Below are positions 1 through 64,000 of a stretch of DNA of 64,000 nt, piece by piece. The translations under genes and the position numbers were made by a program. Below the pieces are notes generated by a model. That model was not told the DNA's origin. It did not search any database and saw only the letters and a list, made by a program, of their open reading frames with translations. The stretch comes from Anaerococcus porci (GTDB lineage Bacteria > Bacillota > Clostridia > Tissierellales > Peptoniphilaceae). How positions within the stretch are numbered: the first letter of the stretch is position 1; each line of letters opens with the position of its first letter. Where the stretch lies: assembly GCF_009696575.1 (NCBI RefSeq), contig NZ_VULQ01000002.1, forward strand, positions 124,001-188,000, given 5' to 3'.

Positions 1-358
1 ACTTGGTATTTAGTTTTTCATATAAGATTTCTTTGATAAATTCTCTGGGACTTAAATTTTTAAATTCTTCTGAAAATTCTAAAAAACAGAAACATTCTAT
101 TCCCATATCATTTAATATTTCTATTTTGTCGTCAAGGCTTGTCAGATATTCTTTTTCTCCATTTAATATATTCTTGGTATTTTCTTTAAACAATAGGACA
201 GACGGAGTAAGTCCGAAATTTCTGGATATTTTTATATTTTCTTTCATAAGTTTTTGGTGTCCCCTATGAACTCCATCAAAATTTCCCAAACTTACAGCCT
301 TAGGACTAAGTTCAATTTGATTATTGTCTAGGTCAAATACTTTAATATTATCCTTCAT
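1..358 (-). CDS. ribF: Bifunctional riboflavin kinase/FAD synthetase, N-terminal part (runs off the left edge)
   Basis: I translated this partial gene directly; it starts at ATG 358 and has no stop in the window. About 119 N-terminal residues are present. The segment LGNFDGVHRGHQ at roughly residues 25-36 is the nucleotidyltransferase signature of the FAD synthetase domain, which adenylylates FMN to FAD. The C-terminal riboflavin kinase domain lies outside the window. Its start overlaps the end of truB by 11 bases, so it is the last visible gene of the rimP-to-ribF operon; truB-ribF adjacency is standard in Firmicutes. Identification is firm for the visible half; completeness cannot be judged. 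Confidence 0.93.
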   Translation of the reverse strand, partial: MKDNIKVFDLDNNQIELSPKAVSLGNFDGVHRGHQKLMKENIKISRNFGLTPSVLLFKENTKNILNGEKEYLTSLDDKIEILNDMGIECFCFLEFSEEFKNLSPREFIKEILYEKLNTK

Positions 359-1223
359 AAAATACCCTCTTTAGTTTCAATGCATTATTTGAAATCTTTC
401 CTATTCCTATAAATTCATCTTCCACATATACCCTAATATTTTCTATATCATTTTTATTGGCTAGTTTTATTGTCATACCATTTATAGATTTTTTTAAATT
501 TGATTTATCTAGAATTATTTTGTCCATATTTAATAAGGCCTTATCTATTGGAATTATTTTTTCTTTTATCTTAACCATAGGAATATTTTCTAAATTTTCG
601 CTTTTTATAGAATCTTTTATGTGGAAATCTCCCACTTTTATTCGTCTTAACTCATGTACATTGGCAAAAGTTTTTAATTCCTCTCCCAAATCATTTACAA
701 GTGTTCTTATATAAGTGCCTTTTGAACAAGTAATCTTAAATCTTGCAAAAGGAAAGTCAAATGAAAGGATTTCAAAATCATAGATTTTTATATTTCTTTT
801 TTTCCTTTCTACATTCTTTCCTTCTCGTGCAAGCTCATATAATTTGCGACCATTATATTTTAGGGCAGAATACATGGGAGGTATTTGTTCAATATCTCCT
901 ATAAATTTACCTTTAATTGTCATTTCTAAGTCTTTTTTGCTAAATAAATTAGATGATTTAGCAATTATTTTACCAGTTTTATCTTGGCTATCTGTTTTTT
1001 CGCCAAAAAAGGCAAGAGTCTCATAAACTTTTACTTCATCCATCAAAAAGTTTGAAACTCTTGTCGCTTTACCTATTAGAAGAGGTAATAGTCCTGTTGC
1101 TAGGGGATCAAGTGTGCCTGCATGACCTATTTTTTTTATAGATAATTTTTTTCTTAACATATAGACACACTTTGCAGATGATATCCCACTTTCCTTATCT
1201 ATTAAAAGAATTCCATTAGTCAT
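348..1223 (-). CDS. truB: tRNA pseudouridine(55) synthase TruB
   Basis: Converts U55 of the T-loop to pseudouridine in most tRNAs. The protein is 291 residues, normal for the family. The N-terminus (NGILLIDKESGISS) and the catalytic block GHAGTLDPLATGLL around residue 35-48 are diagnostic; the aspartate in GTLDP is the nucleophile. KGTYIRTLVNDLG near residue 170 is the second conserved substrate-binding block. It overlaps nrnA upstream by 8 bases and ribF downstream by 11, so translation is likely coupled. It belongs to the rimP-nusA-infB operon, as in most Firmicutes. Nothing in the sequence looks damaged. Confidence 0.96.
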   Translation of the reverse strand: MTNGILLIDKESGISSAKCVYMLRKKLSIKKIGHAGTLDPLATGLLPLLIGKATRVSNFLMDEVKVYETLAFFGEKTDSQDKTGKIIAKSSNLFSKKDLEMTIKGKFIGDIEQIPPMYSALKYNGRKLYELAREGKNVERKKRNIKIYDFEILSFDFPFARFKITCSKGTYIRTLVNDLGEELKTFANVHELRRIKVGDFHIKDSIKSENLENIPMVKIKEKIIPIDKALLNMDKIILDKSNLKKSINGMTIKLANKNDIENIRVYVEDEFIGIGKISNNALKLKRVFYEG

Positions 1224-2196
1224 CTATGGCCTCTTTTAAGATTTTTCTCATAGTATCTAAGGCATCTTCCATATTTTTTTCATAAAGTGAAAAGCCAGCC
1301 GCTCTAATGTGTCCTCCTCCATTATTATCTCTTGCAATTTTGGATACATCTAGCCATTCTTTGCTTCTTAAAGAAATCTTATATTCACCATCATCATACT
1401 CTTTTATAAGACAGGCCACTTCAATTCCTTTTAAATCTCTAAGCATATTTACAACTGATTCACTATCTCCCATTTGCATCGAAAAGTCTTCACACATTTT
1501 CTTACTTACCCCAACTAGGGCATATGGTTTGTTGAATTCAACTTTAGAAAGGATATGATTTTCAAATCTTAATTTAGAAATTTCCTTATTTTGATAGAGA
1601 TTTTTATAAACATACTCATAGTCTGCACCTTCATTTATAAGTTCAGCTGCTGTAAGAAAAGTTAATTCACTTATATTCGAGTATAAAAATCTTCCAGTAT
1701 CTGTTACCAGACCTATATAAAGAAGTGTTGCTATTTCATTATCTATAGGAAGTTTGAGTCTTTTAATTATTTCATAAACTAACTCACATGTGGCTGGAGA
1801 ATCTGAGTAAATTATATTTAAGTCTGTATCTATCTTTCCACCTTTATGATGGTCAATTACTATAGTGTTCTTTGATTTTTCGCATATTTCTATTGCCTTA
1901 TCTATCCTATCAAATTCTGAACAATCTACTATTATAAATAAATCATATTCGTCTAAGCTTGGTTTTTTATATTGACTTAAATCAGGAAAAAATTTTAGGT
2001 AATTATCTACTTCACTGATTTGTATAACTTCAGCAAATTTACCATATTTTTCTAAAGATTTCCTAAGAGAAAGGGATGCACCTAGCGCATCCCCATCTGG
2101 ATTTATATGGGCAGATATTGCAATATTCTTAGCCTCATCAATTAATTTTTTAAATTTATCAAGTTGACTTTTGCTAATCTTCTCTATTTCCGGCAT
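1216..2196 (-). CDS. nrnA: DHH/DHHA1 phosphoesterase, nanoRNase/pAp phosphatase
   Basis: A DHH-family phosphoesterase. Relatives degrade 2-5 nt RNA fragments and dephosphorylate pAp. Visible motifs: NPDGDALGASL near residue 32 (first metal-binding block), DHHKGG (the DHH triad) in the middle, and GGGHIRAAG near the C-terminus (DHHA1 substrate-binding loop). The frame stays open up to 2226, but ATG 2196 is preferred because AAAGGATGAG sits just upstream, giving 326 residues. It still overlaps the end of rbfA by 23 bases. Conserved operon position between rbfA and truB supports the call. Whether RNA or pAp is the main substrate cannot be told from sequence. Confidence 0.93.
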   Translation of the reverse strand: MPEIEKISKSQLDKFKKLIDEAKNIAISAHINPDGDALGASLSLRKSLEKYGKFAEVIQISEVDNYLKFFPDLSQYKKPSLDEYDLFIIVDCSEFDRIDKAIEICEKSKNTIVIDHHKGGKIDTDLNIIYSDSPATCELVYEIIKRLKLPIDNEIATLLYIGLVTDTGRFLYSNISELTFLTAAELINEGADYEYVYKNLYQNKEISKLRFENHILSKVEFNKPYALVGVSKKMCEDFSMQMGDSESVVNMLRDLKGIEVACLIKEYDDGEYKISLRSKEWLDVSKIARDNNGGGHIRAAGFSLYEKNMEDALDTMRKILKEAIDD

Positions 2197-2557
2197 TTTT
2201 CTCATCCTTTGCAATTGTTTCTGCAATTAGTTTATCCATATAGACACCACGCTCTATAGAATTGTCATATTTAAACCTAAATTTAGGCATAGACCTAAGT
2301 CTCATTCTTTCACCTATAAGTCTTTTGATAAATCCTTTTGCATCTTCGAATGCCTCTATTACTGATTCTTTTTTACTCTCATCTCCTAATACTGATACAT
2401 AAATATCAGCAAATGAAAGGTCATTTGTAACTTCAACTTCAGTAATGGATACTATGACATTTTCTGATAGCCTAGGGTCATTTATATCTTCTGCAAGTAT
2501 TTTTGATAATTCCTTTTGCATTTGTGAAGATATTTTCAAACTTCTTCTCTTATCCAT
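2174..2557 (-). CDS. rbfA: 30S ribosome-binding factor RbfA
   Basis: A single KH-like domain protein that binds the immature 30S subunit and helps the 16S rRNA 5' end mature, important in cold. At 127 residues it has normal length. The opening block (SLKISSQMQKELSKIL), then DPRL and the strand VTNDLSFADIYVSVLG, are typical. The start ATG at 2557 overlaps the infB stop by one base (TAATG), a sign of translational coupling. Placement directly after infB is the widely conserved order. Confidence 0.95.
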   Translation of the reverse strand: MDKRRSLKISSQMQKELSKILAEDINDPRLSENVIVSITEVEVTNDLSFADIYVSVLGDESKKESVIEAFEDAKGFIKRLIGERMRLRSMPKFRFKYDNSIERGVYMDKLIAETIAKDEKNAGNRED

Positions 2558-4662
2558 TATAAATCTCTTTCTTTTTCTATCATTTCATAGGCTTCTAATT
2601 CATCGCCTTCTTTAACGTCATTGAACTTTTCAAGACCTATACCACCCTCATAGCCATTATTGAGCTCTTTTGCATCATCTTTGAATCTTTTCATAGATTC
2701 TATATTTCCATCAAAGATTACTACATTATCTCTTAATAATCTTATCTTTGCTCTTCTTGGTATAGAACCATTTGTTACTAGAACACCTGCTATGGTTCCT
2801 GCATTTGGAACTTTAAATGTTTGTTGAACTTTGGCACGTCCCAGAACTTTTTCTTCAAATTCAGGATCAAGCATACCCTTAAGGGCCTTTTCTACATCTT
2901 CTATAGCTTCATAGATTATTGAATATGTTCTTATTTCAATATTATTTTCTTCAGCCATTTGTAAAGCACCTTGGGTTGGACGTACATTAAATCCTATGAT
3001 TATAGCATTTGAAGCTTGAGCTAGTAGGACATCTGACTCTGTAATACCACCTACTGCTCCTGCAATTACATTTACAAATACTTCTTCATTTGATAGCTTA
3101 GCGAATGAAGAACTTACTGCATCTACAGTACCCTTAACATCTGTTTTAACTATGATATTAAGTTCTTTTAGCTCACCTTCTTCAATACCTTCATACATAT
3201 CTTCAAGATTAGTGTTTGATTTTTGGATAAGTCTTTCTTCTCTTTTTTGCTCTTTAGCACGATCAGCATAGGCTCTTGCTGTTTTTTCATCTTCTACAGC
3301 AAATATCTTATCTCCTGCTTCAGCAACATCAGATAAACCTAAGATTTGAACTGGTGTTGATGGACCTGCTTCAGATATAGTCTCTCCTTTTGAGTTAAAC
3401 ATAGCTCTTATTCTTCCTGATGAAGATCCTGTTACTACGTAGTCTTTATCGTGGAGTGTTCCTTTTTGTACAAGGACTGTTGCTATAGCTCCTCTTGCCT
3501 TATCAAGTTGGGCTTCTATTATTATACCTACAGCATCCCTATTTGGATTTGCCTTAAGCTCTCTCATTTCAGCAACAAGAAGTACCATCTCAAGTAAGTC
3601 TTTTATTCCATCACCTGTTTTTGCAGATACTTCTACCATAATAGTATCTCCACCCCAATCTTCTGAAATAAGACCATATTCTGTAAGCTCTTGTTTTACT
3701 CTATTAGAATCTGATTCTTCCTTATCCATTTTATTAATTGCAACTATTATTGGAATTTCAGCAGCTTTAGCATGGTTTATAGCCTCTATTGTTTGTGGCA
3801 TTACCCCATCATCACCAGCTACAACAAGGATTGCTATATCTGTTGATTGAGCCCCTCTCATTCTCATTTGAGTAAAGGCTTCATGGCCTGGTGTATCTAA
3901 AAATACAATTTCCTTATTATTGATATTTACAGTTGATGCACCTATATGTTGGGTTATTCCACCTGCTTCTCCTGATGCAAATTGTGTATTTCTTATAGCA
4001 TCAAGGATTGATGTTTTACCATGGTCTACGTGACCCATTACTGAAACTACTGGAGGACGAGTTACTAAGTCTTCTTCATTATCTTCAAAGTCAAGATCTT
4101 TTTCTTGCATCTCAATTTCATCTAATTTTTCTTCTTTTGAGATTTCTTTGTTAAATTCAAGTGCAATAAGTTCTGCTTGGTCAAATTCTATTTGGTCATT
4201 AAGACCTGCCATTACACCAAGTCCCATAAGTTTCATTATTACTTGGTTAGCATTTTCATTTATTTTATCAGCAAAAGCCTTTACTGATATTGACTCTGGT
4301 ATTTGAATTATTCCATCATCATTATTATTGTCTTCTTTTGCCTGTCTTTTTGTTGACTTTTTTGACCTTTTATTTTGCTTTTTATTTTTCTTTCTCTTCT
4401 TGTTTTTATTAAATGTCTTGTCTTTGTTTTGAGACTTATCTTTTTTCTTTTTTTCTTCTTTTGTATTTTCTATAACTTCTTCCTCTTCCTCTTCTTCTTC
4501 TTCCTTAAAATATTCCTCAACTATTGCTAAGTCATCCCCTGATAACATAGACATGTGTGATTTTATATCAAGTCCAAATTCATCATTTAACAAACTTAAC
4601 ATTTTCTTAGTAGTTACATCGTATTTTTTTGCTAATTCATATATTCTAAGCTTCTTAGCCAT
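2557..4662 (-). CDS. infB: Translation initiation factor IF-2
   Basis: The GTPase that brings initiator fMet-tRNA to the 30S subunit and promotes subunit joining. Residues 1-50 form a first IF2N module. Residues about 53-110 are low-complexity: a run of nine glutamates followed by a Lys/Asn-rich stretch. A second IF2N follows. The G domain begins with GHVDHGKT at 210-217 (P loop), then DTPGHEAF and NKMD. Domains II-IV (tRNA-binding C2) complete a 701-residue protein. AGAGGTGAT lies just before ATG 4662. The gene for the L7Ae-like YlxQ, often found between ylxR and infB, is absent: only 13 bases separate ylxR and infB. Confidence 0.98.
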   Translation of the reverse strand: MAKKLRIYELAKKYDVTTKKMLSLLNDEFGLDIKSHMSMLSGDDLAIVEEYFKEEEEEEEEEVIENTKEEKKKKDKSQNKDKTFNKNKKRKKNKKQNKRSKKSTKRQAKEDNNNDDGIIQIPESISVKAFADKINENANQVIMKLMGLGVMAGLNDQIEFDQAELIALEFNKEISKEEKLDEIEMQEKDLDFEDNEEDLVTRPPVVSVMGHVDHGKTSILDAIRNTQFASGEAGGITQHIGASTVNINNKEIVFLDTPGHEAFTQMRMRGAQSTDIAILVVAGDDGVMPQTIEAINHAKAAEIPIIVAINKMDKEESDSNRVKQELTEYGLISEDWGGDTIMVEVSAKTGDGIKDLLEMVLLVAEMRELKANPNRDAVGIIIEAQLDKARGAIATVLVQKGTLHDKDYVVTGSSSGRIRAMFNSKGETISEAGPSTPVQILGLSDVAEAGDKIFAVEDEKTARAYADRAKEQKREERLIQKSNTNLEDMYEGIEEGELKELNIIVKTDVKGTVDAVSSSFAKLSNEEVFVNVIAGAVGGITESDVLLAQASNAIIIGFNVRPTQGALQMAEENNIEIRTYSIIYEAIEDVEKALKGMLDPEFEEKVLGRAKVQQTFKVPNAGTIAGVLVTNGSIPRRAKIRLLRDNVVIFDGNIESMKRFKDDAKELNNGYEGGIGLEKFNDVKEGDELEAYEMIEKERDL

Positions 4663-4675
4663 ATAATCACCTCTT

Positions 4676-4933
4676 TTATTTCATAGCAATTATCTCCTCG
4701 TAAAGATTATCACTAATTTCAGTTTTAAAAACTTTTTCTAATTTTCTCTTCTTTTTTGCCTCATTTATACAATTTTCATCCTTACATATATAGGCACCCC
4801 TACCATTTTTCTTTCCAGTAGGATCAAGTATTATTCCTTCTTCTTTGTTTTTAACTATTCTTATAAGTTCATTTTTATCTTTGTTTTCTCCACAAACTAT
4901 GCATTTTCTTTGTGGTATTTTTCTTTGTTTCAT
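4676..4933 (-). CDS. ylxR: YlxR-family RNA-binding protein (DUF448)
   Basis: An 85-residue basic protein of the YlxR family, a single compact domain with a positively charged groove thought to bind RNA, also reported as a nucleoid-associated regulator in Bacillus. RKCIVCGENKDKNELIRIV and the GRGAYIC block near residue 45 are the family marks; two CxxC-like cysteine pairs are visible. It lies between nusA (26-base gap) and infB (13-base gap), its usual place. The molecular role in this organism is not shown by the sequence. Confidence 0.93.
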   Translation of the reverse strand: MKQRKIPQRKCIVCGENKDKNELIRIVKNKEEGIILDPTGKKNGRGAYICKDENCINEAKKKRKLEKVFKTEISDNLYEEIIAMK

Positions 4934-4959
4934 TATCTCACCATATTAGTTTAATAAAT

Positions 4960-6303
4960 CTATAAATAATCGTTTGAATCATCCAATAGTGAATCTAGAT
5001 CATCTGATAAGGATTCTAAATCTTCTTTTTCTATATTAAGTAAATCATCATCATCTGGATCATCCTTATCAGACACTTCAAAATCTTCTAATTTATTATC
5101 TTTAGAAATCTCTTCTAATTCTTTTAAGTTTGAATCATTTTCTAATATATCTTTTGTAGCAGTTTCATCGTCAAGATTTTTACTACTATCTTCTACTATT
5201 TCAGACTCATTTTCTTCTGCCTCTTCTTCATTTAGGCCAAGTATGTCATCTATTTCTGCTTGGCTTAATGACTTATATTCTGCTTCACTTTTTATATCTA
5301 TCTTCCAACCTGTAAGCCTTGCAGCAAGTCTTGCATTTTGACCTTCTTTACCTATGGCTAATGAAAGTTGATCTTCTCTTACTATGACTAAAGATTGTTT
5401 TTTCTTCTCATTTATATGGACATCTATAATTTCTGCTGGAGATAGGGCATTTTTTATATAAACTTTTATATCCTTGTCATAATTTATTATATCTATCTTC
5501 TCACCTTGTAATTCTTCTACTATAGAATTTACACGACTTCCCTTATACCCTATACATGCTCCAATAGAGTCTATTTCAGGATCATTTGAATATACAGCAA
5601 TCTTTGTACGAGAACCAGCTTCCCTATCTATGGCATAAATTTCAATTATACCATTGGTTATTTCCGGAACTTCCAATTCAAATAATCTTTCAACCAAGTT
5701 TTTATCTCTTCTTGAGAGAATTATTTGAGGTTCTTTTGTTGTATTTTTAACATCCTTAATTAAAAGCTTGATTCTTTGATTAGGTGTATATACTTCACTA
5801 TCAACTTGCTCTTTTGTAGGGATAATTCCTTCAATTTTATCAAGATTTATATATACATTATACTTATCTTGTCTTTGAACTATTCCTGTTATAATATCAT
5901 TGGCCCTATCTAGATATTCACTGTAAACAGAATCTCTTTGGGCATCTCTAATTTTTTGTATAACAATATTTCTAGCTGTTTGTGCTGCAACCCTTCCAAA
6001 ATTTTTAGGTGCAATTTTAACCCTACATACATCTCCAACTTTAAGCTTTGAGTCAATCTCTTTAGCCTTTGTCGAAGTGATTTCTGCATAAGGGTTACTT
6101 ACTTCTTCAACTACATCTCTTAGAGAATATACTTCAATCTCACCAGTTTCTTCATCTATATTTACATCAACATTCTCATTGTTATCATAGTTTTTTTGGT
6201 AAGACTTAACCAAGGCCTTTTCTAATGCCTCAAGAATTATCTTCTTATCAACATTCTTGGTTTTTTTTATTTCCTCTAAGGCTAATATAAATTCTTTATT
6301 CAT
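4960..6303 (-). CDS. nusA: Transcription termination/antitermination factor NusA with an acidic tail
   Basis: RNA polymerase-binding factor that tunes pausing, termination and antitermination. Domain order read from the sequence: N-terminal RNAP-binding domain (1-125), S1 domain (about 135-200), then KH1 and KH2 (to about 345), including GACIGYKGSRVN and AIGKEGQNARLAARLTGW. After residue about 365 a tail of roughly 80 residues is dominated by Asp/Glu/Ser. This makes the protein 447 residues, longer than the about 370 of Bacillus NusA. The tail is not recognisably the AR1/AR2 repeats of Escherichia coli. Cotranscribed with rimP (8-base gap). Confidence 0.97.
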   Translation of the reverse strand: MNKEFILALEEIKKTKNVDKKIILEALEKALVKSYQKNYDNNENVDVNIDEETGEIEVYSLRDVVEEVSNPYAEITSTKAKEIDSKLKVGDVCRVKIAPKNFGRVAAQTARNIVIQKIRDAQRDSVYSEYLDRANDIITGIVQRQDKYNVYINLDKIEGIIPTKEQVDSEVYTPNQRIKLLIKDVKNTTKEPQIILSRRDKNLVERLFELEVPEITNGIIEIYAIDREAGSRTKIAVYSNDPEIDSIGACIGYKGSRVNSIVEELQGEKIDIINYDKDIKVYIKNALSPAEIIDVHINEKKKQSLVIVREDQLSLAIGKEGQNARLAARLTGWKIDIKSEAEYKSLSQAEIDDILGLNEEEAEENESEIVEDSSKNLDDETATKDILENDSNLKELEEISKDNKLEDFEVSDKDDPDDDDLLNIEKEDLESLSDDLDSLLDDSNDYL

Positions 6304-6311
6304 CTTTCCCC

Positions 6312-6752
6312 CTAGAATACTATCTCTATTTTGATAGTTTTGATATCACTTTTAGCAATTTTTAAATCTTCTCCTTCTTTGTCTAATAACAAATAATCAT
6401 CCTTGATTTCTTTGATATGGCAAAGAATAACATCCCCATTTTTAAGCTTAACGTTTAAAAGCTCATCTTTATTTCTTTCAAGGTCTCTATCAGTCTTTAG
6501 GGGTCTTGAAAGATCAGGAGAAGATACTTCTAGATAATAGAAGGATTTTATAAGGTCTAATTCGTCTAATTTTTCATTTAAGAAGTTAGATACTTTCTCA
6601 CAATCATCAATTGTAACTCCGCCTTTCTTATATATGAAAAATCTTAATATTTTATTTTTACCTTCACTAACAAACTCACAATCTACAAGCTCATAGCCAA
6701 GATTATTAATACCTGTTTCTAAATTTTCTTTTAATCTACTTATTAAATCCAT
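6312..6752 (-). CDS. rimP: Ribosome maturation factor RimP
   Basis: Assists assembly of the 30S subunit. The 146-residue length is normal. The block LGYELVDCEF near residue 18 and the stretch YLEVSSPDLSRPLK around residues 72-85 are the conserved RimP signature; an Sm-like C-terminal domain follows. It is the first gene of the leftward operon. A strong promoter lies at 6808-6835 and a hairpin leader at 6773-6798. The ribosome site is AAAGGGGAAGG just before ATG 6752. Confidence 0.95.
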   Translation of the reverse strand: MDLISRLKENLETGINNLGYELVDCEFVSEGKNKILRFFIYKKGGVTIDDCEKVSNFLNEKLDELDLIKSFYYLEVSSPDLSRPLKTDRDLERNKDELLNVKLKNGDVILCHIKEIKDDYLLLDKEGEDLKIAKSDIKTIKIEIVF

Positions 6753-6772
6753 AACCTTCCCCTTTACATATT

Positions 6773-6798
6773 AAAAGAGTGGATTTGTCCACTCTTTT
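6773..6798 (-). promoter_or_regulatory. Hairpin at the 5' end of the rimP operon transcript
   Basis: A perfect 11-bp inverted repeat (AAAAGAGTGGA / TCCACTCTTTT) with a 4-base loop. Read on the minus strand it begins about 3 nt after the predicted transcription start (about 6801) and ends in UUUUAAU. It therefore sits in the rimP leader, 20 bases before the ribosome site. It could be an attenuator (terminator-like), an mRNA-stabilising 5' stem, or a bidirectional stop. The structure is seen; the role is inferred. Confidence 0.7.
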
Positions 6799-6807
6799 TC
6801 TATTTTT

Positions 6808-6835
6808 ATTATACTACTAAGCATAACATTTTCAA
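6808..6835 (-). promoter_or_regulatory. Sigma-A type promoter of the rimP-ribF operon
   Basis: On the minus strand: -35 TTGAAA (6835-6830), 16-base spacer, -10 TATAAT (6813-6808). Predicted start near 6801. It is the only good promoter in the gap before rimP. Confidence 0.75.
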
Positions 6836-6880
6836 TTTAAATGTTAATCTATTTAAGTATAATATCCTTAGGTGGTAGAA

Positions 6881-7771
6881 ATGATTAATGAAGAATTAGA
6901 AAATAAAATTAAAATATTTAGAGATAGTTACGATATAGATCCTAGTGTCAAAGACCTAATTAAGAAAGCAAAATTTCCTTATGTATGTGAAGAAATTTAT
7001 AAAGAAGCTATAAGTTCAATTCTTGCAGGGAAAAACCTCCTATTAGTTGGAGATAAGTCAACAGGCAAAAATGTACTTGTTGAAAACTTAGCTTATCTTT
7101 TTAATAGACCCTTATGGACTTCTTCCTTTCATATAAATATTGATGCATATGACCTTATTGGTGGTGATACTCTAAAAAATGGAAAAATCATATTTAGACC
7201 TGGTCCAATTTATAAAGCTGCTAAATATGGAGGATTCGGTGTTTTAGATGAGATAAATATGGCAAAAAATGAAGCAATCGCCGTTCTTCATGAAATTCTT
7301 GACTACAGGAGAATGCTAGAGATTCCTGGATATGAAAATCTCAAGCTTCATCCTGCCACAAGATTTATAGCTACAATGAACTACGATTATGAGGGAACTA
7401 GAGATTTAAATGAAGCTCTTTTATCTAGATTTGTCATAATTCAAATGCCTATAATAAAAAAAGATGACTTGAAATTATTAATTAAAAGTCAATATAAAAA
7501 TATGAAAGATGAATATATAGATAACTTTACATCCTTTTTCTTTGACCTAAGGCTTAAAGCTGAAAATGGGGAGCTTTTAACTGTAAGTCCTGACTTGAGA
7601 TCCTTATTTGATAGTTTTGACCTAATAAAAGAAGGCTTGAACCTTAAAAATGCACTTAAACTCACCGTAGTTAATAAAAGTTTTGATGAATTTGAAAAAA
7701 AACTTATAGAGGATCTAATTATGACAAGATTTAAGGATAGAACATACTATAAGGATGTTTTTAATGAATGA
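6881..7771 (+). CDS. MoxR-family AAA+ ATPase
   Basis: An AAA+ ATPase of the MoxR/CbbQ-NorQ group, which usually works with a von Willebrand A partner as a chaperone that remodels or loads metal cofactors onto a target. Walker A is GDKSTGKN (about residues 56-63): the usual Ser/Thr after GK is Asn. Walker B is GVLDEIN, the pore/sensor block is ATMNYDYEGTRDLNEALLSRF. ATG 6881 is chosen over GTG 6872 because AGGTGG is 5 bases upstream; a TATAAT lies at 6858-6863. Its end overlaps the VWA gene by 8 bases. The pair sits between polC and rimP, which are neighbours in many Firmicutes. The target is unknown. Confidence 0.88.
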   Translation: MINEELENKIKIFRDSYDIDPSVKDLIKKAKFPYVCEEIYKEAISSILAGKNLLLVGDKSTGKNVLVENLAYLFNRPLWTSSFHINIDAYDLIGGDTLKNGKIIFRPGPIYKAAKYGGFGVLDEINMAKNEAIAVLHEILDYRRMLEIPGYENLKLHPATRFIATMNYDYEGTRDLNEALLSRFVIIQMPIIKKDDLKLLIKSQYKNMKDEYIDNFTSFFFDLRLKAENGELLTVSPDLRSLFDSFDLIKEGLNLKNALKLTVVNKSFDEFEKKLIEDLIMTRFKDRTYYKDVFNE

Positions 7772-9460
7772 CTTTAAAAACGCCAATAGGAAAAGAATTT
7801 ATAATCTTATATGGGATATGGCAGAAGACTATTCTATTGATCCTATATTTGTAGGCAATGATATAAGTTCTAATCCAAGTTTTTATTTTAATATGATTAT
7901 TGGTCTATCCTATAAGGTATTTGGAAAGGACAATATAGAGCAGTTATTTAACACATGGAAAGAATCAAAGTATCAAGATAGATATGATAGTTTAAGCTGG
8001 CTTGGTCTTGAAAATTATATTTTTAACCATACTAAAAGAATAAACATTCAAAACTTAAGAAATGACTATGCTAGAGATTTTTTTTCTAATAAGAACGATC
8101 TTAATAGAAGAACTCTTTCATATAGGAATATAAAAGTCTATCTACTTACATCAAAGCATATGGCCAATATTTTGAATAAAGAATTTAAGGGACTTAAAAA
8201 AAGTGAGCTTAACCTTTTAGAAGATCTTTATAGTATTAATGATGAAGAATCTTTAAAAAATCAATTTAAAAGTATATATGAAAAATACTTTGATTTTGAT
8301 AATGATATTAAGGCAAAAGAGATTAGACTTAGATTTTTAGAAAGCATTTCAATTATAAAACTCCTCATTCTTTTGAAAGGGCAATTAATCCTTCATATGT
8401 CAATCTGGATTATAATATTAAAAATCCCTTATCATTTTATAAATTTAAAAAAAGAGAAAAAAAGAAAGATGAAATTGAAAAATTATTTGGCAAGTCAATT
8501 ATAGATTATAAAAAACTAAGTATTCTTGAGCAAGATATTTGTAAAGATGAAGATAAACTTGAAAGATTACGGTTTACTAAGTCCATTAAAGAAGAGATTA
8601 AAGATAAAGAAAGTAGAAATATGTTAGAGAAGGCAATAGCAAAAAATAAGAAAAAATACTATTCTAAAAAATCCCAATATGATTTTGAAATAAGAAAATT
8701 AAGTAAGAGCTTTAGAAAAATAAACAATAATATAAGCTATGATGATACTTATATATCAAAAATTGGTAGGCTTAATCCAAAGCTTTCTTATAGAGCAATT
8801 TTAAATAATGGAGATATCTTTGAAAGAAAAGACTATAAAAGAATAAACTCTCTTTCAGTTGATCTTATTCTTGATTCTTCAGCATCAATGATTGGCATGG
8901 AAAATGATATAGCTATATCAGCTTATATCCTCGCTAAAAGTCTAGAATTATCAAATATAAAAATAAGAATTATTTCATATCTTTCCTATGATTATTATAC
9001 TATAATAAACATTCTTAAAGATTTTGATGAGTCTTTAGATAGTAATAAGGTATTTTCCTATCATGGAAGAGGATTTAATAGGGATAGTACAGCCTTTAAG
9101 GCTTACAGATCTATGGATAAGAAAGTTTCAAATAGAATAAGTATTTTTATGAGCGATTTAAACCCATCTGATTTAAAACCTATATATAAAAAGGGACTAA
9201 GAAGAAATATTTCTTATGAGAAAGATGAAGCTTTAAAACTTGTAAAGAAAGAAATAAACGAATTAAGGATTCGTGGTTATAGGACATCTCTAATATCATT
9301 TAGACAAAAAAATAATGTTAACTTTATTAAAAATGCCAAAGATATATTTTTTAATGACTTTGCTATTTTGAAATCACCATCTATGCTAAGTACAAAAGCA
9401 TCTATATTAATTAAAAAGACTATTAAAAAAATCCAAAGGAAAAATGGAGATACCTTTTAG
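7764..9460 (+). pseudogene. von Willebrand factor A (CoxE/NorD-like) partner of the MoxR ATPase, single-base frameshift
   Basis: Two reading frames make one protein. The first runs from ATG 7764 (AAGGA upstream) to about 8340. From 8342 the protein continues in the -1 frame to the stop at 9458. Adding one A to the run at 8341-8343 restores about 565 residues with no other stop. The C-terminal third is a VWA domain with an intact MIDAS start, DSSAS, and a later RDSTA. The N-terminal half is helical, charged and unassigned. In this class the VWA protein is the substrate adaptor for the MoxR ATPase. A sequencing error, a slippery site or a true inactivating mutation would all give this picture; without it the first frame ends at 8504. 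Confidence 0.8.
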
Positions 9461-9474
9461 GTATTCTCCATTTT
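9441..9474. terminator. Bidirectional terminator between the VWA gene and polC
   Basis: Hairpin ATGGAGATACC / GGTATTCTCCAT with one bulged base, A-run on the left and T-run on the right, so it works on either strand. The VWA stop codon lies in its loop and the polC stop directly follows. Confidence 0.8.
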
Positions 9475-9475
9475 A

Positions 9476-12400
9476 TTATAAATCAAATAAAGACATTTGA
9501 TTTTCTTCTTGGATTCCGTCAACTATATCTAGATTTTTAAGTGAATTTAAGGCATTTTTATTTAGAGAGGTTCTTTTATTTAAATCCTCTATTGAAATAA
9601 ACTTAGATTTATCTCTTTCTTCTACTATATCTTTGGCCATGGCCTCTGATACATCATCAATCGCAGAAAGTGGTGGTAGAATTTCTCCATCTTCATCCAA
9701 GATAAATTTACAAGCTTCAGACTTATATAGGTCTGCTTTTTTTATTTTTATATCTCTTGCAGCCATCTCCTCTGCAACCTCTAATAAGCTCCTTAGATTC
9801 TTCTCCCTTTGTGTTGGTTTTTCAAGCTCATTTATTTCATTAAGAGCATATTGAATTGACTTAAGTCCTTTTATTATTACTGAATATTGGAAGTCATTAA
9901 GTTTAGTAGTAAAATAAGTTGCATAAAAGGCCTTTGGATAATATACCTTATAGTAGGCAATCCTATAACTCATCAAACAGTATGCTACTGCATGGGCCTT
10001 AGGAAATAAATACTTTATCTTAAGGCAAGACTCAATATACCATTCTGGAACATTATTATCTCTCATATATGCTAAGATTTCATCACTTAATGGTTTACCT
10101 TTTCTAACTTTTTCCATTATTTGAAATGATTTTTTCTTATCAAGTCCTAAATTAATTAGTGAATTCATGATATCATCACGGGTTGAAATGATTTGACTAA
10201 AATCAGCTTTATTTGACTTAACCAAATCTTGAGCATTATTTAGCCATACATCTGTACCATGGGATAAACCTGATATTCTTGTCATTTCTGAGAATTTGGT
10301 TGGAAAAGTATCTTTAAGCATGCTTCTTACAAAACCTGTGCCAAATTCAGGTATACCCAATGTTCCAATTTCATTGTTTGAAAAATCATGGACTATATTT
10401 AAAGGTTTTGTTGACGAGAAGATGTTCATTACATTTTCATCATCCATCTTAATTTTTAGTGGATCTGTATTTGTTAAGTCTTGAAGACTTCTAATAATTG
10501 TTGGTACATCATGACCTAAAAGGTCAAGCTTTAATATAACTCCATGCATCATATTATATGTGAAATGAGTTGTTTTTATATCATCACTTCCATCATCAGC
10601 CGGATATTGAACAGGTGAAAAGTCATATATGTCCTTGTCATTTGGAACTATCATAAGTCCACCTGGATGTTGACCTGTTGTTCTTTTTACATCAAAAAGT
10701 CCTCTTTGATATTTTCTTATTTGTGCATTTGAAAGACTGATATTCTTATCTTCCATATATTTTTTAATATAACCAAAGGCTGTATTATCTTTTATGGTAC
10801 CTATAGTCCCAGCCCTAAATACCTTACCTTCTCCAAAGAGTTCTTCAGTGTATTTGTGGATAGTTGGTTGATATTCTCCAGCGAAGTTTAAGTCTATATC
10901 AGGTTCCTTATCCCCTTCAAAACCTAGGAAAACTTCAAATGGTATATCATGGCCATCTTTTAACATATCTGCTCCACACTCTGGGCATTTTTTATCTGGA
11001 AGATCAATTCCGGCTCCAATAGAGCCATCTGTTATAAACTCAGAGTGCTTGCATTTTGGACAAATATAATGTGGTGCTAATGGATTTACTTCAGTAATAT
11101 TTGCCATGGTAGCTGCAAATGATGAACCTACAGAACCCCTAGATCCTACTAAATACCCATCTTTATTAGACTTTTCCACAAGCTCTTTCGCAATTATATA
11201 TAAAACTGCATATCCATTTGAAATTATCGAATCTAGTTCCTTATCAAGTCTTGTTTTCACAATTTCAGGAAGTGGATTTCCATATATAGAGTAAGCTTTC
11301 TGATAAGTAGTATCTCTCAGCTTTTTATCAGATCCTTCTATTTTTGGAGGAAAAGTTTCATGAGGAATTGGCATTATATCATCAATTAATTCTGATATTT
11401 TTATAGTATTATCAATTACAACCTCAGACCTTATTTTATCATCAAGATATGAGAACTCATCCAACATTTCATCAGTTGTTTTAAGATAGTAAAGTGGATT
11501 TTTCTCCTCATAATGAAAAAATTGACCCTTATGAAGAATATTTCTAAGTACATAATCTTTCTTATCCATATACCTTACAGAACCTGTTGCAACTACAAGC
11601 TTATTATGTTTTTCACCAAGCATAATTATCTTTTTATTAATATTTATAATCTGCTCTTTATTTCTTATTTCTCCTTTTTCTAAATCATCAGCAAAAACTC
11701 CCATAGCTTCAATTTGGAAGAAGTCGAAAAACTCACAAATTTCATCAATTATTTCTTCATCATAATTATCTCTTATAGCCTTAAATAAGAGACCATCCTT
11801 TCCTCCAGAACCAAGGATTAGACCCTCTCTATTTTCTTTTACAATATCAAAGGGTGTCTTTGCCTCCCTATAAAAGTACTTCATCCTAGATTCAGAAATT
11901 ATCTTATATAAATTTTTAAGTCCAGTATAATTTTTTGCAAAAATTATAGAAGAAAAATCCTCATGTCTTGCAATTAACCAGTCTGTTTTAAATTTATTTA
12001 TATTCAAAATTTTAATTTCTGGATCAAGGTCTTTCATTTTTTTAAAAAGTTTAATGAAGACTTTGGCTGTTGCTAAAGCATCATCACTTGCCCTATGATG
12101 GTTGAAGGCACTAAGTCCTAGCTTTTTAGCAAGCTTATCAAGGGAGAATCTTCCCATATCAGGAAATACTGCCCTTGCCATAGGAAGAGTGTCCATATAT
12201 ACAGGCTTAAATTCATAGCCTAAATTTTCACAAGATTCTCTTATAAAACCTATATCAAAATCAGCATTTTGACCAACAAGAATTGCATCTTTAGAAAATT
12301 CCAAAAATTTCGGTAGAACCTCATCAATTTTTGGCTTATCCATTACCATTTCATTTTTTATACCTGTAAGCTCTACTACCTTATCAGGAATAATTCTTTC

Positions 12401-13633
12401 CGGATTAACTAGCTCATCGAAAACTTCTACAACCTCTCCATTAGAAATTCTCACAGCACCTATTTCTGTAATCTTATCAGAATACCTAAATAGTCCTGTA
12501 GTTTCAAGGTCAAATACTACAAAATCAGCATCTTTTATATCAGAAATATTGGAAATATCCTTTTTGTGATTGTTTGTAAGAATTCTTAAATCTCTATCTA
12601 CGAGTAATAGCTCGCTTCCTGCAAGCATTTTAATATTATTTTTCTTAAGTTTACCATACATATCTGGCAAAGCTTGGAGGGTTTCAGTATCAGTTATACC
12701 ACAAGCCTCATGCCCCCAAGATTTAAGTCTTGAAGCTAACTGGTCCATATCTACAAAACCATCTAGGTTTGTCATTTTTGTATGAATTTCTAGCTCTACT
12801 CTTTTTTTAGGATAAGTATCAAGTCTTAGTTTTTTAGTATCTTCAATCATAGAATTTACAGTAAAAACATCTTCATGAGCGTAGTTGTCATAGTTTAGTA
12901 CGCCTTCAACTTGAACGTAAACACTATCCTTTAGCTTATCAAGTTTTGCCTTATTTCTTGGATTTACAAACATTTTACAAGCTATTGCATCACTTTCATC
13001 TTCAAGGTCAAATGAATAGATAAAGTTGCCTCTTTTTGATTCAAAAATGTCTATGTCATACACTTCTCCCTTTAAAGAAAGATTAAGCCCTTTTTTATCA
13101 TATATGTCTTCTATCTTAAATAATTCAGATTTTATATTTCTGCCATATTTTAGTATATCGAATGAATTTTTTTCTTCCTTTTTTTCTGTCCTTTGATTCC
13201 TTGCATTTTGAATCATATACTCGAGTTCTATTTTTTTTCTATCTCTTAAACTCGTTTCAGAGCTTTCGTCCTTTTTAGGTTCAACTTTTATTGAAAGTTC
13301 TTTTGAATCTTTATTTTTATTATCCTGGTTTTTTTCATCAAATCTTTCCATATCATAGATATCATCATATAAACCATTATCAATATAAGCTGGTAGGGGT
13401 TGGTTTTCATAAAATTCATCTATAGATTCACTTATGTCTTTTTTAGCTTTAGTTTCTACAAAGTTTAAAGAAAGATTAGTATAAGAAAAATAATTTTCAA
13501 GTTTTTCTTTTATATTTTCATCACTTGCACCAACAATAGTAAGCTTAAGCTTATTTAATTTTTTAGAATAAGTAGCTTTTTCTATATAATGGTCAGTCTT
13601 ACTTTGTATTAAAGAATTTAGGCTAATTTTCAT
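9476..13633 (-). CDS. polC: DNA polymerase III alpha subunit, PolC type
   Basis: The main replicative polymerase of low-GC Firmicutes. Order along 1385 residues: N-terminal domains, OB fold (about 165-270), first PHP segment (about 275-345), inserted DEDD proofreading exonuclease (starts FDLETTGL near 373), the rest of PHP, a four-cysteine zinc module (about 860-890: CPKC and CPEC), and the polymerase core with PDIDLNF near 914. Odd point: the PHP motif usually written HxH reads ELEIHT (first His replaced by Glu) and the usual TDH reads TDT, so its metal site looks lost. The gene start overlaps the ispG stop by 11 bases. Last gene of the uppS operon. Confidence 0.98.
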   Translation of the reverse strand: MKISLNSLIQSKTDHYIEKATYSKKLNKLKLTIVGASDENIKEKLENYFSYTNLSLNFVETKAKKDISESIDEFYENQPLPAYIDNGLYDDIYDMERFDEKNQDNKNKDSKELSIKVEPKKDESSETSLRDRKKIELEYMIQNARNQRTEKKEEKNSFDILKYGRNIKSELFKIEDIYDKKGLNLSLKGEVYDIDIFESKRGNFIYSFDLEDESDAIACKMFVNPRNKAKLDKLKDSVYVQVEGVLNYDNYAHEDVFTVNSMIEDTKKLRLDTYPKKRVELEIHTKMTNLDGFVDMDQLASRLKSWGHEACGITDTETLQALPDMYGKLKKNNIKMLAGSELLLVDRDLRILTNNHKKDISNISDIKDADFVVFDLETTGLFRYSDKITEIGAVRISNGEVVEVFDELVNPERIIPDKVVELTGIKNEMVMDKPKIDEVLPKFLEFSKDAILVGQNADFDIGFIRESCENLGYEFKPVYMDTLPMARAVFPDMGRFSLDKLAKKLGLSAFNHHRASDDALATAKVFIKLFKKMKDLDPEIKILNINKFKTDWLIARHEDFSSIIFAKNYTGLKNLYKIISESRMKYFYREAKTPFDIVKENREGLILGSGGKDGLLFKAIRDNYDEEIIDEICEFFDFFQIEAMGVFADDLEKGEIRNKEQIININKKIIMLGEKHNKLVVATGSVRYMDKKDYVLRNILHKGQFFHYEEKNPLYYLKTTDEMLDEFSYLDDKIRSEVVIDNTIKISELIDDIMPIPHETFPPKIEGSDKKLRDTTYQKAYSIYGNPLPEIVKTRLDKELDSIISNGYAVLYIIAKELVEKSNKDGYLVGSRGSVGSSFAATMANITEVNPLAPHYICPKCKHSEFITDGSIGAGIDLPDKKCPECGADMLKDGHDIPFEVFLGFEGDKEPDIDLNFAGEYQPTIHKYTEELFGEGKVFRAGTIGTIKDNTAFGYIKKYMEDKNISLSNAQIRKYQRGLFDVKRTTGQHPGGLMIVPNDKDIYDFSPVQYPADDGSDDIKTTHFTYNMMHGVILKLDLLGHDVPTIIRSLQDLTNTDPLKIKMDDENVMNIFSSTKPLNIVHDFSNNEIGTLGIPEFGTGFVRSMLKDTFPTKFSEMTRISGLSHGTDVWLNNAQDLVKSNKADFSQIISTRDDIMNSLINLGLDKKKSFQIMEKVRKGKPLSDEILAYMRDNNVPEWYIESCLKIKYLFPKAHAVAYCLMSYRIAYYKVYYPKAFYATYFTTKLNDFQYSVIIKGLKSIQYALNEINELEKPTQREKNLRSLLEVAEEMAARDIKIKKADLYKSEACKFILDEDGEILPPLSAIDDVSEAMAKDIVEERDKSKFISIEDLNKRTSLNKNALNSLKNLDIVDGIQEENQMSLFDL

Positions 13634-14681
13634 CTTTATTATCTTTCAATATTTCTTCTATAAGTGTATCTACTATTTCTTCTTGCTTCACTTTTTTAAG
13701 TGTTATTCCCTTTTTAAATAAAAAACCATATCCATTTGCACAAGCTATACCATAATCAGCTTCTTTTGACTCTCCAGGCCCATTTACAGGACATCCCATT
13801 ATAGCCACCTTAAGATTAAGTTTAAGACTTTCTAATCTTTGTTCAGCTTCTTTTACTATAGTGTCTAAATCTACTGTGGTTCTTGAACATGTAGGACAGG
13901 ATACAAGATCTACTCCATCACGCCTTAAACCTAAAGATTTAAGTATAGTTTTGGCGGCCTTTAATTCTTCTAAAGGATCACCTGTTATAGACACTCTTAT
14001 AGTATCTCCTATTCCATCTTTTAATAAAGAACCTATTCCTACAGATGATTTAACTAGGGCTTGGTAAAGTGGTCCTGCTTCTGTAACTCCAAGATGAAGT
14101 GGATAGTCACAAAGTTTTGATATTTTTCTATTAACATCAATCATTGTATTTACATCGGATGATTTTATTGAAATAACAATATCGTAAAAGTCTAAATCTT
14201 CTAATGTTTTAATTTCTTCAAGTGCAGAATATACTAATGAGTCAACATTTACACCATGGTATTTTTCAATCATATCCTTATGAACAGACCCTGAATTTAC
14301 ACCTATTCTTATTGGTATATCTTTATCCTTACACTTTTCTACAAGGATTTTAACTTTGTCAGAGCCACCTATATTCCCAGGATTAATCCTAAGACAATCA
14401 CATCCATTTTCAACTGCAGCTATAGCAAGTTTATAATCAAATTGAATATCTGCTACGAAAGGTAGGTTAGTTCTTTTTTTAATCTCACCTATCGCCTTAG
14501 CATCTTCTATAGAATTTACAGCAGATCTTGATATATCACATCCTGCTTTTTCAAACGCATTGATTTGTTCTACAATCTCATCTATATTCTTAGTTTTTTT
14601 TGTTGTCATTGATTGAATAGAAATAGGAGATCCTCCTCCTATGGCAACATCTCCTACATACACTTTTCTTGTTTTTTTCAA
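13623..14681 (-). CDS. ispG: 4-hydroxy-3-methylbut-2-enyl diphosphate synthase (IspG/GcpE)
   Basis: The [4Fe-4S] enzyme of the penultimate MEP-pathway step, turning MEcPP into HMBPP. Length 352 residues is normal for the bacterial short form. The N-terminal TIM-barrel carries GGGSPISIQSMT and the C-terminal cluster domain carries the ligands in SCPTCSRT and MGCPVNGPGE. It lies between rseP (11-base gap) and polC. In many Firmicutes dxr stands in this cluster between cdsA and rseP; it is not present here, so the first committed MEP enzyme must be elsewhere if the pathway is complete. Confidence 0.97.
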   Translation of the reverse strand: MKKTRKVYVGDVAIGGGSPISIQSMTTKKTKNIDEIVEQINAFEKAGCDISRSAVNSIEDAKAIGEIKKRTNLPFVADIQFDYKLAIAAVENGCDCLRINPGNIGGSDKVKILVEKCKDKDIPIRIGVNSGSVHKDMIEKYHGVNVDSLVYSALEEIKTLEDLDFYDIVISIKSSDVNTMIDVNRKISKLCDYPLHLGVTEAGPLYQALVKSSVGIGSLLKDGIGDTIRVSITGDPLEELKAAKTILKSLGLRRDGVDLVSCPTCSRTTVDLDTIVKEAEQRLESLKLNLKVAIMGCPVNGPGESKEADYGIACANGYGFLFKKGITLKKVKQEEIVDTLIEEILKDNKDEN

Positions 14682-14692
14682 TTTTTACTCCT

Positions 14693-15703
14693 TTAAAATA
14701 AGTTTATAATGTCTTTTATTGTTACTATTAAAATTAAAGATAAAAGAAGGACAAATCCAACTATTGTTACTCTTTCTTCAAGTTTTTTATTGATTTTTTT
14801 CTTTGTTATCATTTCATATAGAGATGTAAATAACTTTGAGCCATCAAGAGCTGGAATAGGTAAAAGATTAAAAAATCCTAAATTTACTGATATATAGGCA
14901 AGAAAAAATAATATATTCATTAAACCTAAATTAACTTGCCTTCCCATTTCCTTAACAACTCCAACTGGACCTGAAAGGGCATTAAAAGAAAGTTTACCTG
15001 TAAAAAGATTTTTAAGTATTGAAAAAAGCATCCCTATCATTTGAAAAACTTGTTTTATGCCAAGACCAATAGCTTCTATTAAAGATACATCTCTCGGTTT
15101 TGGTGTTATACCTAATAAAGGCATATCATTTTCAAACTTTGGATTGATTTTCTTTTCTATAATATCACCGTTTCTTTTAACCCTAACTGACACTTCCTTA
15201 TCCTTAGAATTTGTCTTATAATAAGTAGTTAATATTTCTGATATATCTGAAAATTCATTTACTTTTATCCCTGCTATCCCTATAATCTCATCATTGATTT
15301 CAAGACTTTCTTTTGCTGGTGAATTTTCTGTAAATCCACCAATTGAATTTGAAGCTATACCAGTATTAAAAACTACAAAAGTAAAAATAAAAGCTGCAAA
15401 TATCAGATTAATAAGAGGACCTGCAAGAATAGTTAAAAATCTTTTATAAGCTGGCGCCTTATCAAACGACCTCTCATCATCACTAGTATCATCTTCACCT
15501 TCCATAGCACAATAACCACCTATAGGTAATAAATTTATAGAATATAAGGTTTCTCCCTTTTGTTTAGAAAAAATTTTAGGTCCCATACCTATGGCAAATT
15601 CATTTACCTTTATCCCACTTTTCTTAGCAACAATAAAATGTCCAAATTCATGAATTAATATCAAAAATAAGAACATTATTATAGATATAATTATTGATTT
15701 CAT
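14693..15703 (-). CDS. rseP: Site-2 zinc metalloprotease RseP (regulated intramembrane proteolysis)
   Basis: Membrane protease that cuts anti-sigma factors and signal-peptide remnants within the bilayer. The HEFGH zinc motif lies in the first membrane segment, a PDZ domain occupies the middle (about 105-190), and the third zinc ligand block, PIPALDGSK, precedes the last segments. The frame extends to 15739 into cdsA, but ATG 15703 follows AGGAGAGAAG and gives a 336-residue protein starting at the first hydrophobic segment. It sits 8 bases after cdsA. Confidence 0.95.
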   Translation of the reverse strand: MKSIIISIIMFLFLILIHEFGHFIVAKKSGIKVNEFAIGMGPKIFSKQKGETLYSINLLPIGGYCAMEGEDDTSDDERSFDKAPAYKRFLTILAGPLINLIFAAFIFTFVVFNTGIASNSIGGFTENSPAKESLEINDEIIGIAGIKVNEFSDISEILTTYYKTNSKDKEVSVRVKRNGDIIEKKINPKFENDMPLLGITPKPRDVSLIEAIGLGIKQVFQMIGMLFSILKNLFTGKLSFNALSGPVGVVKEMGRQVNLGLMNILFFLAYISVNLGFFNLLPIPALDGSKLFTSLYEMITKKKINKKLEERVTIVGFVLLLSLILIVTIKDIINLF

Positions 15704-15711
15704 CTTCTCTC

Positions 15712-16488
15712 CTATATAAGGGTAAATAAGAACATACAAGGGCTTATAAATAAAATAGAGTCAAATCTATCGAGTATGCCCCCATGTCCAGGAATTAAGT
15801 TACCATAATCCTTTATCCCACATTTTCTTTTTATAAATGAAGCTACCAAGTCACCTGTCTCAGAAAGGATTGCTGAAACTATGGTAAATAAAACGACCAA
15901 TAAAAGACTTTGTTCGAAGCCTATTATTTTTATATAAATTAAATTCAATAAAATAGCTCCAAATACTCCACCAATAAAACCTTCTAAAGTCTTATTAGGA
16001 GATATTTTCTCAATTGCCTTAATTTTAGTTTTTCCAATACTTACTCCAAAAATAAAGGCAAAAGTATCAGAACCCCAAGCTATAACATATAGCATATATA
16101 GATATCTAACATCCCTTATACGAATTGCATTTGACATAAATATAGATATATAGGTAACTACAAAAAGAAGGGCAAAAAAATCTTGCATCTTAAACTTTTT
16201 GTTAAATATCATAAATACAAATATAGATATAAGAATGGCAATAATACCTACTATAAATATATTAGGATCTCCAAAATAGGCGTTTACCATAAAAAATGCA
16301 TTAATTATTAGAGCAAATCTTTTTGGAACATTATAGTCTATATTTCTTAATGCTTGTATAAGCTCATATACTGCTATAGATGAAAAAATAGTAAAACCTA
16401 CAGCAAAGTATGGTCTTCCAAAATATGTTATAAGAATTAAGCAAATTAAAATTAACCCCCCTCCAAAAAGTCTTTTAGCTAGGTTCAT
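15712..16488 (-). CDS. cdsA: Phosphatidate cytidylyltransferase (CDP-diacylglycerol synthase)
   Basis: Makes CDP-diacylglycerol from phosphatidate and CTP, the branch point to all phospholipids. An integral membrane protein of 258 residues with about seven hydrophobic segments. The signature near the C-terminus ([13 protein letters not shown] then [12 protein letters not shown]) is unmistakable. It overlaps the uppS end by 14 bases, so expression is coupled. rseP follows directly, without the dxr gene commonly found there. Confidence 0.96.
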
Positions 16489-17182
16489 TCAATCCTCCAA
16501 ATCTCCTATCACGTCCTAAATAAGAATCAATAGCCTCATCTAAGTCTTTGTATTTAAAATCAGGCCATAAAGTTTTTGTAAAATAAAATTCTGTATAGGC
16601 AAGCTGATATATTAAGAAATTTGAAATTCTTAAGTCTCCACCTGTTCTTATTAAAAGATCAGGATCTGGCATGTTTTTAGTATAAAGATAAGATGAAATA
16701 GTATTTTCATCTATATTATTAAAATCTAAACCATCCTTAGCCATATCTTTAAAAGCCTTAACTAGTTCACTTCTTCCACCATAGTTTATTGCCATATTTA
16801 AAACAAGACTTTTGTTATTTTCTGTGAGTTTACACACATCAAGACAGGACTTTATAGTTTTATCTGGCAATTTAGATATATCTCCAATAATATTTAATTT
16901 TACATCATTTTCCATTAGCAAATTTGTTTTATCTTTTATAAATTTTGCTAATAATTTCATTAAATAATTAACTTCAATTTTAGGTCTTTTCCAATTTTCT
17001 GTAGAAAAGGCATATAAGGTGAGGTATTTTATACCCCTTTTTTTTGCATAAAGTGCTATATCTACAACATTTTCTGAGCCTTCTTTATGTCCTAAAGATC
17101 TTGAAAGTGATCGTTTTTCAGCCCACCTTCCATTTCCATCAAGAATTATGGCCAAATGTTCAAGTTTTTTCTTATCTTTCAT
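16475..17182 (-). CDS. uppS: Undecaprenyl diphosphate synthase
   Basis: Cis-prenyltransferase that builds the C55 lipid carrier for peptidoglycan and wall polymers. The opening block [15 protein letters not shown] carries the catalytic Asp; the C-terminal block [15 protein letters not shown] and the RxRRFGG end are conserved. The frame opens at 17197, but ATG 17182 follows AGAGG at a good distance, giving 235 residues. First gene of the uppS-cdsA-rseP-ispG-polC operon, behind an extended -10 promoter at 17218-17226. frr, pyrH, tsf and rpsB, which often precede uppS, are not present. Confidence 0.96.
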
Positions 17183-17217
17183 CAAGTCCTCTTCCATTTT
17201 TTTATTTCTTACTTTAA

Positions 17218-17226
17218 ATTATACCA
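17218..17226 (-). promoter_or_regulatory. Extended -10 promoter of the uppS-polC operon
   Basis: Minus strand TGGTATAAT (extended -10) with only a T-rich, poor -35. Predicted start near 17211, giving a short leader to ATG 17182. It lies just after the hsp20 terminator. Confidence 0.55.
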
Positions 17227-17249
17227 TAAATGTATTCTAAAAAATGGCA

Positions 17250-17277
17250 TAAAAAAATGCAGGTACTATCCTGCACT
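17250..17277 (-). terminator. Terminator of hsp20
   Basis: On the minus strand: stem GTGCAGG / CCTGCAT around a 6-base loop, followed by seven U. It lies about 40 bases after the hsp20 stop and before the uppS promoter. Confidence 0.85.
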
Positions 17278-17317
17278 TTTATGAGTATGTTTGAAATTAT
17301 CTAAAATATTAAATAAA

Positions 17318-17761
17318 TTATTTTATTTCAATAGTTTTTTTAGATTTGTCTTTATTTAATTTAGGAAGTTTAATTTCTAGAAGTCCATCACTAAGATTTG
17401 CTTCAATATTTTCAGAATCTATATTTTCAAAATGCATTGTTCTTGTCATCTTAGATGATCTTCTTTCCCTATGGATATATTTTTCCTCATTATTAGAATC
17501 ATCTTTTTCTTCTGTTTTCTCTGCACTAAGTGTTAACCTATCATCATCAATTTCAATGTTTATATCATCTTTTGTAAATCCTGGCATTTCAGCTATAACT
17601 TTATATGATTCATCATCCTCTTTTATATCTACCTTAAAAGTAGTATTATTTACCAAAGATGATCTTCTATCATTTCCATTAAAGAATGAATCAATCATAT
17701 TATAAAAGTCATTAAAATTATTGTCCAAAAAACCATAGTCATATTTCTTTAAATTTGCCAT
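17318..17761 (-). CDS. Small heat-shock protein, Hsp20/alpha-crystallin family
   Basis: ATP-independent holdase that keeps unfolding proteins soluble. The alpha-crystallin domain spans about residues 45-145 (AEMPGFTKDDINIEI, then the LEIKLPK end of the last strand). The short N-terminus carries the DSFFNG region. ATG 17761 is chosen because GGAGGATA precedes it; 147 residues result. It is a single-gene unit with its own promoter (17826-17854), a CIRCE-like operator at the start site (17795-17821) and a terminator (17250-17277). The operator predicts HrcA-type heat control. Confidence 0.94.
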   Translation of the reverse strand: MANLKKYDYGFLDNNFNDFYNMIDSFFNGNDRRSSLVNNTTFKVDIKEDDESYKVIAEMPGFTKDDINIEIDDDRLTLSAEKTEEKDDSNNEEKYIHRERRSSKMTRTMHFENIDSENIEANLSDGLLEIKLPKLNKDKSKKTIEIK

Positions 17762-17794
17762 ATTATCCTCCATCAAATTATTTTTCCATATTGT

Positions 17795-17821
17795 TTAGCA
17801 GTCATACATCTCAACTGCTAA
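17795..17821 (-). promoter_or_regulatory. CIRCE-like operator (HrcA) of hsp20
   Basis: Inverted repeat with the classic 9-N9-9 spacing: TTAGCAGTC - 9 bases - AACTGCTAA. Compared with CIRCE (TTAGCACTC-N9-GAGTGCTAA), position 7 of the left arm and its partner in the right arm are swapped together (C to G, G to C), so symmetry is kept. It starts at the predicted transcription start. HrcA binding is an inference. Confidence 0.7.
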
Positions 17822-17825
17822 TATT

Positions 17826-17854
17826 AATATACTATGAAGGTCAGAGAAAGTCAA
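17826..17854 (-). promoter_or_regulatory. hsp20 promoter
   Basis: Minus strand: -35 TTGACT (17854-17849), 17-base spacer, -10 TATATT (17831-17826). The CIRCE-like repeat overlaps +1. Confidence 0.8.
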
Positions 17855-17864
17855 ATTTAAATTT

Positions 17865-17897
17865 AAAAAAAACGCAATTATTGGAAATTACGTTTTT
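17865..17897. terminator. Bidirectional terminator inside the left direct repeat
   Basis: A8, then stem CGCAATT / AATTACG with a 6-base loop, then T5. In the other copy the stem reads CGCAAGT / ACTTACG: both arms changed together, supporting a real hairpin. For minus-strand transcripts it would end the two-component/ABC operon about 440 bases past its last gene. Confidence 0.75.
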
Positions 17898-18337
17898 ACA
17901 AAAGATAAAAGCATATCTAATATGACTGTGATAAACATTTATTCCTAGAAAAATTGATACTATATTATAAAAATCTTTCCATAATTCCATAAGCTATTAC
18001 CATATTAACTAATATCGTTTATTAAAATTAGAGTCTTATATAAATTCTAAAAAAATCTTACCCACTTGCTCATTTATAACAATTAACGGTGATATATAGT
18101 GAACTAACAGCTTAAAAATCCATCTCATAGCTGATTATTATATAGTCTAATTTAGGATATCAATTAAGATACGATTTTCCAGCAGTTTTTTCGATATGAT
18201 TTATTATTTAAATACTTATCTCCTTCTTTTTCCATTAATAGAATGAAGATTTTGTTTAAGATAGACTTGAAAATTTTATTATCAACTGATTACCTAATTA
18301 TGTATTAATATCTTCTTAATTAATTGTAAAATGATTT

Positions 18338-18931
18338 TTACATAACTGGATTAATGTATCCAATTTCCATTGCTTTATTATAAGCTTCAACTATATTCTT
18401 GGCTCTCAACTTATCATAGATATTAGCTATATGATTATAAAGAGTTCTCTCGCTTATGAATAACTTCTTTGCAATCTCCTTTTTACTTTCTCCTTTTATT
18501 AACTCTTTTAATACTTCTATCTCTCGTTTTGTTAGAGGATCAGCTATATATTTGTCTATTATCTTATAGTTTCCTTTATATACATTTTTGATTCTTTCTA
18601 ATAGTTCGTGGGTTTCTACAGACTTATTTATAAAATCTTTTACTCCTAACTTAAAGGCCATATCCTTGTAATTATCTAAATCATAAGATGTTAAAACTAT
18701 TATCTTTTGTTTGGGGTTATCAGCTAGCAAATCTTTAATTAAATCAAGACCAGTCTTATCATCTTTTAGATTTATGTCAATTAAGAAAATATCATAAGTT
18801 TCTTTTTTTATCATTTTTAGAAACTCTTGAGCTTTTGATACATAAGCACATGAAATTTCATCTTGCTCTTCTAAAAGCATCTTAAGGGACTCCCCAAATA
18901 TTTTATGGTCATCTAACAAAATAATTTTCAT
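18338..18931 (-). CDS. LuxR/NarL-type response regulator
   Basis: A 197-residue response regulator. The receiver domain (1-115) has the acidic pair LLDDH, the phospho-acceptor Asp in FLIDINL (about residue 52) and the lysine in INKS. The output domain is a LuxR helix-turn-helix (LTKREIEVLKELIKGESKKEIA, residues about 132-190). It overlaps the kinase gene by 23 bases, starting from GGAGGTGG within it. It is the last gene of an ABC-permease-permease-kinase-regulator operon, so it probably controls that operon or the small peptide gene at 22369-22452. Binding sites are not proven. Confidence 0.93.
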   Translation of the reverse strand: MKIILLDDHKIFGESLKMLLEEQDEISCAYVSKAQEFLKMIKKETYDIFLIDINLKDDKTGLDLIKDLLADNPKQKIIVLTSYDLDNYKDMAFKLGVKDFINKSVETHELLERIKNVYKGNYKIIDKYIADPLTKREIEVLKELIKGESKKEIAKKLFISERTLYNHIANIYDKLRAKNIVEAYNKAMEIGYINPVM

Positions 18932-20069
18932 CTCTTTCCACCTCCAAGGAAACTTTAGTTGTAAGTATATCCTTATTTAATCCATAAGAAATATTTCCTG
19001 AATTTGAATCTATTAATAGATTAAGAAGCAAAACTCCTCTTTTTGATTCCCTAATTTTATTAAAATCAACAAGACTTGCGCCATCACTTTCCATCTCTAT
19101 ATAAACAAGATTTCCTTTTTTATAGAGCTCATAAGATAAATATTTCGCATCGGAATGCTTATATACATTATTTATAAGTTCCTTTGATATTATTGAAATC
19201 AACCTAATTAATTTTTTATCTTCTGTTAAATCACTATAGATAAGTTTAGTAATTTTAATATTTTTATTTGGATATAAAGAAGATACATTATCAAATATTG
19301 CAGATAATGATGTTTCCAGATTAGCTTTTTCAAATAAAGAAGACTGATAGAATTTCATTATATTTCTTGCTTTCTTTTCAAGACTAGTCAAAATCTTTTT
19401 TGAATATTCTATATCAGGATTTTTGGAAGAAAGGTAATTTTTACTTGCAAATATATCTTGGATAATATCATCATGGATAATCATTGCAAATTCATCTCTT
19501 TCACTCGCCATATAGTCTGACAGGTAATAAAGTTTGAAAGTTTTCTCAAAAGCTAATTCTTTTTCCTTTAAAAATAAGATAAAGAAAAATTCTGTAATAA
19601 GGAAAATTATTTGGATAAATATATTTATCATTACCGTATCTATATCAAATAAATAAATCACCACAAAAATAAAAAATACAAGTCCAATAGTAAATATTTG
19701 GGTGGATTTTCTAGATATAGGCAAGATATTTATATATTTTACATTATCTAAAATTATGTATCTTTTAATAAATAGGCTTGTTGAGATAAGACTTATAAGA
19801 AAAAAGGCAAGCTTATAAGGTAAATCATTTATTAGAATCAAACCCAAAGGCAAAAGTGACGAAAAAATTACCAAAACAGAAAATCTTTGAGGTATTTTTT
19901 TATTTGAAATTTCTGTGTATATAAGTCCATATAAAGTAAAAACTAAAATAAGTGAAACTGCATTCAAAATCGGGCCTTCTTTTACTAACATCTTGTTTTT
20001 AAAAAGAAGACCCCAAAATAAAATTATCATTAAATGGCTGATCACAATTTTTTCTAATTTCTTATACAT
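18909..20069 (-). CDS. Membrane sensor histidine kinase, HisKA_3 (NarX/DesK-like) type
   Basis: A 386-residue kinase. Roughly the first 175 residues hold six or so hydrophobic segments with short loops and no large extracellular domain. The phospho-acceptor box MIIHDDIIQD (about residue 200) is the HisKA_3 motif. The ATP-binding domain has the N box ELINNVYKHSDA (about 300) and a G-box-like end. Kinases with a bundle of membrane helices and no sensor domain often sense peptides, envelope stress or a partner transporter. It starts 3 bases after the permease stop without a clear ribosome site, so it is probably translated by coupling. Confidence 0.92.
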   Translation of the reverse strand: MYKKLEKIVISHLMIILFWGLLFKNKMLVKEGPILNAVSLILVFTLYGLIYTEISNKKIPQRFSVLVIFSSLLPLGLILINDLPYKLAFFLISLISTSLFIKRYIILDNVKYINILPISRKSTQIFTIGLVFFIFVVIYLFDIDTVMINIFIQIIFLITEFFFILFLKEKELAFEKTFKLYYLSDYMASERDEFAMIIHDDIIQDIFASKNYLSSKNPDIEYSKKILTSLEKKARNIMKFYQSSLFEKANLETSLSAIFDNVSSLYPNKNIKITKLIYSDLTEDKKLIRLISIISKELINNVYKHSDAKYLSYELYKKGNLVYIEMESDGASLVDFNKIRESKRGVLLLNLLIDSNSGNISYGLNKDILTTKVSLEVERDENYFVR

Positions 20070-20072
20070 ATC

Positions 20073-20711
20073 TCAATAGTAGCTAACTACAATCCTTTCT
20101 TTATTGATATTTATACCCAAAAATACTATTATTGATCCTAAAATCAAAAGCTTAGTCATCAAGTAGCAAAGCAAGGAATTTGTAAAATTATATACTAGGA
20201 CAGAAGATATCATGACTACTAAGGATAGTCCTATCAAGCGAATTTGGAGAGAATTTACTTTATTCATGTTTATAGTACCAAGTATTATCAAGACGATTAT
20301 TAGACTGTAAAGAAAACTTGATACAATCAAATTTAAAATAATAATTAAGCTAATCTCAAGTTTTAGTAAATTTAATATTAAGCTTGGAAGAACTATAATT
20401 AATGTTCCTAAATAGATACTAAACAAATATTTGGCTAGAATTTTTTTCATAGAAAATCCATTTGCAAGTAAAAATTCAAGCTTTTTGCTAATTTTATCTG
20501 CTACCAAGGTATTTTTAGCGAGTTCTATTCCAAAAATCAGGAAAAGTATTACAATCCCATCAATTTTAATTATATCTATAATATTGTTTATTTCTTGGCT
20601 TCCTTCATCAGTAAAAAACAGAGCCATAAAGGAGCAGATAAGTGCCATAATCGACATTAATACGGCATTTTTATCTAAAAGCTTTCCTAGATCATCAATA
20701 ACTAATTTCAT
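20073..20711 (-). CDS. ABC transporter permease (ABC-2 / lantibiotic-immunity-like), second of two
   Basis: A 212-residue protein with about six hydrophobic segments and no other motif, typical of an ABC-2-like permease subunit. ATG 20711 is preferred over the in-frame 20717 because it forms an ATGA overlap with the preceding permease stop. A short cytoplasmic loop (KISKKLEFLLANGFSMKKI) closely matches a loop in the neighbouring permease (DKLNKRIEFILASGVDIKDVI), so the two subunits are paralogues and likely form a heterodimer. This arrangement is that of LanE/LanG immunity pumps; exact substrate unknown. Confidence 0.8.
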   Translation of the reverse strand: MKLVIDDLGKLLDKNAVLMSIMALICSFMALFFTDEGSQEINNIIDIIKIDGIVILFLIFGIELAKNTLVADKISKKLEFLLANGFSMKKILAKYLFSIYLGTLIIVLPSLILNLLKLEISLIIILNLIVSSFLYSLIIVLIILGTINMNKVNSLQIRLIGLSLVVMISSVLVYNFTNSLLCYLMTKLLILGSIIVFLGININKERIVVSYY

Positions 20712-21421
20712 GACCATGACCCTTCTTTATTAATTACAGATTCATTGTTTATCTTGCTTAAATCTTTCATGGACGAGATTGCAAAAATTAATCCCAATCC
20801 TAGATTTATCCCTAATATTATATAGATAAGGTTTAGATTATATTTTTCTATTAAAGAGAGAATCTTCTCTGAAAATGTGCCTATCATGTAAATTAAAATT
20901 GTTGTTCCAAAGAAAACTATATTTTTGAAAAACTTAAAGTTTTTTTGGGATAAACTTATAATATTAAAAAATAGTATTTCAAAATATGTCATTCCTATCA
21001 TTGTCACAAATATACCCACAATCCACTTAAATTCGATTTGAAAGTCTACTAGGACATAAGTTAGAAAAAACAACATAAAGGGAACAATGGAAGATAGTCT
21101 CCACATTTCTACCCCATAGGCTTTAATCACATCTTTTATATCTACTCCTGATGCTAGAATAAATTCTATACGTTTATTTAATTTATCCTTGACTGTTAAA
21201 TTGACAACCATAGAATTAGACATAATTAGTGAAATTCCAAGCATTAGTACATATAGCATTAATATAATATAATCATTTCCTCTTGAATCAAAGATCCCCT
21301 TATATAGTAAAAAAATAAAGCCAAGGGAAATCAAAGTAAATAATAATAAATTTAAAATAAAATCCCTGTCTTTACTTAAATAGTAGCGACAAGCCCTATT
21401 AATATTCATCTTATTTTTCAT
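20708..21421 (-). CDS. ABC transporter permease (ABC-2 / lantibiotic-immunity-like), first of two
   Basis: A 237-residue integral membrane protein with about six hydrophobic helices. The N-terminus (INRACRYYLSKDRDF) is cytoplasmic and basic. The loop with RIEFILASGVDIKDVIKA resembles the coupling-helix region of ABC-2 permeases and is repeated in the partner. Start and stop overlap the neighbours by 4 bases (ATGA), so the three ABC genes are tightly coupled. Together with the ATPase upstream it forms a complete exporter or immunity pump. Confidence 0.8.
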   Translation of the reverse strand: MKNKMNINRACRYYLSKDRDFILNLLLFTLISLGFIFLLYKGIFDSRGNDYIILMLYVLMLGISLIMSNSMVVNLTVKDKLNKRIEFILASGVDIKDVIKAYGVEMWRLSSIVPFMLFFLTYVLVDFQIEFKWIVGIFVTMIGMTYFEILFFNIISLSQKNFKFFKNIVFFGTTILIYMIGTFSEKILSLIEKYNLNLIYIILGINLGLGLIFAISSMKDLSKINNESVINKEGSWS

Positions 21422-22080
21422 TTTCTACCTTCCTCTATAAATAAATCTTCTAAGCTTTCTCCCTTTATTTCGTCTATATTCTTCGAAAAAAGTAGCTCTC
21501 CTGATTTTATCATGGAAACCTTATCTGCTACTTTTTCAATTTCTGACAGGTCATGACTAGTAATTACTATGGTCTTACCTTCATCCTTTAGTAATTTTAT
21601 GAGCTTTCTTATCTCAACTCTTGATATTGGATCTACTCCGCTAGTAACCTCATCTAAAAATATTATCTCTCTATTCATCATTACAATAATTAGTAAAGAC
21701 AATTTCCTCTTCATACCTTTAGAATATGTAGAAACATTTCTACCCAGATCATTTGTAATTTCTAACAAGTCAGAATATTTTTGATAATTATCTAGACCAT
21801 ATCCAAAATATAATCCATATATCTTAATATTTTCAAGTCCTGTCTTATCCTCATACAAATAGTCATTTTCAAGAAGCATTGTATGATTTCCCTTAACTTT
21901 AACTTCTCCATCATCTTTGTCATATAGTCCAGTTAGTATTCTTAAAAGAGAAGTTTTCCCAGAACCATTAGGACCTACTATTGCATGGACTGTATTTGCC
22001 TCAATTTCTATAGAAAAATCATTAAATAACTTTTTACTTTTGAAATTTTTGCTCATATTTTTAACTTCAATTATATTCAT
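21418..22080 (-). CDS. ABC transporter ATP-binding protein
   Basis: A 220-residue ATPase. Walker A is GPNGSGKTS (about residue 37), the Q-loop is replaced by HTMLLENDYLYED, the signature region reads YSKGMKRKLSL (rather than LSGGQ), Walker B is IIFLDEVTSG and the H-loop is TSHDL. This YSKGMKRKL form is typical of drug/peptide exporters and LanF-type immunity ATPases. First gene of the ABC-kinase-regulator operon; AGGAGACT precedes ATG 22080. The upstream gap holds a weak terminator (22309-22340) and the peptide gene. Confidence 0.92.
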   Translation of the reverse strand: MNIIEVKNMSKNFKSKKLFNDFSIEIEANTVHAIVGPNGSGKTSLLRILTGLYDKDDGEVKVKGNHTMLLENDYLYEDKTGLENIKIYGLYFGYGLDNYQKYSDLLEITNDLGRNVSTYSKGMKRKLSLLIIVMMNREIIFLDEVTSGVDPISRVEIRKLIKLLKDEGKTIVITSHDLSEIEKVADKVSMIKSGELLFSKNIDEIKGESLEDLFIEEGRK

Positions 22081-22308
22081 ATAAATAGTCTCCTAAACTT
22101 ATAATTTAATTTATTATTAAACTACCCACAATTTTTAACATTAGGAACTCAGTCTTTCATCTGATAAAAAATTATACTTATTATTTATATTTGTAATGAC
22201 TTTATTTAATTTTTTAAAATCTCTCATAGTTTTTAATAAGAGCTTATAATAATTTTTTAATATCTTTATATCTGAGACTACATAAATAAGATTTTAAATC
22301 TAATTTTT

Positions 22309-22340
22309 GTAAAATAAAAGTCTTCTATTTATCAGAAGAA
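22309..22340 (-). terminator. Weak terminator after the small peptide gene
   Basis: Minus strand: stem TCTTCT / AGAAGA with a 7-base loop, followed by CTTTTATTTT. It lies about 30 bases after the peptide stop and 230 before the ATPase start. Partial read-through would give much peptide mRNA and less transporter mRNA, the usual pattern in peptide loci (inference). Between 22081 and 22308 I see nothing else convincing. Confidence 0.55.
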
Positions 22341-22368
22341 AGCTACAAATTCAACAATTCCATCAAAT

Positions 22369-22452
22369 TCAATGAGAGTTGGTACTAAAAATAAACATAC
22401 AGAACGAACATAGCTTAGAACCATTTCCCATTGCTACTATTTCAGGTTTCAT
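22369..22452 (-). CDS. Small CxxC peptide of 27 residues, possible peptide pheromone or RiPP-like precursor
   Basis: I found this by reading the gap in front of the ABC operon. ATG 22452 follows an excellent ribosome site (AAGGTGGTGAAAAT). The peptide begins MKPEIVAMGNG, continues SKLCSFCMFIF and ends STNSH before TGA. The Lys-Pro-Glu start, the Gly pair and the Cys-x-x-Cys in a hydrophobic core would suit a short leader and a modified or cyclised core. A weak terminator follows, then ATPase, two permeases, kinase and regulator on the same strand. I do not recognise the family. No modification enzyme or protease is nearby. It could instead be a regulatory leader peptide. Confidence 0.5.
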   Translation of the reverse strand: MKPEIVAMGNGSKLCSFCMFIFSTNSH

Positions 22453-22628
22453 ATTTTCACCACCTTGTAGTCTTATTTTATTTCATCCTAAAGTTAAATA
22501 CATGAGTAAATACTGCAAACTTTATAAAAAATAGTAAATAGTGCTACATTTTTTCTAAAAAAACATCTGAAAACTACTATTTCCAATGTATTTCAGAACT
22601 TTTACAAATTAAAAGTATAATAGTTGAT

Positions 22629-22857
22629 ATATTAATATAGTATGAAAATTAGAAAATATTAAATTTAAACTAAAAAAACGCAAGTATTGAAACTTACGTT
22701 TTACAAAAGATAAAAATATATCAAATATGACTATAATAGACATTTATTACTATAAGATTAATACTATATTATAAAAATCTTCTTATAATTTCACCAAACC
22801 TTACCCATATTAACTAATATAGTTTAATATTATGCTATCAAAACTTATATAATAATT
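22629..22857. repeat. Direct repeat, right copy (pairs with 17821-18048)
   Basis: Same orientation and same internal order as the left copy: the TATATT -10-like box, A-run, hairpin, then a shared AT-rich segment. The -35 position reads TTAATA, so the promoter has decayed, and the CIRCE-like operator is absent. It ends about 30 bases before the stop of the GspE-like gene. The two copies bracket the two-component/ABC/peptide module. Confidence 0.85.
22672..22702. terminator. Bidirectional terminator inside the right direct repeat
   Basis: A7, stem CGCAAGT / ACTTACG, 6-base loop, T4. It lies about 190 bases after the end of the GspE-like gene on the minus strand and would terminate the rluD-comM-gspE transcript. 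Stem covaries with the left copy. Confidence 0.75.
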
Positions 22858-22886
22858 TTCACCCTTTTTGATTAATATAATTTTCT

Positions 22887-24071
22887 TTAATCAATATAAT
22901 ATATGGAATCAAAAACTTCACTGAAACTTGTAACTCCATCCAGAACTTTCCTAAGACCATTGTAAGTCATAGACTTGAAATCCTTAATCTTGTACAACCT
23001 ATCAAGTTCATTTTTACTATAGTCTTTATTTTCTAAAAGAAGCTTCTTATAATCATCATCAAATACCAATACCTCTTCTACTGCCTCCCTTCCTAAATAT
23101 CCGTCATTACATTTATTGCAACCGCATGCATCATAAACTTCTTGATCTTTTTTAATATCAAAATATCTTTTTAACAAATTATATTCACTTATAGTTATCT
23201 TTCTTTTTATCTTGCAATCACAAAGTTTCCTTACGAGCCTTTGCCCTGCTAAGATTGAAACAGATTGACCTATAAGATAGTCTTCAATTCCCAAGTCTCT
23301 AAGCCTCGCTATCGATGATATGGCATCAGTCGTATGAAGAGTTGAAAGCACTAAATGACCTGTAATTGCCGCCCTTATAGCCATTTTCGCTGTTTCTTGA
23401 TCTCTTATCTCACCTATCATTATTATGTCTGGGTCTTGTCTTAAAATAGATCTTAGGGCATTTGCAAAGCTAAAATCTATCTTGTTATTCACAGATATTT
23501 GATTTATTCCCATAACATTTATTTCGACTGGATTTTCTATTGTAACTATATTTACACTATCATCATTTAAATGATTAAGAAGTGAATATAAAGAAGTTGA
23601 CTTACCAGAACCTGTGGGACCTGTAAAAATAATCATACCCGACTTATTTTTTATGGCTTTTTGTAATATATTTTTTGAATTTTCACTAAAGCCTAAAAGG
23701 TTGGAAGATTTTTTAAAATAATCTAGAGAAAGAATTCTTAAAACTAATTTCTCACCAACTATAGTATTTAAGGATGATATTCTAAAATCTATATGGGGAA
23801 ACCTATCAAGCTTTAAATACCCATCTTGAGGTCTTCTCTTTTCAGCTATATCAAGCTTTGAAGAAAGCTTTATTCTTGTTATAAGCTTCTTATATTCTTC
23901 ATATGTCATCTCGGTTATATTTATAAGCTTCCCATCTACCCTAAACCTAATTCTAGCAAAAGTCTTATCCATAGGTTCTATATGAATATCTGATGAATTA
24001 TATTTAAGAGCTTTTTTTATAAGATCATTTATATAAAGGTCAATATTAATATTTATTAAATTATTATCCAT
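22887..24071 (-). CDS. GspE/PilB/ComGA-family secretion ATPase
   Basis: Hexameric ATPase that powers pseudopilus or type IV pilus assembly; in Firmicutes the close relative ComGA drives DNA uptake. 394 residues: N-terminal domain with NSSDIHIEP, Walker A GPTGSGKST (about 145), Asp box, Walker B region DPDIIMIGEIRDQETA, and His box STLHT. A tetracysteine zinc motif (LCDC and ACGCNKC) follows near residue 310. The frame extends further, but ATG 24071 follows GGAGTGTC and overlaps the comM stop (TAATG). No other pilus or com genes are adjacent, so its partners must be elsewhere. Confidence 0.9.
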   Translation of the reverse strand: MDNNLININIDLYINDLIKKALKYNSSDIHIEPMDKTFARIRFRVDGKLINITEMTYEEYKKLITRIKLSSKLDIAEKRRPQDGYLKLDRFPHIDFRISSLNTIVGEKLVLRILSLDYFKKSSNLLGFSENSKNILQKAIKNKSGMIIFTGPTGSGKSTSLYSLLNHLNDDSVNIVTIENPVEINVMGINQISVNNKIDFSFANALRSILRQDPDIIMIGEIRDQETAKMAIRAAITGHLVLSTLHTTDAISSIARLRDLGIEDYLIGQSVSILAGQRLVRKLCDCKIKRKITISEYNLLKRYFDIKKDQEVYDACGCNKCNDGYLGREAVEEVLVFDDDYKKLLLENKDYSKNELDRLYKIKDFKSMTYNGLRKVLDGVTSFSEVFDSIYYID

Positions 24072-25600
24072 TAGACACTCCAATACTTACCATCAAGTGA
24101 CCTATACCTTATGGCTTCTAATAAGTGCTTATCTAAAATCATGTCAGAATTTTCAAGGTCAGCAATTGTCCTTGCCATCTTAATTATTTTATTATAGCTT
24201 CTTACTGAAAAATTATATTTGTTAAAGGCCATTTGTCCTATTTTTTCTAATTTATCATCTAATTTTATATATTTTTTCATAAGTCTAGTATTTAAGGCTC
24301 CATTTGTAGATATGGACTCATTTTTATACCTTTCTTCTTGAATTAATCTTGCCCTTTGGACTTCAAACTTCATCTCTTTTGATGATTTAGTCTTCATATT
24401 ATCTTTTAATTCTTCATATTTTACAGGCTTAATTTCAATATGTATATCAATCCTATCAAGGATTGGAGATGATAATTTTGATAAATATCTTCTAATTTCA
24501 TTGTGACTACATGTACATTCTTTTAAAGGATTTCCATAGTTTCCACAAGGACATGGATTCATTGCTGCTATCAAAATAAAATCTGCAGGATATTTTATAC
24601 TAGCCATTGACCTTGATATGTTTATCTCTCTATTTTCTAAAGGTTCTCTTAAGGCCTCAATAGTTTTTTTTGAAAATTCTGGAAATTCATCTAAAAATAA
24701 TACTCCCTTGTGAGCAAGTGTTATCTCTCCTGCCTTTGGTATATTTGCCCCTCCACCTATTAAAGAAACTTCACTTGCAGAGTGATGAGGGGACCTAAAA
24801 GGTCTTTTATTTATAAGCTTTCCTTCATCCAATAGTCCCATTACAGAATATATTTTTGTAACTTCTACTTTTTCTTCAAAGTCCATATCAGGTAATATTG
24901 ACGGTAAATGTTTTGCAGAGAAAGTTTTTCCACTTCCTGGAGCACCTATCATCAATAAATTATGATCTCCAGCTGCTGATATTTGCAAAGCTCTTTTTAA
25001 AGAATCTTGCCCCTTTATATCTGAAAAATCATAGTCATACTTATCTTCTTCAATATTATCATTTAATCTAGCTTTATATGGATTTTTTTCTACTTCACCA
25101 TTAAGATAAGTAACCAGACTTTCTATATTAATAAATGGATAAGTATTACAATCTTTAATAATTGAACATTCATCCTTATTTCCATCAGAAATAATAAAAT
25201 TTTTAAATCCTTTTTCTCTCATAGATATAAGCATAGCAAGTGCTCCTCTTATAGGAAGGATTCTTCCATCTAAAGAAAGTTCCCCTATAAAGATAAAGTC
25301 GTTTCTCTCTTTTTTTATTACTCCCATACTTCTTAAAAGAGATACTGCTATGGGAAGGTCTAATTGGGTACCTTCTTTTTTTATATCTGCAGGAGATAAA
25401 TTTATAGTAATCCTACCTTGGGGAAATTTATAACCTGAGTTAATTAAGGCTACCCTTATTCTGTCCTTAGATTCTTTTATAGATGAGTCTGGTAAACCTA
25501 CGATATTGAAGGCAGGTAACCCTGATGTGATATCGCTTTCTACTTCTATAGCCTTACCTTCAAGGCCAAGAAGACTTACAGTATTAATTTTTGAATACAT
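24071..25600 (-). CDS. comM: ComM/YifB family Mg-chelatase-like AAA+ ATPase
   Basis: 509 residues. The N-terminal Lon-like domain (residues 1-170, opening SKINTVSLLGLEG and containing LPDSSIKESKDRI) precedes a Mg-chelatase AAA+ domain: Walker A GAPGSGKT near 222, Walker B GVLFLDEFPEF near 300, then the Cys-rich CPCGNYGNPLKECTC segment. ComM homologues are helicases that extend branch migration during natural transformation in Gram-negatives. Placement with a ComGA-like ATPase fits a competence role, but that is inference. It starts one base after the rluD stop with AGGAG. Confidence 0.93.
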   Translation of the reverse strand: MYSKINTVSLLGLEGKAIEVESDITSGLPAFNIVGLPDSSIKESKDRIRVALINSGYKFPQGRITINLSPADIKKEGTQLDLPIAVSLLRSMGVIKKERNDFIFIGELSLDGRILPIRGALAMLISMREKGFKNFIISDGNKDECSIIKDCNTYPFINIESLVTYLNGEVEKNPYKARLNDNIEEDKYDYDFSDIKGQDSLKRALQISAAGDHNLLMIGAPGSGKTFSAKHLPSILPDMDFEEKVEVTKIYSVMGLLDEGKLINKRPFRSPHHSASEVSLIGGGANIPKAGEITLAHKGVLFLDEFPEFSKKTIEALREPLENREINISRSMASIKYPADFILIAAMNPCPCGNYGNPLKECTCSHNEIRRYLSKLSSPILDRIDIHIEIKPVKYEELKDNMKTKSSKEMKFEVQRARLIQEERYKNESISTNGALNTRLMKKYIKLDDKLEKIGQMAFNKYNFSVRSYNKIIKMARTIADLENSDMILDKHLLEAIRYRSLDGKYWSV

Positions 25601-25601
25601 G

Positions 25602-26501
25602 CTAATCTCCTAATTTTAAAACTTTTTGATATTTCTTAAAATCGTCATGAACCTCTGTTTCAAAGATTTTATATTCTCCGCTTTGATCAACAAAACCAAG
25701 TTTATGGCAATGTAATAATTGGTGCTCTAAATTAAACTTATGCCCCACATTTCCATAAACAGGATCTCCTAAAATAGGATGATTTATATAGGTCATATGG
25801 ACTCTTATCTGATGAGTCCTTCCTGTTAGAATTTTTACCTTAACTAGAGAAAAACCATTAGCTTCTTTTATAACCTCATACTTACTTATAGCCTTTCTTC
25901 CACTTGGTCTAACTGCCATTTTTCTCCTATTATTAGGGTCCCTGTCAATAAAGGTTTCAATTGTATCTTTTTTATTGTCAAAAATCCCATGACATATGGC
26001 AAAATATTCCTTATCTACTTTCCTCTTTTCAAATAAGTCTTTAAAATATTTATATGATTTATTATTTTTGGCTATAAGCATTAAACCTGTAGTATCCTTA
26101 TCAAGTCTGTGAACTATACCAGGTCTATCATCTCCACCAATATGAGACAGATTGTCATAACCAAACTTCTCTAATAAGCCATTAACTAGGGTTGCTGTTA
26201 CTATAGAGCCTGCAGGATGGACCATTACATTCTCGTCTTTATCAATAATTGCATAATCCTCATTTTCATAGATGATTTTTATGTCCATCTTCTCCGGCCT
26301 TATTTCTGGCTTTTTAAATAATTCATCTGATATATTTATCATATCTCCAAGTTCAAGTTTATAACTCGGCTTTACTTTTTTCTCATCCACCAGGATTTTC
26401 TTATCCTTTATAAAATCTTTTACTTTTTCTCTTGGGATTTCTTCAAATTTATTTGATATGTATTTGTCTATTCTAATATTTTCATCTGCTAGTATATTCA
26501 T
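25602..26501 (-). CDS. rluD: RluD-family 23S rRNA pseudouridine synthase
   Basis: Pseudouridine synthase of the RluA/RluD group. A short S4 RNA-binding domain (about 10-65) is followed by the catalytic domain with HRLDKDTTGLMLIAK (catalytic Asp). RTHQIRVHM is the second conserved block. The open frame extends into mnmA, but ATG 26501 matches the family N-terminus and gives 299 residues. No ribosome site precedes it: -10 TATAAT ends 6 bases before the ATG, so the mRNA is predicted to start at or next to the start codon (leaderless). First gene of rluD-comM-gspE. Exact rRNA target is not certain. Confidence 0.92.
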   Translation of the reverse strand: MNILADENIRIDKYISNKFEEIPREKVKDFIKDKKILVDEKKVKPSYKLELGDMINISDELFKKPEIRPEKMDIKIIYENEDYAIIDKDENVMVHPAGSIVTATLVNGLLEKFGYDNLSHIGGDDRPGIVHRLDKDTTGLMLIAKNNKSYKYFKDLFEKRKVDKEYFAICHGIFDNKKDTIETFIDRDPNNRRKMAVRPSGRKAISKYEVIKEANGFSLVKVKILTGRTHQIRVHMTYINHPILGDPVYGNVGHKFNLEHQLLHCHKLGFVDQSGEYKIFETEVHDDFKKYQKVLKLGD

Positions 26502-26507
26502 ATATAA

Positions 26508-26536
26508 ATTATAGCATTTTAAGACTTTTTGTCCAA
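26508..26536 (-). promoter_or_regulatory. rluD promoter giving a probably leaderless mRNA
   Basis: Minus strand: -35 TTGGAC (26536-26531), 17-base spacer, -10 TATAAT (26513-26508), then TTATAT and ATG. Initiation 7 bases after the -10 falls on the A of ATG. Confidence 0.8.
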
Positions 26537-26559
26537 AGTTAAGATATTTAAATAAATAA

Positions 26560-26583
26560 AAAAGAGCAAGCAAACTTACTCTT

Positions 26584-26585
<2 letters not shown>
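26560..26585 (-). terminator. Terminator of the mnmA operon
   Basis: Minus strand: AAAAGAGTAAG / CTTGCTCTTTT around TTTG, one G-U pair, followed by T-rich sequence. It overlaps the mnmA stop codon and separates it from the rluD promoter. Confidence 0.85.
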
Positions 26586-28762
<2,177 letters not shown>

Positions 28763-28809
28763 AATATCACCTAAGCTGTATTATACTTTAAAATCTCTTA
28801 ATTTAAATC

Positions 28810-29106
28810 TTAATCCCTTTTTAAATACTTGTCAGATATGTCATAAATATGACCAAAAACATGGTCTACATCAAAGCCAAATTGAGTAAGCTTATACGCC
28901 TTATCTTTATCGTCTCTTTTTATGACTCCATAGTCTAATAAAAGTTTTATCTTCCTACTTAACTCTGTATGAGAAATATAAGATATAGAATCTAGAATTT
29001 TTTTATAATTATTATTACCTATTCCTATAGAATGAATTATTTCAGGCACCCATCTTTTGCTAAATAAATCTTCAATAAGCTCTAAACCTTTACTATATTC
29101 TTTCAT
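28810..29106 (-). CDS. HxlR-like winged helix transcriptional regulator
   Basis: A 98-residue winged-helix protein. LIEDLFSKRWVPEIIHSI (about 8-25), TELSRKIKLLLDYGVIKR and the wing strand YKLTQFG match the HxlR/MarR-like family pattern. The N-terminal redox cysteine of YodB/HypR is absent, so thiol sensing is not supported. ATG 29106 follows AGGAGATTT; the frame reaches 29130. It is divergent from dps across 113 bases, which makes dps a candidate target. Ligand unknown. Confidence 0.8.
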   Translation of the reverse strand: MKEYSKGLELIEDLFSKRWVPEIIHSIGIGNNNYKKILDSISYISHTELSRKIKLLLDYGVIKRDDKDKAYKLTQFGFDVDHVFGHIYDISDKYLKRD

Positions 29107-29219
29107 AAATCTCCTATTTTTAACTAACATATTTGTTCCTTGTTGAATATATTTTATTATAATATAATCATACTATAATTAAAATGATTCTAAAAATCAA
29201 ATTAAAAAAGGAGTATATA

Positions 29220-29651
29220 ATGAATAAAAAATTGGATATATATTTAGCAAACATAATGGTTGAAAACATAAAACTACACCATCTTCATTGGAATATAGTA
29301 GGCAAAAGTTTTGTTAGAGTACACGAATACTTTGAAAGCCAATATAATGCATTTTTTGAAAGATATGATGAAATTGCAGAAATTCAAAAAATGCAAGGTT
29401 ACTATCCAAACGCAGACCTAAAATCATATCTTAATCTTACAACAATTGATGAAATTTCAAAATCTGAAGATATAGAAATTAGAAAAGCTTTAGAAATTTA
29501 TCTAGAAGATTTAAATAAATTTAAAGAACTTGCTCTAGAAATAAGAAAAGAAGCAGATAAAAATGATGATTTTCAAATAACTAATACTATGGAAGAGCAC
29601 ATTGAAGCTTATAATAAAGAAATTTGGTTTATAAAAGCGAGTTTAAAATAA
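29220..29651 (+). CDS. dps: Dps-family ferritin-like protein
   Basis: Dodecameric mini-ferritin that stores iron using peroxide and shields DNA. The ferroxidase signature HHLHWNIVGKSFVRVHEYF near residue 20 and the downstream YDEIAE supply the inter-subunit metal ligands. ATG 29220 follows AAAAGGAG and gives 143 residues, slightly short of typical Dps (about 150). The promoter region (29131-29219) is extremely AT-rich with TTATAAT-like half-sites that might bind PerR/Fur, but I cannot single out a clear box. A MITE-like repeat follows directly. Confidence 0.92.
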   Translation: MNKKLDIYLANIMVENIKLHHLHWNIVGKSFVRVHEYFESQYNAFFERYDEIAEIQKMQGYYPNADLKSYLNLTTIDEISKSEDIEIRKALEIYLEDLNKFKELALEIRKEADKNDDFQITNTMEEHIEAYNKEIWFIKASLK

Positions 29652-29657
29652 AAATTT

Positions 29658-29802
29658 AGAGGCTGATGCAAAATGAATTAATAGTTCCAAAATCATTACA
29701 ATGACAATTTGGCCTCCATGAGCTGGCAGGCTATTTTCAAACTGTCTATTAGTCGCTTGTAATGATGAAATGATAGAAGTTCATAATTTCGCAACAGCCT
29801 CT
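29658..29802. repeat. MITE-like palindromic repeat, copy 1
   Basis: A 145-base element with imperfect terminal inverted repeats: it starts AGAGGCTGATGCAAAATGAA and ends TTCGCAACAGCCTCT. A second member of the same family lies at 53168-53319. No coding capacity. It sits between the convergent ends of dps and ydbC; the GAGGCTG/CAGCCTC stem followed by TTTTTT may also terminate transcription. Confidence 0.7.
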
Positions 29803-29805
29803 TTT

Positions 29806-30024
29806 TTACTTGAATTCATCAATTAATACTTCTTTTAGCACTTCAGCTTCTTCTTTTGTTAAGGTAATACCCTTGCTCATCCTTGTATGATCCTCATTCC
29901 AGTCTCTAATATCATATTTTGGATCTCTTTCATTCCATGAAACAAGGTTTAATTCTTTTGTCCAACCCTTAGCATTTGTGGAAAGTACACCTAAATTTTC
30001 AACTATATCATATTTAATTGCCAT
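29806..30024 (-). CDS. YdbC-like PC4-family ssDNA-binding protein
   Basis: A 72-residue protein of the YdbC family, the bacterial version of the PC4/p15 single-strand DNA-binding fold. Visible features are the opening AIKYDIVENLGVLS, the central GWTKELNLVSWNER, KYDIRDW, and the helix LTKEEAEVLKEVL. Members bind ssDNA and RNA with little sequence preference; the cellular role is unknown. It is downstream of an unassigned gene with a 9-base gap, so the two are cotranscribed. Confidence 0.88.
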   Translation of the reverse strand: MAIKYDIVENLGVLSTNAKGWTKELNLVSWNERDPKYDIRDWNEDHTRMSKGITLTKEEAEVLKEVLIDEFK

Positions 30025-30033
30025 AATCTTCTC

Positions 30034-30471
30034 CTAACTTTTATAGTAATTTTTTGGAAGAGAACCCAATAACATATATTCAATATCATTTGCAGCCCCC
30101 TCTATTTTTTTAATTCTTCTTTCTATTTTAGTTTTTAATATCTTAATTTCATCATCATCTAACTTTTTAATATCTTCAATTTCTTTTAAGAAACTTGCAA
30201 TAGATGGGTCATTTGGATTGTAAGAAAAATTATCTAATTTATTTTTATCAAATTTATAAACAAAATCAAAAAGCCTATCTTTAGACAAGTAAATATAAGA
30301 ATCCATAAATATCCTATCGCTTGAACTTTTGGAATCATAAGATTTTTGACTAAGTTTATTGTAACCTGTAATTGAAAAGTTAAGCTCAAAAAACGCCTTA
30401 ACTAATCGAACCTTTAAATCCATTAATTTTATTTGATTTTGAGTTAAATTATTTCTATTGATATAATCCAT
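30034..30471 (-). CDS. Hypothetical protein, 145 residues
   Basis: I do not recognise this protein. It is soluble, Lys/Asp-rich and predicted mostly helical: a charged N-terminal helix (QIKLMDLKVRLVKAFFELN), a middle segment rich in Ser/Tyr/Asp, and a C-terminal helical pair with alternating Lys/Glu (ILKTKIERRIKKIEGAANDIE). No cysteine, signal peptide or membrane segment. It is the upstream gene of a pair with ydbC. The gap 30472-30633 before it shows only AT-rich promoter-like sequence. Confidence 0.75.
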   Translation of the reverse strand: MDYINRNNLTQNQIKLMDLKVRLVKAFFELNFSITGYNKLSQKSYDSKSSSDRIFMDSYIYLSKDRLFDFVYKFDKNKLDNFSYNPNDPSIASFLKEIEDIKKLDDDEIKILKTKIERRIKKIEGAANDIEYMLLGSLPKNYYKS

Positions 30472-30633
30472 ACTATCCTTTCTTTTTAGAATAATATCAC
30501 AAAAAATATTCTAGTACAAGCATTGTATGGTAAAGTTTTTAAAAAGCAAAATTTCTTTGTATATTATTATATATTAAGTATTAGAAAGATATTTAATAAA
30601 AATTTCAAAAGATTTATTTTAAGCAAACTTTGG

Positions 30634-30665
30634 AAAAAATAAAGGACCTAGATTAGTCTAGATCC
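30634..30665 (-). terminator. Terminator of the thrE-msrA operon
   Basis: Minus strand: 9-bp stem GGATCTAGA / TCTAGGTCC around CTAA (one G-U pair) then TTTATTTTTT. It overlaps the end of msrA. Confidence 0.85.
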
Positions 30666-31141
30666 GGTTTATCTAATAAATCAATATGGCAATATCCTCT
30701 AGGATTTTTTTCTAAATAATCTTGGTGATAGTCTTCAGCTACTACAAAGTTTAAAAGTTTATCTACTTCAACCATTATTTTTCTATCTTCATTTTTTTGC
30801 TTTTCTTCTAAAAATTTCTTAGCAAATGATAAATTTAATTCATCATCAGCATAGATACCTGTCCTATATTGACGTCCTACATCATTACCTTGTTTATTTA
30901 TAGAAAATGGATCTATAATGTAATAAAAATAGTCAAGTATTCTTTTAAGTGTTTTTTCATCTCCATCAAATTGAACGGCTACAGTTTCAGCATGGTCTGT
31001 TTGTTTTAAATCTTCATAACTTGTTTTTTCAGTATTTCCATTAGCATAACCTACTTTAGTATTTTTAACTCCCTTAATGTCCTTAAAATATGCTTCAACT
31101 CCCCAAAAACATCCACCTGCTAAATATATTATTTTTTTCAT
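30653..31141 (-). CDS. msrA: Peptide methionine sulfoxide reductase MsrA
   Basis: Reduces methionine-S-sulfoxide in proteins. The active-site block AGGCFWGVE at residues 8-16 carries the catalytic cysteine; GYANG and HAETVAVQFD are also conserved. ATG 31141 overlaps the preceding stop as ATGA and gives 162 residues. The C-terminus ends at LLDKPDLD without the extra resolving cysteines of some MsrA forms. Cotranscribed with the ThrE exporter pair, an association with no obvious functional link. Confidence 0.95.
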   Translation of the reverse strand: MKKIIYLAGGCFWGVEAYFKDIKGVKNTKVGYANGNTEKTSYEDLKQTDHAETVAVQFDGDEKTLKRILDYFYYIIDPFSINKQGNDVGRQYRTGIYADDELNLSFAKKFLEEKQKNEDRKIMVEVDKLLNFVVAEDYHQDYLEKNPRGYCHIDLLDKPDLD

Positions 31142-31608
31142 TTTTTCTTTCTCCAATCATATTTTTTACTTGGTTTTCTAAATTTAAAACCCATGAGTGA
31201 CTTAGATATAGATGACGCTAATAAAATCCCAAATGAAATTGCACTTGCTGTTACAAGTGTTTCAAATAGATTTGTGAAAGCTAAGGACTTTTGGTTATCT
31301 ACAAAATAAAATAAGGTGTTATATATTCCCTTTCCTGGAACTAAGTTTATTATGCCCGGAATTATAAATAATATAGCAGGCATGTGAAAAACTCTTGCAA
31401 ATATCTCTCCAAGAATACCTGTAACATAAGCTCCAAGTAATATTGGAAGAAAAACCCCTCCTATTAAATCTCCTGCTATGTTATAGATTAAAAATCCTAT
31501 TGCACCAGCTAGTGCTGAGAATTTAATAGCTCTTTTTGGGGATGAAAATAACATAGCAAATCCTACTGATGAAATATAAGAAAAGATAAATCCTAAAAAT
31601 AAGTGCAT
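31138..31608 (-). CDS. Threonine/serine exporter, small subunit (ThrE C-terminal half)
   Basis: A 156-residue membrane protein with four to five hydrophobic segments, corresponding to the C-terminal half of ThrE (DUF3815). Marks are ALAGAIGFLIYN, FHMPAILFIIPGIINLVPGKGIY and the final basic cytosolic tail. The PGI-LVPG block is diagnostic. It lies directly after the large subunit gene (9-base gap) and overlaps msrA by 4 bases. The split two-gene form is common in Firmicutes. Confidence 0.9.
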   Translation of the reverse strand: MHLFLGFIFSYISSVGFAMLFSSPKRAIKFSALAGAIGFLIYNIAGDLIGGVFLPILLGAYVTGILGEIFARVFHMPAILFIIPGIINLVPGKGIYNTLFYFVDNQKSLAFTNLFETLVTASAISFGILLASSISKSLMGFKFRKPSKKYDWRKKK

Positions 31609-31617
31609 ATTTCCCCC

Positions 31618-32388
31618 TTAAAAAATCGTCATTGGTACTGCAACACCTATAGCCAAGGCTAAGGATACAAATAAACTCATAGTTATTCCAACAAGTCCAC
31701 TTGTAGAATCTCCACTCATTAAATCTCTTATTGAATTAGTTAAGGTAAATCCAGGAACATAAGGCATCATTGAAGATACTATAACATTTGCCGAATTAAA
31801 TCCTACAACAAACTTACCTATTATAATAGTTAAGATTGAAACTAAAAGCCCTGCAATGAAATTTTCTATAAAATAACCGAACATTTTCTTTTCTACTCCT
31901 ATAAAGAGGATATAAGTTATTAAAGAAACTATAAAGGTTACAGGTAAGTCTATAAAATTAGGATTCTTGCTATTAACTAAAATAGGGAAGGCCGTTGATG
32001 CAAGAACAGCTCCTATAATATTTATATATTTTTTAATTTTTGATGAATCCCTAATCTTATCTAATTCATATAGAGCTTGATCAAGACTGTATTCATGGTT
32101 ACAAAAATTTCTAGAAAAAGTATTAACTTTATCAACCAAGATAAGATTATTACCCCTATTTTTTACACGCTTAACATTTGCATAGGTTTTACCATCCACA
32201 TTAAATGAGTACATCATAGCATTGAAGGTTGCGAATACATCTATATCTCTTGCATCATAAAAAGATCTTATAATTCTTTCTACAGTATCCTCAACCCTAT
32301 AAATTTCCGCTCCATTTTTAAGCATCATAGCTCCTGCTCTTGACGAAATTTCTAAAAGTTTATTTATATCATCTTCATTATGTTTCAT
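31618..32388 (-). CDS. Threonine/serine exporter, large subunit (ThrE N-terminal half)
   Basis: 256 residues corresponding to DUF1212. The soluble N-terminus has MMLKNGAEIYRVEDTVERI (about 17-35), the family signature, and NVKRVKNRGNNL. Five hydrophobic segments follow from about 120, including SMMPYVPGFTLTNSIRDLMSGD, the conserved export block. Together with the small subunit it should export threonine or serine; substrate range is not visible in sequence. Confidence 0.91.
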   Translation of the reverse strand: MKHNEDDINKLLEISSRAGAMMLKNGAEIYRVEDTVERIIRSFYDARDIDVFATFNAMMYSFNVDGKTYANVKRVKNRGNNLILVDKVNTFSRNFCNHEYSLDQALYELDKIRDSSKIKKYINIIGAVLASTAFPILVNSKNPNFIDLPVTFIVSLITYILFIGVEKKMFGYFIENFIAGLLVSILTIIIGKFVVGFNSANVIVSSMMPYVPGFTLTNSIRDLMSGDSTSGLVGITMSLFVSLALAIGVAVPMTIF

Positions 32389-32411
32389 ATTAGTTTCCTT
32401 TTCTAATATAA

Positions 32412-32443
32412 AAAACTTTCCTCAAAAAAATAAGGAAAGTTTT
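32412..32443. terminator. Bidirectional terminator between dnaJ-like gene and thrE
   Basis: Perfect stem AAAACTTTCCT / AGGAAAGTTTT with a 10-base A-rich loop. On the minus strand it ends the J-protein gene; it also lies just before the thrE leader. Confidence 0.85.
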
Positions 32444-32453
32444 AGATATAGTC

Positions 32454-33212
32454 CTACATATTTTTATACTTTTTAATATTTTCTTGAGATAAGAAATTAT
32501 AAGCTTCATTAATTTTTTGAAACTTTTCTGTGGCATTTGGATCATCACTTACATCTGGGTGGTATTTTTTTGCAAGCTTTCTATAGGCGAGTTTTATTTC
32601 ATACTGATCTGCATTAGGATTAACCCCTAAAATAGAACAATAATTTTCATACTTTTCCTTAAAGCCTAAATCATTTACAAAGGCACCCTTATATCCATTA
32701 TTATTCCTATATCCACTGTAGCCTTCATTAGAATCATAGCCTGTAAAGCTAAATCCTTTGAAAAATTCTTCAAATCTTTTATTGAATTCTTCTTGTTGTC
32801 TTTGTCTTTCTTCTTCAGCTTTTCTTCTTCTTTCTCTTTCTTTTTCCATCCTATACTTATTAGCATAATCAGATATATTATCAAAACCCTTTTTATCTCC
32901 AGTAATAAGGCTATCCGCCTTATCATACATCCACTCTATTAGGGTATAGTTTCCATACCTTAAAAGTGAAATAAAGGACTTTCCTAAAAAGGGAACTACT
33001 GCTATAAGTAAGATTAAAAACACAAGCTCAGATGGCAAGGCTATGAAAAATATCGGAAATATAAAAATAACCGAACAACCTATTAGCATAAGAACTTGGC
33101 CTAATCCTTCAAAAATCATAACTATAGCATTTAATATATTAATTAATAAATTAAATATTGAATTTAATGCACAAGCTATACTATGGATGAATTTTCCAAA
33201 TATAATTTTCAA
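32454..33212 (-). CDS. Membrane-anchored J-domain protein
   Basis: 252 residues. The N-terminal third has three or four hydrophobic segments (about 10-105). A charged Arg/Glu-rich stretch ([20 protein letters not shown], about 125-145) looks like a coiled coil. A Gly/Tyr/Asn-rich linker follows. The last 65 residues are a J domain: [26 protein letters not shown] (the HPD triad that activates DnaK), and [11 protein letters not shown]. This C-terminal J layout with a membrane anchor is not the classical DnaJ. It probably recruits DnaK to the membrane; client unknown. Confidence 0.87.
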
Positions 33213-33259
33213 TTTTTTCTCTCCTATTATTTGATTATACCAAGTTATAATTTCAATGT

Positions 33260-35029
33260 CTAACCAAATAAATCTTCGTTATTAGAATTATAAAGCTTAT
33301 AATATACACCTTTTTTATCTAAGAGTTCATGGTGGCTTCCTCTTTCAGCTATACCATCTTCTGTTAATACAATAATTGAATCTGCGTTAATAATTGTGGA
33401 AAGTCTATGAGCTATTGTAAGAGTAGTCCTTCCCTTGGTTAGCTTTTCAAGAGATTCTTGAACTATTGCCTCGCTTGTGTTATCAAGCGATGATGTAGCC
33501 TCATCTAGGATTAATATTGGCGGATTTTTCAAAAATACCCTTGCTATTGATATCCTTTGTTTTTGACCTCCTGAAAGCTTGACTCCTCTTTCACCAATAT
33601 AGGTATCAAAACCATATGGAAAATCCATAATAAAGTCGTAGGCTCCTGCTAGCTTACTAGCTTCAATTATTTCTTCATCTGTGGTGTTTTCCTTACCATA
33701 TTCAATGTTTTCTCTTATGGTTCCCCCAAATAGGTAAACATCTTGTTGAACTATACCGATATTATTTCTTAAAGATTCTAAAGTTAAATTATTAATGTTT
33801 ATTCCATCTACTCTAATTTCACCTTTATTTACTTCATAAAATCTTGGTATAAGCTTAGTTATTGTTGACTTACCAGCACCAGATGGACCTACTAAGGCAA
33901 TATTTTCTCCTACATTTATATTAAAGGATATATTATCTAATATCCAAGGATCATCTTCAGCTTGATCTGGATACTTAAAAAACACCTTATCAAATACAAT
34001 GCTACCTTTAACATTTTTAAGCTCTTTCGCATCTTCTCTATCAAAAATATCACTTCTAAGATTCATAACCTCATTAAATCTTTCTATACCAGTTATACCT
34101 TTTTGGTATTGATCAGTAAACTCCACAAGTCTATTTACTGTAGCAATAATAGTATTAAGGTATAAAACAAATGCAACCAAGTCACCTGGGCTCATGCTTT
34201 TTTTGATAACAAAATATCCCCCGACTACGATCAAAACTCCATACATAAGTCCTGCAAATAATTGATTAATCAAATTATAGCTTGCCATGTTGTAGTATTT
34301 TACCTTTTTAATATCTACAAACTTATCATTTCCTTTTTTAAATTTCTTCTTTTCAAGTTCTTCATTAGCAAAAGATTTTACAACATCAATTCCTAAAAGA
34401 GTATCCTCAATCGAAGCATTAATTTCGCCTATTTGTTTTTTCTCACTTTTTACAGATTTTGAAAAGGCTCTTCTTTTAATCCTCGCTGCATAAACCATAA
34501 TCGGAATTATTATATATATCAAAAGTGTAAGTTGTATGTTTATAGTCATTAAAACAATAAATGATATACTTAATTTTATAAAACCTATAAAAAATTCCTC
34601 TGGACAGTGGTGAGAAAATTCAGTTATATCAAATAGGTCTGTAGTCATCCTACTCATTAGCTGACCTATCTTTGTTTCATTAAAAAAGGCTGTTGACATA
34701 GTCATAAAATGTTTAAATATATCAGCCCTCATGTCCTTTTCTATATGAGCTCCCATAATATGTCCATATGATTGCATAAAATACCTACCTGCTACTTCAA
34801 CTAATTTTGTCAAAATATAAAGTAATGTTAATTTTATAATAATATCAAAAGTTAAACTAGAGTTTGATGCATTGTCTGTCAATATTGATAAAAGTATAGG
34901 AAGCAAAAGTTCACATACAGTTGTCAAAAATGCAGAAAACAAATCTTTAGCAAGTATATCCTTATAGTTTTTATAATAAGGAATAAACTTTTTGATTAAT
35001 TCTTTATCAGAATATGTTCTATTTTCCAT
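33260..35029 (-). CDS. ABC exporter, fused membrane and ATPase domains (MsbA/MdlB type)
   Basis: 589 residues: six membrane helices (about 20-310) then the nucleotide-binding domain. Walker [10 protein letters not shown] near 387, Q-loop [10 protein letters not shown], signature LSGGQKQR near 485, Walker [14 protein letters not shown]-loop AHRLS. Half-transporter, so it should homodimerise; no second half-transporter is adjacent. Family members export drugs, lipids or peptides and the substrate cannot be read from sequence. Single-gene unit, divergent from nfnA. Confidence 0.93.
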
Positions 35030-35141
35030 TTCTCCTCCTTATCATAGATATTATACTATTTTACTATATAATATTAAGTAATTCACTTGATTTTTTTTGA
35101 TATATTGTTAAAATATTAATGAGAAACATATAGGAGGAAAC

Positions 35142-35984
35142 ATGGCAAGGATAATTGAAAAAACAAACCTTAATAATTCAACCATTAAGTTTGTTGTAAA
35201 TTCTCCAGATATTGCTAAAAGAGCAAAACCTGGTCAATTTATAATTTTAAGAATAGATGAAAAGGGTGAGAGAGTTCCCTTTACTATTTCTGAAACCGAT
35301 GATGAAAATGTTACAATTATCGTTCAAATTGTTGGTGGAACTACCATTAGGATGAATGAATTAAAGGCAGGAGATGGATTCTTAGATTTTGTAGGTCCTT
35401 TAGGAAAACCAACTGAACTTGATCAATATAAGGGTAAAAACGTGTGTGTAGTCGGTGGAGGACTTGGAACAGCTATAGCTTATCCTCAAACAAAATACTT
35501 ACATAGAATAGGTGCCCATACTGATGTAATAATGGGCTTTAAAAACAAAGACATAATTATACTTGAAGATGAACTAAAAAAATCTTCTGATAATCTATAT
35601 ATTACAACAGATGATGGTTCTTATGGAAAACAAGGATTTGTTACAGAAGTTTTAAAAGAAAATATAGAAAATGGAAAAAAATATGATTTAGTCTTGGCAA
35701 TAGGTCCAATGATTATGATGAAAAATACAGCTCTTGTAACAAAAGAATATGATATACCAACTATAGTATCTTTAAACTCAATTATGGTTGATGGTACTGG
35801 TATGTGTGGATGCTGTAGGGTAACTGTAGGTGGTCAAATGAAATTTGCTTGTGTAGATGGACCTGATTTTAATGCCTTTGAAGTGGACTTTGATGAAGCT
35901 ATGAATAGGGGTCGTAATTACCAACAAGAAGAAAGAGAACACATTTGTAGACTAACAGGAGATATAAGAAATGGCAAAATTTAA
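35142..35984 (+). CDS. nfnA: NADH-dependent ferredoxin:NADP+ oxidoreductase subunit A (sulfide dehydrogenase beta-like)
   Basis: 280-residue FAD/NAD and [2Fe-2S] subunit. Residues 1-95 form a ferredoxin-reductase-type FAD domain (GERVPFTISE binds FAD) and 95-210 the nucleotide domain (VGGGLGTAIAYPQTKYL). The [2Fe-2S] ligands are in GTGMCGCCRVT and the later CVDG (about 220-240). NfnAB couples NADPH, NADH and ferredoxin by electron bifurcation in anaerobes. AGGAGGAAAC precedes ATG 35142. It overlaps nfnB by 14 bases. The older names SudB or HydG are equivalent. Confidence 0.9.
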   Translation: MARIIEKTNLNNSTIKFVVNSPDIAKRAKPGQFIILRIDEKGERVPFTISETDDENVTIIVQIVGGTTIRMNELKAGDGFLDFVGPLGKPTELDQYKGKNVCVVGGGLGTAIAYPQTKYLHRIGAHTDVIMGFKNKDIIILEDELKKSSDNLYITTDDGSYGKQGFVTEVLKENIENGKKYDLVLAIGPMIMMKNTALVTKEYDIPTIVSLNSIMVDGTGMCGCCRVTVGGQMKFACVDGPDFNAFEVDFDEAMNRGRNYQQEEREHICRLTGDIRNGKI

Positions 35985-37365
35985 TATGAGTAAAACTAAG
36001 GTTCCTATGCCTGAACAAAATCCAAGTGTTAGAAATAAAAACTTTGAGGAAGTAGCCTTAGGTTATGATTTAGAAATGGCTCAAGAAGAAGCTCAAAGAT
36101 GTGTTCAATGTAAAAACAAACCTTGTGTAGGTGGTTGTCCAGTATCTGTAAGAATACCAGAATTTATCCATCAAGTTGTTGAAGGTAATCTTGATAAGGC
36201 TTATGAAATAATAGCAAGTACAAATAACCTTCCTGCCATATGTGGAAGAGTATGTCCTCAAGAAAATCAATGTGAAGGTGTTTGTACTAGGGCTAAAAAC
36301 GGAGAAGCGGTAGCAATAGGTAGACTCGAAAGATTTGTAGCAGATTATCATATGAATAAAGATTATAATAAACCTGTTGAAGTTACAGGACAAAATAAAA
36401 AAGTCGCTGTAGTAGGAAGTGGTCCTTCAGGACTTTCTTGTGCAGCAGATCTTGCTAAACTTGGATATAAGGTTACTTTATTTGAAGCTTTTCACACTGC
36501 TGGTGGAGTATTAATGTATGGTATACCTGAATTTAGGCTACCAAAAACCCTTGTTCAAAAAGAACTTAAAAATGTAATTGGTCTTGGAGTTAAGCTTCAA
36601 AGAAATACTATAATAGGAAGAACAAAAGAGATAAATGAACTTTTTGAAGAAGGATATGAGGCAGTTTATATATCAACAGGTGCAGGACTTCCAAAATTTT
36701 TAGGAATTGAGGGTGAAAACTTAAATGGAGTTTACTCTGCAAATGAGTTTTTAACTAGGATGAACCTAATGAAGGCATATAAATTCCCAGAATATGACAC
36801 ACCAGTTCACATAGGTAAGAAAGTATGTGTTGTAGGTGGTGGTAACGTAGCAATGGATGCTGCAAGAAGTGCTAAAAGAATGGGTGCTGATGTAACTGTT
36901 GTTTACAGAAGATCATTTGAAGAGATGCCTGCAAGAGCTGAAGAAAGTCACCACGCCAAAGAAGAAGGAATAAACTTTATGAACCTTCACAATCCTGTCG
37001 AAATAGAAGGAGAAAATGGTTGGGTTAAGAAAGTTAAACTTGAAATAATGGAATTAGGAGAAGAAGATAAGTCTGGAAGAAGAAGACCAATACCTACTGG
37101 AAAATATGAAGAAGTAGACTTCGATTCTGTAATAATTTCAATAGGTCAATCCCCTAACCCACTTATCAAACAAACCAATGATGATATAGAAACCGAATCT
37201 TGGGGTGGAATTATAATAGATGATTCAACAATGACAACAAAAGATGGTGTATTTGCAGGAGGAGATGCAGTAAGTGGTGCTGCAACAGTAATCCTTGCTA
37301 TGGGAGCTGGTAAAAAAGCTGCTGAAAATATTGATAAATACATCAAAAACAAAGAGAATAAATAA
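35971..37365 (+). CDS. nfnB: NADH-dependent ferredoxin:NADP+ oxidoreductase subunit B (GltA-like flavoprotein)
   Basis: 464 residues, related to the small subunit of glutamate synthase. The N-terminal two [4Fe-4S] clusters use CVQCKNKPCVGGCP (about 43-56) and CGRVCPQENQCEGVC (about 90-104). The first Rossmann GSGPSGLSCAADLAKLG (about 150) binds FAD, the second GGGNVAMDAARSAKRMG (about 288) binds NADPH, and the final GGDAVSGAATVILAMGAGK binds FAD. Next to nfnA rather than the glutamate synthase large subunit, which makes NfnB the better call than GltD. Confidence 0.92.
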   Translation: MAKFNMSKTKVPMPEQNPSVRNKNFEEVALGYDLEMAQEEAQRCVQCKNKPCVGGCPVSVRIPEFIHQVVEGNLDKAYEIIASTNNLPAICGRVCPQENQCEGVCTRAKNGEAVAIGRLERFVADYHMNKDYNKPVEVTGQNKKVAVVGSGPSGLSCAADLAKLGYKVTLFEAFHTAGGVLMYGIPEFRLPKTLVQKELKNVIGLGVKLQRNTIIGRTKEINELFEEGYEAVYISTGAGLPKFLGIEGENLNGVYSANEFLTRMNLMKAYKFPEYDTPVHIGKKVCVVGGGNVAMDAARSAKRMGADVTVVYRRSFEEMPARAEESHHAKEEGINFMNLHNPVEIEGENGWVKKVKLEIMELGEEDKSGRRRPIPTGKYEEVDFDSVIISIGQSPNPLIKQTNDDIETESWGGIIIDDSTMTTKDGVFAGGDAVSGAATVILAMGAGKKAAENIDKYIKNKENK

Positions 37366-37369
37366 TTTA

Positions 37370-37399
37370 AAAGAATAGGTTTAGGTCCTATTCTTTTTT
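37370..37399. terminator. Bidirectional terminator between nfnB and the MocR gene
   Basis: Stem AAAGAATAGG / CCTATTCTTT with a 7-base loop then T6. It follows the nfnB stop and covers the stop codon of the convergent MocR-type gene. Confidence 0.88.
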
Positions 37400-38775
37400 G
37401 ATTTTGAAATTATATCTTTTATAATTTCAAATCCTTCCATAATTTCTTTTTCGCTCAAATTGGCAAAACCTAATATAAAAAAACAATCTAGGCTAAATTT
37501 TTTATTAAATAAAAACCTACTTAAAGGTATTATCCTTATGGAATTTTTTTCTAGTAAGGACATAAATTTACCAATATCGACAGACTCGTCTATTTCAATG
37601 GGAAGTATAAGTGAATTTGGTTTTGAAATAAATTTAATTTCATTAATTTCTCCAATTTTTCTTACTATTAATTCGAATTTCTTATAGTAAATATTTTTCA
37701 TCCTATTTATATGTTTTTCAAATTCACCACTTTCTATAAATGATGCTAGGGCCTTTTGTAAAAAGTTGGAAACTGTATTTGATAAATCTTTAAAATTTTC
37801 TTCATATTTTTTAAGTAACTTATCAGGTAAAACCATATAAGAAATTCTTAAAGATGGGGCTAGAAGCTTTGAAAAAGATCCAAAGTATATAACATCAGAG
37901 TTTTTGTCCATAGACTTTAAACTTTCTATAGGAAAACCTCTAAATTTAAACTCACAATCATAGTCATCTTCAATTATATATCTATTTTCAGACTTTGAAG
38001 CCCAATTAAGTAACTCCACTCTTCTTTGAATAGACATAACTGTACCCATAGGAAATTGATGAAATGGGGTTACAAAAACGCAAATTGACTTAAAGTCTGA
38101 TATCTTATCTATCCTTACCCCATCCTTATCCATATCAAGAGGAATTGGATTTTCTAAATCAAAGGTGAAAAACTTATTACCAAAAGCATAACCTGGATTT
38201 TCAAAGGCATAAAGACTTTGGTCATTTAAAAGCATTTTCACTAGGGTAAATAAGTGTTCTGTTGATGATGATATAATGATATTTGAATAAGATATATCTA
38301 TATTCCTTGCACTTTTAAGATAAGTTGATATAGCAGCCCTTAAAGGTTTATATCCCTTAAAAGATCCCTTATCTAAAATTTTAATATCTTTTTTATCGAT
38401 AGCTTCTTTCATGTATTTTTGCATAATCTTATAAGGAAAGTTTTCATAATCTACCCCACTTATACCAAAATCATACTTATAAACTTTTATATAATCACTT
38501 TCTTTAAAATTTTCTCTCTTATCTAAGACAATTAAATCATCAATTTTTTTTACATAAAAGCCACTCTTATCCTCTGCTTCAACATAACCTTCTTCTTCTA
38601 ATTTATAATAAGCTTTTTTTATTGTATTAACAGAAACATTTATGTCCTTTGATAAATTTCTAATAGAAGGAAGCTTGTCATATGCCATAATATCCCCATT
38701 AATAATCTTCTCTTTTAAAGCTTTATATATCTTCTCATATAGGAAAGATTCATCATTTTTTAAATTTAAATACAT
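37381..38775 (-). CDS. pdxR: MocR/PdxR-type GntR regulator with aminotransferase domain
   Basis: 464 residues. The N-terminal GntR winged helix (1-75: KLPSIRNLSKDINVSVNTIKKAYYKLEEEG) binds DNA. The rest is a fold-type I aminotransferase: DDYDCEFKF with the PLP-binding Asp, and FGSFSKLLAPSLRISY with the PLP lysine near 302. Such proteins sense PLP and activate vitamin B6 synthesis. It is divergent from pdxS across 87 bases, the standard layout, so PdxR is the most likely identity. The C-terminal NKKFSLDCFFILGFAN lacks nothing obvious. Confidence 0.85.
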   Translation of the reverse strand: MYLNLKNDESFLYEKIYKALKEKIINGDIMAYDKLPSIRNLSKDINVSVNTIKKAYYKLEEEGYVEAEDKSGFYVKKIDDLIVLDKRENFKESDYIKVYKYDFGISGVDYENFPYKIMQKYMKEAIDKKDIKILDKGSFKGYKPLRAAISTYLKSARNIDISYSNIIISSSTEHLFTLVKMLLNDQSLYAFENPGYAFGNKFFTFDLENPIPLDMDKDGVRIDKISDFKSICVFVTPFHQFPMGTVMSIQRRVELLNWASKSENRYIIEDDYDCEFKFRGFPIESLKSMDKNSDVIYFGSFSKLLAPSLRISYMVLPDKLLKKYEENFKDLSNTVSNFLQKALASFIESGEFEKHINRMKNIYYKKFELIVRKIGEINEIKFISKPNSLILPIEIDESVDIGKFMSLLEKNSIRIIPLSRFLFNKKFSLDCFFILGFANLSEKEIMEGFEIIKDIISKSKKNRT

Positions 38776-38862
38776 CTGTACCTCTTTATTTTCTATATAT
38801 TGTTGCTTTTATTAGTTACAGTTTAACATATAATTATAGGTAATTAAAGAAAGGAGAAAATT
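38776..38862. promoter_or_regulatory. Divergent pdxR/pdxS control region
   Basis: 87 bases between the divergent starts. On the plus strand a -10 TATAAT lies at 38829-38834 with no good -35, as expected for an activated promoter; GAAAGGAG precedes pdxS. On the minus strand AAAGAGG precedes pdxR. PdxR-type proteins bind direct repeats here, but I cannot pick the repeats with confidence. Confidence 0.5.
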
Positions 38863-39714
38863 ATGACTAGTAAAAATTTAAATGAAAGATATAAAAAAAG
38901 AGTAATAATGGACGTAATGAATGTTGAACAAGCAAAAATTGCAGAAAATTCAGGTGCAAGTGCTGTAATGGCTCTTGAAAGAGTTCCTGCAGATATACGT
39001 GTAGCTGGTGGTGTATCTAGGATGAGTGATCCTAAGATGATTGAAGAAATTATGAAAGCTGTCAAAATTCCAGTTATGGCGAAAGTAAGAATTGGGCACT
39101 TTGTTGAAGCTCAAATTCTTGAAGCTCTAGGAGTTGACTATATAGATGAGTCAGAAGTTTTAACAGTAGCAGATGACTATAACCATATTGATAAAACAAA
39201 GTTCAAAACTCCTTTTGTTTGTGGAGCAAGAAACATATCAGAAGCCTTAAGGAGAATTTCAGAAGGTGCTTCTATGATTAGAACAAAAGGAGAAGCAGGA
39301 ACTGGTAATATAGTTCAAGCTGTAAGACACTTGAGAGAAATAAATAGAGAAATTGAAAGAATCTCAGTTCTTAATGATGATGAAATCTATTCTTATGCAA
39401 AAGACTTGGCAGTAGATGTTAATCTATTAAGATATGTAAGAGAACATAAAGAACTTCCTGTAGCAAATCTTTCTGCTGGTGGAGTTGCAACACCTGCTGA
39501 TGCTGCCCTCATGATGCAATTAGGTGCATATGGCGTTTTTGTAGGAAGTGGTATTTTTAAATCTGGAAATCCAGAAAAGAGAGCAAAAGCTATAGTAAAA
39601 GCTGTAGAAAACTATGATAATCCCGAGATAATTCTTGAGATTTCAAAAGATTTGGGAGAAGCCATGGTTGGAATAAATGAAAATGAAATAAAAGAAATCT
39701 ATGAAATGAGATAA
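38863..39714 (+). CDS. pdxS: Pyridoxal 5'-phosphate synthase subunit PdxS
   Basis: Makes PLP from ribose 5-phosphate, glyceraldehyde 3-phosphate and ammonia. 283 residues (a little shorter than the about 294 of Bacillus). [14 protein letters not shown] at the start, [29 protein letters not shown] (Schiff-base lysine) and [11 protein letters not shown] (second catalytic lysine) are all present. The glutaminase partner PdxT, normally the next gene, is absent: a terminator follows. The enzyme may use free ammonia, or pdxT is elsewhere. Confidence 0.96.
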
Positions 39715-39769
39715 ATTTAAATCATAAATAATCCGAAAACTACTGCTATTATAAACTTAAAGTGTTTTT

Positions 39770-39821
39770 GAGGTTAAAAAAGGATCTGTGAATTGTTTAC
39801 AGATCCAAATAACCTTTTTTT
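39770..39821. terminator. Nested bidirectional terminator between pdxS and the aldo/keto reductase
   Basis: Inner stem GGATCTGTGAA / TTTACAGATCC with an outer AGGTTA / TAACCT stem. On the plus strand the outer stem is followed by T7; on the minus strand the inner stem is followed by T6. It can therefore end both convergent genes. Confidence 0.85.
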
Positions 39822-39880
39822 AAAAACTTTTAATTAATAAATATTCAACTAAAACAAGTGAATTTAAACAATTTATCAAC

Positions 39881-40717
39881 TTATTTAGTTAGTAGCTCTT
39901 TAAGCCAAATTTCATCTTCAGGATCATTAGAATATCTTTTTTGGATATCCAATGATTTAATAGCCTTTATATCATCATCACTAAGTTCAAAATCAAATAT
40001 ATCTATATTTTCTTTTATCCTTGCAGGATGAGATGATTTTGGTATAACCATGGTTCCTCTTTCTATATGCCAACGCAAAACTATTTGGGCAGGTGTTTTA
40101 TTATATTTATTAGAAAGATTCTTTATTACATCTTCTTCCAAAAGATTAGATCTTCCCCTAGCAAGAGGTGACCATGCCTGGTGGACAATTTTATTTTCTT
40201 TTAAAAACTCAAGCGTTTTAGAGTTTTGAAAATGAGGGCTTGATTCTAGTTGATCAAGAACTGGAGCTTCTCCTATTTTTAAAAGCTCTTTTAGTTGCTT
40301 TATTTCAAAATTACATACTCCAATAGATTTTACAATACCTTGCCTTTTATATTCTTCAAAAACCTTCCAAGCCTTATCATAATCCTTACCATACCAATGT
40401 AATAAAATAATATCTATATAATCTGTCTGCAAATTTTCAAGTGATTCATCTATAGATTTTTTTGTTAAGTCTTCTCCAAAATATGTTGGCCAAACCTTTG
40501 TTACAAGTTGATATTCTTCTCTTTTCTTATTGGAGTTTTTAAGCTCAGCCCCTATTATATCTTCATTATCATAAAATTTGGCTGTATCTATATATTCATA
40601 GCCAGACTCAAAGGCAGCTTCTATAACATTTGCCATCACTTTTCTTTCTGTTATTTTGTAAGTTCCTAAACCTATTTGAGGTATCTTTTTATTATCATTT
40701 AACTTAATATACTTCAT
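39881..40717 (-). CDS. Aldo/keto reductase
   Basis: 278-residue NADPH-dependent reductase of the AKR5-like bacterial group. The catalytic tetrad is visible: Asp in YIDTAKFYDNE, Tyr in the same block, Lys in LVTKVWP and His in ILLHWYG. The NADPH site is VIPKSSHPARIKEN near the C-terminus. ATG 40717 follows AGGAGG. Substrates of this family are various small aldehydes and ketones, so physiology is open. Single gene, divergent from an SDR gene. Confidence 0.92.
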   Translation of the reverse strand: MKYIKLNDNKKIPQIGLGTYKITERKVMANVIEAAFESGYEYIDTAKFYDNEDIIGAELKNSNKKREEYQLVTKVWPTYFGEDLTKKSIDESLENLQTDYIDIILLHWYGKDYDKAWKVFEEYKRQGIVKSIGVCNFEIKQLKELLKIGEAPVLDQLESSPHFQNSKTLEFLKENKIVHQAWSPLARGRSNLLEEDVIKNLSNKYNKTPAQIVLRWHIERGTMVIPKSSHPARIKENIDIFDFELSDDDIKAIKSLDIQKRYSNDPEDEIWLKELLTK

Positions 40718-40754
40718 ATAAACCTCCTATTTTTATATATTACCCTTATTCTTA

Positions 40755-40763
40755 TGTTATAAT
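40755..40763 (+). promoter_or_regulatory. Extended -10 promoter giving a probably leaderless SDR mRNA
   Basis: TGTTATAAT (extended -10) ends 6 bases before ATG 40770, and no ribosome site exists in CAAAGT. Same geometry as rluD. Confidence 0.6.
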
Positions 40764-40769
40764 CAAAGT

Positions 40770-41498
40770 ATGAAAACAGTAATTATTACAGGTTCGTCAA
40801 GAGGAATTGGTGAAGCTATAGCAAGAAAATTAAATAAATCTTATAAATTGGTCTTAACTTATAATAAAAGTGAAGAAAAAGCTATTAAGCTTATGGAAGA
40901 ACTTAGACAGGACAATCCTTTTGTTATAGCTGTTAAATGTGATGTAAAAAAGAAAGAAGACATAAATAGACTATTTGATTTAGCTGAAAAAAACTTCAAC
41001 AATGTTGATATACTCATTAACAATGCTGGAATTTCATACTTTGGACTAATACAAGATATGAAATATGAAAAATGGAGGGAACTTATAGATACAAATCTCT
41101 CTTCTATATTCCTTACTTCAAAAAGAGCTATTCCAAATATGATCAAAAATAAAGATGGGGTCATTATCAATATTTCATCTATATGGGGTGAGTTCGGATC
41201 AAGTATGGAAGTTGCTTATTCAGCGTCGAAGGGAGGTATAAATGCTTTTACTAAAGCTCTTTCAAAAGAACTTATACCATCAAATATAAGGGTAAACGCC
41301 ATAGCTCCTGGTATAGTTGATACAGACATGACAAAAAATGACCTTACATATGAGGATATATTATATCTTAAAGAAGATTTAATCCAAAAAAGATTTGCAA
41401 ATTCAGAAGAAGTTGCAAATCTTATAGAATTTTTAATATCAGATAAAGGAGCTTATATTACTGGCTCTATTTTTGATATTAATGGTGGATTTTATTAA
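40770..41498 (+). CDS. Short-chain dehydrogenase/reductase (FabG/YmfI-like)
   Basis: 242 residues with a complete classical SDR pattern: TGSSRGIGEAIA (cofactor loop), NNAG, the catalytic Ser in NISSIWG, YSASK (Tyr/Lys) and PGIVDTDMT. The C-terminus ITGSIFDINGGFY is the FabG-type ending. It is not inside a fatty-acid operon, so the FabG role is not supported; YmfI-like or another alcohol/keto substrate is as likely. No ribosome site; see the promoter entry. Its 3' end overlaps the convergent addA end by 20 bases. Confidence 0.88.
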   Translation: MKTVIITGSSRGIGEAIARKLNKSYKLVLTYNKSEEKAIKLMEELRQDNPFVIAVKCDVKKKEDINRLFDLAEKNFNNVDILINNAGISYFGLIQDMKYEKWRELIDTNLSSIFLTSKRAIPNMIKNKDGVIINISSIWGEFGSSMEVAYSASKGGINAFTKALSKELIPSNIRVNAIAPGIVDTDMTKNDLTYEDILYLKEDLIQKRFANSEEVANLIEFLISDKGAYITGSIFDINGGFY

Positions 41499-44400
41499 TT
41501 TCCTCAAATTCTTTAAAGTTATACCAGTATATATATAACTTTGAAACTTTTTTAGATAAGGCTTTTTCGATAGCTTCTTTATATATTTGAAGTTGTCTAT
41601 CATAAAAGCCTTCTCTTTTTATAGTGTCAGTTTTAAAATCTATAAGTATAACGTCGTCCTTTTCAAACATCATATCTATCTGACCATTTACATAAAAGTC
41701 AAAATATTTCATAAGAAAAGATTCTTCTTTCTTTATATTTATATCTTTCTTTATAAGATCTTTTATTATTTTTGAATTGTAAAAAGCCAAAATCTTATCA
41801 ATTTCTATATAAGCTAAATAATCTTTTTTGATTTTTCCCAAATTTACCAACTTATTTAGCTGTTCTTTAACTTCATTCTCACTGTAAACTTTCACTTCTA
41901 GTTCTTGAAAAACTTTATGAATTAAAGATCCCTTATCTGTTGGAGTTAGTTTAATCTTATCATCAATAAAAGATGGTTTTCTAAAATCCAATTCAATCTC
42001 CTTTATATCAAAAGATGATTTTTCATACCCTTCACTAGATTTATCAAAATCTTTAGCAATTTCTGTTACTGATTTTTTCAAAGATCTATTAGTTTCATCA
42101 AGTTTAGGATAAGTAAAATCGTGGATTTTTTTAAGATCCTTATAAATATTTTCATCAATTGATTTTGAATCTATGAAATCATCTACAGACAAGTATTCTT
42201 TTTCTATACCCTTAATCTCTTCGTTTATATAAGAAATTTCTAAAGAACCTCCTGAAAAGCAATCTGTTGTAAAATCCTTATCAATAAACTCACCCATAAT
42301 CTTATCTTCCATAAGAATTTTTATAATCCAATCCATATAGGAATTCAAATCTAGAAGAGAATCTTTACTATCAAGTTTTAATAGGCTGTCTTCATCCAAA
42401 TCTTTTTTACCAACTATTATAAGTTTTCTTTCACAACGAGTTAGGGCTACATATAACACTCTCATTTCTTCTCTTTTATCAGAAAGCTTCGACTTTTCAA
42501 GTATTAAATCTCTTCTTATTGATGAGATTTTAACCTTATTAGTCCAATCAGCTACATTTATTCCTATTCCTAAATCCTTATCTAATAGTAAATCTTCTTT
42601 GCTATTTTGGGTATTAAATCTTTTAGCTGAATCTGCAAGAATTACAACCTTAAACTCAAGACCCTTTGACTTGTGTATTGTCATAATTCTTACAAGATCT
42701 TCTTCATCTGATAAATCTCTTGAACTTTGAAGATTTCCTTTATTTTGTCCTTTAAGATTATCTACATATGATAAAAATCCAAATAATGAATTATCATTAG
42801 TCTTATCATAATCATCCATTAGTTCTATAAAAGCCTCTATATTTTTTACCCTTTCATCACCCCTATCTCTTGCCTTAAGAAAATCATATAGTCCTGATTT
42901 TTCAAAAATAGTATTAGCAAAATCAAAAAGGTTTGATAAAGATAATATATAGGTAAAGTCTGTAAAGATTGTTAAAAAATCCGAAATCTTTAAGGCAATT
43001 TCATCATCAAACATTTCATGATAGGATTCAAAAGCCTTATAAAATTCTCTTCCCTCACCTTTTAGCCTTATAAGAGATAAATCATCTTCACTAAAGTTAA
43101 ATATCTCACTTCTAAGTATAGCTAAAAGGGTTATATCATCCTTTGGGTTTGCTATATATTTTAATATATTAATAAAGAAATCAACTTCTATTGTGTTAAA
43201 TGATATTTTAGATATATCAGATACAAAAGGTATAGACGCTTTTTTTAGCTCATTTTCAATTAGATAGGACTTTGATGATGACCTAAGTAAGATTGCTATA
43301 TCTCTATATTCGATTCCAGATTTTATAAGATTTTCTATCTCATTTACTATATATGTTTCTTCTTTTATATTTTTATTTAATGCTCTTATAGAAACCTTAG
43401 GATATGGATCGTCAAATTTATTGTGAGGATTTAACCTATGATTATCATCTTTGTAGGCTATATTTGATAAATCTTTTGTCATTAGCCTATCAAATATATA
43501 GTTATTAAAATCGATTATATCCTTATCAGTTCTAAAGTTTTTAGATAAGTTTATCCTTGTAGATTTTGAATCTTTCTCATATAAGTCAAGTTTTTCTAAG
43601 AACAATTCTGGTCTTGCATTTCTAAAGCCATAAATTGACTGCTTAACATCTCCTACAAAAAACAAATTGTTATCTCCTTTAATTTTATCAACTATATAAT
43701 TTTGTATATCATTTGAATCTTGGTACTCATCAAAGAATATATATTTAAACTCAGATTTAAGTTTATTTCTTAAACCTTCATTTTCTAATAAATTTATAAA
43801 TTCATGCTCCATATCAGAAAAATCCAAATAATTTTTCTCTCTTTTTTTTCTTTTGTATATCTTCGAAAAATCTTTTACTAGTCTATTTATCTCTTTTAGT
43901 AATCTCTCTTCTAAAGGATTAAAAAATGACCTTGTAATAGAATCTGTATTTTTAATCATTTCCTTTAAAGCATTATAATCATCCTTATATGAATTCTTTT
44001 TTTGCTTTATATAGGAGTTATTATAAGGATCATCTGCTTTTGACTTTGTTACCATACGTGCTAGCGAATTATCAAATAAATTAACCACTCTATCCCAATT
44101 GCCATCATTTATATGAGTTAATATTTTTTCAAATAATTTCCTATCTTCTTCAATCATTGAAATATACTTATCTCTCATAGCCCTATCTATTATATAAGTC
44201 TCAAGGACTATGGCTTTTTTAAGTAAATCTTTTACCTTTTTCTCTATGAATTCAGTAAATTTATTAAAATCATTATCTATATTTAGCTTTTCATCAAGCC
44301 AATTTTCTGGATTAATTTGACTTTGGCTAAAATCATAGACTTTTTCTATTACATATTTAGCATCTTCATCATTACGACTTTTAGCAAAATTATGTAAATA

Positions 44401-44874
44401 TTGCCTAAATGAATCATAATCTTTGGCATAATTTTCTTCAAATAATTCATCTACTGCATCTTTTCTTAATATAGCTTCTTGTGAATCGCTTGCTATCTTA
44501 AAGCTAGGAGATAGTTTATCTACTAGATAAAAATTCTCCCTTAACATATCAGCACAAAAAGCATGAAGAGTTTTTATATAAGCATCATTTAATGATCTAA
44601 TCTGCTCTTTTATAAAAGACCTATCAAAATTTTCTTTATTTAAAAGTTCATTTAATTTAAGTCTTATCCTATCTTTCATCTCAACTGAAGCCTTGTTGGT
44701 AAAGGTAACTATAATCATCTCCTTAATTGAGATTTTTTCTTCAAGCATAAGTCCTACTACCCTATCAACTAAAACTCTCGTTTTACCACTTCCTGCAGCA
44801 GCCGAAACAATTATATTTTTACCTCTTTCATTAATGGCTAAGGCTTGATCTTTTGTAGGATTGAACTTACTCAT
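41479..44874 (-). CDS. addA: AddA subunit of the AddAB helicase-nuclease
   Basis: The 3'-5' helicase and nuclease subunit that resects double-strand breaks with AddB. 1131 residues. Superfamily 1 helicase motifs: Walker A AAAGSGKTRVLVDR (about 24-37), DEYQDSN (Walker B), GDVKQSIYGFRNA, LSKNFRTD, IHKSKGLEF and VALTRCERKL. The C-terminal RecB-type nuclease has GSLIHKVFQ and DFKTDT (about 1078). The tight overlap with addB (8 bases) fits a fixed complex. Last gene of the yaaA-sbcDC-addBA operon. Confidence 0.96.
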   Translation of the reverse strand: MSKFNPTKDQALAINERGKNIIVSAAAGSGKTRVLVDRVVGLMLEEKISIKEMIIVTFTNKASVEMKDRIRLKLNELLNKENFDRSFIKEQIRSLNDAYIKTLHAFCADMLRENFYLVDKLSPSFKIASDSQEAILRKDAVDELFEENYAKDYDSFRQYLHNFAKSRNDEDAKYVIEKVYDFSQSQINPENWLDEKLNIDNDFNKFTEFIEKKVKDLLKKAIVLETYIIDRAMRDKYISMIEEDRKLFEKILTHINDGNWDRVVNLFDNSLARMVTKSKADDPYNNSYIKQKKNSYKDDYNALKEMIKNTDSITRSFFNPLEERLLKEINRLVKDFSKIYKRKKREKNYLDFSDMEHEFINLLENEGLRNKLKSEFKYIFFDEYQDSNDIQNYIVDKIKGDNNLFFVGDVKQSIYGFRNARPELFLEKLDLYEKDSKSTRINLSKNFRTDKDIIDFNNYIFDRLMTKDLSNIAYKDDNHRLNPHNKFDDPYPKVSIRALNKNIKEETYIVNEIENLIKSGIEYRDIAILLRSSSKSYLIENELKKASIPFVSDISKISFNTIEVDFFINILKYIANPKDDITLLAILRSEIFNFSEDDLSLIRLKGEGREFYKAFESYHEMFDDEIALKISDFLTIFTDFTYILSLSNLFDFANTIFEKSGLYDFLKARDRGDERVKNIEAFIELMDDYDKTNDNSLFGFLSYVDNLKGQNKGNLQSSRDLSDEEDLVRIMTIHKSKGLEFKVVILADSAKRFNTQNSKEDLLLDKDLGIGINVADWTNKVKISSIRRDLILEKSKLSDKREEMRVLYVALTRCERKLIIVGKKDLDEDSLLKLDSKDSLLDLNSYMDWIIKILMEDKIMGEFIDKDFTTDCFSGGSLEISYINEEIKGIEKEYLSVDDFIDSKSIDENIYKDLKKIHDFTYPKLDETNRSLKKSVTEIAKDFDKSSEGYEKSSFDIKEIELDFRKPSFIDDKIKLTPTDKGSLIHKVFQELEVKVYSENEVKEQLNKLVNLGKIKKDYLAYIEIDKILAFYNSKIIKDLIKKDINIKKEESFLMKYFDFYVNGQIDMMFEKDDVILIDFKTDTIKREGFYDRQLQIYKEAIEKALSKKVSKLYIYWYNFKEFEEINKIHH

Positions 44875-47800
44875 TATCGAGCTCCTTTTTTATATCTTTA
44901 ATACTTAAGTTCTTATCTATATCCTTAAATTTGTCTTGATCTATACTATAGTCGAATTTACAAATAGATCTATATGGACAAATCTGACATTCATAAGTAG
45001 ATTCATTTATCCTTATAGGATTTAGGGCTATATTTCCACTTTTAATTTCTATTATATAATTTGAAATAAGTTTTTTAATAAACCTTTCAAGAACTTCTTC
45101 TTCCTCTACAGTAAATATATTTTTTGCTCCTCTTTGAATTTTAAATATATCTGAATTTTTCCCATCATAATCTGTATCAAGAAGTTTTAAAACTTCTTCA
45201 TTTATCTTAATTATAAGTCCATTCATTTTAAGTTTATCATTATAAATTTTTTCTATATTTTCTTTATCATAACTTGACTTAAGACTTTTGACCTCATCTT
45301 TTAGAGGAAGATAAAAGCTTGCTACAGGTTTTAAATAATCTTTACTTTTCTCTGAAATTTTTCCCTTTACAGAAATCATATATACAAACAATTGAAGTTC
45401 AATTCCATTAAGGATATTTTCAATTTTTATATCTTTTGAACCAGTTTTGTAGTCTATTATTCTTATATAGTCGCCATACTTATCTATTCTGTCTATTCTT
45501 CCTTCAAGATAATTTTTACCATCTACATAGACTTCTGGGTAGGCTTGATTTTTTCCATACTTTTCTTCAACAGTATCTATCTTAAATTCACCTTGTTTAA
45601 TTTGTTCTAGTATTTTTTTAGATGAATTCTTACTAGATTCATATATATTTGATAGAATAAATTTGTTTTTATTATCACTTGCCCTAACCTTATCAAGTGA
45701 AAGCTTAATGGATTGCTTAAAGTTATCTTCTACAAGCTTATCTAAACTTTCCTTATCTATCTTATCTATATCTTCATTTATAAGTTTTCTAGAAATCTTC
45801 TCCATATTATAATGAACTATGTTACCAAGTTCCATATAGTCAATATCTAAGCTTTCTAAGTCTCTTGCTTTAAGTCCATAATTTACAAAATACTTATAAG
45901 GACACTTGGCATATGCTTCTATTTCTGATACAGTGAACTTATTTTTATTATATAAATTAAATGCTATATTTTTATTTAAGATCTTTTTATCTTTACTATA
46001 ATTAAAGCCCTTTAAAAATAAGCCATAAGATCTTGTTTTGGCATCATTGTAAATTTTATCTTCCTTTGAATCTTTTTTAAATTTTAGATAGGTTCTTGTT
46101 ATATTTTTCTCATCATCCTTTATTTTTTCATTTCTTTTAACCTTCCACAGATTTGCATAAGAAAACTCATCAAGCTTATCTTTTGAATACTTCAATAGGT
46201 CATATCTTTGGCCTGTTATTTTTCTTATACTTGCTTTTGGAAAAATCTGTATGATATCAGCAAGACTTGATGAAATATTCATAGCTTCATTTGACTTATT
46301 TATGAGAGAATAAGAAAAGAAAATTTTCTTAGATGTAGTTATCATCCTCAATAAATTAAGTAATTTCTTATCATCCTTATTGTCTTCATATATTTTAAGA
46401 TTTATATTTTCATTTTTTAGTTGATTTTTTTCTTTTTCAGAAATTAAAGTATATGAATTGTTAGAATTTGGAAAATATAGGTCATTCATACCAATAAAGA
46501 TTTTAATATCCCTATCATTGATTCTATCTTTATCAAAATCCCCAATTAATACTTGATCTATGGCAGGTGGAATGATTGATATTGTAGTATTTTCACAAGC
46601 TTTTTCTATAAGCTTATATATCATATTTAAACTAATCATACCTTCACCTAAAATAGCTACAACTTGCTCTAATATAGTCATAAACTTATTCCATATTTGA
46701 CTATTTTCTTCATATATAGAAAGATCTTTTTCTTTAATATTGTCTTGATAATGTCTAAATCCATTTTTTATAAGATTGTTGTCGAGTGTATAATATATAA
46801 GATTTACAAGTTCACTTGCCTTATGTATGTCTTTCCTATACTCATAAAGTGGTTTTATAAGCTCAACTATTGATTTTCTAATAGAATTTACAGCTAAAAG
46901 TTCTTTTTGCTTCTCATCTTTAAGCTCTTTTTTCCCTTCATAATATTCTTCATCAAGTTCAAAATACTTGTCTTCGAAAATCATAGAACCTTTTATTTTT
47001 CTCTCACTCATATAATTTTGAAAGCTAATTACTCTTTGAAGGGAATTTTCTCCAAAATCTAGCAAACCACTTCTAATAAAGCTTTCTAAATCTTCTTTTC
47101 TAAAGTTAAAGACGATTATCCTAAGTAAAGATAGCCAAGTTTTGAGAACAGAATTTTCTGTCATTTTTTTAGACTTGTCTATAAATATAGCTATATTAAG
47201 CCTATCAAAAATTCTTTTTATAATATTTTCATACTCACTGGCATTTGCCATTACTATGGCTATTGATGAAAAAGAAGTTCCTTCTCTTATTAGTTTTTCT
47301 ATAATTAAACCTGCATTTTCGACTTCATTTGTTGATGAAATAGACTCGAGAAAATATATATTTTGAGGCTCTTTAGGATAAATTTTTGGCCTATATTTTT
47401 CAAAATTTTCATAAAGATGTTTTATATCTTCAAAAGAATCTCTTTTATTTATTGGTATAATCCTTATCTTATCAAGTTCTTTTAATCTTTCTATGAAATT
47501 AAATCCTTGATCAAATATGGACAAGTCATTTGACATATTATTTTCATAATATTCCTTATCTACAGATATAGATACACTTATTTTTGCTCCTATTTTTATT
47601 AATTCCTTAATAAAATCAAGTCTTAAATCAGATAATAAATCAAACTTATCAAAATAAAAATTAGTGTTTTTTAAAAATTCACAATTTTTAATATTTTCCT
47701 TTATAAAAGATAACTCATCTTCACTATCAAGATAAGTTTTTTTAATCTTCTCACAGTATTTGTCATAAATAAGCTTAATTTCCTTAAATTTAAGTCTTGT

Positions 47801-48244
47801 CATAGAGTCTATATTGTCATTTTCTTCTATTGATTTAAAAAAATCATCATCAAAATAGTATTCCTTGATATTTGAAAAAAATTCAGATAACTCATTTACA
47901 AAATCTACATCATCAGCTTTATTAGAAAAAAGTTTTAGCTTATCATCTAATTTGTATAAAATAGATGTAATAATAATTGTCTTAGATGTTTTACTCAAGC
48001 TCTCTTTTTTATTTATAGTAAGTCTTTGTTTTAAGTAAGTAATTAAAGACTTAAATGATAAAACCTTAGCATCCATAACAGCATTAAATTTTATGCTATT
48101 TATAAAATCCATATCACTTTCAAGAGTATATTGTTCTGGAACTATTAAAAAAGATTTTTCCTTATTTTCTAGTTTATTTTCTATTTCCTTATATATATAA
48201 AGTGAATTTTCTTCTGGAAATTTACTCATAATTATATTAATCAT
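44867..48244 (-). CDS. addB: AddB subunit of the AddAB helicase-nuclease
   Basis: 1125 residues. The N-terminal half is a degenerate helicase fold; PEQYTLESD near residue 37 opens it. The C-terminal nuclease domain includes GRIDRIDKYGDYIRIIDYKTG (about 920-940). An iron-sulfur staple is predicted from a cysteine near 780 (YAKCPYKYF) and CQICPYRSIC near 1088. It precedes addA with an 8-base overlap and follows sbcC with a 4-base overlap. The family scans for Chi sites; the Chi sequence here is unknown. Confidence 0.94.
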   Translation of the reverse strand: MINIIMSKFPEENSLYIYKEIENKLENKEKSFLIVPEQYTLESDMDFINSIKFNAVMDAKVLSFKSLITYLKQRLTINKKESLSKTSKTIIITSILYKLDDKLKLFSNKADDVDFVNELSEFFSNIKEYYFDDDFFKSIEENDNIDSMTRLKFKEIKLIYDKYCEKIKKTYLDSEDELSFIKENIKNCEFLKNTNFYFDKFDLLSDLRLDFIKELIKIGAKISVSISVDKEYYENNMSNDLSIFDQGFNFIERLKELDKIRIIPINKRDSFEDIKHLYENFEKYRPKIYPKEPQNIYFLESISSTNEVENAGLIIEKLIREGTSFSSIAIVMANASEYENIIKRIFDRLNIAIFIDKSKKMTENSVLKTWLSLLRIIVFNFRKEDLESFIRSGLLDFGENSLQRVISFQNYMSERKIKGSMIFEDKYFELDEEYYEGKKELKDEKQKELLAVNSIRKSIVELIKPLYEYRKDIHKASELVNLIYYTLDNNLIKNGFRHYQDNIKEKDLSIYEENSQIWNKFMTILEQVVAILGEGMISLNMIYKLIEKACENTTISIIPPAIDQVLIGDFDKDRINDRDIKIFIGMNDLYFPNSNNSYTLISEKEKNQLKNENINLKIYEDNKDDKKLLNLLRMITTSKKIFFSYSLINKSNEAMNISSSLADIIQIFPKASIRKITGQRYDLLKYSKDKLDEFSYANLWKVKRNEKIKDDEKNITRTYLKFKKDSKEDKIYNDAKTRSYGLFLKGFNYSKDKKILNKNIAFNLYNKNKFTVSEIEAYAKCPYKYFVNYGLKARDLESLDIDYMELGNIVHYNMEKISRKLINEDIDKIDKESLDKLVEDNFKQSIKLSLDKVRASDNKNKFILSNIYESSKNSSKKILEQIKQGEFKIDTVEEKYGKNQAYPEVYVDGKNYLEGRIDRIDKYGDYIRIIDYKTGSKDIKIENILNGIELQLFVYMISVKGKISEKSKDYLKPVASFYLPLKDEVKSLKSSYDKENIEKIYNDKLKMNGLIIKINEEVLKLLDTDYDGKNSDIFKIQRGAKNIFTVEEEEVLERFIKKLISNYIIEIKSGNIALNPIRINESTYECQICPYRSICKFDYSIDQDKFKDIDKNLSIKDIKKELDNE

Positions 48245-51200
48245 ACAATGACCTCCAAACTTGAACCATCAGTTTTTGAGTATGTGACTTCAATTTTTGC
48301 ATCAATTGCATCTTTTAATTCCTTAACATGGGAAATTAGACCTATAAATTTATTGTTATAAGATAGTTTTTCTATAGTTCTTATAGTCTTATCTAAATAA
48401 TCATCAGACAATGTTCCGAAACCTTCATCTATAAATAAAGTATCTATTTTAATACCACCATTTTCTTGACTAATAGCATCTGATAGACCAAGGGCTAAGC
48501 AAAGTGATGCAATAAAACTTTCTCCACCAGAAAGTGAAGCTTCGCTCCTAAGTTTTCCAGTATTGGCATCTAATATTTCTATATCAAGACCAAAGTTTTT
48601 TCTTTTGTCAGAACTTTCAGTTTTTCTTTTCATAATGAATTGTCCATCAGTCATATCTTTAAGCCTAATATTTGCATAATGTAAAATTTTTCTAAAATAA
48701 TTAGTAAGGACAAATGTTTCAAGATTAAGTTTTTCTACACCTTTTTTCTTAGACAATGAACCATCGCATATCTTTGATAACTTATACAAAATTGCATCTT
48801 CTTTATGAAGTTCATTTAGGTTTCTATCTATACTTTCTATTTGATCTTTAGTATTAGATAATTTAGATAATCTTAGTTTTAAGTCAAATATTTTATCATC
48901 TATTTTCTTAACATTACTTTTTAATAAACTTATCCTATCTAAAACAATATTTAAATCAATTGGTTCCTTATCTTTATATTGCTCCAAACTTTCAATTTTT
49001 ATTTCAATAGTTTTAAGCTTATTAAAGTATTCCTCAATTTCATCTTTTTTAGATAAATATTCTTTAGCCTTACTAAGTACTAATAAAAACTCCTTCTTAC
49101 TTTCAAAGTGTTTATTCAATTTCTCCTTAAATTCCCCCTCTTGTAAGTCTCTTCTTTTTTTATTTTCCTCTATAAAACTATCATATGTTTTATCTAAAGA
49201 GATTAATGATTCATATTCTTTATCTATTGCATAAAGTTTTTCCTCATAATCTTTAATCATTTTTTCATCTTGCTCTAGTAAATATTTTTCTTTTTTTGAT
49301 TTTTCTAAAATCTCATCATTATTATAAATCCCTAATTCCTCTTTTTTTATATCATATTTTTGCTCAAGTTTTTCAATATCATCAAAATTTTTAAATCTTA
49401 AAAGCTCTTTTTTATAAGAATCTATTTCTTCATTTAAGTCATTTAATTTTTTATCTAAGATTTCTTTCTCATCACTTATATCTTTTGACTTCTCTCTTGC
49501 TTCCTTTATTTCATCTTTTAATTTGTCTAGATTTTTATCTAATTCTATTTGTCTTCCTTTATAAAAGTTAGATTCTTTTAGGTCATAATTTATAGAAAAC
49601 TTTCTATTTTTTTCATATTCTATATTGTTTCTAATACTTATATATTCCTCATTTATCTTATCAAAGTCTAAATCTTCTATATCTAGAAAGGTAATCTTTT
49701 CATAGTGGATACTTCCACAGACTGGGCAGACTCCCCTTTCATCAATCTCTTTTCTAAAAGTATTAATTATTTTGTTTCTTCTTATGTTTTTAGCTTTTTT
49801 AAGTAAGCTTTTAGACTTTTCTAAGTCTTTAGATAAGTCTACAATATTTTTTTTAGATATATTAAATTCTTCAATTTTTTTATCATTTTCTACAGAAAGA
49901 TTATATAAATTTTTATTTTCATGATTTATCTTATTTGCTTTAAGTCCCTTATCATTTAATTCTTGAATTTTATCATTAAGCTTAATTATAATATCTGATT
50001 TTTCATTGATTTTATCTTTAAGTAAATTTCTTTCTTCATCTTTTTTTTCTATCAAGGATTTTAATTCTTTCGATTTTTCAAAGTCTTTTTTAAATTTATT
50101 TACTTCATCTGCTAATATTTTTAATTCATCAAAGTCTTTTAATATCTCATTAGCCTTTAAAATATTTTCTCTTTTTTTACCAAGTGATGATTTTACTTTA
50201 TCTATCTCATCTTTTTCATTATCCAAAGACTCTTTTGATATTTTTAAATACTCTAATTTTTTTCTATTTTGAGATTTTTTCTCATCATATGTTTTAATAT
50301 TTTTCTTACTTTCACACAAGTTTTTGTAGTAAGGATAAAGCATATCTGCTTTTTGACTTAAGTACAATTTTTCTTTTCTTTCTAAGAAATCTTCTTTTTT
50401 TATTAATAGTTTACTTTTATCATTTTTTAAGTTATTAAGATTTTTAATTTGATCATTTTGATTTTTGTATAAACTATATTCTTTGTTTTTATCTTCAAGA
50501 TTAATATTTACCTTATTTTTTTCAATTTCTATTTTAGATAATTTTTCTCTTGCTTTTTTACTATAATTATCTATAATATCATAGATTATCTTAAAGTCTT
50601 TAAGCTCTATTTGCTCATCAGTAATTATATCATCAAGAAATTCATTTTTTCTTATTTCTATTTTCAAACTTTTTGATATGTTATCAAGGTTTTTTTTAGA
50701 GTCCCTACTTTTTTCCTTTAATAATTCTTCTATATCTTTATAGATATTAGTTCTAAATATTTTTGATAAAAGTTCCGCCTTATCATCAGATGAGGATTTT
50801 AAAAACTTTGAGAATTCTCCTTGGGCAAGAATCATGACCCTATTTAATTGATTGTTATCAAGGCCAATAATTTCTTTTATAAGCCTATCAACATCATTTA
50901 TCTTATCAGCTAATAGTATTTCCTTACTATCTTTATATTCATACAATTGTGCACTATGTTTTACACTTACATTATGTCTTGTCTTTTTGGCTATTTGATT
51001 TGGAATTCTTTTTACCCTATAAAGTTTTCTATCTATTTCAAATTTCAAATCTACATAAGTTTCTTTATCATTGCCACTTAAAAAATCACTTCTTATATCT
51101 TTTTTATCAAAACCTTCTCTTTGAATTTCTCCAAATAAGGCAAAACTAATAGCATCAAAAATTGAAGTTTTTCCACTACCAGTATCTCCTGATATTAGAA

Positions 51201-51291
51201 ATATCTTTGAATCATATAGCTTTGTAAAATCTATAGAAGTTTTATTCTTGTATGTCATAAAACCATACATTTCTAAACTTATAGGCTTCAT
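48241..51291 (-). CDS. sbcC: SbcC, Rad50-type exonuclease subunit
   Basis: SMC-like ATPase that works with SbcD to open hairpins and protein-blocked DNA ends. 1016 residues: the N-terminal Walker A is SGDTGSGKTSIFDA (about 33-46). Two very long Lys/Glu/Asp coiled-coil arms flank the zinc hook CPVCGS near 519. The C-terminal half has LSGGESFIASLCLALGL (signature) and IDTLFIDEGFG (Walker B). It overlaps sbcD and addB by 4 bases on each side. The length is normal for the family. Confidence 0.95.
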   Translation of the reverse strand: MKPISLEMYGFMTYKNKTSIDFTKLYDSKIFLISGDTGSGKTSIFDAISFALFGEIQREGFDKKDIRSDFLSGNDKETYVDLKFEIDRKLYRVKRIPNQIAKKTRHNVSVKHSAQLYEYKDSKEILLADKINDVDRLIKEIIGLDNNQLNRVMILAQGEFSKFLKSSSDDKAELLSKIFRTNIYKDIEELLKEKSRDSKKNLDNISKSLKIEIRKNEFLDDIITDEQIELKDFKIIYDIIDNYSKKAREKLSKIEIEKNKVNINLEDKNKEYSLYKNQNDQIKNLNNLKNDKSKLLIKKEDFLERKEKLYLSQKADMLYPYYKNLCESKKNIKTYDEKKSQNRKKLEYLKISKESLDNEKDEIDKVKSSLGKKRENILKANEILKDFDELKILADEVNKFKKDFEKSKELKSLIEKKDEERNLLKDKINEKSDIIIKLNDKIQELNDKGLKANKINHENKNLYNLSVENDKKIEEFNISKKNIVDLSKDLEKSKSLLKKAKNIRRNKIINTFRKEIDERGVCPVCGSIHYEKITFLDIEDLDFDKINEEYISIRNNIEYEKNRKFSINYDLKESNFYKGRQIELDKNLDKLKDEIKEAREKSKDISDEKEILDKKLNDLNEEIDSYKKELLRFKNFDDIEKLEQKYDIKKEELGIYNNDEILEKSKKEKYLLEQDEKMIKDYEEKLYAIDKEYESLISLDKTYDSFIEENKKRRDLQEGEFKEKLNKHFESKKEFLLVLSKAKEYLSKKDEIEEYFNKLKTIEIKIESLEQYKDKEPIDLNIVLDRISLLKSNVKKIDDKIFDLKLRLSKLSNTKDQIESIDRNLNELHKEDAILYKLSKICDGSLSKKKGVEKLNLETFVLTNYFRKILHYANIRLKDMTDGQFIMKRKTESSDKRKNFGLDIEILDANTGKLRSEASLSGGESFIASLCLALGLSDAISQENGGIKIDTLFIDEGFGTLSDDYLDKTIRTIEKLSYNNKFIGLISHVKELKDAIDAKIEVTYSKTDGSSLEVIV

Positions 51292-52388
51292 TCTAGCACC
51301 CTTTTTAGTATACTTTCTTCATTTTCCGGCATTTTCTCATCCATTTTAAATTCATAAAATTTCTTAATTATTTCAAGAGTTGATAAATTTTTGATATCTA
51401 TATCAATTTTGTCACTTATATCTAGGTTTTGATCATATTGATATTTTATACTAACAGCATTTGGAAATTTAAGCTTTAACTTTGCCATCGGTGAATCAAT
51501 TGGGTTTTTATCCTTTAAGATAAATTGTATATAATCATTTGAATCTTTCATTTTTAAGATTTTCTCAAAATAATTATCTATTACTCTAAAATCATTTAAA
51601 GCTTTAATCTCTATTTCTTTTATCTTTAGATTATCATTTAAGTCTATTATACTCACAGTTTTTCTTTGATTTACTTCTGAAAAAGAATACTTCATAAAAC
51701 TTCCAGAATATCTTATTTTTTCATCTAGAACAAAGTGCTTTCTATGGAGGTGTCCTAATGCTACATAGTCAAATTTCATAAATAAATGAGCATCCATTGC
51801 ATCATTTCCACCAATGCTTAAGGGTTTTTCTCCCTCTTGTATTTCTAATGTATCTTCATTTGCACTTTCATTAGCATAACAATGGCTTATAAGAACATTT
51901 CTATCCTCATAATCAATATCTTTAAGTAGTATCTTATATAAGTCATTAAAACTTTCTATATTTGGATCTATTTCACTTCTTGCACGAGCAAGGGATATAA
52001 ATGGTATAGGATAGAAATTAATAGTACCAAATGAATCTTCAAAACTAATTTTGTTAAAAAAACTGTCTCCATAAACAAAATAATTTGATTTTTCAAAAAA
52101 ACTCTTAGAAATTTCTAACCTTTTTCCTGAATCATGATTGCCTGCTATAGCAATTACTTTCTTTTTAAATTTGAAAACAAGACTATTTATAAAGTCATCA
52201 TAAACTTTCATAGCTTCATTTTTTGGAATGGATGTATCAAAAATATCTCCTGCAATGATAATTAAATCTACATTTTCTCTTTTAACAATATCAAGAATCT
52301 GATCCAATCCATACTTTTGCTCCTCAAGTAGAGAGTAATTTCCAATCATTTTACCTATATGAAGATCTGATAAGTGAAGAATTCTCAT
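51288..52388 (-). CDS. sbcD: SbcD, Mre11-type nuclease subunit
   Basis: Manganese-dependent nuclease partner of SbcC. 366 residues with the calcineurin-like motifs RILHLSDLHIGK (1-13), AGDIFDTS, AGNHDSGKR and a GHLHRKH block near 215. The C-terminal region is the SbcC-docking segment. It begins with TAATG overlap after the yaaA stop and ends with an ATGA overlap into sbcC. The clustering with addAB is a DNA-break repair unit. Confidence 0.95.
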   Translation of the reverse strand: MRILHLSDLHIGKMIGNYSLLEEQKYGLDQILDIVKRENVDLIIIAGDIFDTSIPKNEAMKVYDDFINSLVFKFKKKVIAIAGNHDSGKRLEISKSFFEKSNYFVYGDSFFNKISFEDSFGTINFYPIPFISLARARSEIDPNIESFNDLYKILLKDIDYEDRNVLISHCYANESANEDTLEIQEGEKPLSIGGNDAMDAHLFMKFDYVALGHLHRKHFVLDEKIRYSGSFMKYSFSEVNQRKTVSIIDLNDNLKIKEIEIKALNDFRVIDNYFEKILKMKDSNDYIQFILKDKNPIDSPMAKLKLKFPNAVSIKYQYDQNLDISDKIDIDIKNLSTLEIIKKFYEFKMDEKMPENEESILKRVLE

Positions 52389-53107
52389 TAATTTTCCCTC
52401 ACAAAAATAAGTTCATCTTTTGTTGAGTTATATTGATCATAAATATAGTCATCTATCTGAATCTTTTTAATATCTTCAATATCACTTATTTTTTCATTAA
52501 TAAGATATTTCAACATCTTTCCACGCATTTGCTTTGTATAAGATACTATTGACCTTATCTTGCCATTTCTATTCTCTTTAAATGTTAAGGTCAGAAGGAT
52601 TTGCCCTTTTTTTAGATATTTTCTTAATAGAGAGGAATATTCTTTGCTGGCAAGATTAATTATATAGTCTTCATCTTCATATACTTTTTTATAAATCTTA
52701 TCAGCCCAAAATCCATGCATATCTAATTTTTTAGAATCCATGTAGAGCCTATAATCACTTATACCTGTAAAGGGTCTGCATAAACCATAAAGTGCTGATA
52801 TTATATAAACGTGATTATTTAAATAATCTAGATCATTAAAATCTTCTTTATTAAATTGCTTAAAAACTAAACCATCATAGGAAAAAAGAGCTGGATTTTT
52901 TAAATTATCAAAATCAAACTCCTTATAGTCATAATATGCCTTTATAGCAAGCTCATCGTTGCAAGAAAACATATTGGCAAGATCCGAAATACTATATTGT
53001 CTCATCATTTCTACAAGCTCTCTTGTCTCTCTTTCAAATATTAAATCTTCTGTTTTTTCTCTATCATATTGTATAAACCTTTTTGCAGGTGAAATTATAA
53101 TCTTCAT
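52388..53107 (-). CDS. yaaA: YaaA family peroxide-stress DNA-binding protein (DUF328)
   Basis: 239 residues of the YaaA family. In Escherichia coli it lowers intracellular free iron under peroxide and so protects DNA; the fold binds DNA. The opening KIIISPAKRF, KPLY-like FDNLKNPALFSYDG, LSALYGL-like IISALYGLCRPF, and the C-terminal FKENRNGK / KQMRGKM blocks are diagnostic. First gene of the repair operon; AAAGG and an extended -10 promoter precede it. Position next to sbcDC/addAB suggests a shared oxidative DNA-damage role (inference). Confidence 0.92.
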   Translation of the reverse strand: MKIIISPAKRFIQYDREKTEDLIFERETRELVEMMRQYSISDLANMFSCNDELAIKAYYDYKEFDFDNLKNPALFSYDGLVFKQFNKEDFNDLDYLNNHVYIISALYGLCRPFTGISDYRLYMDSKKLDMHGFWADKIYKKVYEDEDYIINLASKEYSSLLRKYLKKGQILLTLTFKENRNGKIRSIVSYTKQMRGKMLKYLINEKISDIEDIKKIQIDDYIYDQYNSTKDELIFVREN

Positions 53108-53137
53108 ATCTAACCTTTCTATTTATCTCTTTTAATA

Positions 53138-53146
53138 ATTATAACA
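53138..53146 (-). promoter_or_regulatory. Extended -10 promoter of the yaaA-addA operon
   Basis: Minus strand TGTTATAAT with a poor T-rich -35. Predicted start about 25 bases before the yaaA start region. Confidence 0.5.
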
Positions 53147-53167
53147 TAGAAAAATAAGCACAAAAAA

Positions 53168-53319
53168 AGAGTCAATGCATATTGTAAATTTCTATCTTTG
53201 CAATATTACACGTTTCTCTTAGATAATTTGCTAACAAACTTACTTTCTCATTAAGATCAAACTATCTTAGAGAGACTTGTAATTGATTTTGCAAAGATTA
53301 ATTCAATTTGCATCAACCC
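53168..53319. repeat. MITE-like palindromic repeat, copy 2
   Basis: Imperfect inverted repeat of about 150 bases. Its right end, read on the minus strand, starts GGGTTGATGCAAATTGAATT and continues with CAAAATCAATTACAAG, matching copy 1 (29658) closely. An inner stem TCTCTTAGATA / TATCTTAGAGA has one mismatch. It lies between yaaA and znuB, and the znuB stop codon (TGA) falls inside its terminus. No coding capacity. Confidence 0.7.
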
Positions 53320-54110
53320 ATCTTTTTGAATTTTTGGATTATTAAAGAAAGTACCATTCCAATTACTGCTATAACAACTATAGCCCCTCCTGGCTTTATT
53401 CCTAGATAAAAACTTGCTGATATACCTAACATCATATAAATTATTGCTATAATTATAGACTTTATAAAAGTTTCCTTATATGATTTTGATATCATAAGTG
53501 AACTTGCAACAGGTAAAACCATTAAAGATGATATCATCAAAGCTCCTACTGTTTTTGCTGAAATAGCAACCGTTATTGCAGTTAAAAATGTAAATATAGA
53601 TGATACCAGTTTTGAATTAACTCCAGAAAGTCTCGCCATTAAAGGACTAATAGAATTATAAAGAAGTGGATAATAAAGGTAAAGACTAAATAATAATACT
53701 AGTAAAAAAATCACGCTTACTATAATTAAATCTTCCTTAGATACACTTGTTATTGAACCAAATAAAAATGATTCAAAACTCGTTCCACCAGGTGTAAAAT
53801 CCGACATAATAGCTGCAAGTCCTATACCAAGACTCATTATAATTGCTGTTGCCATATCTCCAAAACTATTAAATTTTTTCCTTATTAACTCAATTGCAAA
53901 ACTTGCTATAATACATATTAATACAGATGTAAATATAGGATTTATACCAATTATAAGTCCTAGGGCAACCCCTGCAAGTGATGAGTGAGAAAGAGCATCA
54001 CCTATCATTGATGTCCTTCTATTTATCATCACAATACCAATCATAGGTATTATTATAGAAAGCATTAGTCCTACAAGTAGGGCTCTTTGCATAAATGCAT
54101 AACTAAGCAT
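53313..54110 (-). CDS. znuB: Zinc ABC transporter permease (ABC-3 family)
   Basis: 265 residues with about eight hydrophobic helices. The ABC-3 marks SMIGDALSHSSLAGVALG (about 33-50) and TAITVAISAKTVGALMISSLMVLPVA are present. Forms the membrane channel of the ZnuABC zinc (or manganese) importer. It overlaps znuC by 8 bases. Its last codons and TGA stop lie in the terminal repeat of the MITE-like element, so the C-terminus (KKMG) may have been reshaped by the insertion. Metal specificity is inferred from the Zur context. Confidence 0.92.
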   Translation of the reverse strand: MLSYAFMQRALLVGLMLSIIIPMIGIVMINRRTSMIGDALSHSSLAGVALGLIIGINPIFTSVLICIIASFAIELIRKKFNSFGDMATAIIMSLGIGLAAIMSDFTPGGTSFESFLFGSITSVSKEDLIIVSVIFLLVLLFSLYLYYPLLYNSISPLMARLSGVNSKLVSSIFTFLTAITVAISAKTVGALMISSLMVLPVASSLMISKSYKETFIKSIIIAIIYMMLGISASFYLGIKPGGAIVVIAVIGMVLSLIIQKFKKMG

Positions 54111-54768
54111 CTACTATCCTTCCATTCTTAAGTCTAATTTCTCTTTTTGAAAAATCTCTTACAATATCCATCTCATGACTTATCATAAGAATTGTGATAT
54201 TGTGTTTGTCATTTAAGTGTGTTAGAAGCTTTAAAAATTTTCTTTTAGATTTTTCATCAACCCCAACTGTAGGCTCATCTAAAAGAAGTACTTTTGGATC
54301 ATTGACCATAGCTCTAGCTATCATAACTTTTTGAGCCTGTCCTCCTGAAAGCTTGTTAAAGGGCTCATCTATCAAATTCCCTATATTTAAAATATCGAAA
54401 ATATCATCTACCTTTTCAAAGCACTTTTTACTTGGTCTATTAAAAATATTGAACTTATTATATAAGTTTAATACTACATATTCCCTGCTAGTTATGGGAA
54501 AGGACAATTTACTGGAATCATTGATTTGGGGTACATAACCAATTTTTGTATAGTCATTAAAGTCTTCTATAGCTTCTCCAAACAACTTAATCTCTCCAGA
54601 TTTCTTTTTTAAATCATTTAATAGCAATTTTATTAAAGTAGATTTTCCCGATCCATTTTCACCTTGAATCGTCAAAAAATCTCCCTGATAAAGGTCAAAA
54701 CTTAACCCTTTAAGGATATCTTCCTTATTATAGGAAAAATATAAGTCTTTAACTTCTACCTCTTTCAT
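54103..54768 (-). CDS. znuC: Zinc ABC transporter ATP-binding protein
   Basis: 221 residues: Walker A GENGSGKSTLI near 36, Q-loop VPQIND, signature LSGGQAQKV near 142, Walker B KVLLLDEPTVGVD, H-loop ISHEMD. A typical metal-importer ATPase lacking the longer C-terminal domain of Gram-negative ZnuC. It starts immediately next to the znuA stop and overlaps znuB, so all three are cotranscribed. Confidence 0.94.
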   Translation of the reverse strand: MKEVEVKDLYFSYNKEDILKGLSFDLYQGDFLTIQGENGSGKSTLIKLLLNDLKKKSGEIKLFGEAIEDFNDYTKIGYVPQINDSSKLSFPITSREYVVLNLYNKFNIFNRPSKKCFEKVDDIFDILNIGNLIDEPFNKLSGGQAQKVMIARAMVNDPKVLLLDEPTVGVDEKSKRKFLKLLTHLNDKHNITILMISHEMDIVRDFSKREIRLKNGRIVDA

Positions 54769-55764
54769 TTATTCTAGACTGCTTTCTATTAATTCGAGAT
54801 TTTCTTTAAGTAATTCTTGAAGAGTTTTATTTTCTTTCAAATCTTCATCATTAGCATATTCTATAGTGTTTATAGGCTTTATATCAATAGATAATTCATC
54901 GGCAAGAGTTTTTACATTTTTATCAGAACCACCTTTTTCATAAAATACAACACTTATATTATTATCCTTAATGTAGTCTATAGCTTTTTTCATAGTATTA
55001 GCATCTGTTTCATTAGTAGATGTAATTGAAGTTAAGGCAATTTGTTCGAGATTATAATCTCTTGCAAGGTATGAGAAAGCTTCATGGTCAACTAAAATCT
55101 TTCTATTCTTCTTATTTTTTAATAAGTCACTATACTTACTGTCAATTTCTTCAAGTTCTTTTTTTATTTTTTCAAAGTTTTCTTGGTAATATTCTTTGTT
55201 AGTTGAATCTATTTCTCCTAATTTATTAGCTATATTATTAGCTTGAATTATTACATTCTTAGGAGACAACCAAATGTGTGGATCGTATAAACCATGCTCA
55301 TGATGATCCCCTTCTTCATGGTGATCATGTTTATCCTCATCTTCATGATTATCGTGTTTATCTTCATGGTGATGGTCATCTTCTTCTGATTTTATTAAAT
55401 CAACACCTTTTGATGAGTCTAAAATTTCTACATCTACTGAATTTCTCACACTATCTGCCCATGATTCCAAACCTGCTCCGTTTAAGATAAGAAGCTTTGC
55501 ACCTGAAAGTTTTGCCATTTCTTTTGCTGATGGTTCAAAATCATGAACTTCTGTATTAAGATTAGTAAAAGATTCTACATTATACTTATCCCCTGCAATT
55601 TGTTTTGTTAAATTATATATAGGATAAAAAGATGCATAAATAGTTTCTTTGTTTTCACTTTTATTTACTTCATTTGAATTTATTTTATCTTTCGTTTCAT
55701 TTTTTGCACACCCTGTTATAAATACACAAAGCACTAACAAGATACCTAGTAATTTTCTTTTCAT
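54769..55764 (-). CDS. znuA: Zinc-binding lipoprotein of the ABC transporter
   Basis: 331 residues from ATG 55764, which follows a perfect AAGGAGGTTAT. Signal peptide with lipobox ITGC at about residues 14-17, so it is a lipoprotein. Cluster A-1 features: NLNTEVHDFEPSAKEM (first His ligand), a His/Asp/Glu-rich loop around 125-160 (HHHEDKHDNHEDEDKHDHH), LYDPHIWLSP (second His) and VDHEAFSYL (third His). The His-rich loop is typical of zinc rather than manganese binding. Controlled by the operator at 55778-55792. Confidence 0.94.
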   Translation of the reverse strand: MKRKLLGILLVLCVFITGCAKNETKDKINSNEVNKSENKETIYASFYPIYNLTKQIAGDKYNVESFTNLNTEVHDFEPSAKEMAKLSGAKLLILNGAGLESWADSVRNSVDVEILDSSKGVDLIKSEEDDHHHEDKHDNHEDEDKHDHHEEGDHHEHGLYDPHIWLSPKNVIIQANNIANKLGEIDSTNKEYYQENFEKIKKELEEIDSKYSDLLKNKKNRKILVDHEAFSYLARDYNLEQIALTSITSTNETDANTMKKAIDYIKDNNISVVFYEKGGSDKNVKTLADELSIDIKPINTIEYANDEDLKENKTLQELLKENLELIESSLE

Positions 55765-55777
55765 ATAACCTCCTTCT

Positions 55778-55792
55778 TGCAAATCATTTGCA
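55778..55792. promoter_or_regulatory. Zur/Fur-family operator (7-1-7 palindrome)
   Basis: TGCAAATCATTTGCA is a perfect 7-1-7 inverted repeat matching the TGnnAATnATTnnCA layout of Fur-family boxes. It begins 6 bases after the znuA -10, so it covers the transcription start, and ends right before the ribosome site. The adjacent fur-family gene is its expected regulator. Confidence 0.75.
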
Positions 55793-55798
55793 GTGAAT

Positions 55799-55826
55799 AT
55801 TATATTATTATTTTATTTTTTGTCAA
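55799..55826 (-). promoter_or_regulatory. znuABC promoter
   Basis: Minus strand: consensus -35 TTGACA (55826-55821), 16-base spacer, consensus -10 TATAAT (55804-55799). Predicted start about 55792, inside the palindrome. Confidence 0.85.
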
Positions 55827-55855
55827 TATGGTATATTATTAAAATAGAGGTGAAA

Positions 55856-56284
55856 ATGGTGAATATAGAAGAAATACTAAGAGACAAGAAGTTGAGAGTT
55901 ACCAAAAAAAGAATATTAATTTTAGAAATTATTATTGCAAATGAAGAACCTGTTTCTGCTGAAGAAATTTTTGATATATGTAAAAAAAAGAATAAAAATC
56001 TAGATCTATCAACTATTTATAGAAATCTAAATACAATGGCTGATGAAAATCTTCTATTAAAAAATACAAATTCAGACGGTATATCATATTTTCAATTAAA
56101 TGATATTAACCATAAACACTTCATAACTTGCATAAGTTGTAATAGGAGGTTTATTTTAGATAATTGTCCTATACATAATATAGAAGACGAAATAGAATCA
56201 GAAACAGGCTTTTTGATAAAAGGACACAATTTTGAATTTACAGGAATATGTCCTGATTGCCAAAAAAAGCTCAAAAAAAATTAG
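55856..56284 (+). CDS. zur: Fur-family regulator, probably Zur
   Basis: 142 residues. Winged helix (about 1-80, with TKKRILILEIIIA and LDLSTIYRNLNTM as recognition helix) and a metal/dimer domain with HKHFITC and two CxxC pairs (CISC, CPDC) that hold structural zinc. ATG 55856 follows AGAGGTG; the frame extends upstream but without a site. Position divergent from znuABC and the shared operator argue for Zur over Fur or PerR. An IS256 fragment begins within 40 bases of its stop, and no clear terminator is left. Confidence 0.88.
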   Translation: MVNIEEILRDKKLRVTKKRILILEIIIANEEPVSAEEIFDICKKKNKNLDLSTIYRNLNTMADENLLLKNTNSDGISYFQLNDINHKHFITCISCNRRFILDNCPIHNIEDEIESETGFLIKGHNFEFTGICPDCQKKLKKN

Positions 56285-56321
56285 GCCAGATGGCCTCAGA
56301 TTGTCGACAAAGAGATTGTGT

Positions 56322-56676
56322 AAAGCACCAACAGAAGAACTAGTCTTAACAAACCTAGACATATTTGAAGATAAGTGATGTAAAAAGTATCCTATGTGTG
56401 TAAATTCATGGCAAAACAATTGGACTTAAACTTCTAACCTACTTCAAATACCCAGAAGGAATAAGAAAATTAATACATACAACAAAGACAAAGGAAAACT
56501 TCAATAGACAACTAAGAAAAGTAACTAAAAATAAAACAATATTTCCAAATGACTGCGCACTACAAAAAAGCTTGTACCTTGCAATGGTAGATGCCTCAAG
56601 CAAATGGGCAAGTAGAATTTGTGGCTGGGATCAAATCTTATCCCAATTATCAATATTTTTTGAAGGGAGGTTTTAA
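56322..56676 (+). pseudogene. IS256-family transposase, C-terminal fragment
   Basis: Degenerate. Reading by eye: KAPTEELVLTNLDIFEDK, in-frame TGA where a Trp is expected, then KKYPMCVNSWQNNW, a stop and a frameshift, then FKYPEGIRKLI, FNRQLRKVTKNK and the end LSQLSIFFEGRF. This is the last quarter of a Mutator/IS256 transposase. The N-terminal part and DDE residues before it are missing. A right-end repeat follows at 56790-56814. Confidence 0.85.
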
Positions 56677-56789
56677 AAACAGGTAAAAAAACTATAAAAT
56701 CAGCTGCAAATTTTCATGAAAATTTGACAGTTTGTTAAGTTCATATAAAATTAAGATAGGCTCCATTCCTATAGGAATGAACATCTATT

Positions 56790-56814
56790 GATACACAAAA
56801 CTATTTACAGACCC
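56790..56814. repeat. IS256 terminal repeat, right end of the C-terminal fragment
   Basis: The stretch with ACACAAAACTATTTACAG resembles the end at 58179-58206 and faces inward relative to the 56322-56676 fragment. The 56677-56789 stretch between holds nothing else recognisable. Confidence 0.5.
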
Positions 56815-56816
56815 AC

Positions 56817-57690
56817 TCAGTATAATTTTTTGTCAAATAAATCAGTTCTTAACTCATCCAAAGACTCATATGACCTTCTATTTGTACATTCCTTCTTCAA
56901 AAACTTAAAGAAAGACTCACAAAACAGTATTATCATAATGATATCCCTTTTTAGAAAAAGAAGCTGTAATGCTTAATTCATCAAGTAAATTTTTAAAATC
57001 ATGCCCGTATATTGGCTACCTTGGTCAGAATGAAAGATAAGATTTTCAGGATTACCACTTCTTATAAAGGCAGACTTAAGAGTATCACAAACAAGACTTG
57101 ATTTTATAGAAAAATCAAGCTTCTAGGAAACTACACTCCTAGAAAACAAGTCAATAATAACACAAAGATAAGCATGCCTTCCATTAACTTTAAGATAGGT
57201 AATATCTAAAACCCAAACACAATTAGGCATACTGGAAGAAAAATCTTGTTTAACTAAATTTTATCTAGAAGCACTATCATTTACACTAACCCTTCTATTA
57301 GACTCAGGAGCATAAAAATGCTTGTAATAAGTAGACCCATTAACATTTAAAACCCTACAAAGAGTAGATAATTTATGCTCAAACCTAAGAGTGTGAATAG
57401 CATTTAATCGTTCTTTGAATATGGCAATGGCTTTTTTTAAAATTAAATTTTTTTCTCTAAGATAGCATTTCTTTTTTGCAATACTTTAATTTGCTTAGCA
57501 GTAAAAACCTCGCCAGTCTCAGTAGAAACACTAGCATACAGCTTAGTACATTTAGCAACGGTAGAAACTGAAACACCATACTCTCTAGCGAGAGAATTAA
57601 TGGAGCGACCATTCTCATGAAGAGAAACAATGGACATTTTAAAATCTTCATCATAACGTTTAATAGTCCTAAAAGACCTCCTAACAATAC
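56817..57690 (-). pseudogene. IS3-family (IS150-like) insertion sequence, broken orfA and orfB
   Basis: orfA part: about 57443-57690, RTIKRYDEDFKMSIVSLHE then a helix-turn-helix (SINSLAREYGVSVSTVAK); its start codon is not visible. orfB part on the same strand, below 57440, contains an ERLNAIHTLR start, VLDITYLKV, HSDQGSQYT and, after a frameshift, ESFFKFLKKE and RRSYESLDEL. Several stops and shifts are present, so it cannot encode a working integrase. Its lower-coordinate end abuts the IS256 right end. It also separates the two IS256 fragments. Confidence 0.85.
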
Positions 57691-57714
57691 AATAAAATAT
57701 TTCGCATCATTTGT

Positions 57715-58131
57715 CTAGACAAATGACCTACAGTTCTATTTATTTGTCTACTTTTTTGACTATGTTCCATGTGTTTTGCATACATTGATACTATTTGATT
57801 TTCTATGTTGAAAATATCTTTTTCATATTTCCTTAAAGTCTATGGTTTAAAACTTCCTTCTCTATCTCGTGGAATAGATATATCTATGTTGCCATATGAT
57901 GACCTAACTCTTTTCTTGCTGGAACCATTTCTTGTTTTTATACTTAGTGTTTTTTGACGGTATTTATAGTATATATGCTCATCAAGTTAGGACTTTAATA
58001 TTTCCTTCCATTGTGCTATCTAAAAGTTCTTTAGGTTCTTGTTGAATATCTTGTATATTTTGGGATTGATATTCTTAAATTAATATTTTCGCTATTTTAC
58101 TTACTCTTGTTTATGGTCTTTTTCTTGGCAT
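57715..58131 (-). pseudogene. IS256-family transposase, N-terminal fragment
   Basis: From ATG 58131 (AGGAGG upstream) it reads MPRKRP, stop, TRVSKIAKI, later KTRNGSSKKRVRSSYGNIDISIPRDREGSF and MYAKHMEHS with stops between. That is the first third of an IS256 transposase. Its strand is opposite to the C-terminal fragment at 56322, so the two are not simple halves of one element unless an inversion occurred. Confidence 0.8.
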
Positions 58132-58178
58132 AAAAATTCCTCCTGATTAGCTTTTCTTTATCCCAATCAGGAGGTCTA

Positions 58179-58206
58179 TATACACAAAATTTTACACAGT
58201 CTCCTA
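58179..58206. repeat. IS256 terminal inverted repeat, left end of the N-terminal fragment
   Basis: Read inward on the minus strand it begins GGAGACTGTGTAAAATTTTG, the usual form of an IS256 end, 50 bases before the transposase start. The gltP-like gene ends about 60 bases further on. Confidence 0.65.
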
Positions 58207-58267
58207 GAATTTCACTTCTAACTCATTATAAATTTATCTATACTATGAAAGCATTAAAAACCTATTT

Positions 58268-59539
58268 TTATGTTCTTTTATTAAATTTCTCTTTATCGAA
58301 ATTTCCTACAGTATTTGCAACTATTATTGTACCTGCAGCATCTCCTGTGATATTAATAGCTGTCCTTGCCATATCAAGAATTCTATCTATACCCATAATC
58401 ATTGCTATACCTTCAACTGGAAGTCCTACTGAAGTAAGTACCATTGAAAGTGTTACTAGACCAACTGATGGTATACCAGCTGTACCAACTGATGCTATAG
58501 TTGCTGTTAATATTACTGTTAAAAAGTCATTTAAACTTAAGTTAATTCCATAAGCATTTGCTATAAATACAACAGCTACACCTTGCATTATTGCTGTACC
58601 ATCCATATTTACTGTAGCTCCTAATGGGATAGTAAATGATGATATTTTTTTATCTACACCTATGTCTTCTAAGGTTTGTATATTTATTGGTACAGTTGCA
58701 TTAGATGAAGCTGTAGAAAAAGCAAAGGTCATTACTGGAAAGTACCTTTTCAAGAAAACAAAAGGATTTATTCTTACAAAAACGGTAAGTAATAATAAAT
58801 AGACTACAAAAAGCTGGAATCCTAAACCTAATATAACTGACGCCATATAGGATAACATGGATAAGATTACATCATATCCTAAATTTGCAAAAGTTCTTGC
58901 AATAAGGAAAAATACGCCTATTGGAGCAATTTTCATAACTGCCATGGTCATGCTCATCATAAGATCATTCATTTCAGTTATAATATTTCCTAAAGTTTCC
59001 ATCCTATCTTCCATTCCAGCTATCAAAAGTCCGACTATAACTGCAAATATTATTATTTGTAGCATGTTTCCCTTTGCTAAGGCTTCTATTGGATTGGTTG
59101 GAATCATATTAAGAATTGTATCTTTCATTGAAGTTTTCTCAGCTGTCTCCATTGCAAATTCATTTGATCCAAGACTCATATTCATTCCCTTACCAGGTCC
59201 AATTATTGATGCTATAATTAATGCAATAACTATAGCCAAAGCTGTGGTTAATAGATAAAATGATACTATTCTTATACCAACCTTACCTAAAGTCTTCGTA
59301 TCTCCCATATTTCTACAACCATCTGCGATTGAGAAAAATACTAGAGGGACAACAAGCATTTGCATAGCCCTTATAAACATTTGTCCAATCACATAAAAGA
59401 CCCCTTCAATTAGGATGTCATCTTTGATATGTCCTGCTGGTACAAAGTAGTGCATTATAATTCCTAGTATCATACCAGATATAAGTGCTATAAATATTTT
59501 TGAAGTAAGACCTGTTTTTTTATTTACTTTACGCTCCAT
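58268..59539 (-). CDS. Dicarboxylate/amino acid:cation symporter (DAACS family)
   Basis: 423-residue membrane carrier of the GltP/DctA/SstT type with eight helices and two re-entrant loops. The marks are AFSTASSNATVP (first hairpin, serine-rich), TIPLGATVNMDGTAI (NMDGT motif in helix 7) and TASVGTAGIPSVG (second hairpin). It takes up acidic amino acids, C4-dicarboxylates or serine/threonine with Na+ or H+; the exact substrate cannot be read. AAAGGAG precedes ATG 59539, within the end of the RmlD-like gene (11-base overlap). Confidence 0.92.
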   Translation of the reverse strand: MERKVNKKTGLTSKIFIALISGMILGIIMHYFVPAGHIKDDILIEGVFYVIGQMFIRAMQMLVVPLVFFSIADGCRNMGDTKTLGKVGIRIVSFYLLTTALAIVIALIIASIIGPGKGMNMSLGSNEFAMETAEKTSMKDTILNMIPTNPIEALAKGNMLQIIIFAVIVGLLIAGMEDRMETLGNIITEMNDLMMSMTMAVMKIAPIGVFFLIARTFANLGYDVILSMLSYMASVILGLGFQLFVVYLLLLTVFVRINPFVFLKRYFPVMTFAFSTASSNATVPINIQTLEDIGVDKKISSFTIPLGATVNMDGTAIMQGVAVVFIANAYGINLSLNDFLTVILTATIASVGTAGIPSVGLVTLSMVLTSVGLPVEGIAMIMGIDRILDMARTAINITGDAAGTIIVANTVGNFDKEKFNKRT

Positions 59540-60380
59540 AGCCGTACTCCTTTCTTAGATAGTCTTCTAGGGCATCTTCCCAAGATTTAAAAGTATTTTT
59601 ACCTAGTAAGTCTAGGAAGTAATTATCCATCCCCCTAAAAGCAGGTTCAAATTCTACCCTATCACTATCCCTAATTTCTTCAATTTCTGCTTCTATCTTT
59701 GTAAAATCTATTATTTTTTGGGCAAAAGTTTTAAAAGAACAAGTTCCTCCACATGAAGCGTGATATATTCCATAAGCATTTGTACCCATTATGGATAATA
59801 AAAATTTCGTAAGTTCGTAAGTGGAAGTTGGTGATCCATATCTTGATTTAGGAACTTTAACAAGACCACTTTTGGCTTGTTCAATAATTTTTTCAACTAA
59901 GTTATTTTCTCTAGAATAAAGTCTTGATACTCTAACTATGAAATAACTATTAGCAAATGTTTTTACAAACTCTTCACCCAAATATTTACTTTTTCCATAA
60001 ACTGTTTTTGGCTTTGGTGTATCAATTTCCTTATATGGATGAATTGTTTCTCCATCAAATACATCGGCTGTCGATAAGTGAACTAATTTTGCCCTTACTC
60101 TATTGGATGATATGGCAATATGTTTTGCTCCCAACGCATTTAATAAATATGCCTTATCTGGATTATCCTCACATTCTTGTCTTTTAGAAAGTCCAGAGCA
60201 GTTAATTATAATTTTTGGTCTATTTCTATCTATAAATAAATTAACTTCATTTTGATTTGTAATATCTACTTCTTCTTTATCTGTAGCTATAATTTCAGCT
60301 TCCAGTGGATCTAGGTATCTAACTAAGGTAGAGCCTAATCTACCATGAGCACCTGTTATCCATATTGTATTTATTCTCAT
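59529..60380 (-). CDS. RmlD-like NAD(P)-dependent sugar reductase
   Basis: 283-residue extended SDR of the RmlD (dTDP-4-dehydrorhamnose reductase) group. Cofactor loop TGAHGRLGSTLVRYL, LSTADVFDG with the catalytic Thr/Ser, and YGKSKYLGEE with the Tyr/Lys pair. The other rhamnose genes (rmlA, B, C) are not nearby, and its partner is a transporter. The true substrate is thus uncertain; MAT2B-like and other reductases share this fold. AAAGGAAAAACT precedes ATG 60380. Confidence 0.83.
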   Translation of the reverse strand: MRINTIWITGAHGRLGSTLVRYLDPLEAEIIATDKEEVDITNQNEVNLFIDRNRPKIIINCSGLSKRQECEDNPDKAYLLNALGAKHIAISSNRVRAKLVHLSTADVFDGETIHPYKEIDTPKPKTVYGKSKYLGEEFVKTFANSYFIVRVSRLYSRENNLVEKIIEQAKSGLVKVPKSRYGSPTSTYELTKFLLSIMGTNAYGIYHASCGGTCSFKTFAQKIIDFTKIEAEIEEIRDSDRVEFEPAFRGMDNYFLDLLGKNTFKSWEDALEDYLRKEYGYGA

Positions 60381-60413
60381 AGTTTTTCCTTTCTAAATAT
60401 ATTAATATATTGT

Positions 60414-60442
60414 ATTATATCATATTGCAATTAATTTGTCAT
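60414..60442 (-). promoter_or_regulatory. Promoter of the RmlD-symporter pair
   Basis: Minus strand: -35 ATGACA (60442-60437), 17-base spacer, -10 TATAAT (60419-60414). It makes this operon independent of the riboswitch promoter at 61393-61421. Confidence 0.7.
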
Positions 60443-60477
60443 TTATTTTTTCTAATAAGATTTTGATTATATATAAA

Positions 60478-61235
60478 TCAAAACTACCAGCTTAGCTGGT
60501 AGTTTGCACAGCTCCTATAAGGCGCGAATATAGGCACGCCCCTATTGGGGCTGTCGAGTATTCTGTCACATGCAACACTATCCCAACTACTGCTTAAGCA
60601 GTTTTTTTATTTTTTTTATTTACTGACTCTCCCGTGAACGGGTCATAGTACTCTTTTATACTTATTTGGTCTGCATAGTAATCTTCTTTTAATTGATTTT
60701 GTATATATTCTTTTATTTTCTTTTCATTTCTTCCTTCTGTATCTACATAATATCCTCTGCACCAGAAGTGTCTATTTCCTTATTTATATTTTAAGTTAGC
60801 ATAACGATCAAAGATTATCAGTGAACTTTTGCCTTTTAAATATCCCATTATTTGTGATATCGAATATTTTGGTGTGATTTCCAATAGCATATGCACATGA
60901 TCTGGGCAAAGCTCTGCTTCAATTATATTTATTCCTTTTCTTGTACATAGTTCTCTGAGTATACTTCCTATATCTTTTCTTAATTGTTTGTATATTACTT
61001 GTCTTCTATATTTCGGTGCAAAAACTATATGATATTTGCATCTCCATTTGGTATGTGATAAAGTGTTTTTGTCCAACTTATCCTCCTTTATTTAATTGTG
61101 CATGTGACTATCACAATTATACTTTTTGGAGGATTTTTTGGTGCTTGAAGCTAAAGCTTAATTCCTCCATCTGCATAGCAGGTGGTTTATTATTTCGCTC
61201 GCATTCGCTCACTCAACTCACTAAAGTGCACAAAA
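60478..61235 (-). mobile_element. IS200/IS605-type insertion sequence with a broken transposase
   Basis: Ends are marked by subterminal hairpins rather than inverted repeats: left AAACTACCAG-CTTAG-CTGGTAGTTT (60481-60505), right CCATCTGC-ATA-GCAGGTGG (61167-61185). The same two ends, plus about 50 bases beyond the right hairpin (CTCACTAAAGTG), recur in the deleted copy at 63412-63680, which helps fix the borders. It encodes only tnpA (a pseudogene). It sits directly behind the terminator of the riboswitch. Confidence 0.82.
60594..61076 (-). pseudogene. tnpA: IS200 TnpA transposase with an internal stop
   Basis: Y1-family transposase. The HUH motif DHVHMLLE lies near residue 58-65. The first open stretch ends with LKYK at a TAA (60780-60782). 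In the same frame the family continues without a break: GNRHFWCRGYYVDTEGRN, then KEYIQNQL, to the stop at 60594. The TAA stands where family members usually have a residue such as Tyr, so a single base change truncated the protein just before the catalytic tyrosine in GYYVDT. Without that tyrosine the 98-residue product cannot cut DNA. Confidence 0.85.
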
Positions 61236-61275
61236 TAAACCCAGAAGGATAGGCTAAGAAACCTATCCTCCTGGG
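61230..61275 (-). terminator. Terminator of the ykkC-class riboswitch
   Basis: Minus strand: 14-bp stem CCCAGGAGGATAGG / CCTATCCTTCTGGG (one G-U), 8-base loop, then TTTATTTTG. Its 5' arm is also the 3' end of the aptamer, so ligand-bound RNA should prevent termination. Confidence 0.88.
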
Positions 61276-61380
61276 CTTTTATCCCTCTGGTGTAATACTT
61301 TCAAAAAAATATCGTACCGCTTGGTCTTGAATTAACAGATCCCTAGGTACACTTTCGCCCAATTTTCTTGAGCTTATCCT
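61255..61380 (-). ncRNA. ykkC-class riboswitch aptamer (ppGpp/PRPP-type more likely than guanidine-I)
   Basis: On the minus strand the RNA carries GCGAAAGTGTACC, CTAGGGATC, then ACACC and AGAGGGATAAAAGCCC, running into the terminator arm AGGATAGGTTTC. These are the conserved blocks of the ykkC family as I know them. GTACC pairs with GGTAC and GTGT with ACAC to form P1. A 6-bp 5' stem GCUCAA/UUGGGC (61357-61373) matches the extra P0 helix seen in the ppGpp and PRPP subclasses. The GGUCC block typical of guanidine-I is not seen. The ligand is an inference. Confidence 0.75.
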
Positions 61381-61392
61381 TAGTTCATGTTC

Positions 61393-61421
61393 ATAATACC
61401 AAGGTAAAAATTAAAAGTCAA
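61393..61421 (-). promoter_or_regulatory. Promoter of the riboswitch transcript
   Basis: Minus strand: -35 TTGACT (61421-61416), 17-base spacer, -10 TATTAT (61398-61393). Predicted start about 61386, a few bases before the P0 stem. Confidence 0.8.
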
Positions 61422-61445
61422 GAACAATTTCAAACTTTTTAAAAC

Positions 61446-61478
61446 ATCTTAAAATTCTCAAGTTGAAAATTTTAAGAT
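61446..61478. promoter_or_regulatory. Palindrome between the riboswitch and DUF4230 promoters
   Basis: Perfect 11-bp arms ATCTTAAAATT / AATTTTAAGAT with an 11-base centre. A TTGAAA (61463-61468) in its right half and TATAGT (61484-61489) could form the DUF4230 promoter, but with only 15 bases between. It could be an operator or simply an mRNA hairpin. Confidence 0.45.
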
Positions 61479-61512
61479 AAGGGTATAGTGATAAATAATT
61501 GGAGGAGGAGTT

Positions 61513-62109
61513 ATGAGAAATTCATTAAGTAAAAAAATCAAAAATATATTAACAATACTTTTATTATTAGCTCTTATATTTCTTGGATTTAAATATTATA
61601 AGGAAAATCAAAAAACTAGAATAGATGATAAAATAATCACAAGTAAAATTGAAGGAGTTAAAGAATTAACTACACTTAAATATTCTTATACAAATATGGC
61701 TCAATTTGAAAATTCAAATAAATTTAATGGATTTGATATACCCTTTACCCAAAAGAAATTTATAGTAGCATATGATGGTCTTATTAATTTTGGAGTCGAC
61801 TTAGATGATATGGATATAAGTATTAGAGGAAAGAATATTGATATAAGTCTTCCTGATTCAAAGGTTCTTTCCCATGAAATTTATGAAGATTCTTTGAAAG
61901 TTTTTGATCAAAAAACTTCTATTTTTAATCCAATTAAGGTAGAAGATTATAATGATTTTTCTAAAACTCAAAAGAAAGTCGTAGAAAAAAAAGCTATAGA
62001 TAAAGGCTTACTTGATGAAGCCAATAAAAAATGCAAGAAAGCAATTGAAGAGATACTTAATGTAGATGCGAATCTTGAAGAGTATAAAATAAATATAAGT
62101 TTTAAATAA
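61513..62109 (+). CDS. DUF4230 family membrane-anchored protein
   Basis: 198 residues. A basic N-terminus and one hydrophobic helix (NILTILLLLALIFLGF, about 10-28) anchor it; the rest is outside the membrane. The soluble part (ELTTLKYSYTN, KFIVAYDGLINFGVDL, ISLPDSKVLSHEI) follows the DUF4230 pattern. Function unknown in the family. GGAGGAGGAG precedes ATG 61513. It converges on a YczE-like gene at a shared terminator. Confidence 0.8.
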   Translation: MRNSLSKKIKNILTILLLLALIFLGFKYYKENQKTRIDDKIITSKIEGVKELTTLKYSYTNMAQFENSNKFNGFDIPFTQKKFIVAYDGLINFGVDLDDMDISIRGKNIDISLPDSKVLSHEIYEDSLKVFDQKTSIFNPIKVEDYNDFSKTQKKVVEKKAIDKGLLDEANKKCKKAIEEILNVDANLEEYKINISFK

Positions 62110-62127
62110 GGGATACCTCCCTTATTT
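62104..62127. terminator. Bidirectional terminator between DUF4230 and YczE-like genes
   Basis: Perfect stem AAATAAGGGA / TCCCTTATTT with TACC loop and T8 on the plus strand. The DUF4230 stop codon is inside its 5' arm. Confidence 0.88.
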
Positions 62128-62778
62128 TTTTATATTTAGTATTGAAAGCAAAGGATCATTTATATGTTTTAAGATAATATTTACTATGGAACCTGTAAGT
62201 AGGGCCGATAGAATTGTCCCCTCTCTTGTTCCCTCTATACTTCCAAAAAATATTAGTGACAAAATAACTGAAAGTATTACACATGATGTATCAAATCCAA
62301 TCTTAACCTTACCAAAATCTAAATCTTTTTTCTCAGATATAACTTTGACAAAAGCCTCTCCAGAATTTAAGATAACATCTGCTACAACAGTTATACTTAT
62401 ACCAAGACTTAGGATAAGAATACCTATAATTAGAAAAATTAGAGATTGTAGGTAAGAGTCAATTCTGAAATTAGATATAAAATAGAGTCCTAAATCTGTA
62501 AAGTATCCAAATAAAAACGAAATTGGAACTTGTATAAGTTGATATATTTTAAAATTCTTTCTAAGAATCAAAATTTGACCTATAATTAATAATATGTTCC
62601 ATATAATAATGAATTTTCCAAGGCTAATATCTGTCGTTTTTATACTAAAAACATTAGGTATTGATGATATTGGAGTAACTCCAAGTTCTGCAAACTTTAT
62701 CATTGCAATTCCAACACTCATAATAAAAAGACCTAAAATAAATAGTCCAATTCTTTTAAGAAAATCAATTTTATTCAT
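62122..62778 (-). CDS. YczE/YitT-like integral membrane protein
   Basis: 218 residues with five or six hydrophobic helices. The first helix block GLFIMSVGIAMIKFAELGVTPISSIPNV and the central ILILSLGISITVVADVILNSGEAFV match the YczE/YyaS/YitT family, which has no settled function. A short cytosolic C-terminus ends with LSILNIKK. It is a single-gene unit with its own terminator (shared). AAGGTGGGATT precedes ATG 62778. Confidence 0.85.
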   Translation of the reverse strand: MNKIDFLKRIGLFILGLFIMSVGIAMIKFAELGVTPISSIPNVFSIKTTDISLGKFIIIWNILLIIGQILILRKNFKIYQLIQVPISFLFGYFTDLGLYFISNFRIDSYLQSLIFLIIGILILSLGISITVVADVILNSGEAFVKVISEKKDLDFGKVKIGFDTSCVILSVILSLIFFGSIEGTREGTILSALLTGSIVNIILKHINDPLLSILNIKK

Positions 62779-62899
62779 TGAATCCCACCTTTATAATATT
62801 TATTTTTATAACATTATACTTTGATTGTTAATGATAGTAAATTTTAAAAATTTTTTTGATATAATATAATTAGTATATGATTATAAGGAGGATAAGTAA

Positions 62900-63409
62900 A
62901 TGAAAGTATATTTAGGATGTGATCTTTTCACAGAAGGTCAAAGATGGCAAGCTAAAGAAATACAAGAAAAAATAGAAAAAGAATTTCCAGAAATTGATTT
63001 ATACAATCCTGCAGATAATGAGGATATAAATGATAAATCAAAAGGATTCGCTGCAAATTATGAGATACTTTTAGCAGATTATGATAGACTTAAAAAATCT
63101 GATATATTAATAGGCCTTATGGATACCAAAGATTTGGGTCTTGCAGCAGAAATGGGCATAGCCTTTGAGAGAGGTATGGCTATTTTTCAACTTTATACTG
63201 ATATTAGACTTGAAGGAAATGAAAAAGATGATAAATTTAATGAAATGAAAAATGATATATTTCAGAATGATTTCTTATATATAAATAAACTTGTTACAGG
63301 ACTTTCCTATGCTGACAAGAAGGGAAATATATTTGAAAAACCAAGAATTTATCATAAAAAAGAAGATTTAATTAAAGATGTAATATCATATATTAAAGAA
63401 AATAAATAA
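62900..63409 (+). CDS. Nucleoside 2-deoxyribosyltransferase-like protein
   Basis: 169 residues. The fold starts with KVYLGCDLFTEGQRW (substrate loop). A conserved Asp/Asn segment follows (IDLYNPADNEDIND), then SDILIGLMDTKDLG and GLAAEMGIAFERGM, where the Glu is the expected catalytic nucleophile. The family moves deoxyribose between bases or hydrolyses nucleotides; these shorter members are unspecific on paper. AAGGAGGATAAG precedes ATG 62900. The IS200-derived element starts right after its stop. Confidence 0.85.
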   Translation: MKVYLGCDLFTEGQRWQAKEIQEKIEKEFPEIDLYNPADNEDINDKSKGFAANYEILLADYDRLKKSDILIGLMDTKDLGLAAEMGIAFERGMAIFQLYTDIRLEGNEKDDKFNEMKNDIFQNDFLYINKLVTGLSYADKKGNIFEKPRIYHKKEDLIKDVISYIKENK

Positions 63410-63411
63410 AC

Positions 63412-63680
63412 AAAACTATCAGCTTAGCTGGTAGTTTGAATAACCTATAAAATATGAATACTGGCAACAATATCCAAATTTTGATATTTACCCTCTTTAC
63501 TGGACAATGAACTTAGCCCCAAAAGTCGGACATAAAAAAACAATTTGGAAGGTCAGTTTAGAATATAACAATTATAGTTTTTGTAGTTTTTTTGTTGCTT
63601 GAAGCTAAAGCTTAATTCCCCCACCTGCATAGCAGGTGGTTTTTTGTTTCACTCGTGCTCGCTTAACTCACTAAAGTGAA
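63412..63680 (-). mobile_element. Internally deleted IS200-type element (non-autonomous)
   Basis: Both ends of the IS200 at 60478-61235 are here without the transposase: left hairpin AAACTATCAG / CTGGTAGTTT (63413-63437), then about 165 unrelated-looking bases, then TTGTTGCTTGAAGCTAAAGC, the right hairpin CCACCTGC-ATA-GCAGGTGG (63621-63639) and the shared CTCACTAAAGTG tail. Orientation is the same as the larger copy. It begins directly after the preceding stop codon. Confidence 0.8.
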
Positions 63681-63730
63681 ACAAAAAAATTAAATAAAAC
63701 TAAGATGTTTATCTAATCTTTCTACAATCT

Positions 63731-63756
63731 ATTTCTGTAACTTTAGTTACAGAAAT
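63731..63756. promoter_or_regulatory. Palindromic operator in front of ric/scdA
   Basis: Perfect 11-bp inverted repeat ATTTCTGTAAC / GTTACAGAAAT with a 4-base centre, i.e. GTAAC-N4-GTTAC inside. The spacing is like that of CRP/FNR-family sites, such as HcpR sites at nitrosative-stress genes. A T-run follows, so it could also act as a terminator. Confidence 0.55.
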
Positions 63757-63775
63757 TTTTTTATATTTATATTAT
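63747..63775 (+). promoter_or_regulatory. ric/scdA promoter
   Basis: -35 TTACAG (63747-63752) inside the palindrome, 17-base spacer, -10 TATTAT (63770-63775). AAAGGAAG then ATG 63805. Confidence 0.55.
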
Positions 63776-63804
63776 TCTATATATAGAAAAAGAAAGGAAG
63801 TATT

Positions 63805-64000
63805 ATGAATGAAATAAAATTAGATGATAGATTAAATGATATAGTAAAAAAATTACCACAAAGTATAGATTATTTCAACAAAAAAGATATTGACTATTGT
63901 TGCCATGGAGATGACAGTCTTAAAATTGCAACAGAAAAAAGAAAGCTAAATCAAGATAAAATACTAAGTGAACTTAAAGAATTTATAAAAGAAAATAAAA
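63805..64000 (+). CDS. ric: Iron-sulfur cluster repair protein ScdA/Ric, N-terminal part (runs off the right edge)
   Basis: I translated the last bases: about 65 residues from ATG 63805 (AAAGGAAG upstream) with no stop. The block PQSIDYFNKKDIDYCCHGDDSLKIA is the ScdA N-terminal domain (DUF542) with its paired cysteines and His-Gly. The di-iron hemerythrin-like domain expected after residue 75 lies beyond the window. The protein repairs Fe-S clusters damaged by NO or oxidants. The palindromic operator upstream fits stress control. Confidence 0.88.
   Translation, partial: MNEIKLDDRLNDIVKKLPQSIDYFNKKDIDYCCHGDDSLKIATEKRKLNQDKILSELKEFIKENK

Follow-up and report, generated by a model that had tools for sequence, protein, structure and literature searches.

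The 27-residue open reading frame (ORF) that precedes an ABC transporter/two-component operon in the window (the whole 64,000-nt stretch of Anaerococcus porci DNA analyzed here) is very probably a dead gene, once the first of seven in a sactipeptide-type bacteriocin cluster, of which an inducible ABC efflux/immunity operon remains. Sequence comparison demonstrates the homology, the gene order, the decay, a shared promoter element and an insertion site. Because the window peptide is a broken remnant and intact relatives keep it in front of the same genes, the shield has probably outlasted the weapon in this bacterium. What the window retains is the remainder of a cluster of known kind, one for a radical SAM-modified bacteriocin-like peptide, of a family without a Pfam or NCBIfam model.

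The initial annotation had placed the ORF, with a near-perfect ribosome-binding site (RBS), ahead of genes for an ATPase, two permeases, a kinase and a LuxR-type regulator. We confirmed this placement: AAGGTGGTGAAAAT lies immediately 5′ of the ATG, 288 nt separate the ORF stop from the ATPase start, and the downstream genes follow in that order. The ORF is not, as had been supposed, a complete 27-residue gene but the N-terminal half of a frame-broken gene of a 41-aa type. The remains are as follows.

22450-22466, minus strand: RBS and start codon of the peptide relic, read from the sequence, with the counterpart AAGGAGGTGAGAATATG in a relative
22369-22452, minus strand: 27-aa ORF MKPEIVAMGNGSKLCSFCMFIFSTNSH, the N-terminal half of a decayed five-Cys peptide precursor, similar to intact 41-aa peptides
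22332-22391, minus strand: C-terminal half of the precursor in another frame, FLVPTLIEFDGIVEFVAFF followed by a stop, aligning with CGPSPAAGVGVAGFVGFF and CGPSAIAAAGAAGFVGFF
22077-22260, minus strand: 184-nt relic of a radical SAM maturase gene, with gene positions about 894-1036 joined to about 1304-1362

Over residues 1 to 19 or 22, the ORF showed 68 to 79% identity to peptides in three other Peptoniphilaceae genomes (Anaerococcus and Ezakiella), with E values of 5e-5 to 2e-4 per genome, a similarity that exceeds chance. Peptide matches ranked below the first four had E values of 0.016 or worse, near chance, and were left out; the best of them (L005) sits in antisense of another gene. Neither the ORF nor its surroundings had a useful match in Pfam, NCBIfam or Rfam, the lone Rfam match at the ORF region being a microRNA model that scored far under its gathering score. 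The weak terminator that had been placed after the ORF did not hold up. The hairpin at about 22318-22338 consists of the ancestral peptide's C-terminal and stop codons and was no better than shuffles (z = −0.85), and a terminator scan found none there. The sole terminator-like site in that scan lies upstream of the ORF.

22677-22700, minus strand: intrinsic-terminator-like hairpin upstream of the operon promoter (terminator scan; z = −4.8 against shuffles)

The intact peptide of A. prevotii has 41 residues (MKPEIVAMGNGCKLCAGCTGCMFCGPSPAAGVGVAGFVGFF), with five Cys spaced by three. Next comes a radical SAM/SPASM protein of 453 aa, and after it the ATPase, the two permeases, the kinase and the LuxR regulator. 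We found such seven-gene clusters on the A. prevotii plasmid pAPRE01 (G006), in Anaerococcus sp. 9403502 (G024) and in Peptoniphilus timonensis (G184). The same seven genes in identical order are present in a MAG (L065) and in Blautia luti and B. wexlerae (L067 and L069), where the peptide is MNPSISPMGNGCKLCAGCTGCMFCGPSAIAAAGAAGFVGFF. The maturase is 90% identical in the MAG and 63% identical in Blautia, in which permease 1 is 39% identical. The intact precursors have a short leader, a CxxCxxCxxCxxC-GP[ST] core and a hydrophobic Gly/Ala-rich tail; in alignment they are short and Cys rich, with the Cys in the N-terminal half, as in sactipeptide-type precursors. Wherever an undamaged peptide was found, a radical SAM maturase separated it from the ATPase.

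The intact precursors matched nothing in Pfam or NCBIfam at E values up to 10, a PDB search with the 41-mer gave only spurious Cys-rich matches, and viral contigs held nothing beyond distant radical SAM fragments. No publication was recovered when the core motif was searched in full text, and the accessible portions of the literature that links sactipeptides or subtilosin to Anaerococcus, Peptoniphilus or Blautia do not describe the five-Cys family. On pAPRE01, which is typed as conjugative in PLSDB, the peptide is annotated as a “hypothetical protein” (WP_012797179.1). Located a few kilobases upstream of the five-Cys cluster (L019, 2429-4262; NC_013164.1, about 100440-102261) is a second radical SAM bacteriocin cluster, with a RumMC-type maturase and an “Apre_1838 family putative sactipeptide bacteriocin,” so that one conjugative plasmid carries both. 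A more distant peptide-maturase pair occurs in G247 (L111, 2561-4137), with a Cys-rich 45-aa precursor (...CGPTP); its maturase has an apparent in-frame stop and is possibly another decaying copy.

The best NCBIfam match of all five maturases compared was AlbA, the subtilosin maturase (3.7e-29 for A. prevotii and 3e-36 at best), and the best PDB match was SkfB. The A. prevotii enzyme scored about 101 bits against the AlbA model, which has an equivalog cut-off of 850, and because the similarity is this distant the cross-link type could differ from AlbA's. Radical_SAM and SPASM domains were found in all five maturases and an N-terminal PqqD-type domain in three, and CxxxCxxC is present in their alignment; a maturase with these domains adjacent to the precursor is the arrangement of a sactipeptide-type cluster. 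We infer thioether chemistry on the Cys-rich core by this AlbA-like radical SAM enzyme.

In the window, the frame of the peptide gene is broken, with the N-terminal residues in one frame and the C-terminal half in another, ending in a stop. The score of FLVPTLIEFDGIVEFVAFF against the conserved tail was reached by 0.05% or fewer of 2,000 shuffles. The first 11 residues are identical to those of the intact relatives, the first Cys (Cys12) has become Ser, and most of the other cysteines are gone. SboA mutants in which donor Cys residues are replaced by Ser or Ala are no longer substrates of AlbA (reviewed in PMC8172795).

Positions 22126-22260 aligned with the maturase DNA of A. prevotii and G024 at local scores of 111 to 115, against a maximum of 52 in 300 shuffles, and 22077-22125 aligned with the maturase 3′ end and are now the ribosome-binding region of the ATPase gene. 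The relic pieces join at a 9-bp repeat, AAAATTGTG, copies of which lie at 1028 and 1304 of the intact gene, as would result from the loss of 276 nt between these direct repeats within the maturase gene. Since relatives have a maturase and the window retains a 184-nt scrap of one between peptide and ATPase, the lack of a nearby modification enzyme, noted earlier, reflects loss rather than a minimal system. No other maturase of the five-Cys cluster type matched at 1e-20 in the window genome, which is 99.8% complete, and the AlbA model gave radical SAM matches there that were all weak. A maturase acting in trans was considered and rejected, with no close candidate found elsewhere in that genome. 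The window copy has neither the intact precursor nor the maturase of a sactipeptide-type cluster.

Comparable damage was found in two other operons. The Ezakiella peptide (G051) has one Cys changed to Phe, beside a truncated maturase. In G175, MKSKIIAPRNYCKLCAICTIY and the last maturase bases are kept; the window and G175 operons are sisters in the tree (support, 0.86).

These lesions bear on two readings in which the peptide would still be functional. The initial annotation had suggested a minimal peptide-signal system without an enzyme, in which the kinase senses a secreted, unmodified CxxC peptide of 27 residues. The good RBS, the intact start codon and the operon promoter directly upstream speak for such a system, as do residues 1 to 11, which are the same as in the intact relatives. 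We nevertheless regard it as highly improbable: the frame breaks inside a conserved gene and puts the C terminus in another frame, the maturase relic adjoins the ORF, no relative has the 27-residue form, and peptide and maturase have decayed jointly in G051 and G175. It is scarcely credible that the break was introduced in sequencing or assembly and that a peptide of the 41-residue type is really intact and matured by another enzyme. The break does fall within a T-rich run, and both halves are otherwise recognizable, but the window carries independent lesions (Cys12 to Ser, fewer cysteines and large maturase deletions), and its nearly complete genome has no other close AlbA-type enzyme.

Unlike the peptide and maturase genes, the five operon genes in the window are all open.

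21418-22080, minus strand: ABC transporter ATPase (Pfam ABC_tran, 8.7e-21)
20708-21421, minus strand: small membrane permease 1, from hydropathy; no family match, 86 to 97% identical in eight other family operons
20073-20717, minus strand: small membrane permease 2, from hydropathy; no relevant family match
18909-20069, minus strand: sensor kinase with a membrane-embedded N terminus (weak NarX/LiaS-type match, H-box, hydropathy)
18338-18931, minus strand: LuxR/NarL-type response regulator (Response_reg, 1.2e-20; GerE, 3.6e-20)

The last two form a LuxR/NarL-type two-component system, with a receiver and GerE helix-turn-helix in the regulator and a membrane kinase whose H-box is HDDIIQD. The kinase had been described as lacking a sensor domain; it has no extracellular domain, but its first ~170 residues form hydrophobic membrane segments. 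Pairwise dN/dS values against five relatives were 0.04 to 0.14 for the ATPase and regulator, 0.12 to 0.21 for the kinase and 0.09 to 0.40 for the permeases, consistent with continued selection on all five genes, although pairwise values also span the time before the cassette was lost. The likeness of the operon to immunity with sensing was well observed, and the ABC genes would serve in export or immunity and the membrane kinase in sensing. Membership in LanFEG proper failed: the ATPase scored 151.2 bits against a cut-off of 309.75, and the permeases had no LanE- or LanG-type match.

The promoter of the operon lies upstream of the ORF.

22501-22519, minus strand: TTTGCAGTATTTACTCATG, conserved promoter element and putative operator of the LuxR-type regulator (TTGCAG and TTACTCA invariant)
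22475-22480, minus strand: −10 box, TAAAAT, at a fixed distance from the element (columns 30 to 35, TA-AAAT, conserved in 23 aligned promoters)

TTGCAG-N3-TTACTCA was found at identical spacing in all 23 operons compared, with or without a peptide, and the −10 box follows about 20 bp on. The element lies 5′ of the peptide where there is one and otherwise 5′ of the ATPase or of a small membrane ORF. A scan of 130 family genomes gave 28 copies of the exact 18-bp pattern TTGCAGWNWTTACTCATG, spread over 23 genomes, and none of the reversed control. It was present in 18 of the 19 operon-bearing genomes, the remaining one (G175) having it with one change. The simplest reading is that the element is likely the binding site of the LuxR-type regulator. 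This common promoter element and the same gene order in relatives bear out the earlier view that the peptide belongs with the operon.

Five genomes in which no operon was detected also have TTGCAGWNWTTACTCATG. Among these operon-less genomes, it precedes an ATPase remnant in G011, a decayed-looking locus in G186 and short ORFs in G081. In G159 and G080 (L124 and L125), which are of the same genus as the Ezakiella genome and have no operon, it stands before a large ABC exporter-like gene. At L118 (G014:C50, 34311), the same operator-like element is followed by an ORF whose C terminus resembles another radical SAM maturase fragment and then by another ABC ATPase; the regulator may here have a second peptide cluster under its control, again a decayed one. 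The element also precedes a very short coding stretch, MLYENPHRYKNGD, on pAPRE01 (L143, about 112291), and in G081 (L130) it is followed by a similar stretch, NYKNPRRYKNGD, without a clear start; the two may represent a short ORF that is conserved, or else a remnant. In one genus, a membrane ORF of 49 to 53 aa (MKYLTLSNIIIFVGIYIFAS...) is conserved between the promoter element and the ATPase, within about 250 nt of the latter (L057 to L060 and L062, in G176, G052, G178, G184:C4 and G177).

The window operon has inserted between pilB and uppS; these two genes adjoin each other, as an empty site, in G009 and also in G018, a more distant genome. Two copies of a 205-bp repeat, 81% identical to each other, flank the operon and are possibly a trace of its insertion.

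22629-22829, no strand assigned: direct repeat, upstream copy
17821-18024, no strand assigned: direct repeat, downstream copy

The window genome has these two copies and none elsewhere, which rules out a dispersed mobile element.

We surveyed 130 family genomes and found 21 operons. Three have an intact peptide and maturase, one has a peptide minus one Cys and a truncated maturase, two (those of the window and G175) have peptide relics, and 15 have no such peptide. Set against the test proposed with the initial annotation, conservation of the peptide in relatives that keep the operon, most of the family operons are without it. The A. prevotii chromosome has a second, peptide-free copy of the operon besides the plasmid cluster, and in the tree, cassette-free operons nest inside the cassette-bearing clade.

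We propose that the AlbA-like radical SAM enzyme of an intact cluster would cross-link the five-Cys, short-leader precursor, and the ATPase and two permeases would export the peptide, clear it from the membrane or both. The membrane kinase and LuxR-type regulator would sense the peptide or the membrane damage that it causes, and the regulator would then activate the shared promoter through TTGCAG-N3-TTACTCATG. This scheme, built from the gene content, supposes antibacterial activity of the peptide, immunity and binding of the regulator to the operator. In the window, the operon lies between pilB and uppS, the peptide no longer has Cys12 or an unbroken frame, and deletion has removed the greater part of the maturase gene; what is left would be an inducible ABC efflux/immunity operon with a leader of ~390 nt that holds the wreck.

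The relic ORF might have been retained as a translated upstream ORF that tunes the ABC/regulator operon, the peptide itself being irrelevant. It does lie in the inferred 5′ leader with a strong RBS and start codon, but the hairpin after it is no better than shuffles, and the cassette-free operons (L049, L050 and others) have no leader ORF, their ATPase following a short way past the −10 box; we consider this retention very unlikely. The purpose of the operon is a separate matter. With most family operons lacking a peptide, its underlying function may lie in resistance to peptide antibiotics generally, or in stress, and not in dedicated immunity. It would then be a general cell-envelope/peptide-antibiotic stress module, at no time dedicated to immunity, with the peptide-maturase cassette a guest that came and went repeatedly between operator and ATPase. 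This reading is compatible with a relic ORF and disputes only what the operon is for. The 15 peptide-free operons with the same promoter element, the peptide-free chromosomal copy in A. prevotii and the cassette-free operons within the cassette-bearing clade speak for it; the full seven-gene order in the distant Blautia, which argues for an old dedicated association, and the cassette that the window certainly once held speak against it. We take it as a serious possibility, on balance doubtful. Tentatively, and at a little short of an even chance, we see in the operon a mobile immunity module that is induced by peptide, has a fixed operator of its own and is retained by nonproducers against the five-Cys radical SAM-modified peptides of their neighbors. 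If so, the window would show a natural “immune cheater” state, its dead weapon still legible in the leader, with a source of the neighbors' peptides such as the conjugative pAPRE01.

With the ORF read as a dead first gene, an odd short ORF becomes a readable loss-of-weapon event, and the peptide family of WP_012797179.1 can be assigned a maturase, transporter, sensor and operator, each of them probable. Together with the contrast among producers, damaged producers and immune-like nonproducers, the predicted operator makes the idea of the immune nonproducer testable in anaerobic commensals. The case is also a warning that relics can appear as short ORFs with fine ribosome-binding sites.

Compared with known systems, the operon resembles LanFEG in its single ATPase and two small permeases beside a two-component system, and TIGR03740 is the best NCBIfam match of the ATPase. 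It differs in that the window ATPase scores half the family cut-off, the permeases are unmatched, and the partner of the five-Cys operon is a radical SAM cluster, with no lantibiotic genes there. The RumMC/ruminococcin C-type cluster near the five-Cys cluster on pAPRE01 is also for a radical SAM-modified peptide but has another maturase family, a 65-aa precursor and other Cys spacing. Estercticin A of Clostridium estertheticum (core sequence as printed in PMC8792950) and other type I sactipeptides share the five-Cys core spaced by three and the hydrophobic Ala-rich tail; estercticin A is without the GNGCKLC start and the CGP motif, and the likeness is one of Cys spacing and tail rather than shown homology of precursor or maturase. 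Against subtilosin A of Bacillus subtilis (sboA-albA...; PMC12300986 and PMC8172795), the intact relatives have five evenly spaced Cys in place of three Cys donors, an additional LuxR-type two-component system and a maturase well under the AlbA equivalog cut-off; no gene for an AlbE/AlbF-type peptidase, the kind that serves in head-to-tail cyclization of subtilosin A, was seen between precursor and regulator in the intact clusters, and in the window both precursor and maturase are dead. The two systems share a small precursor whose leader is very short and whose Cys lie in the N-terminal half, an AlbA-like radical SAM/SPASM maturase with a PqqD-type N terminus, and an ABC transporter in the cluster.
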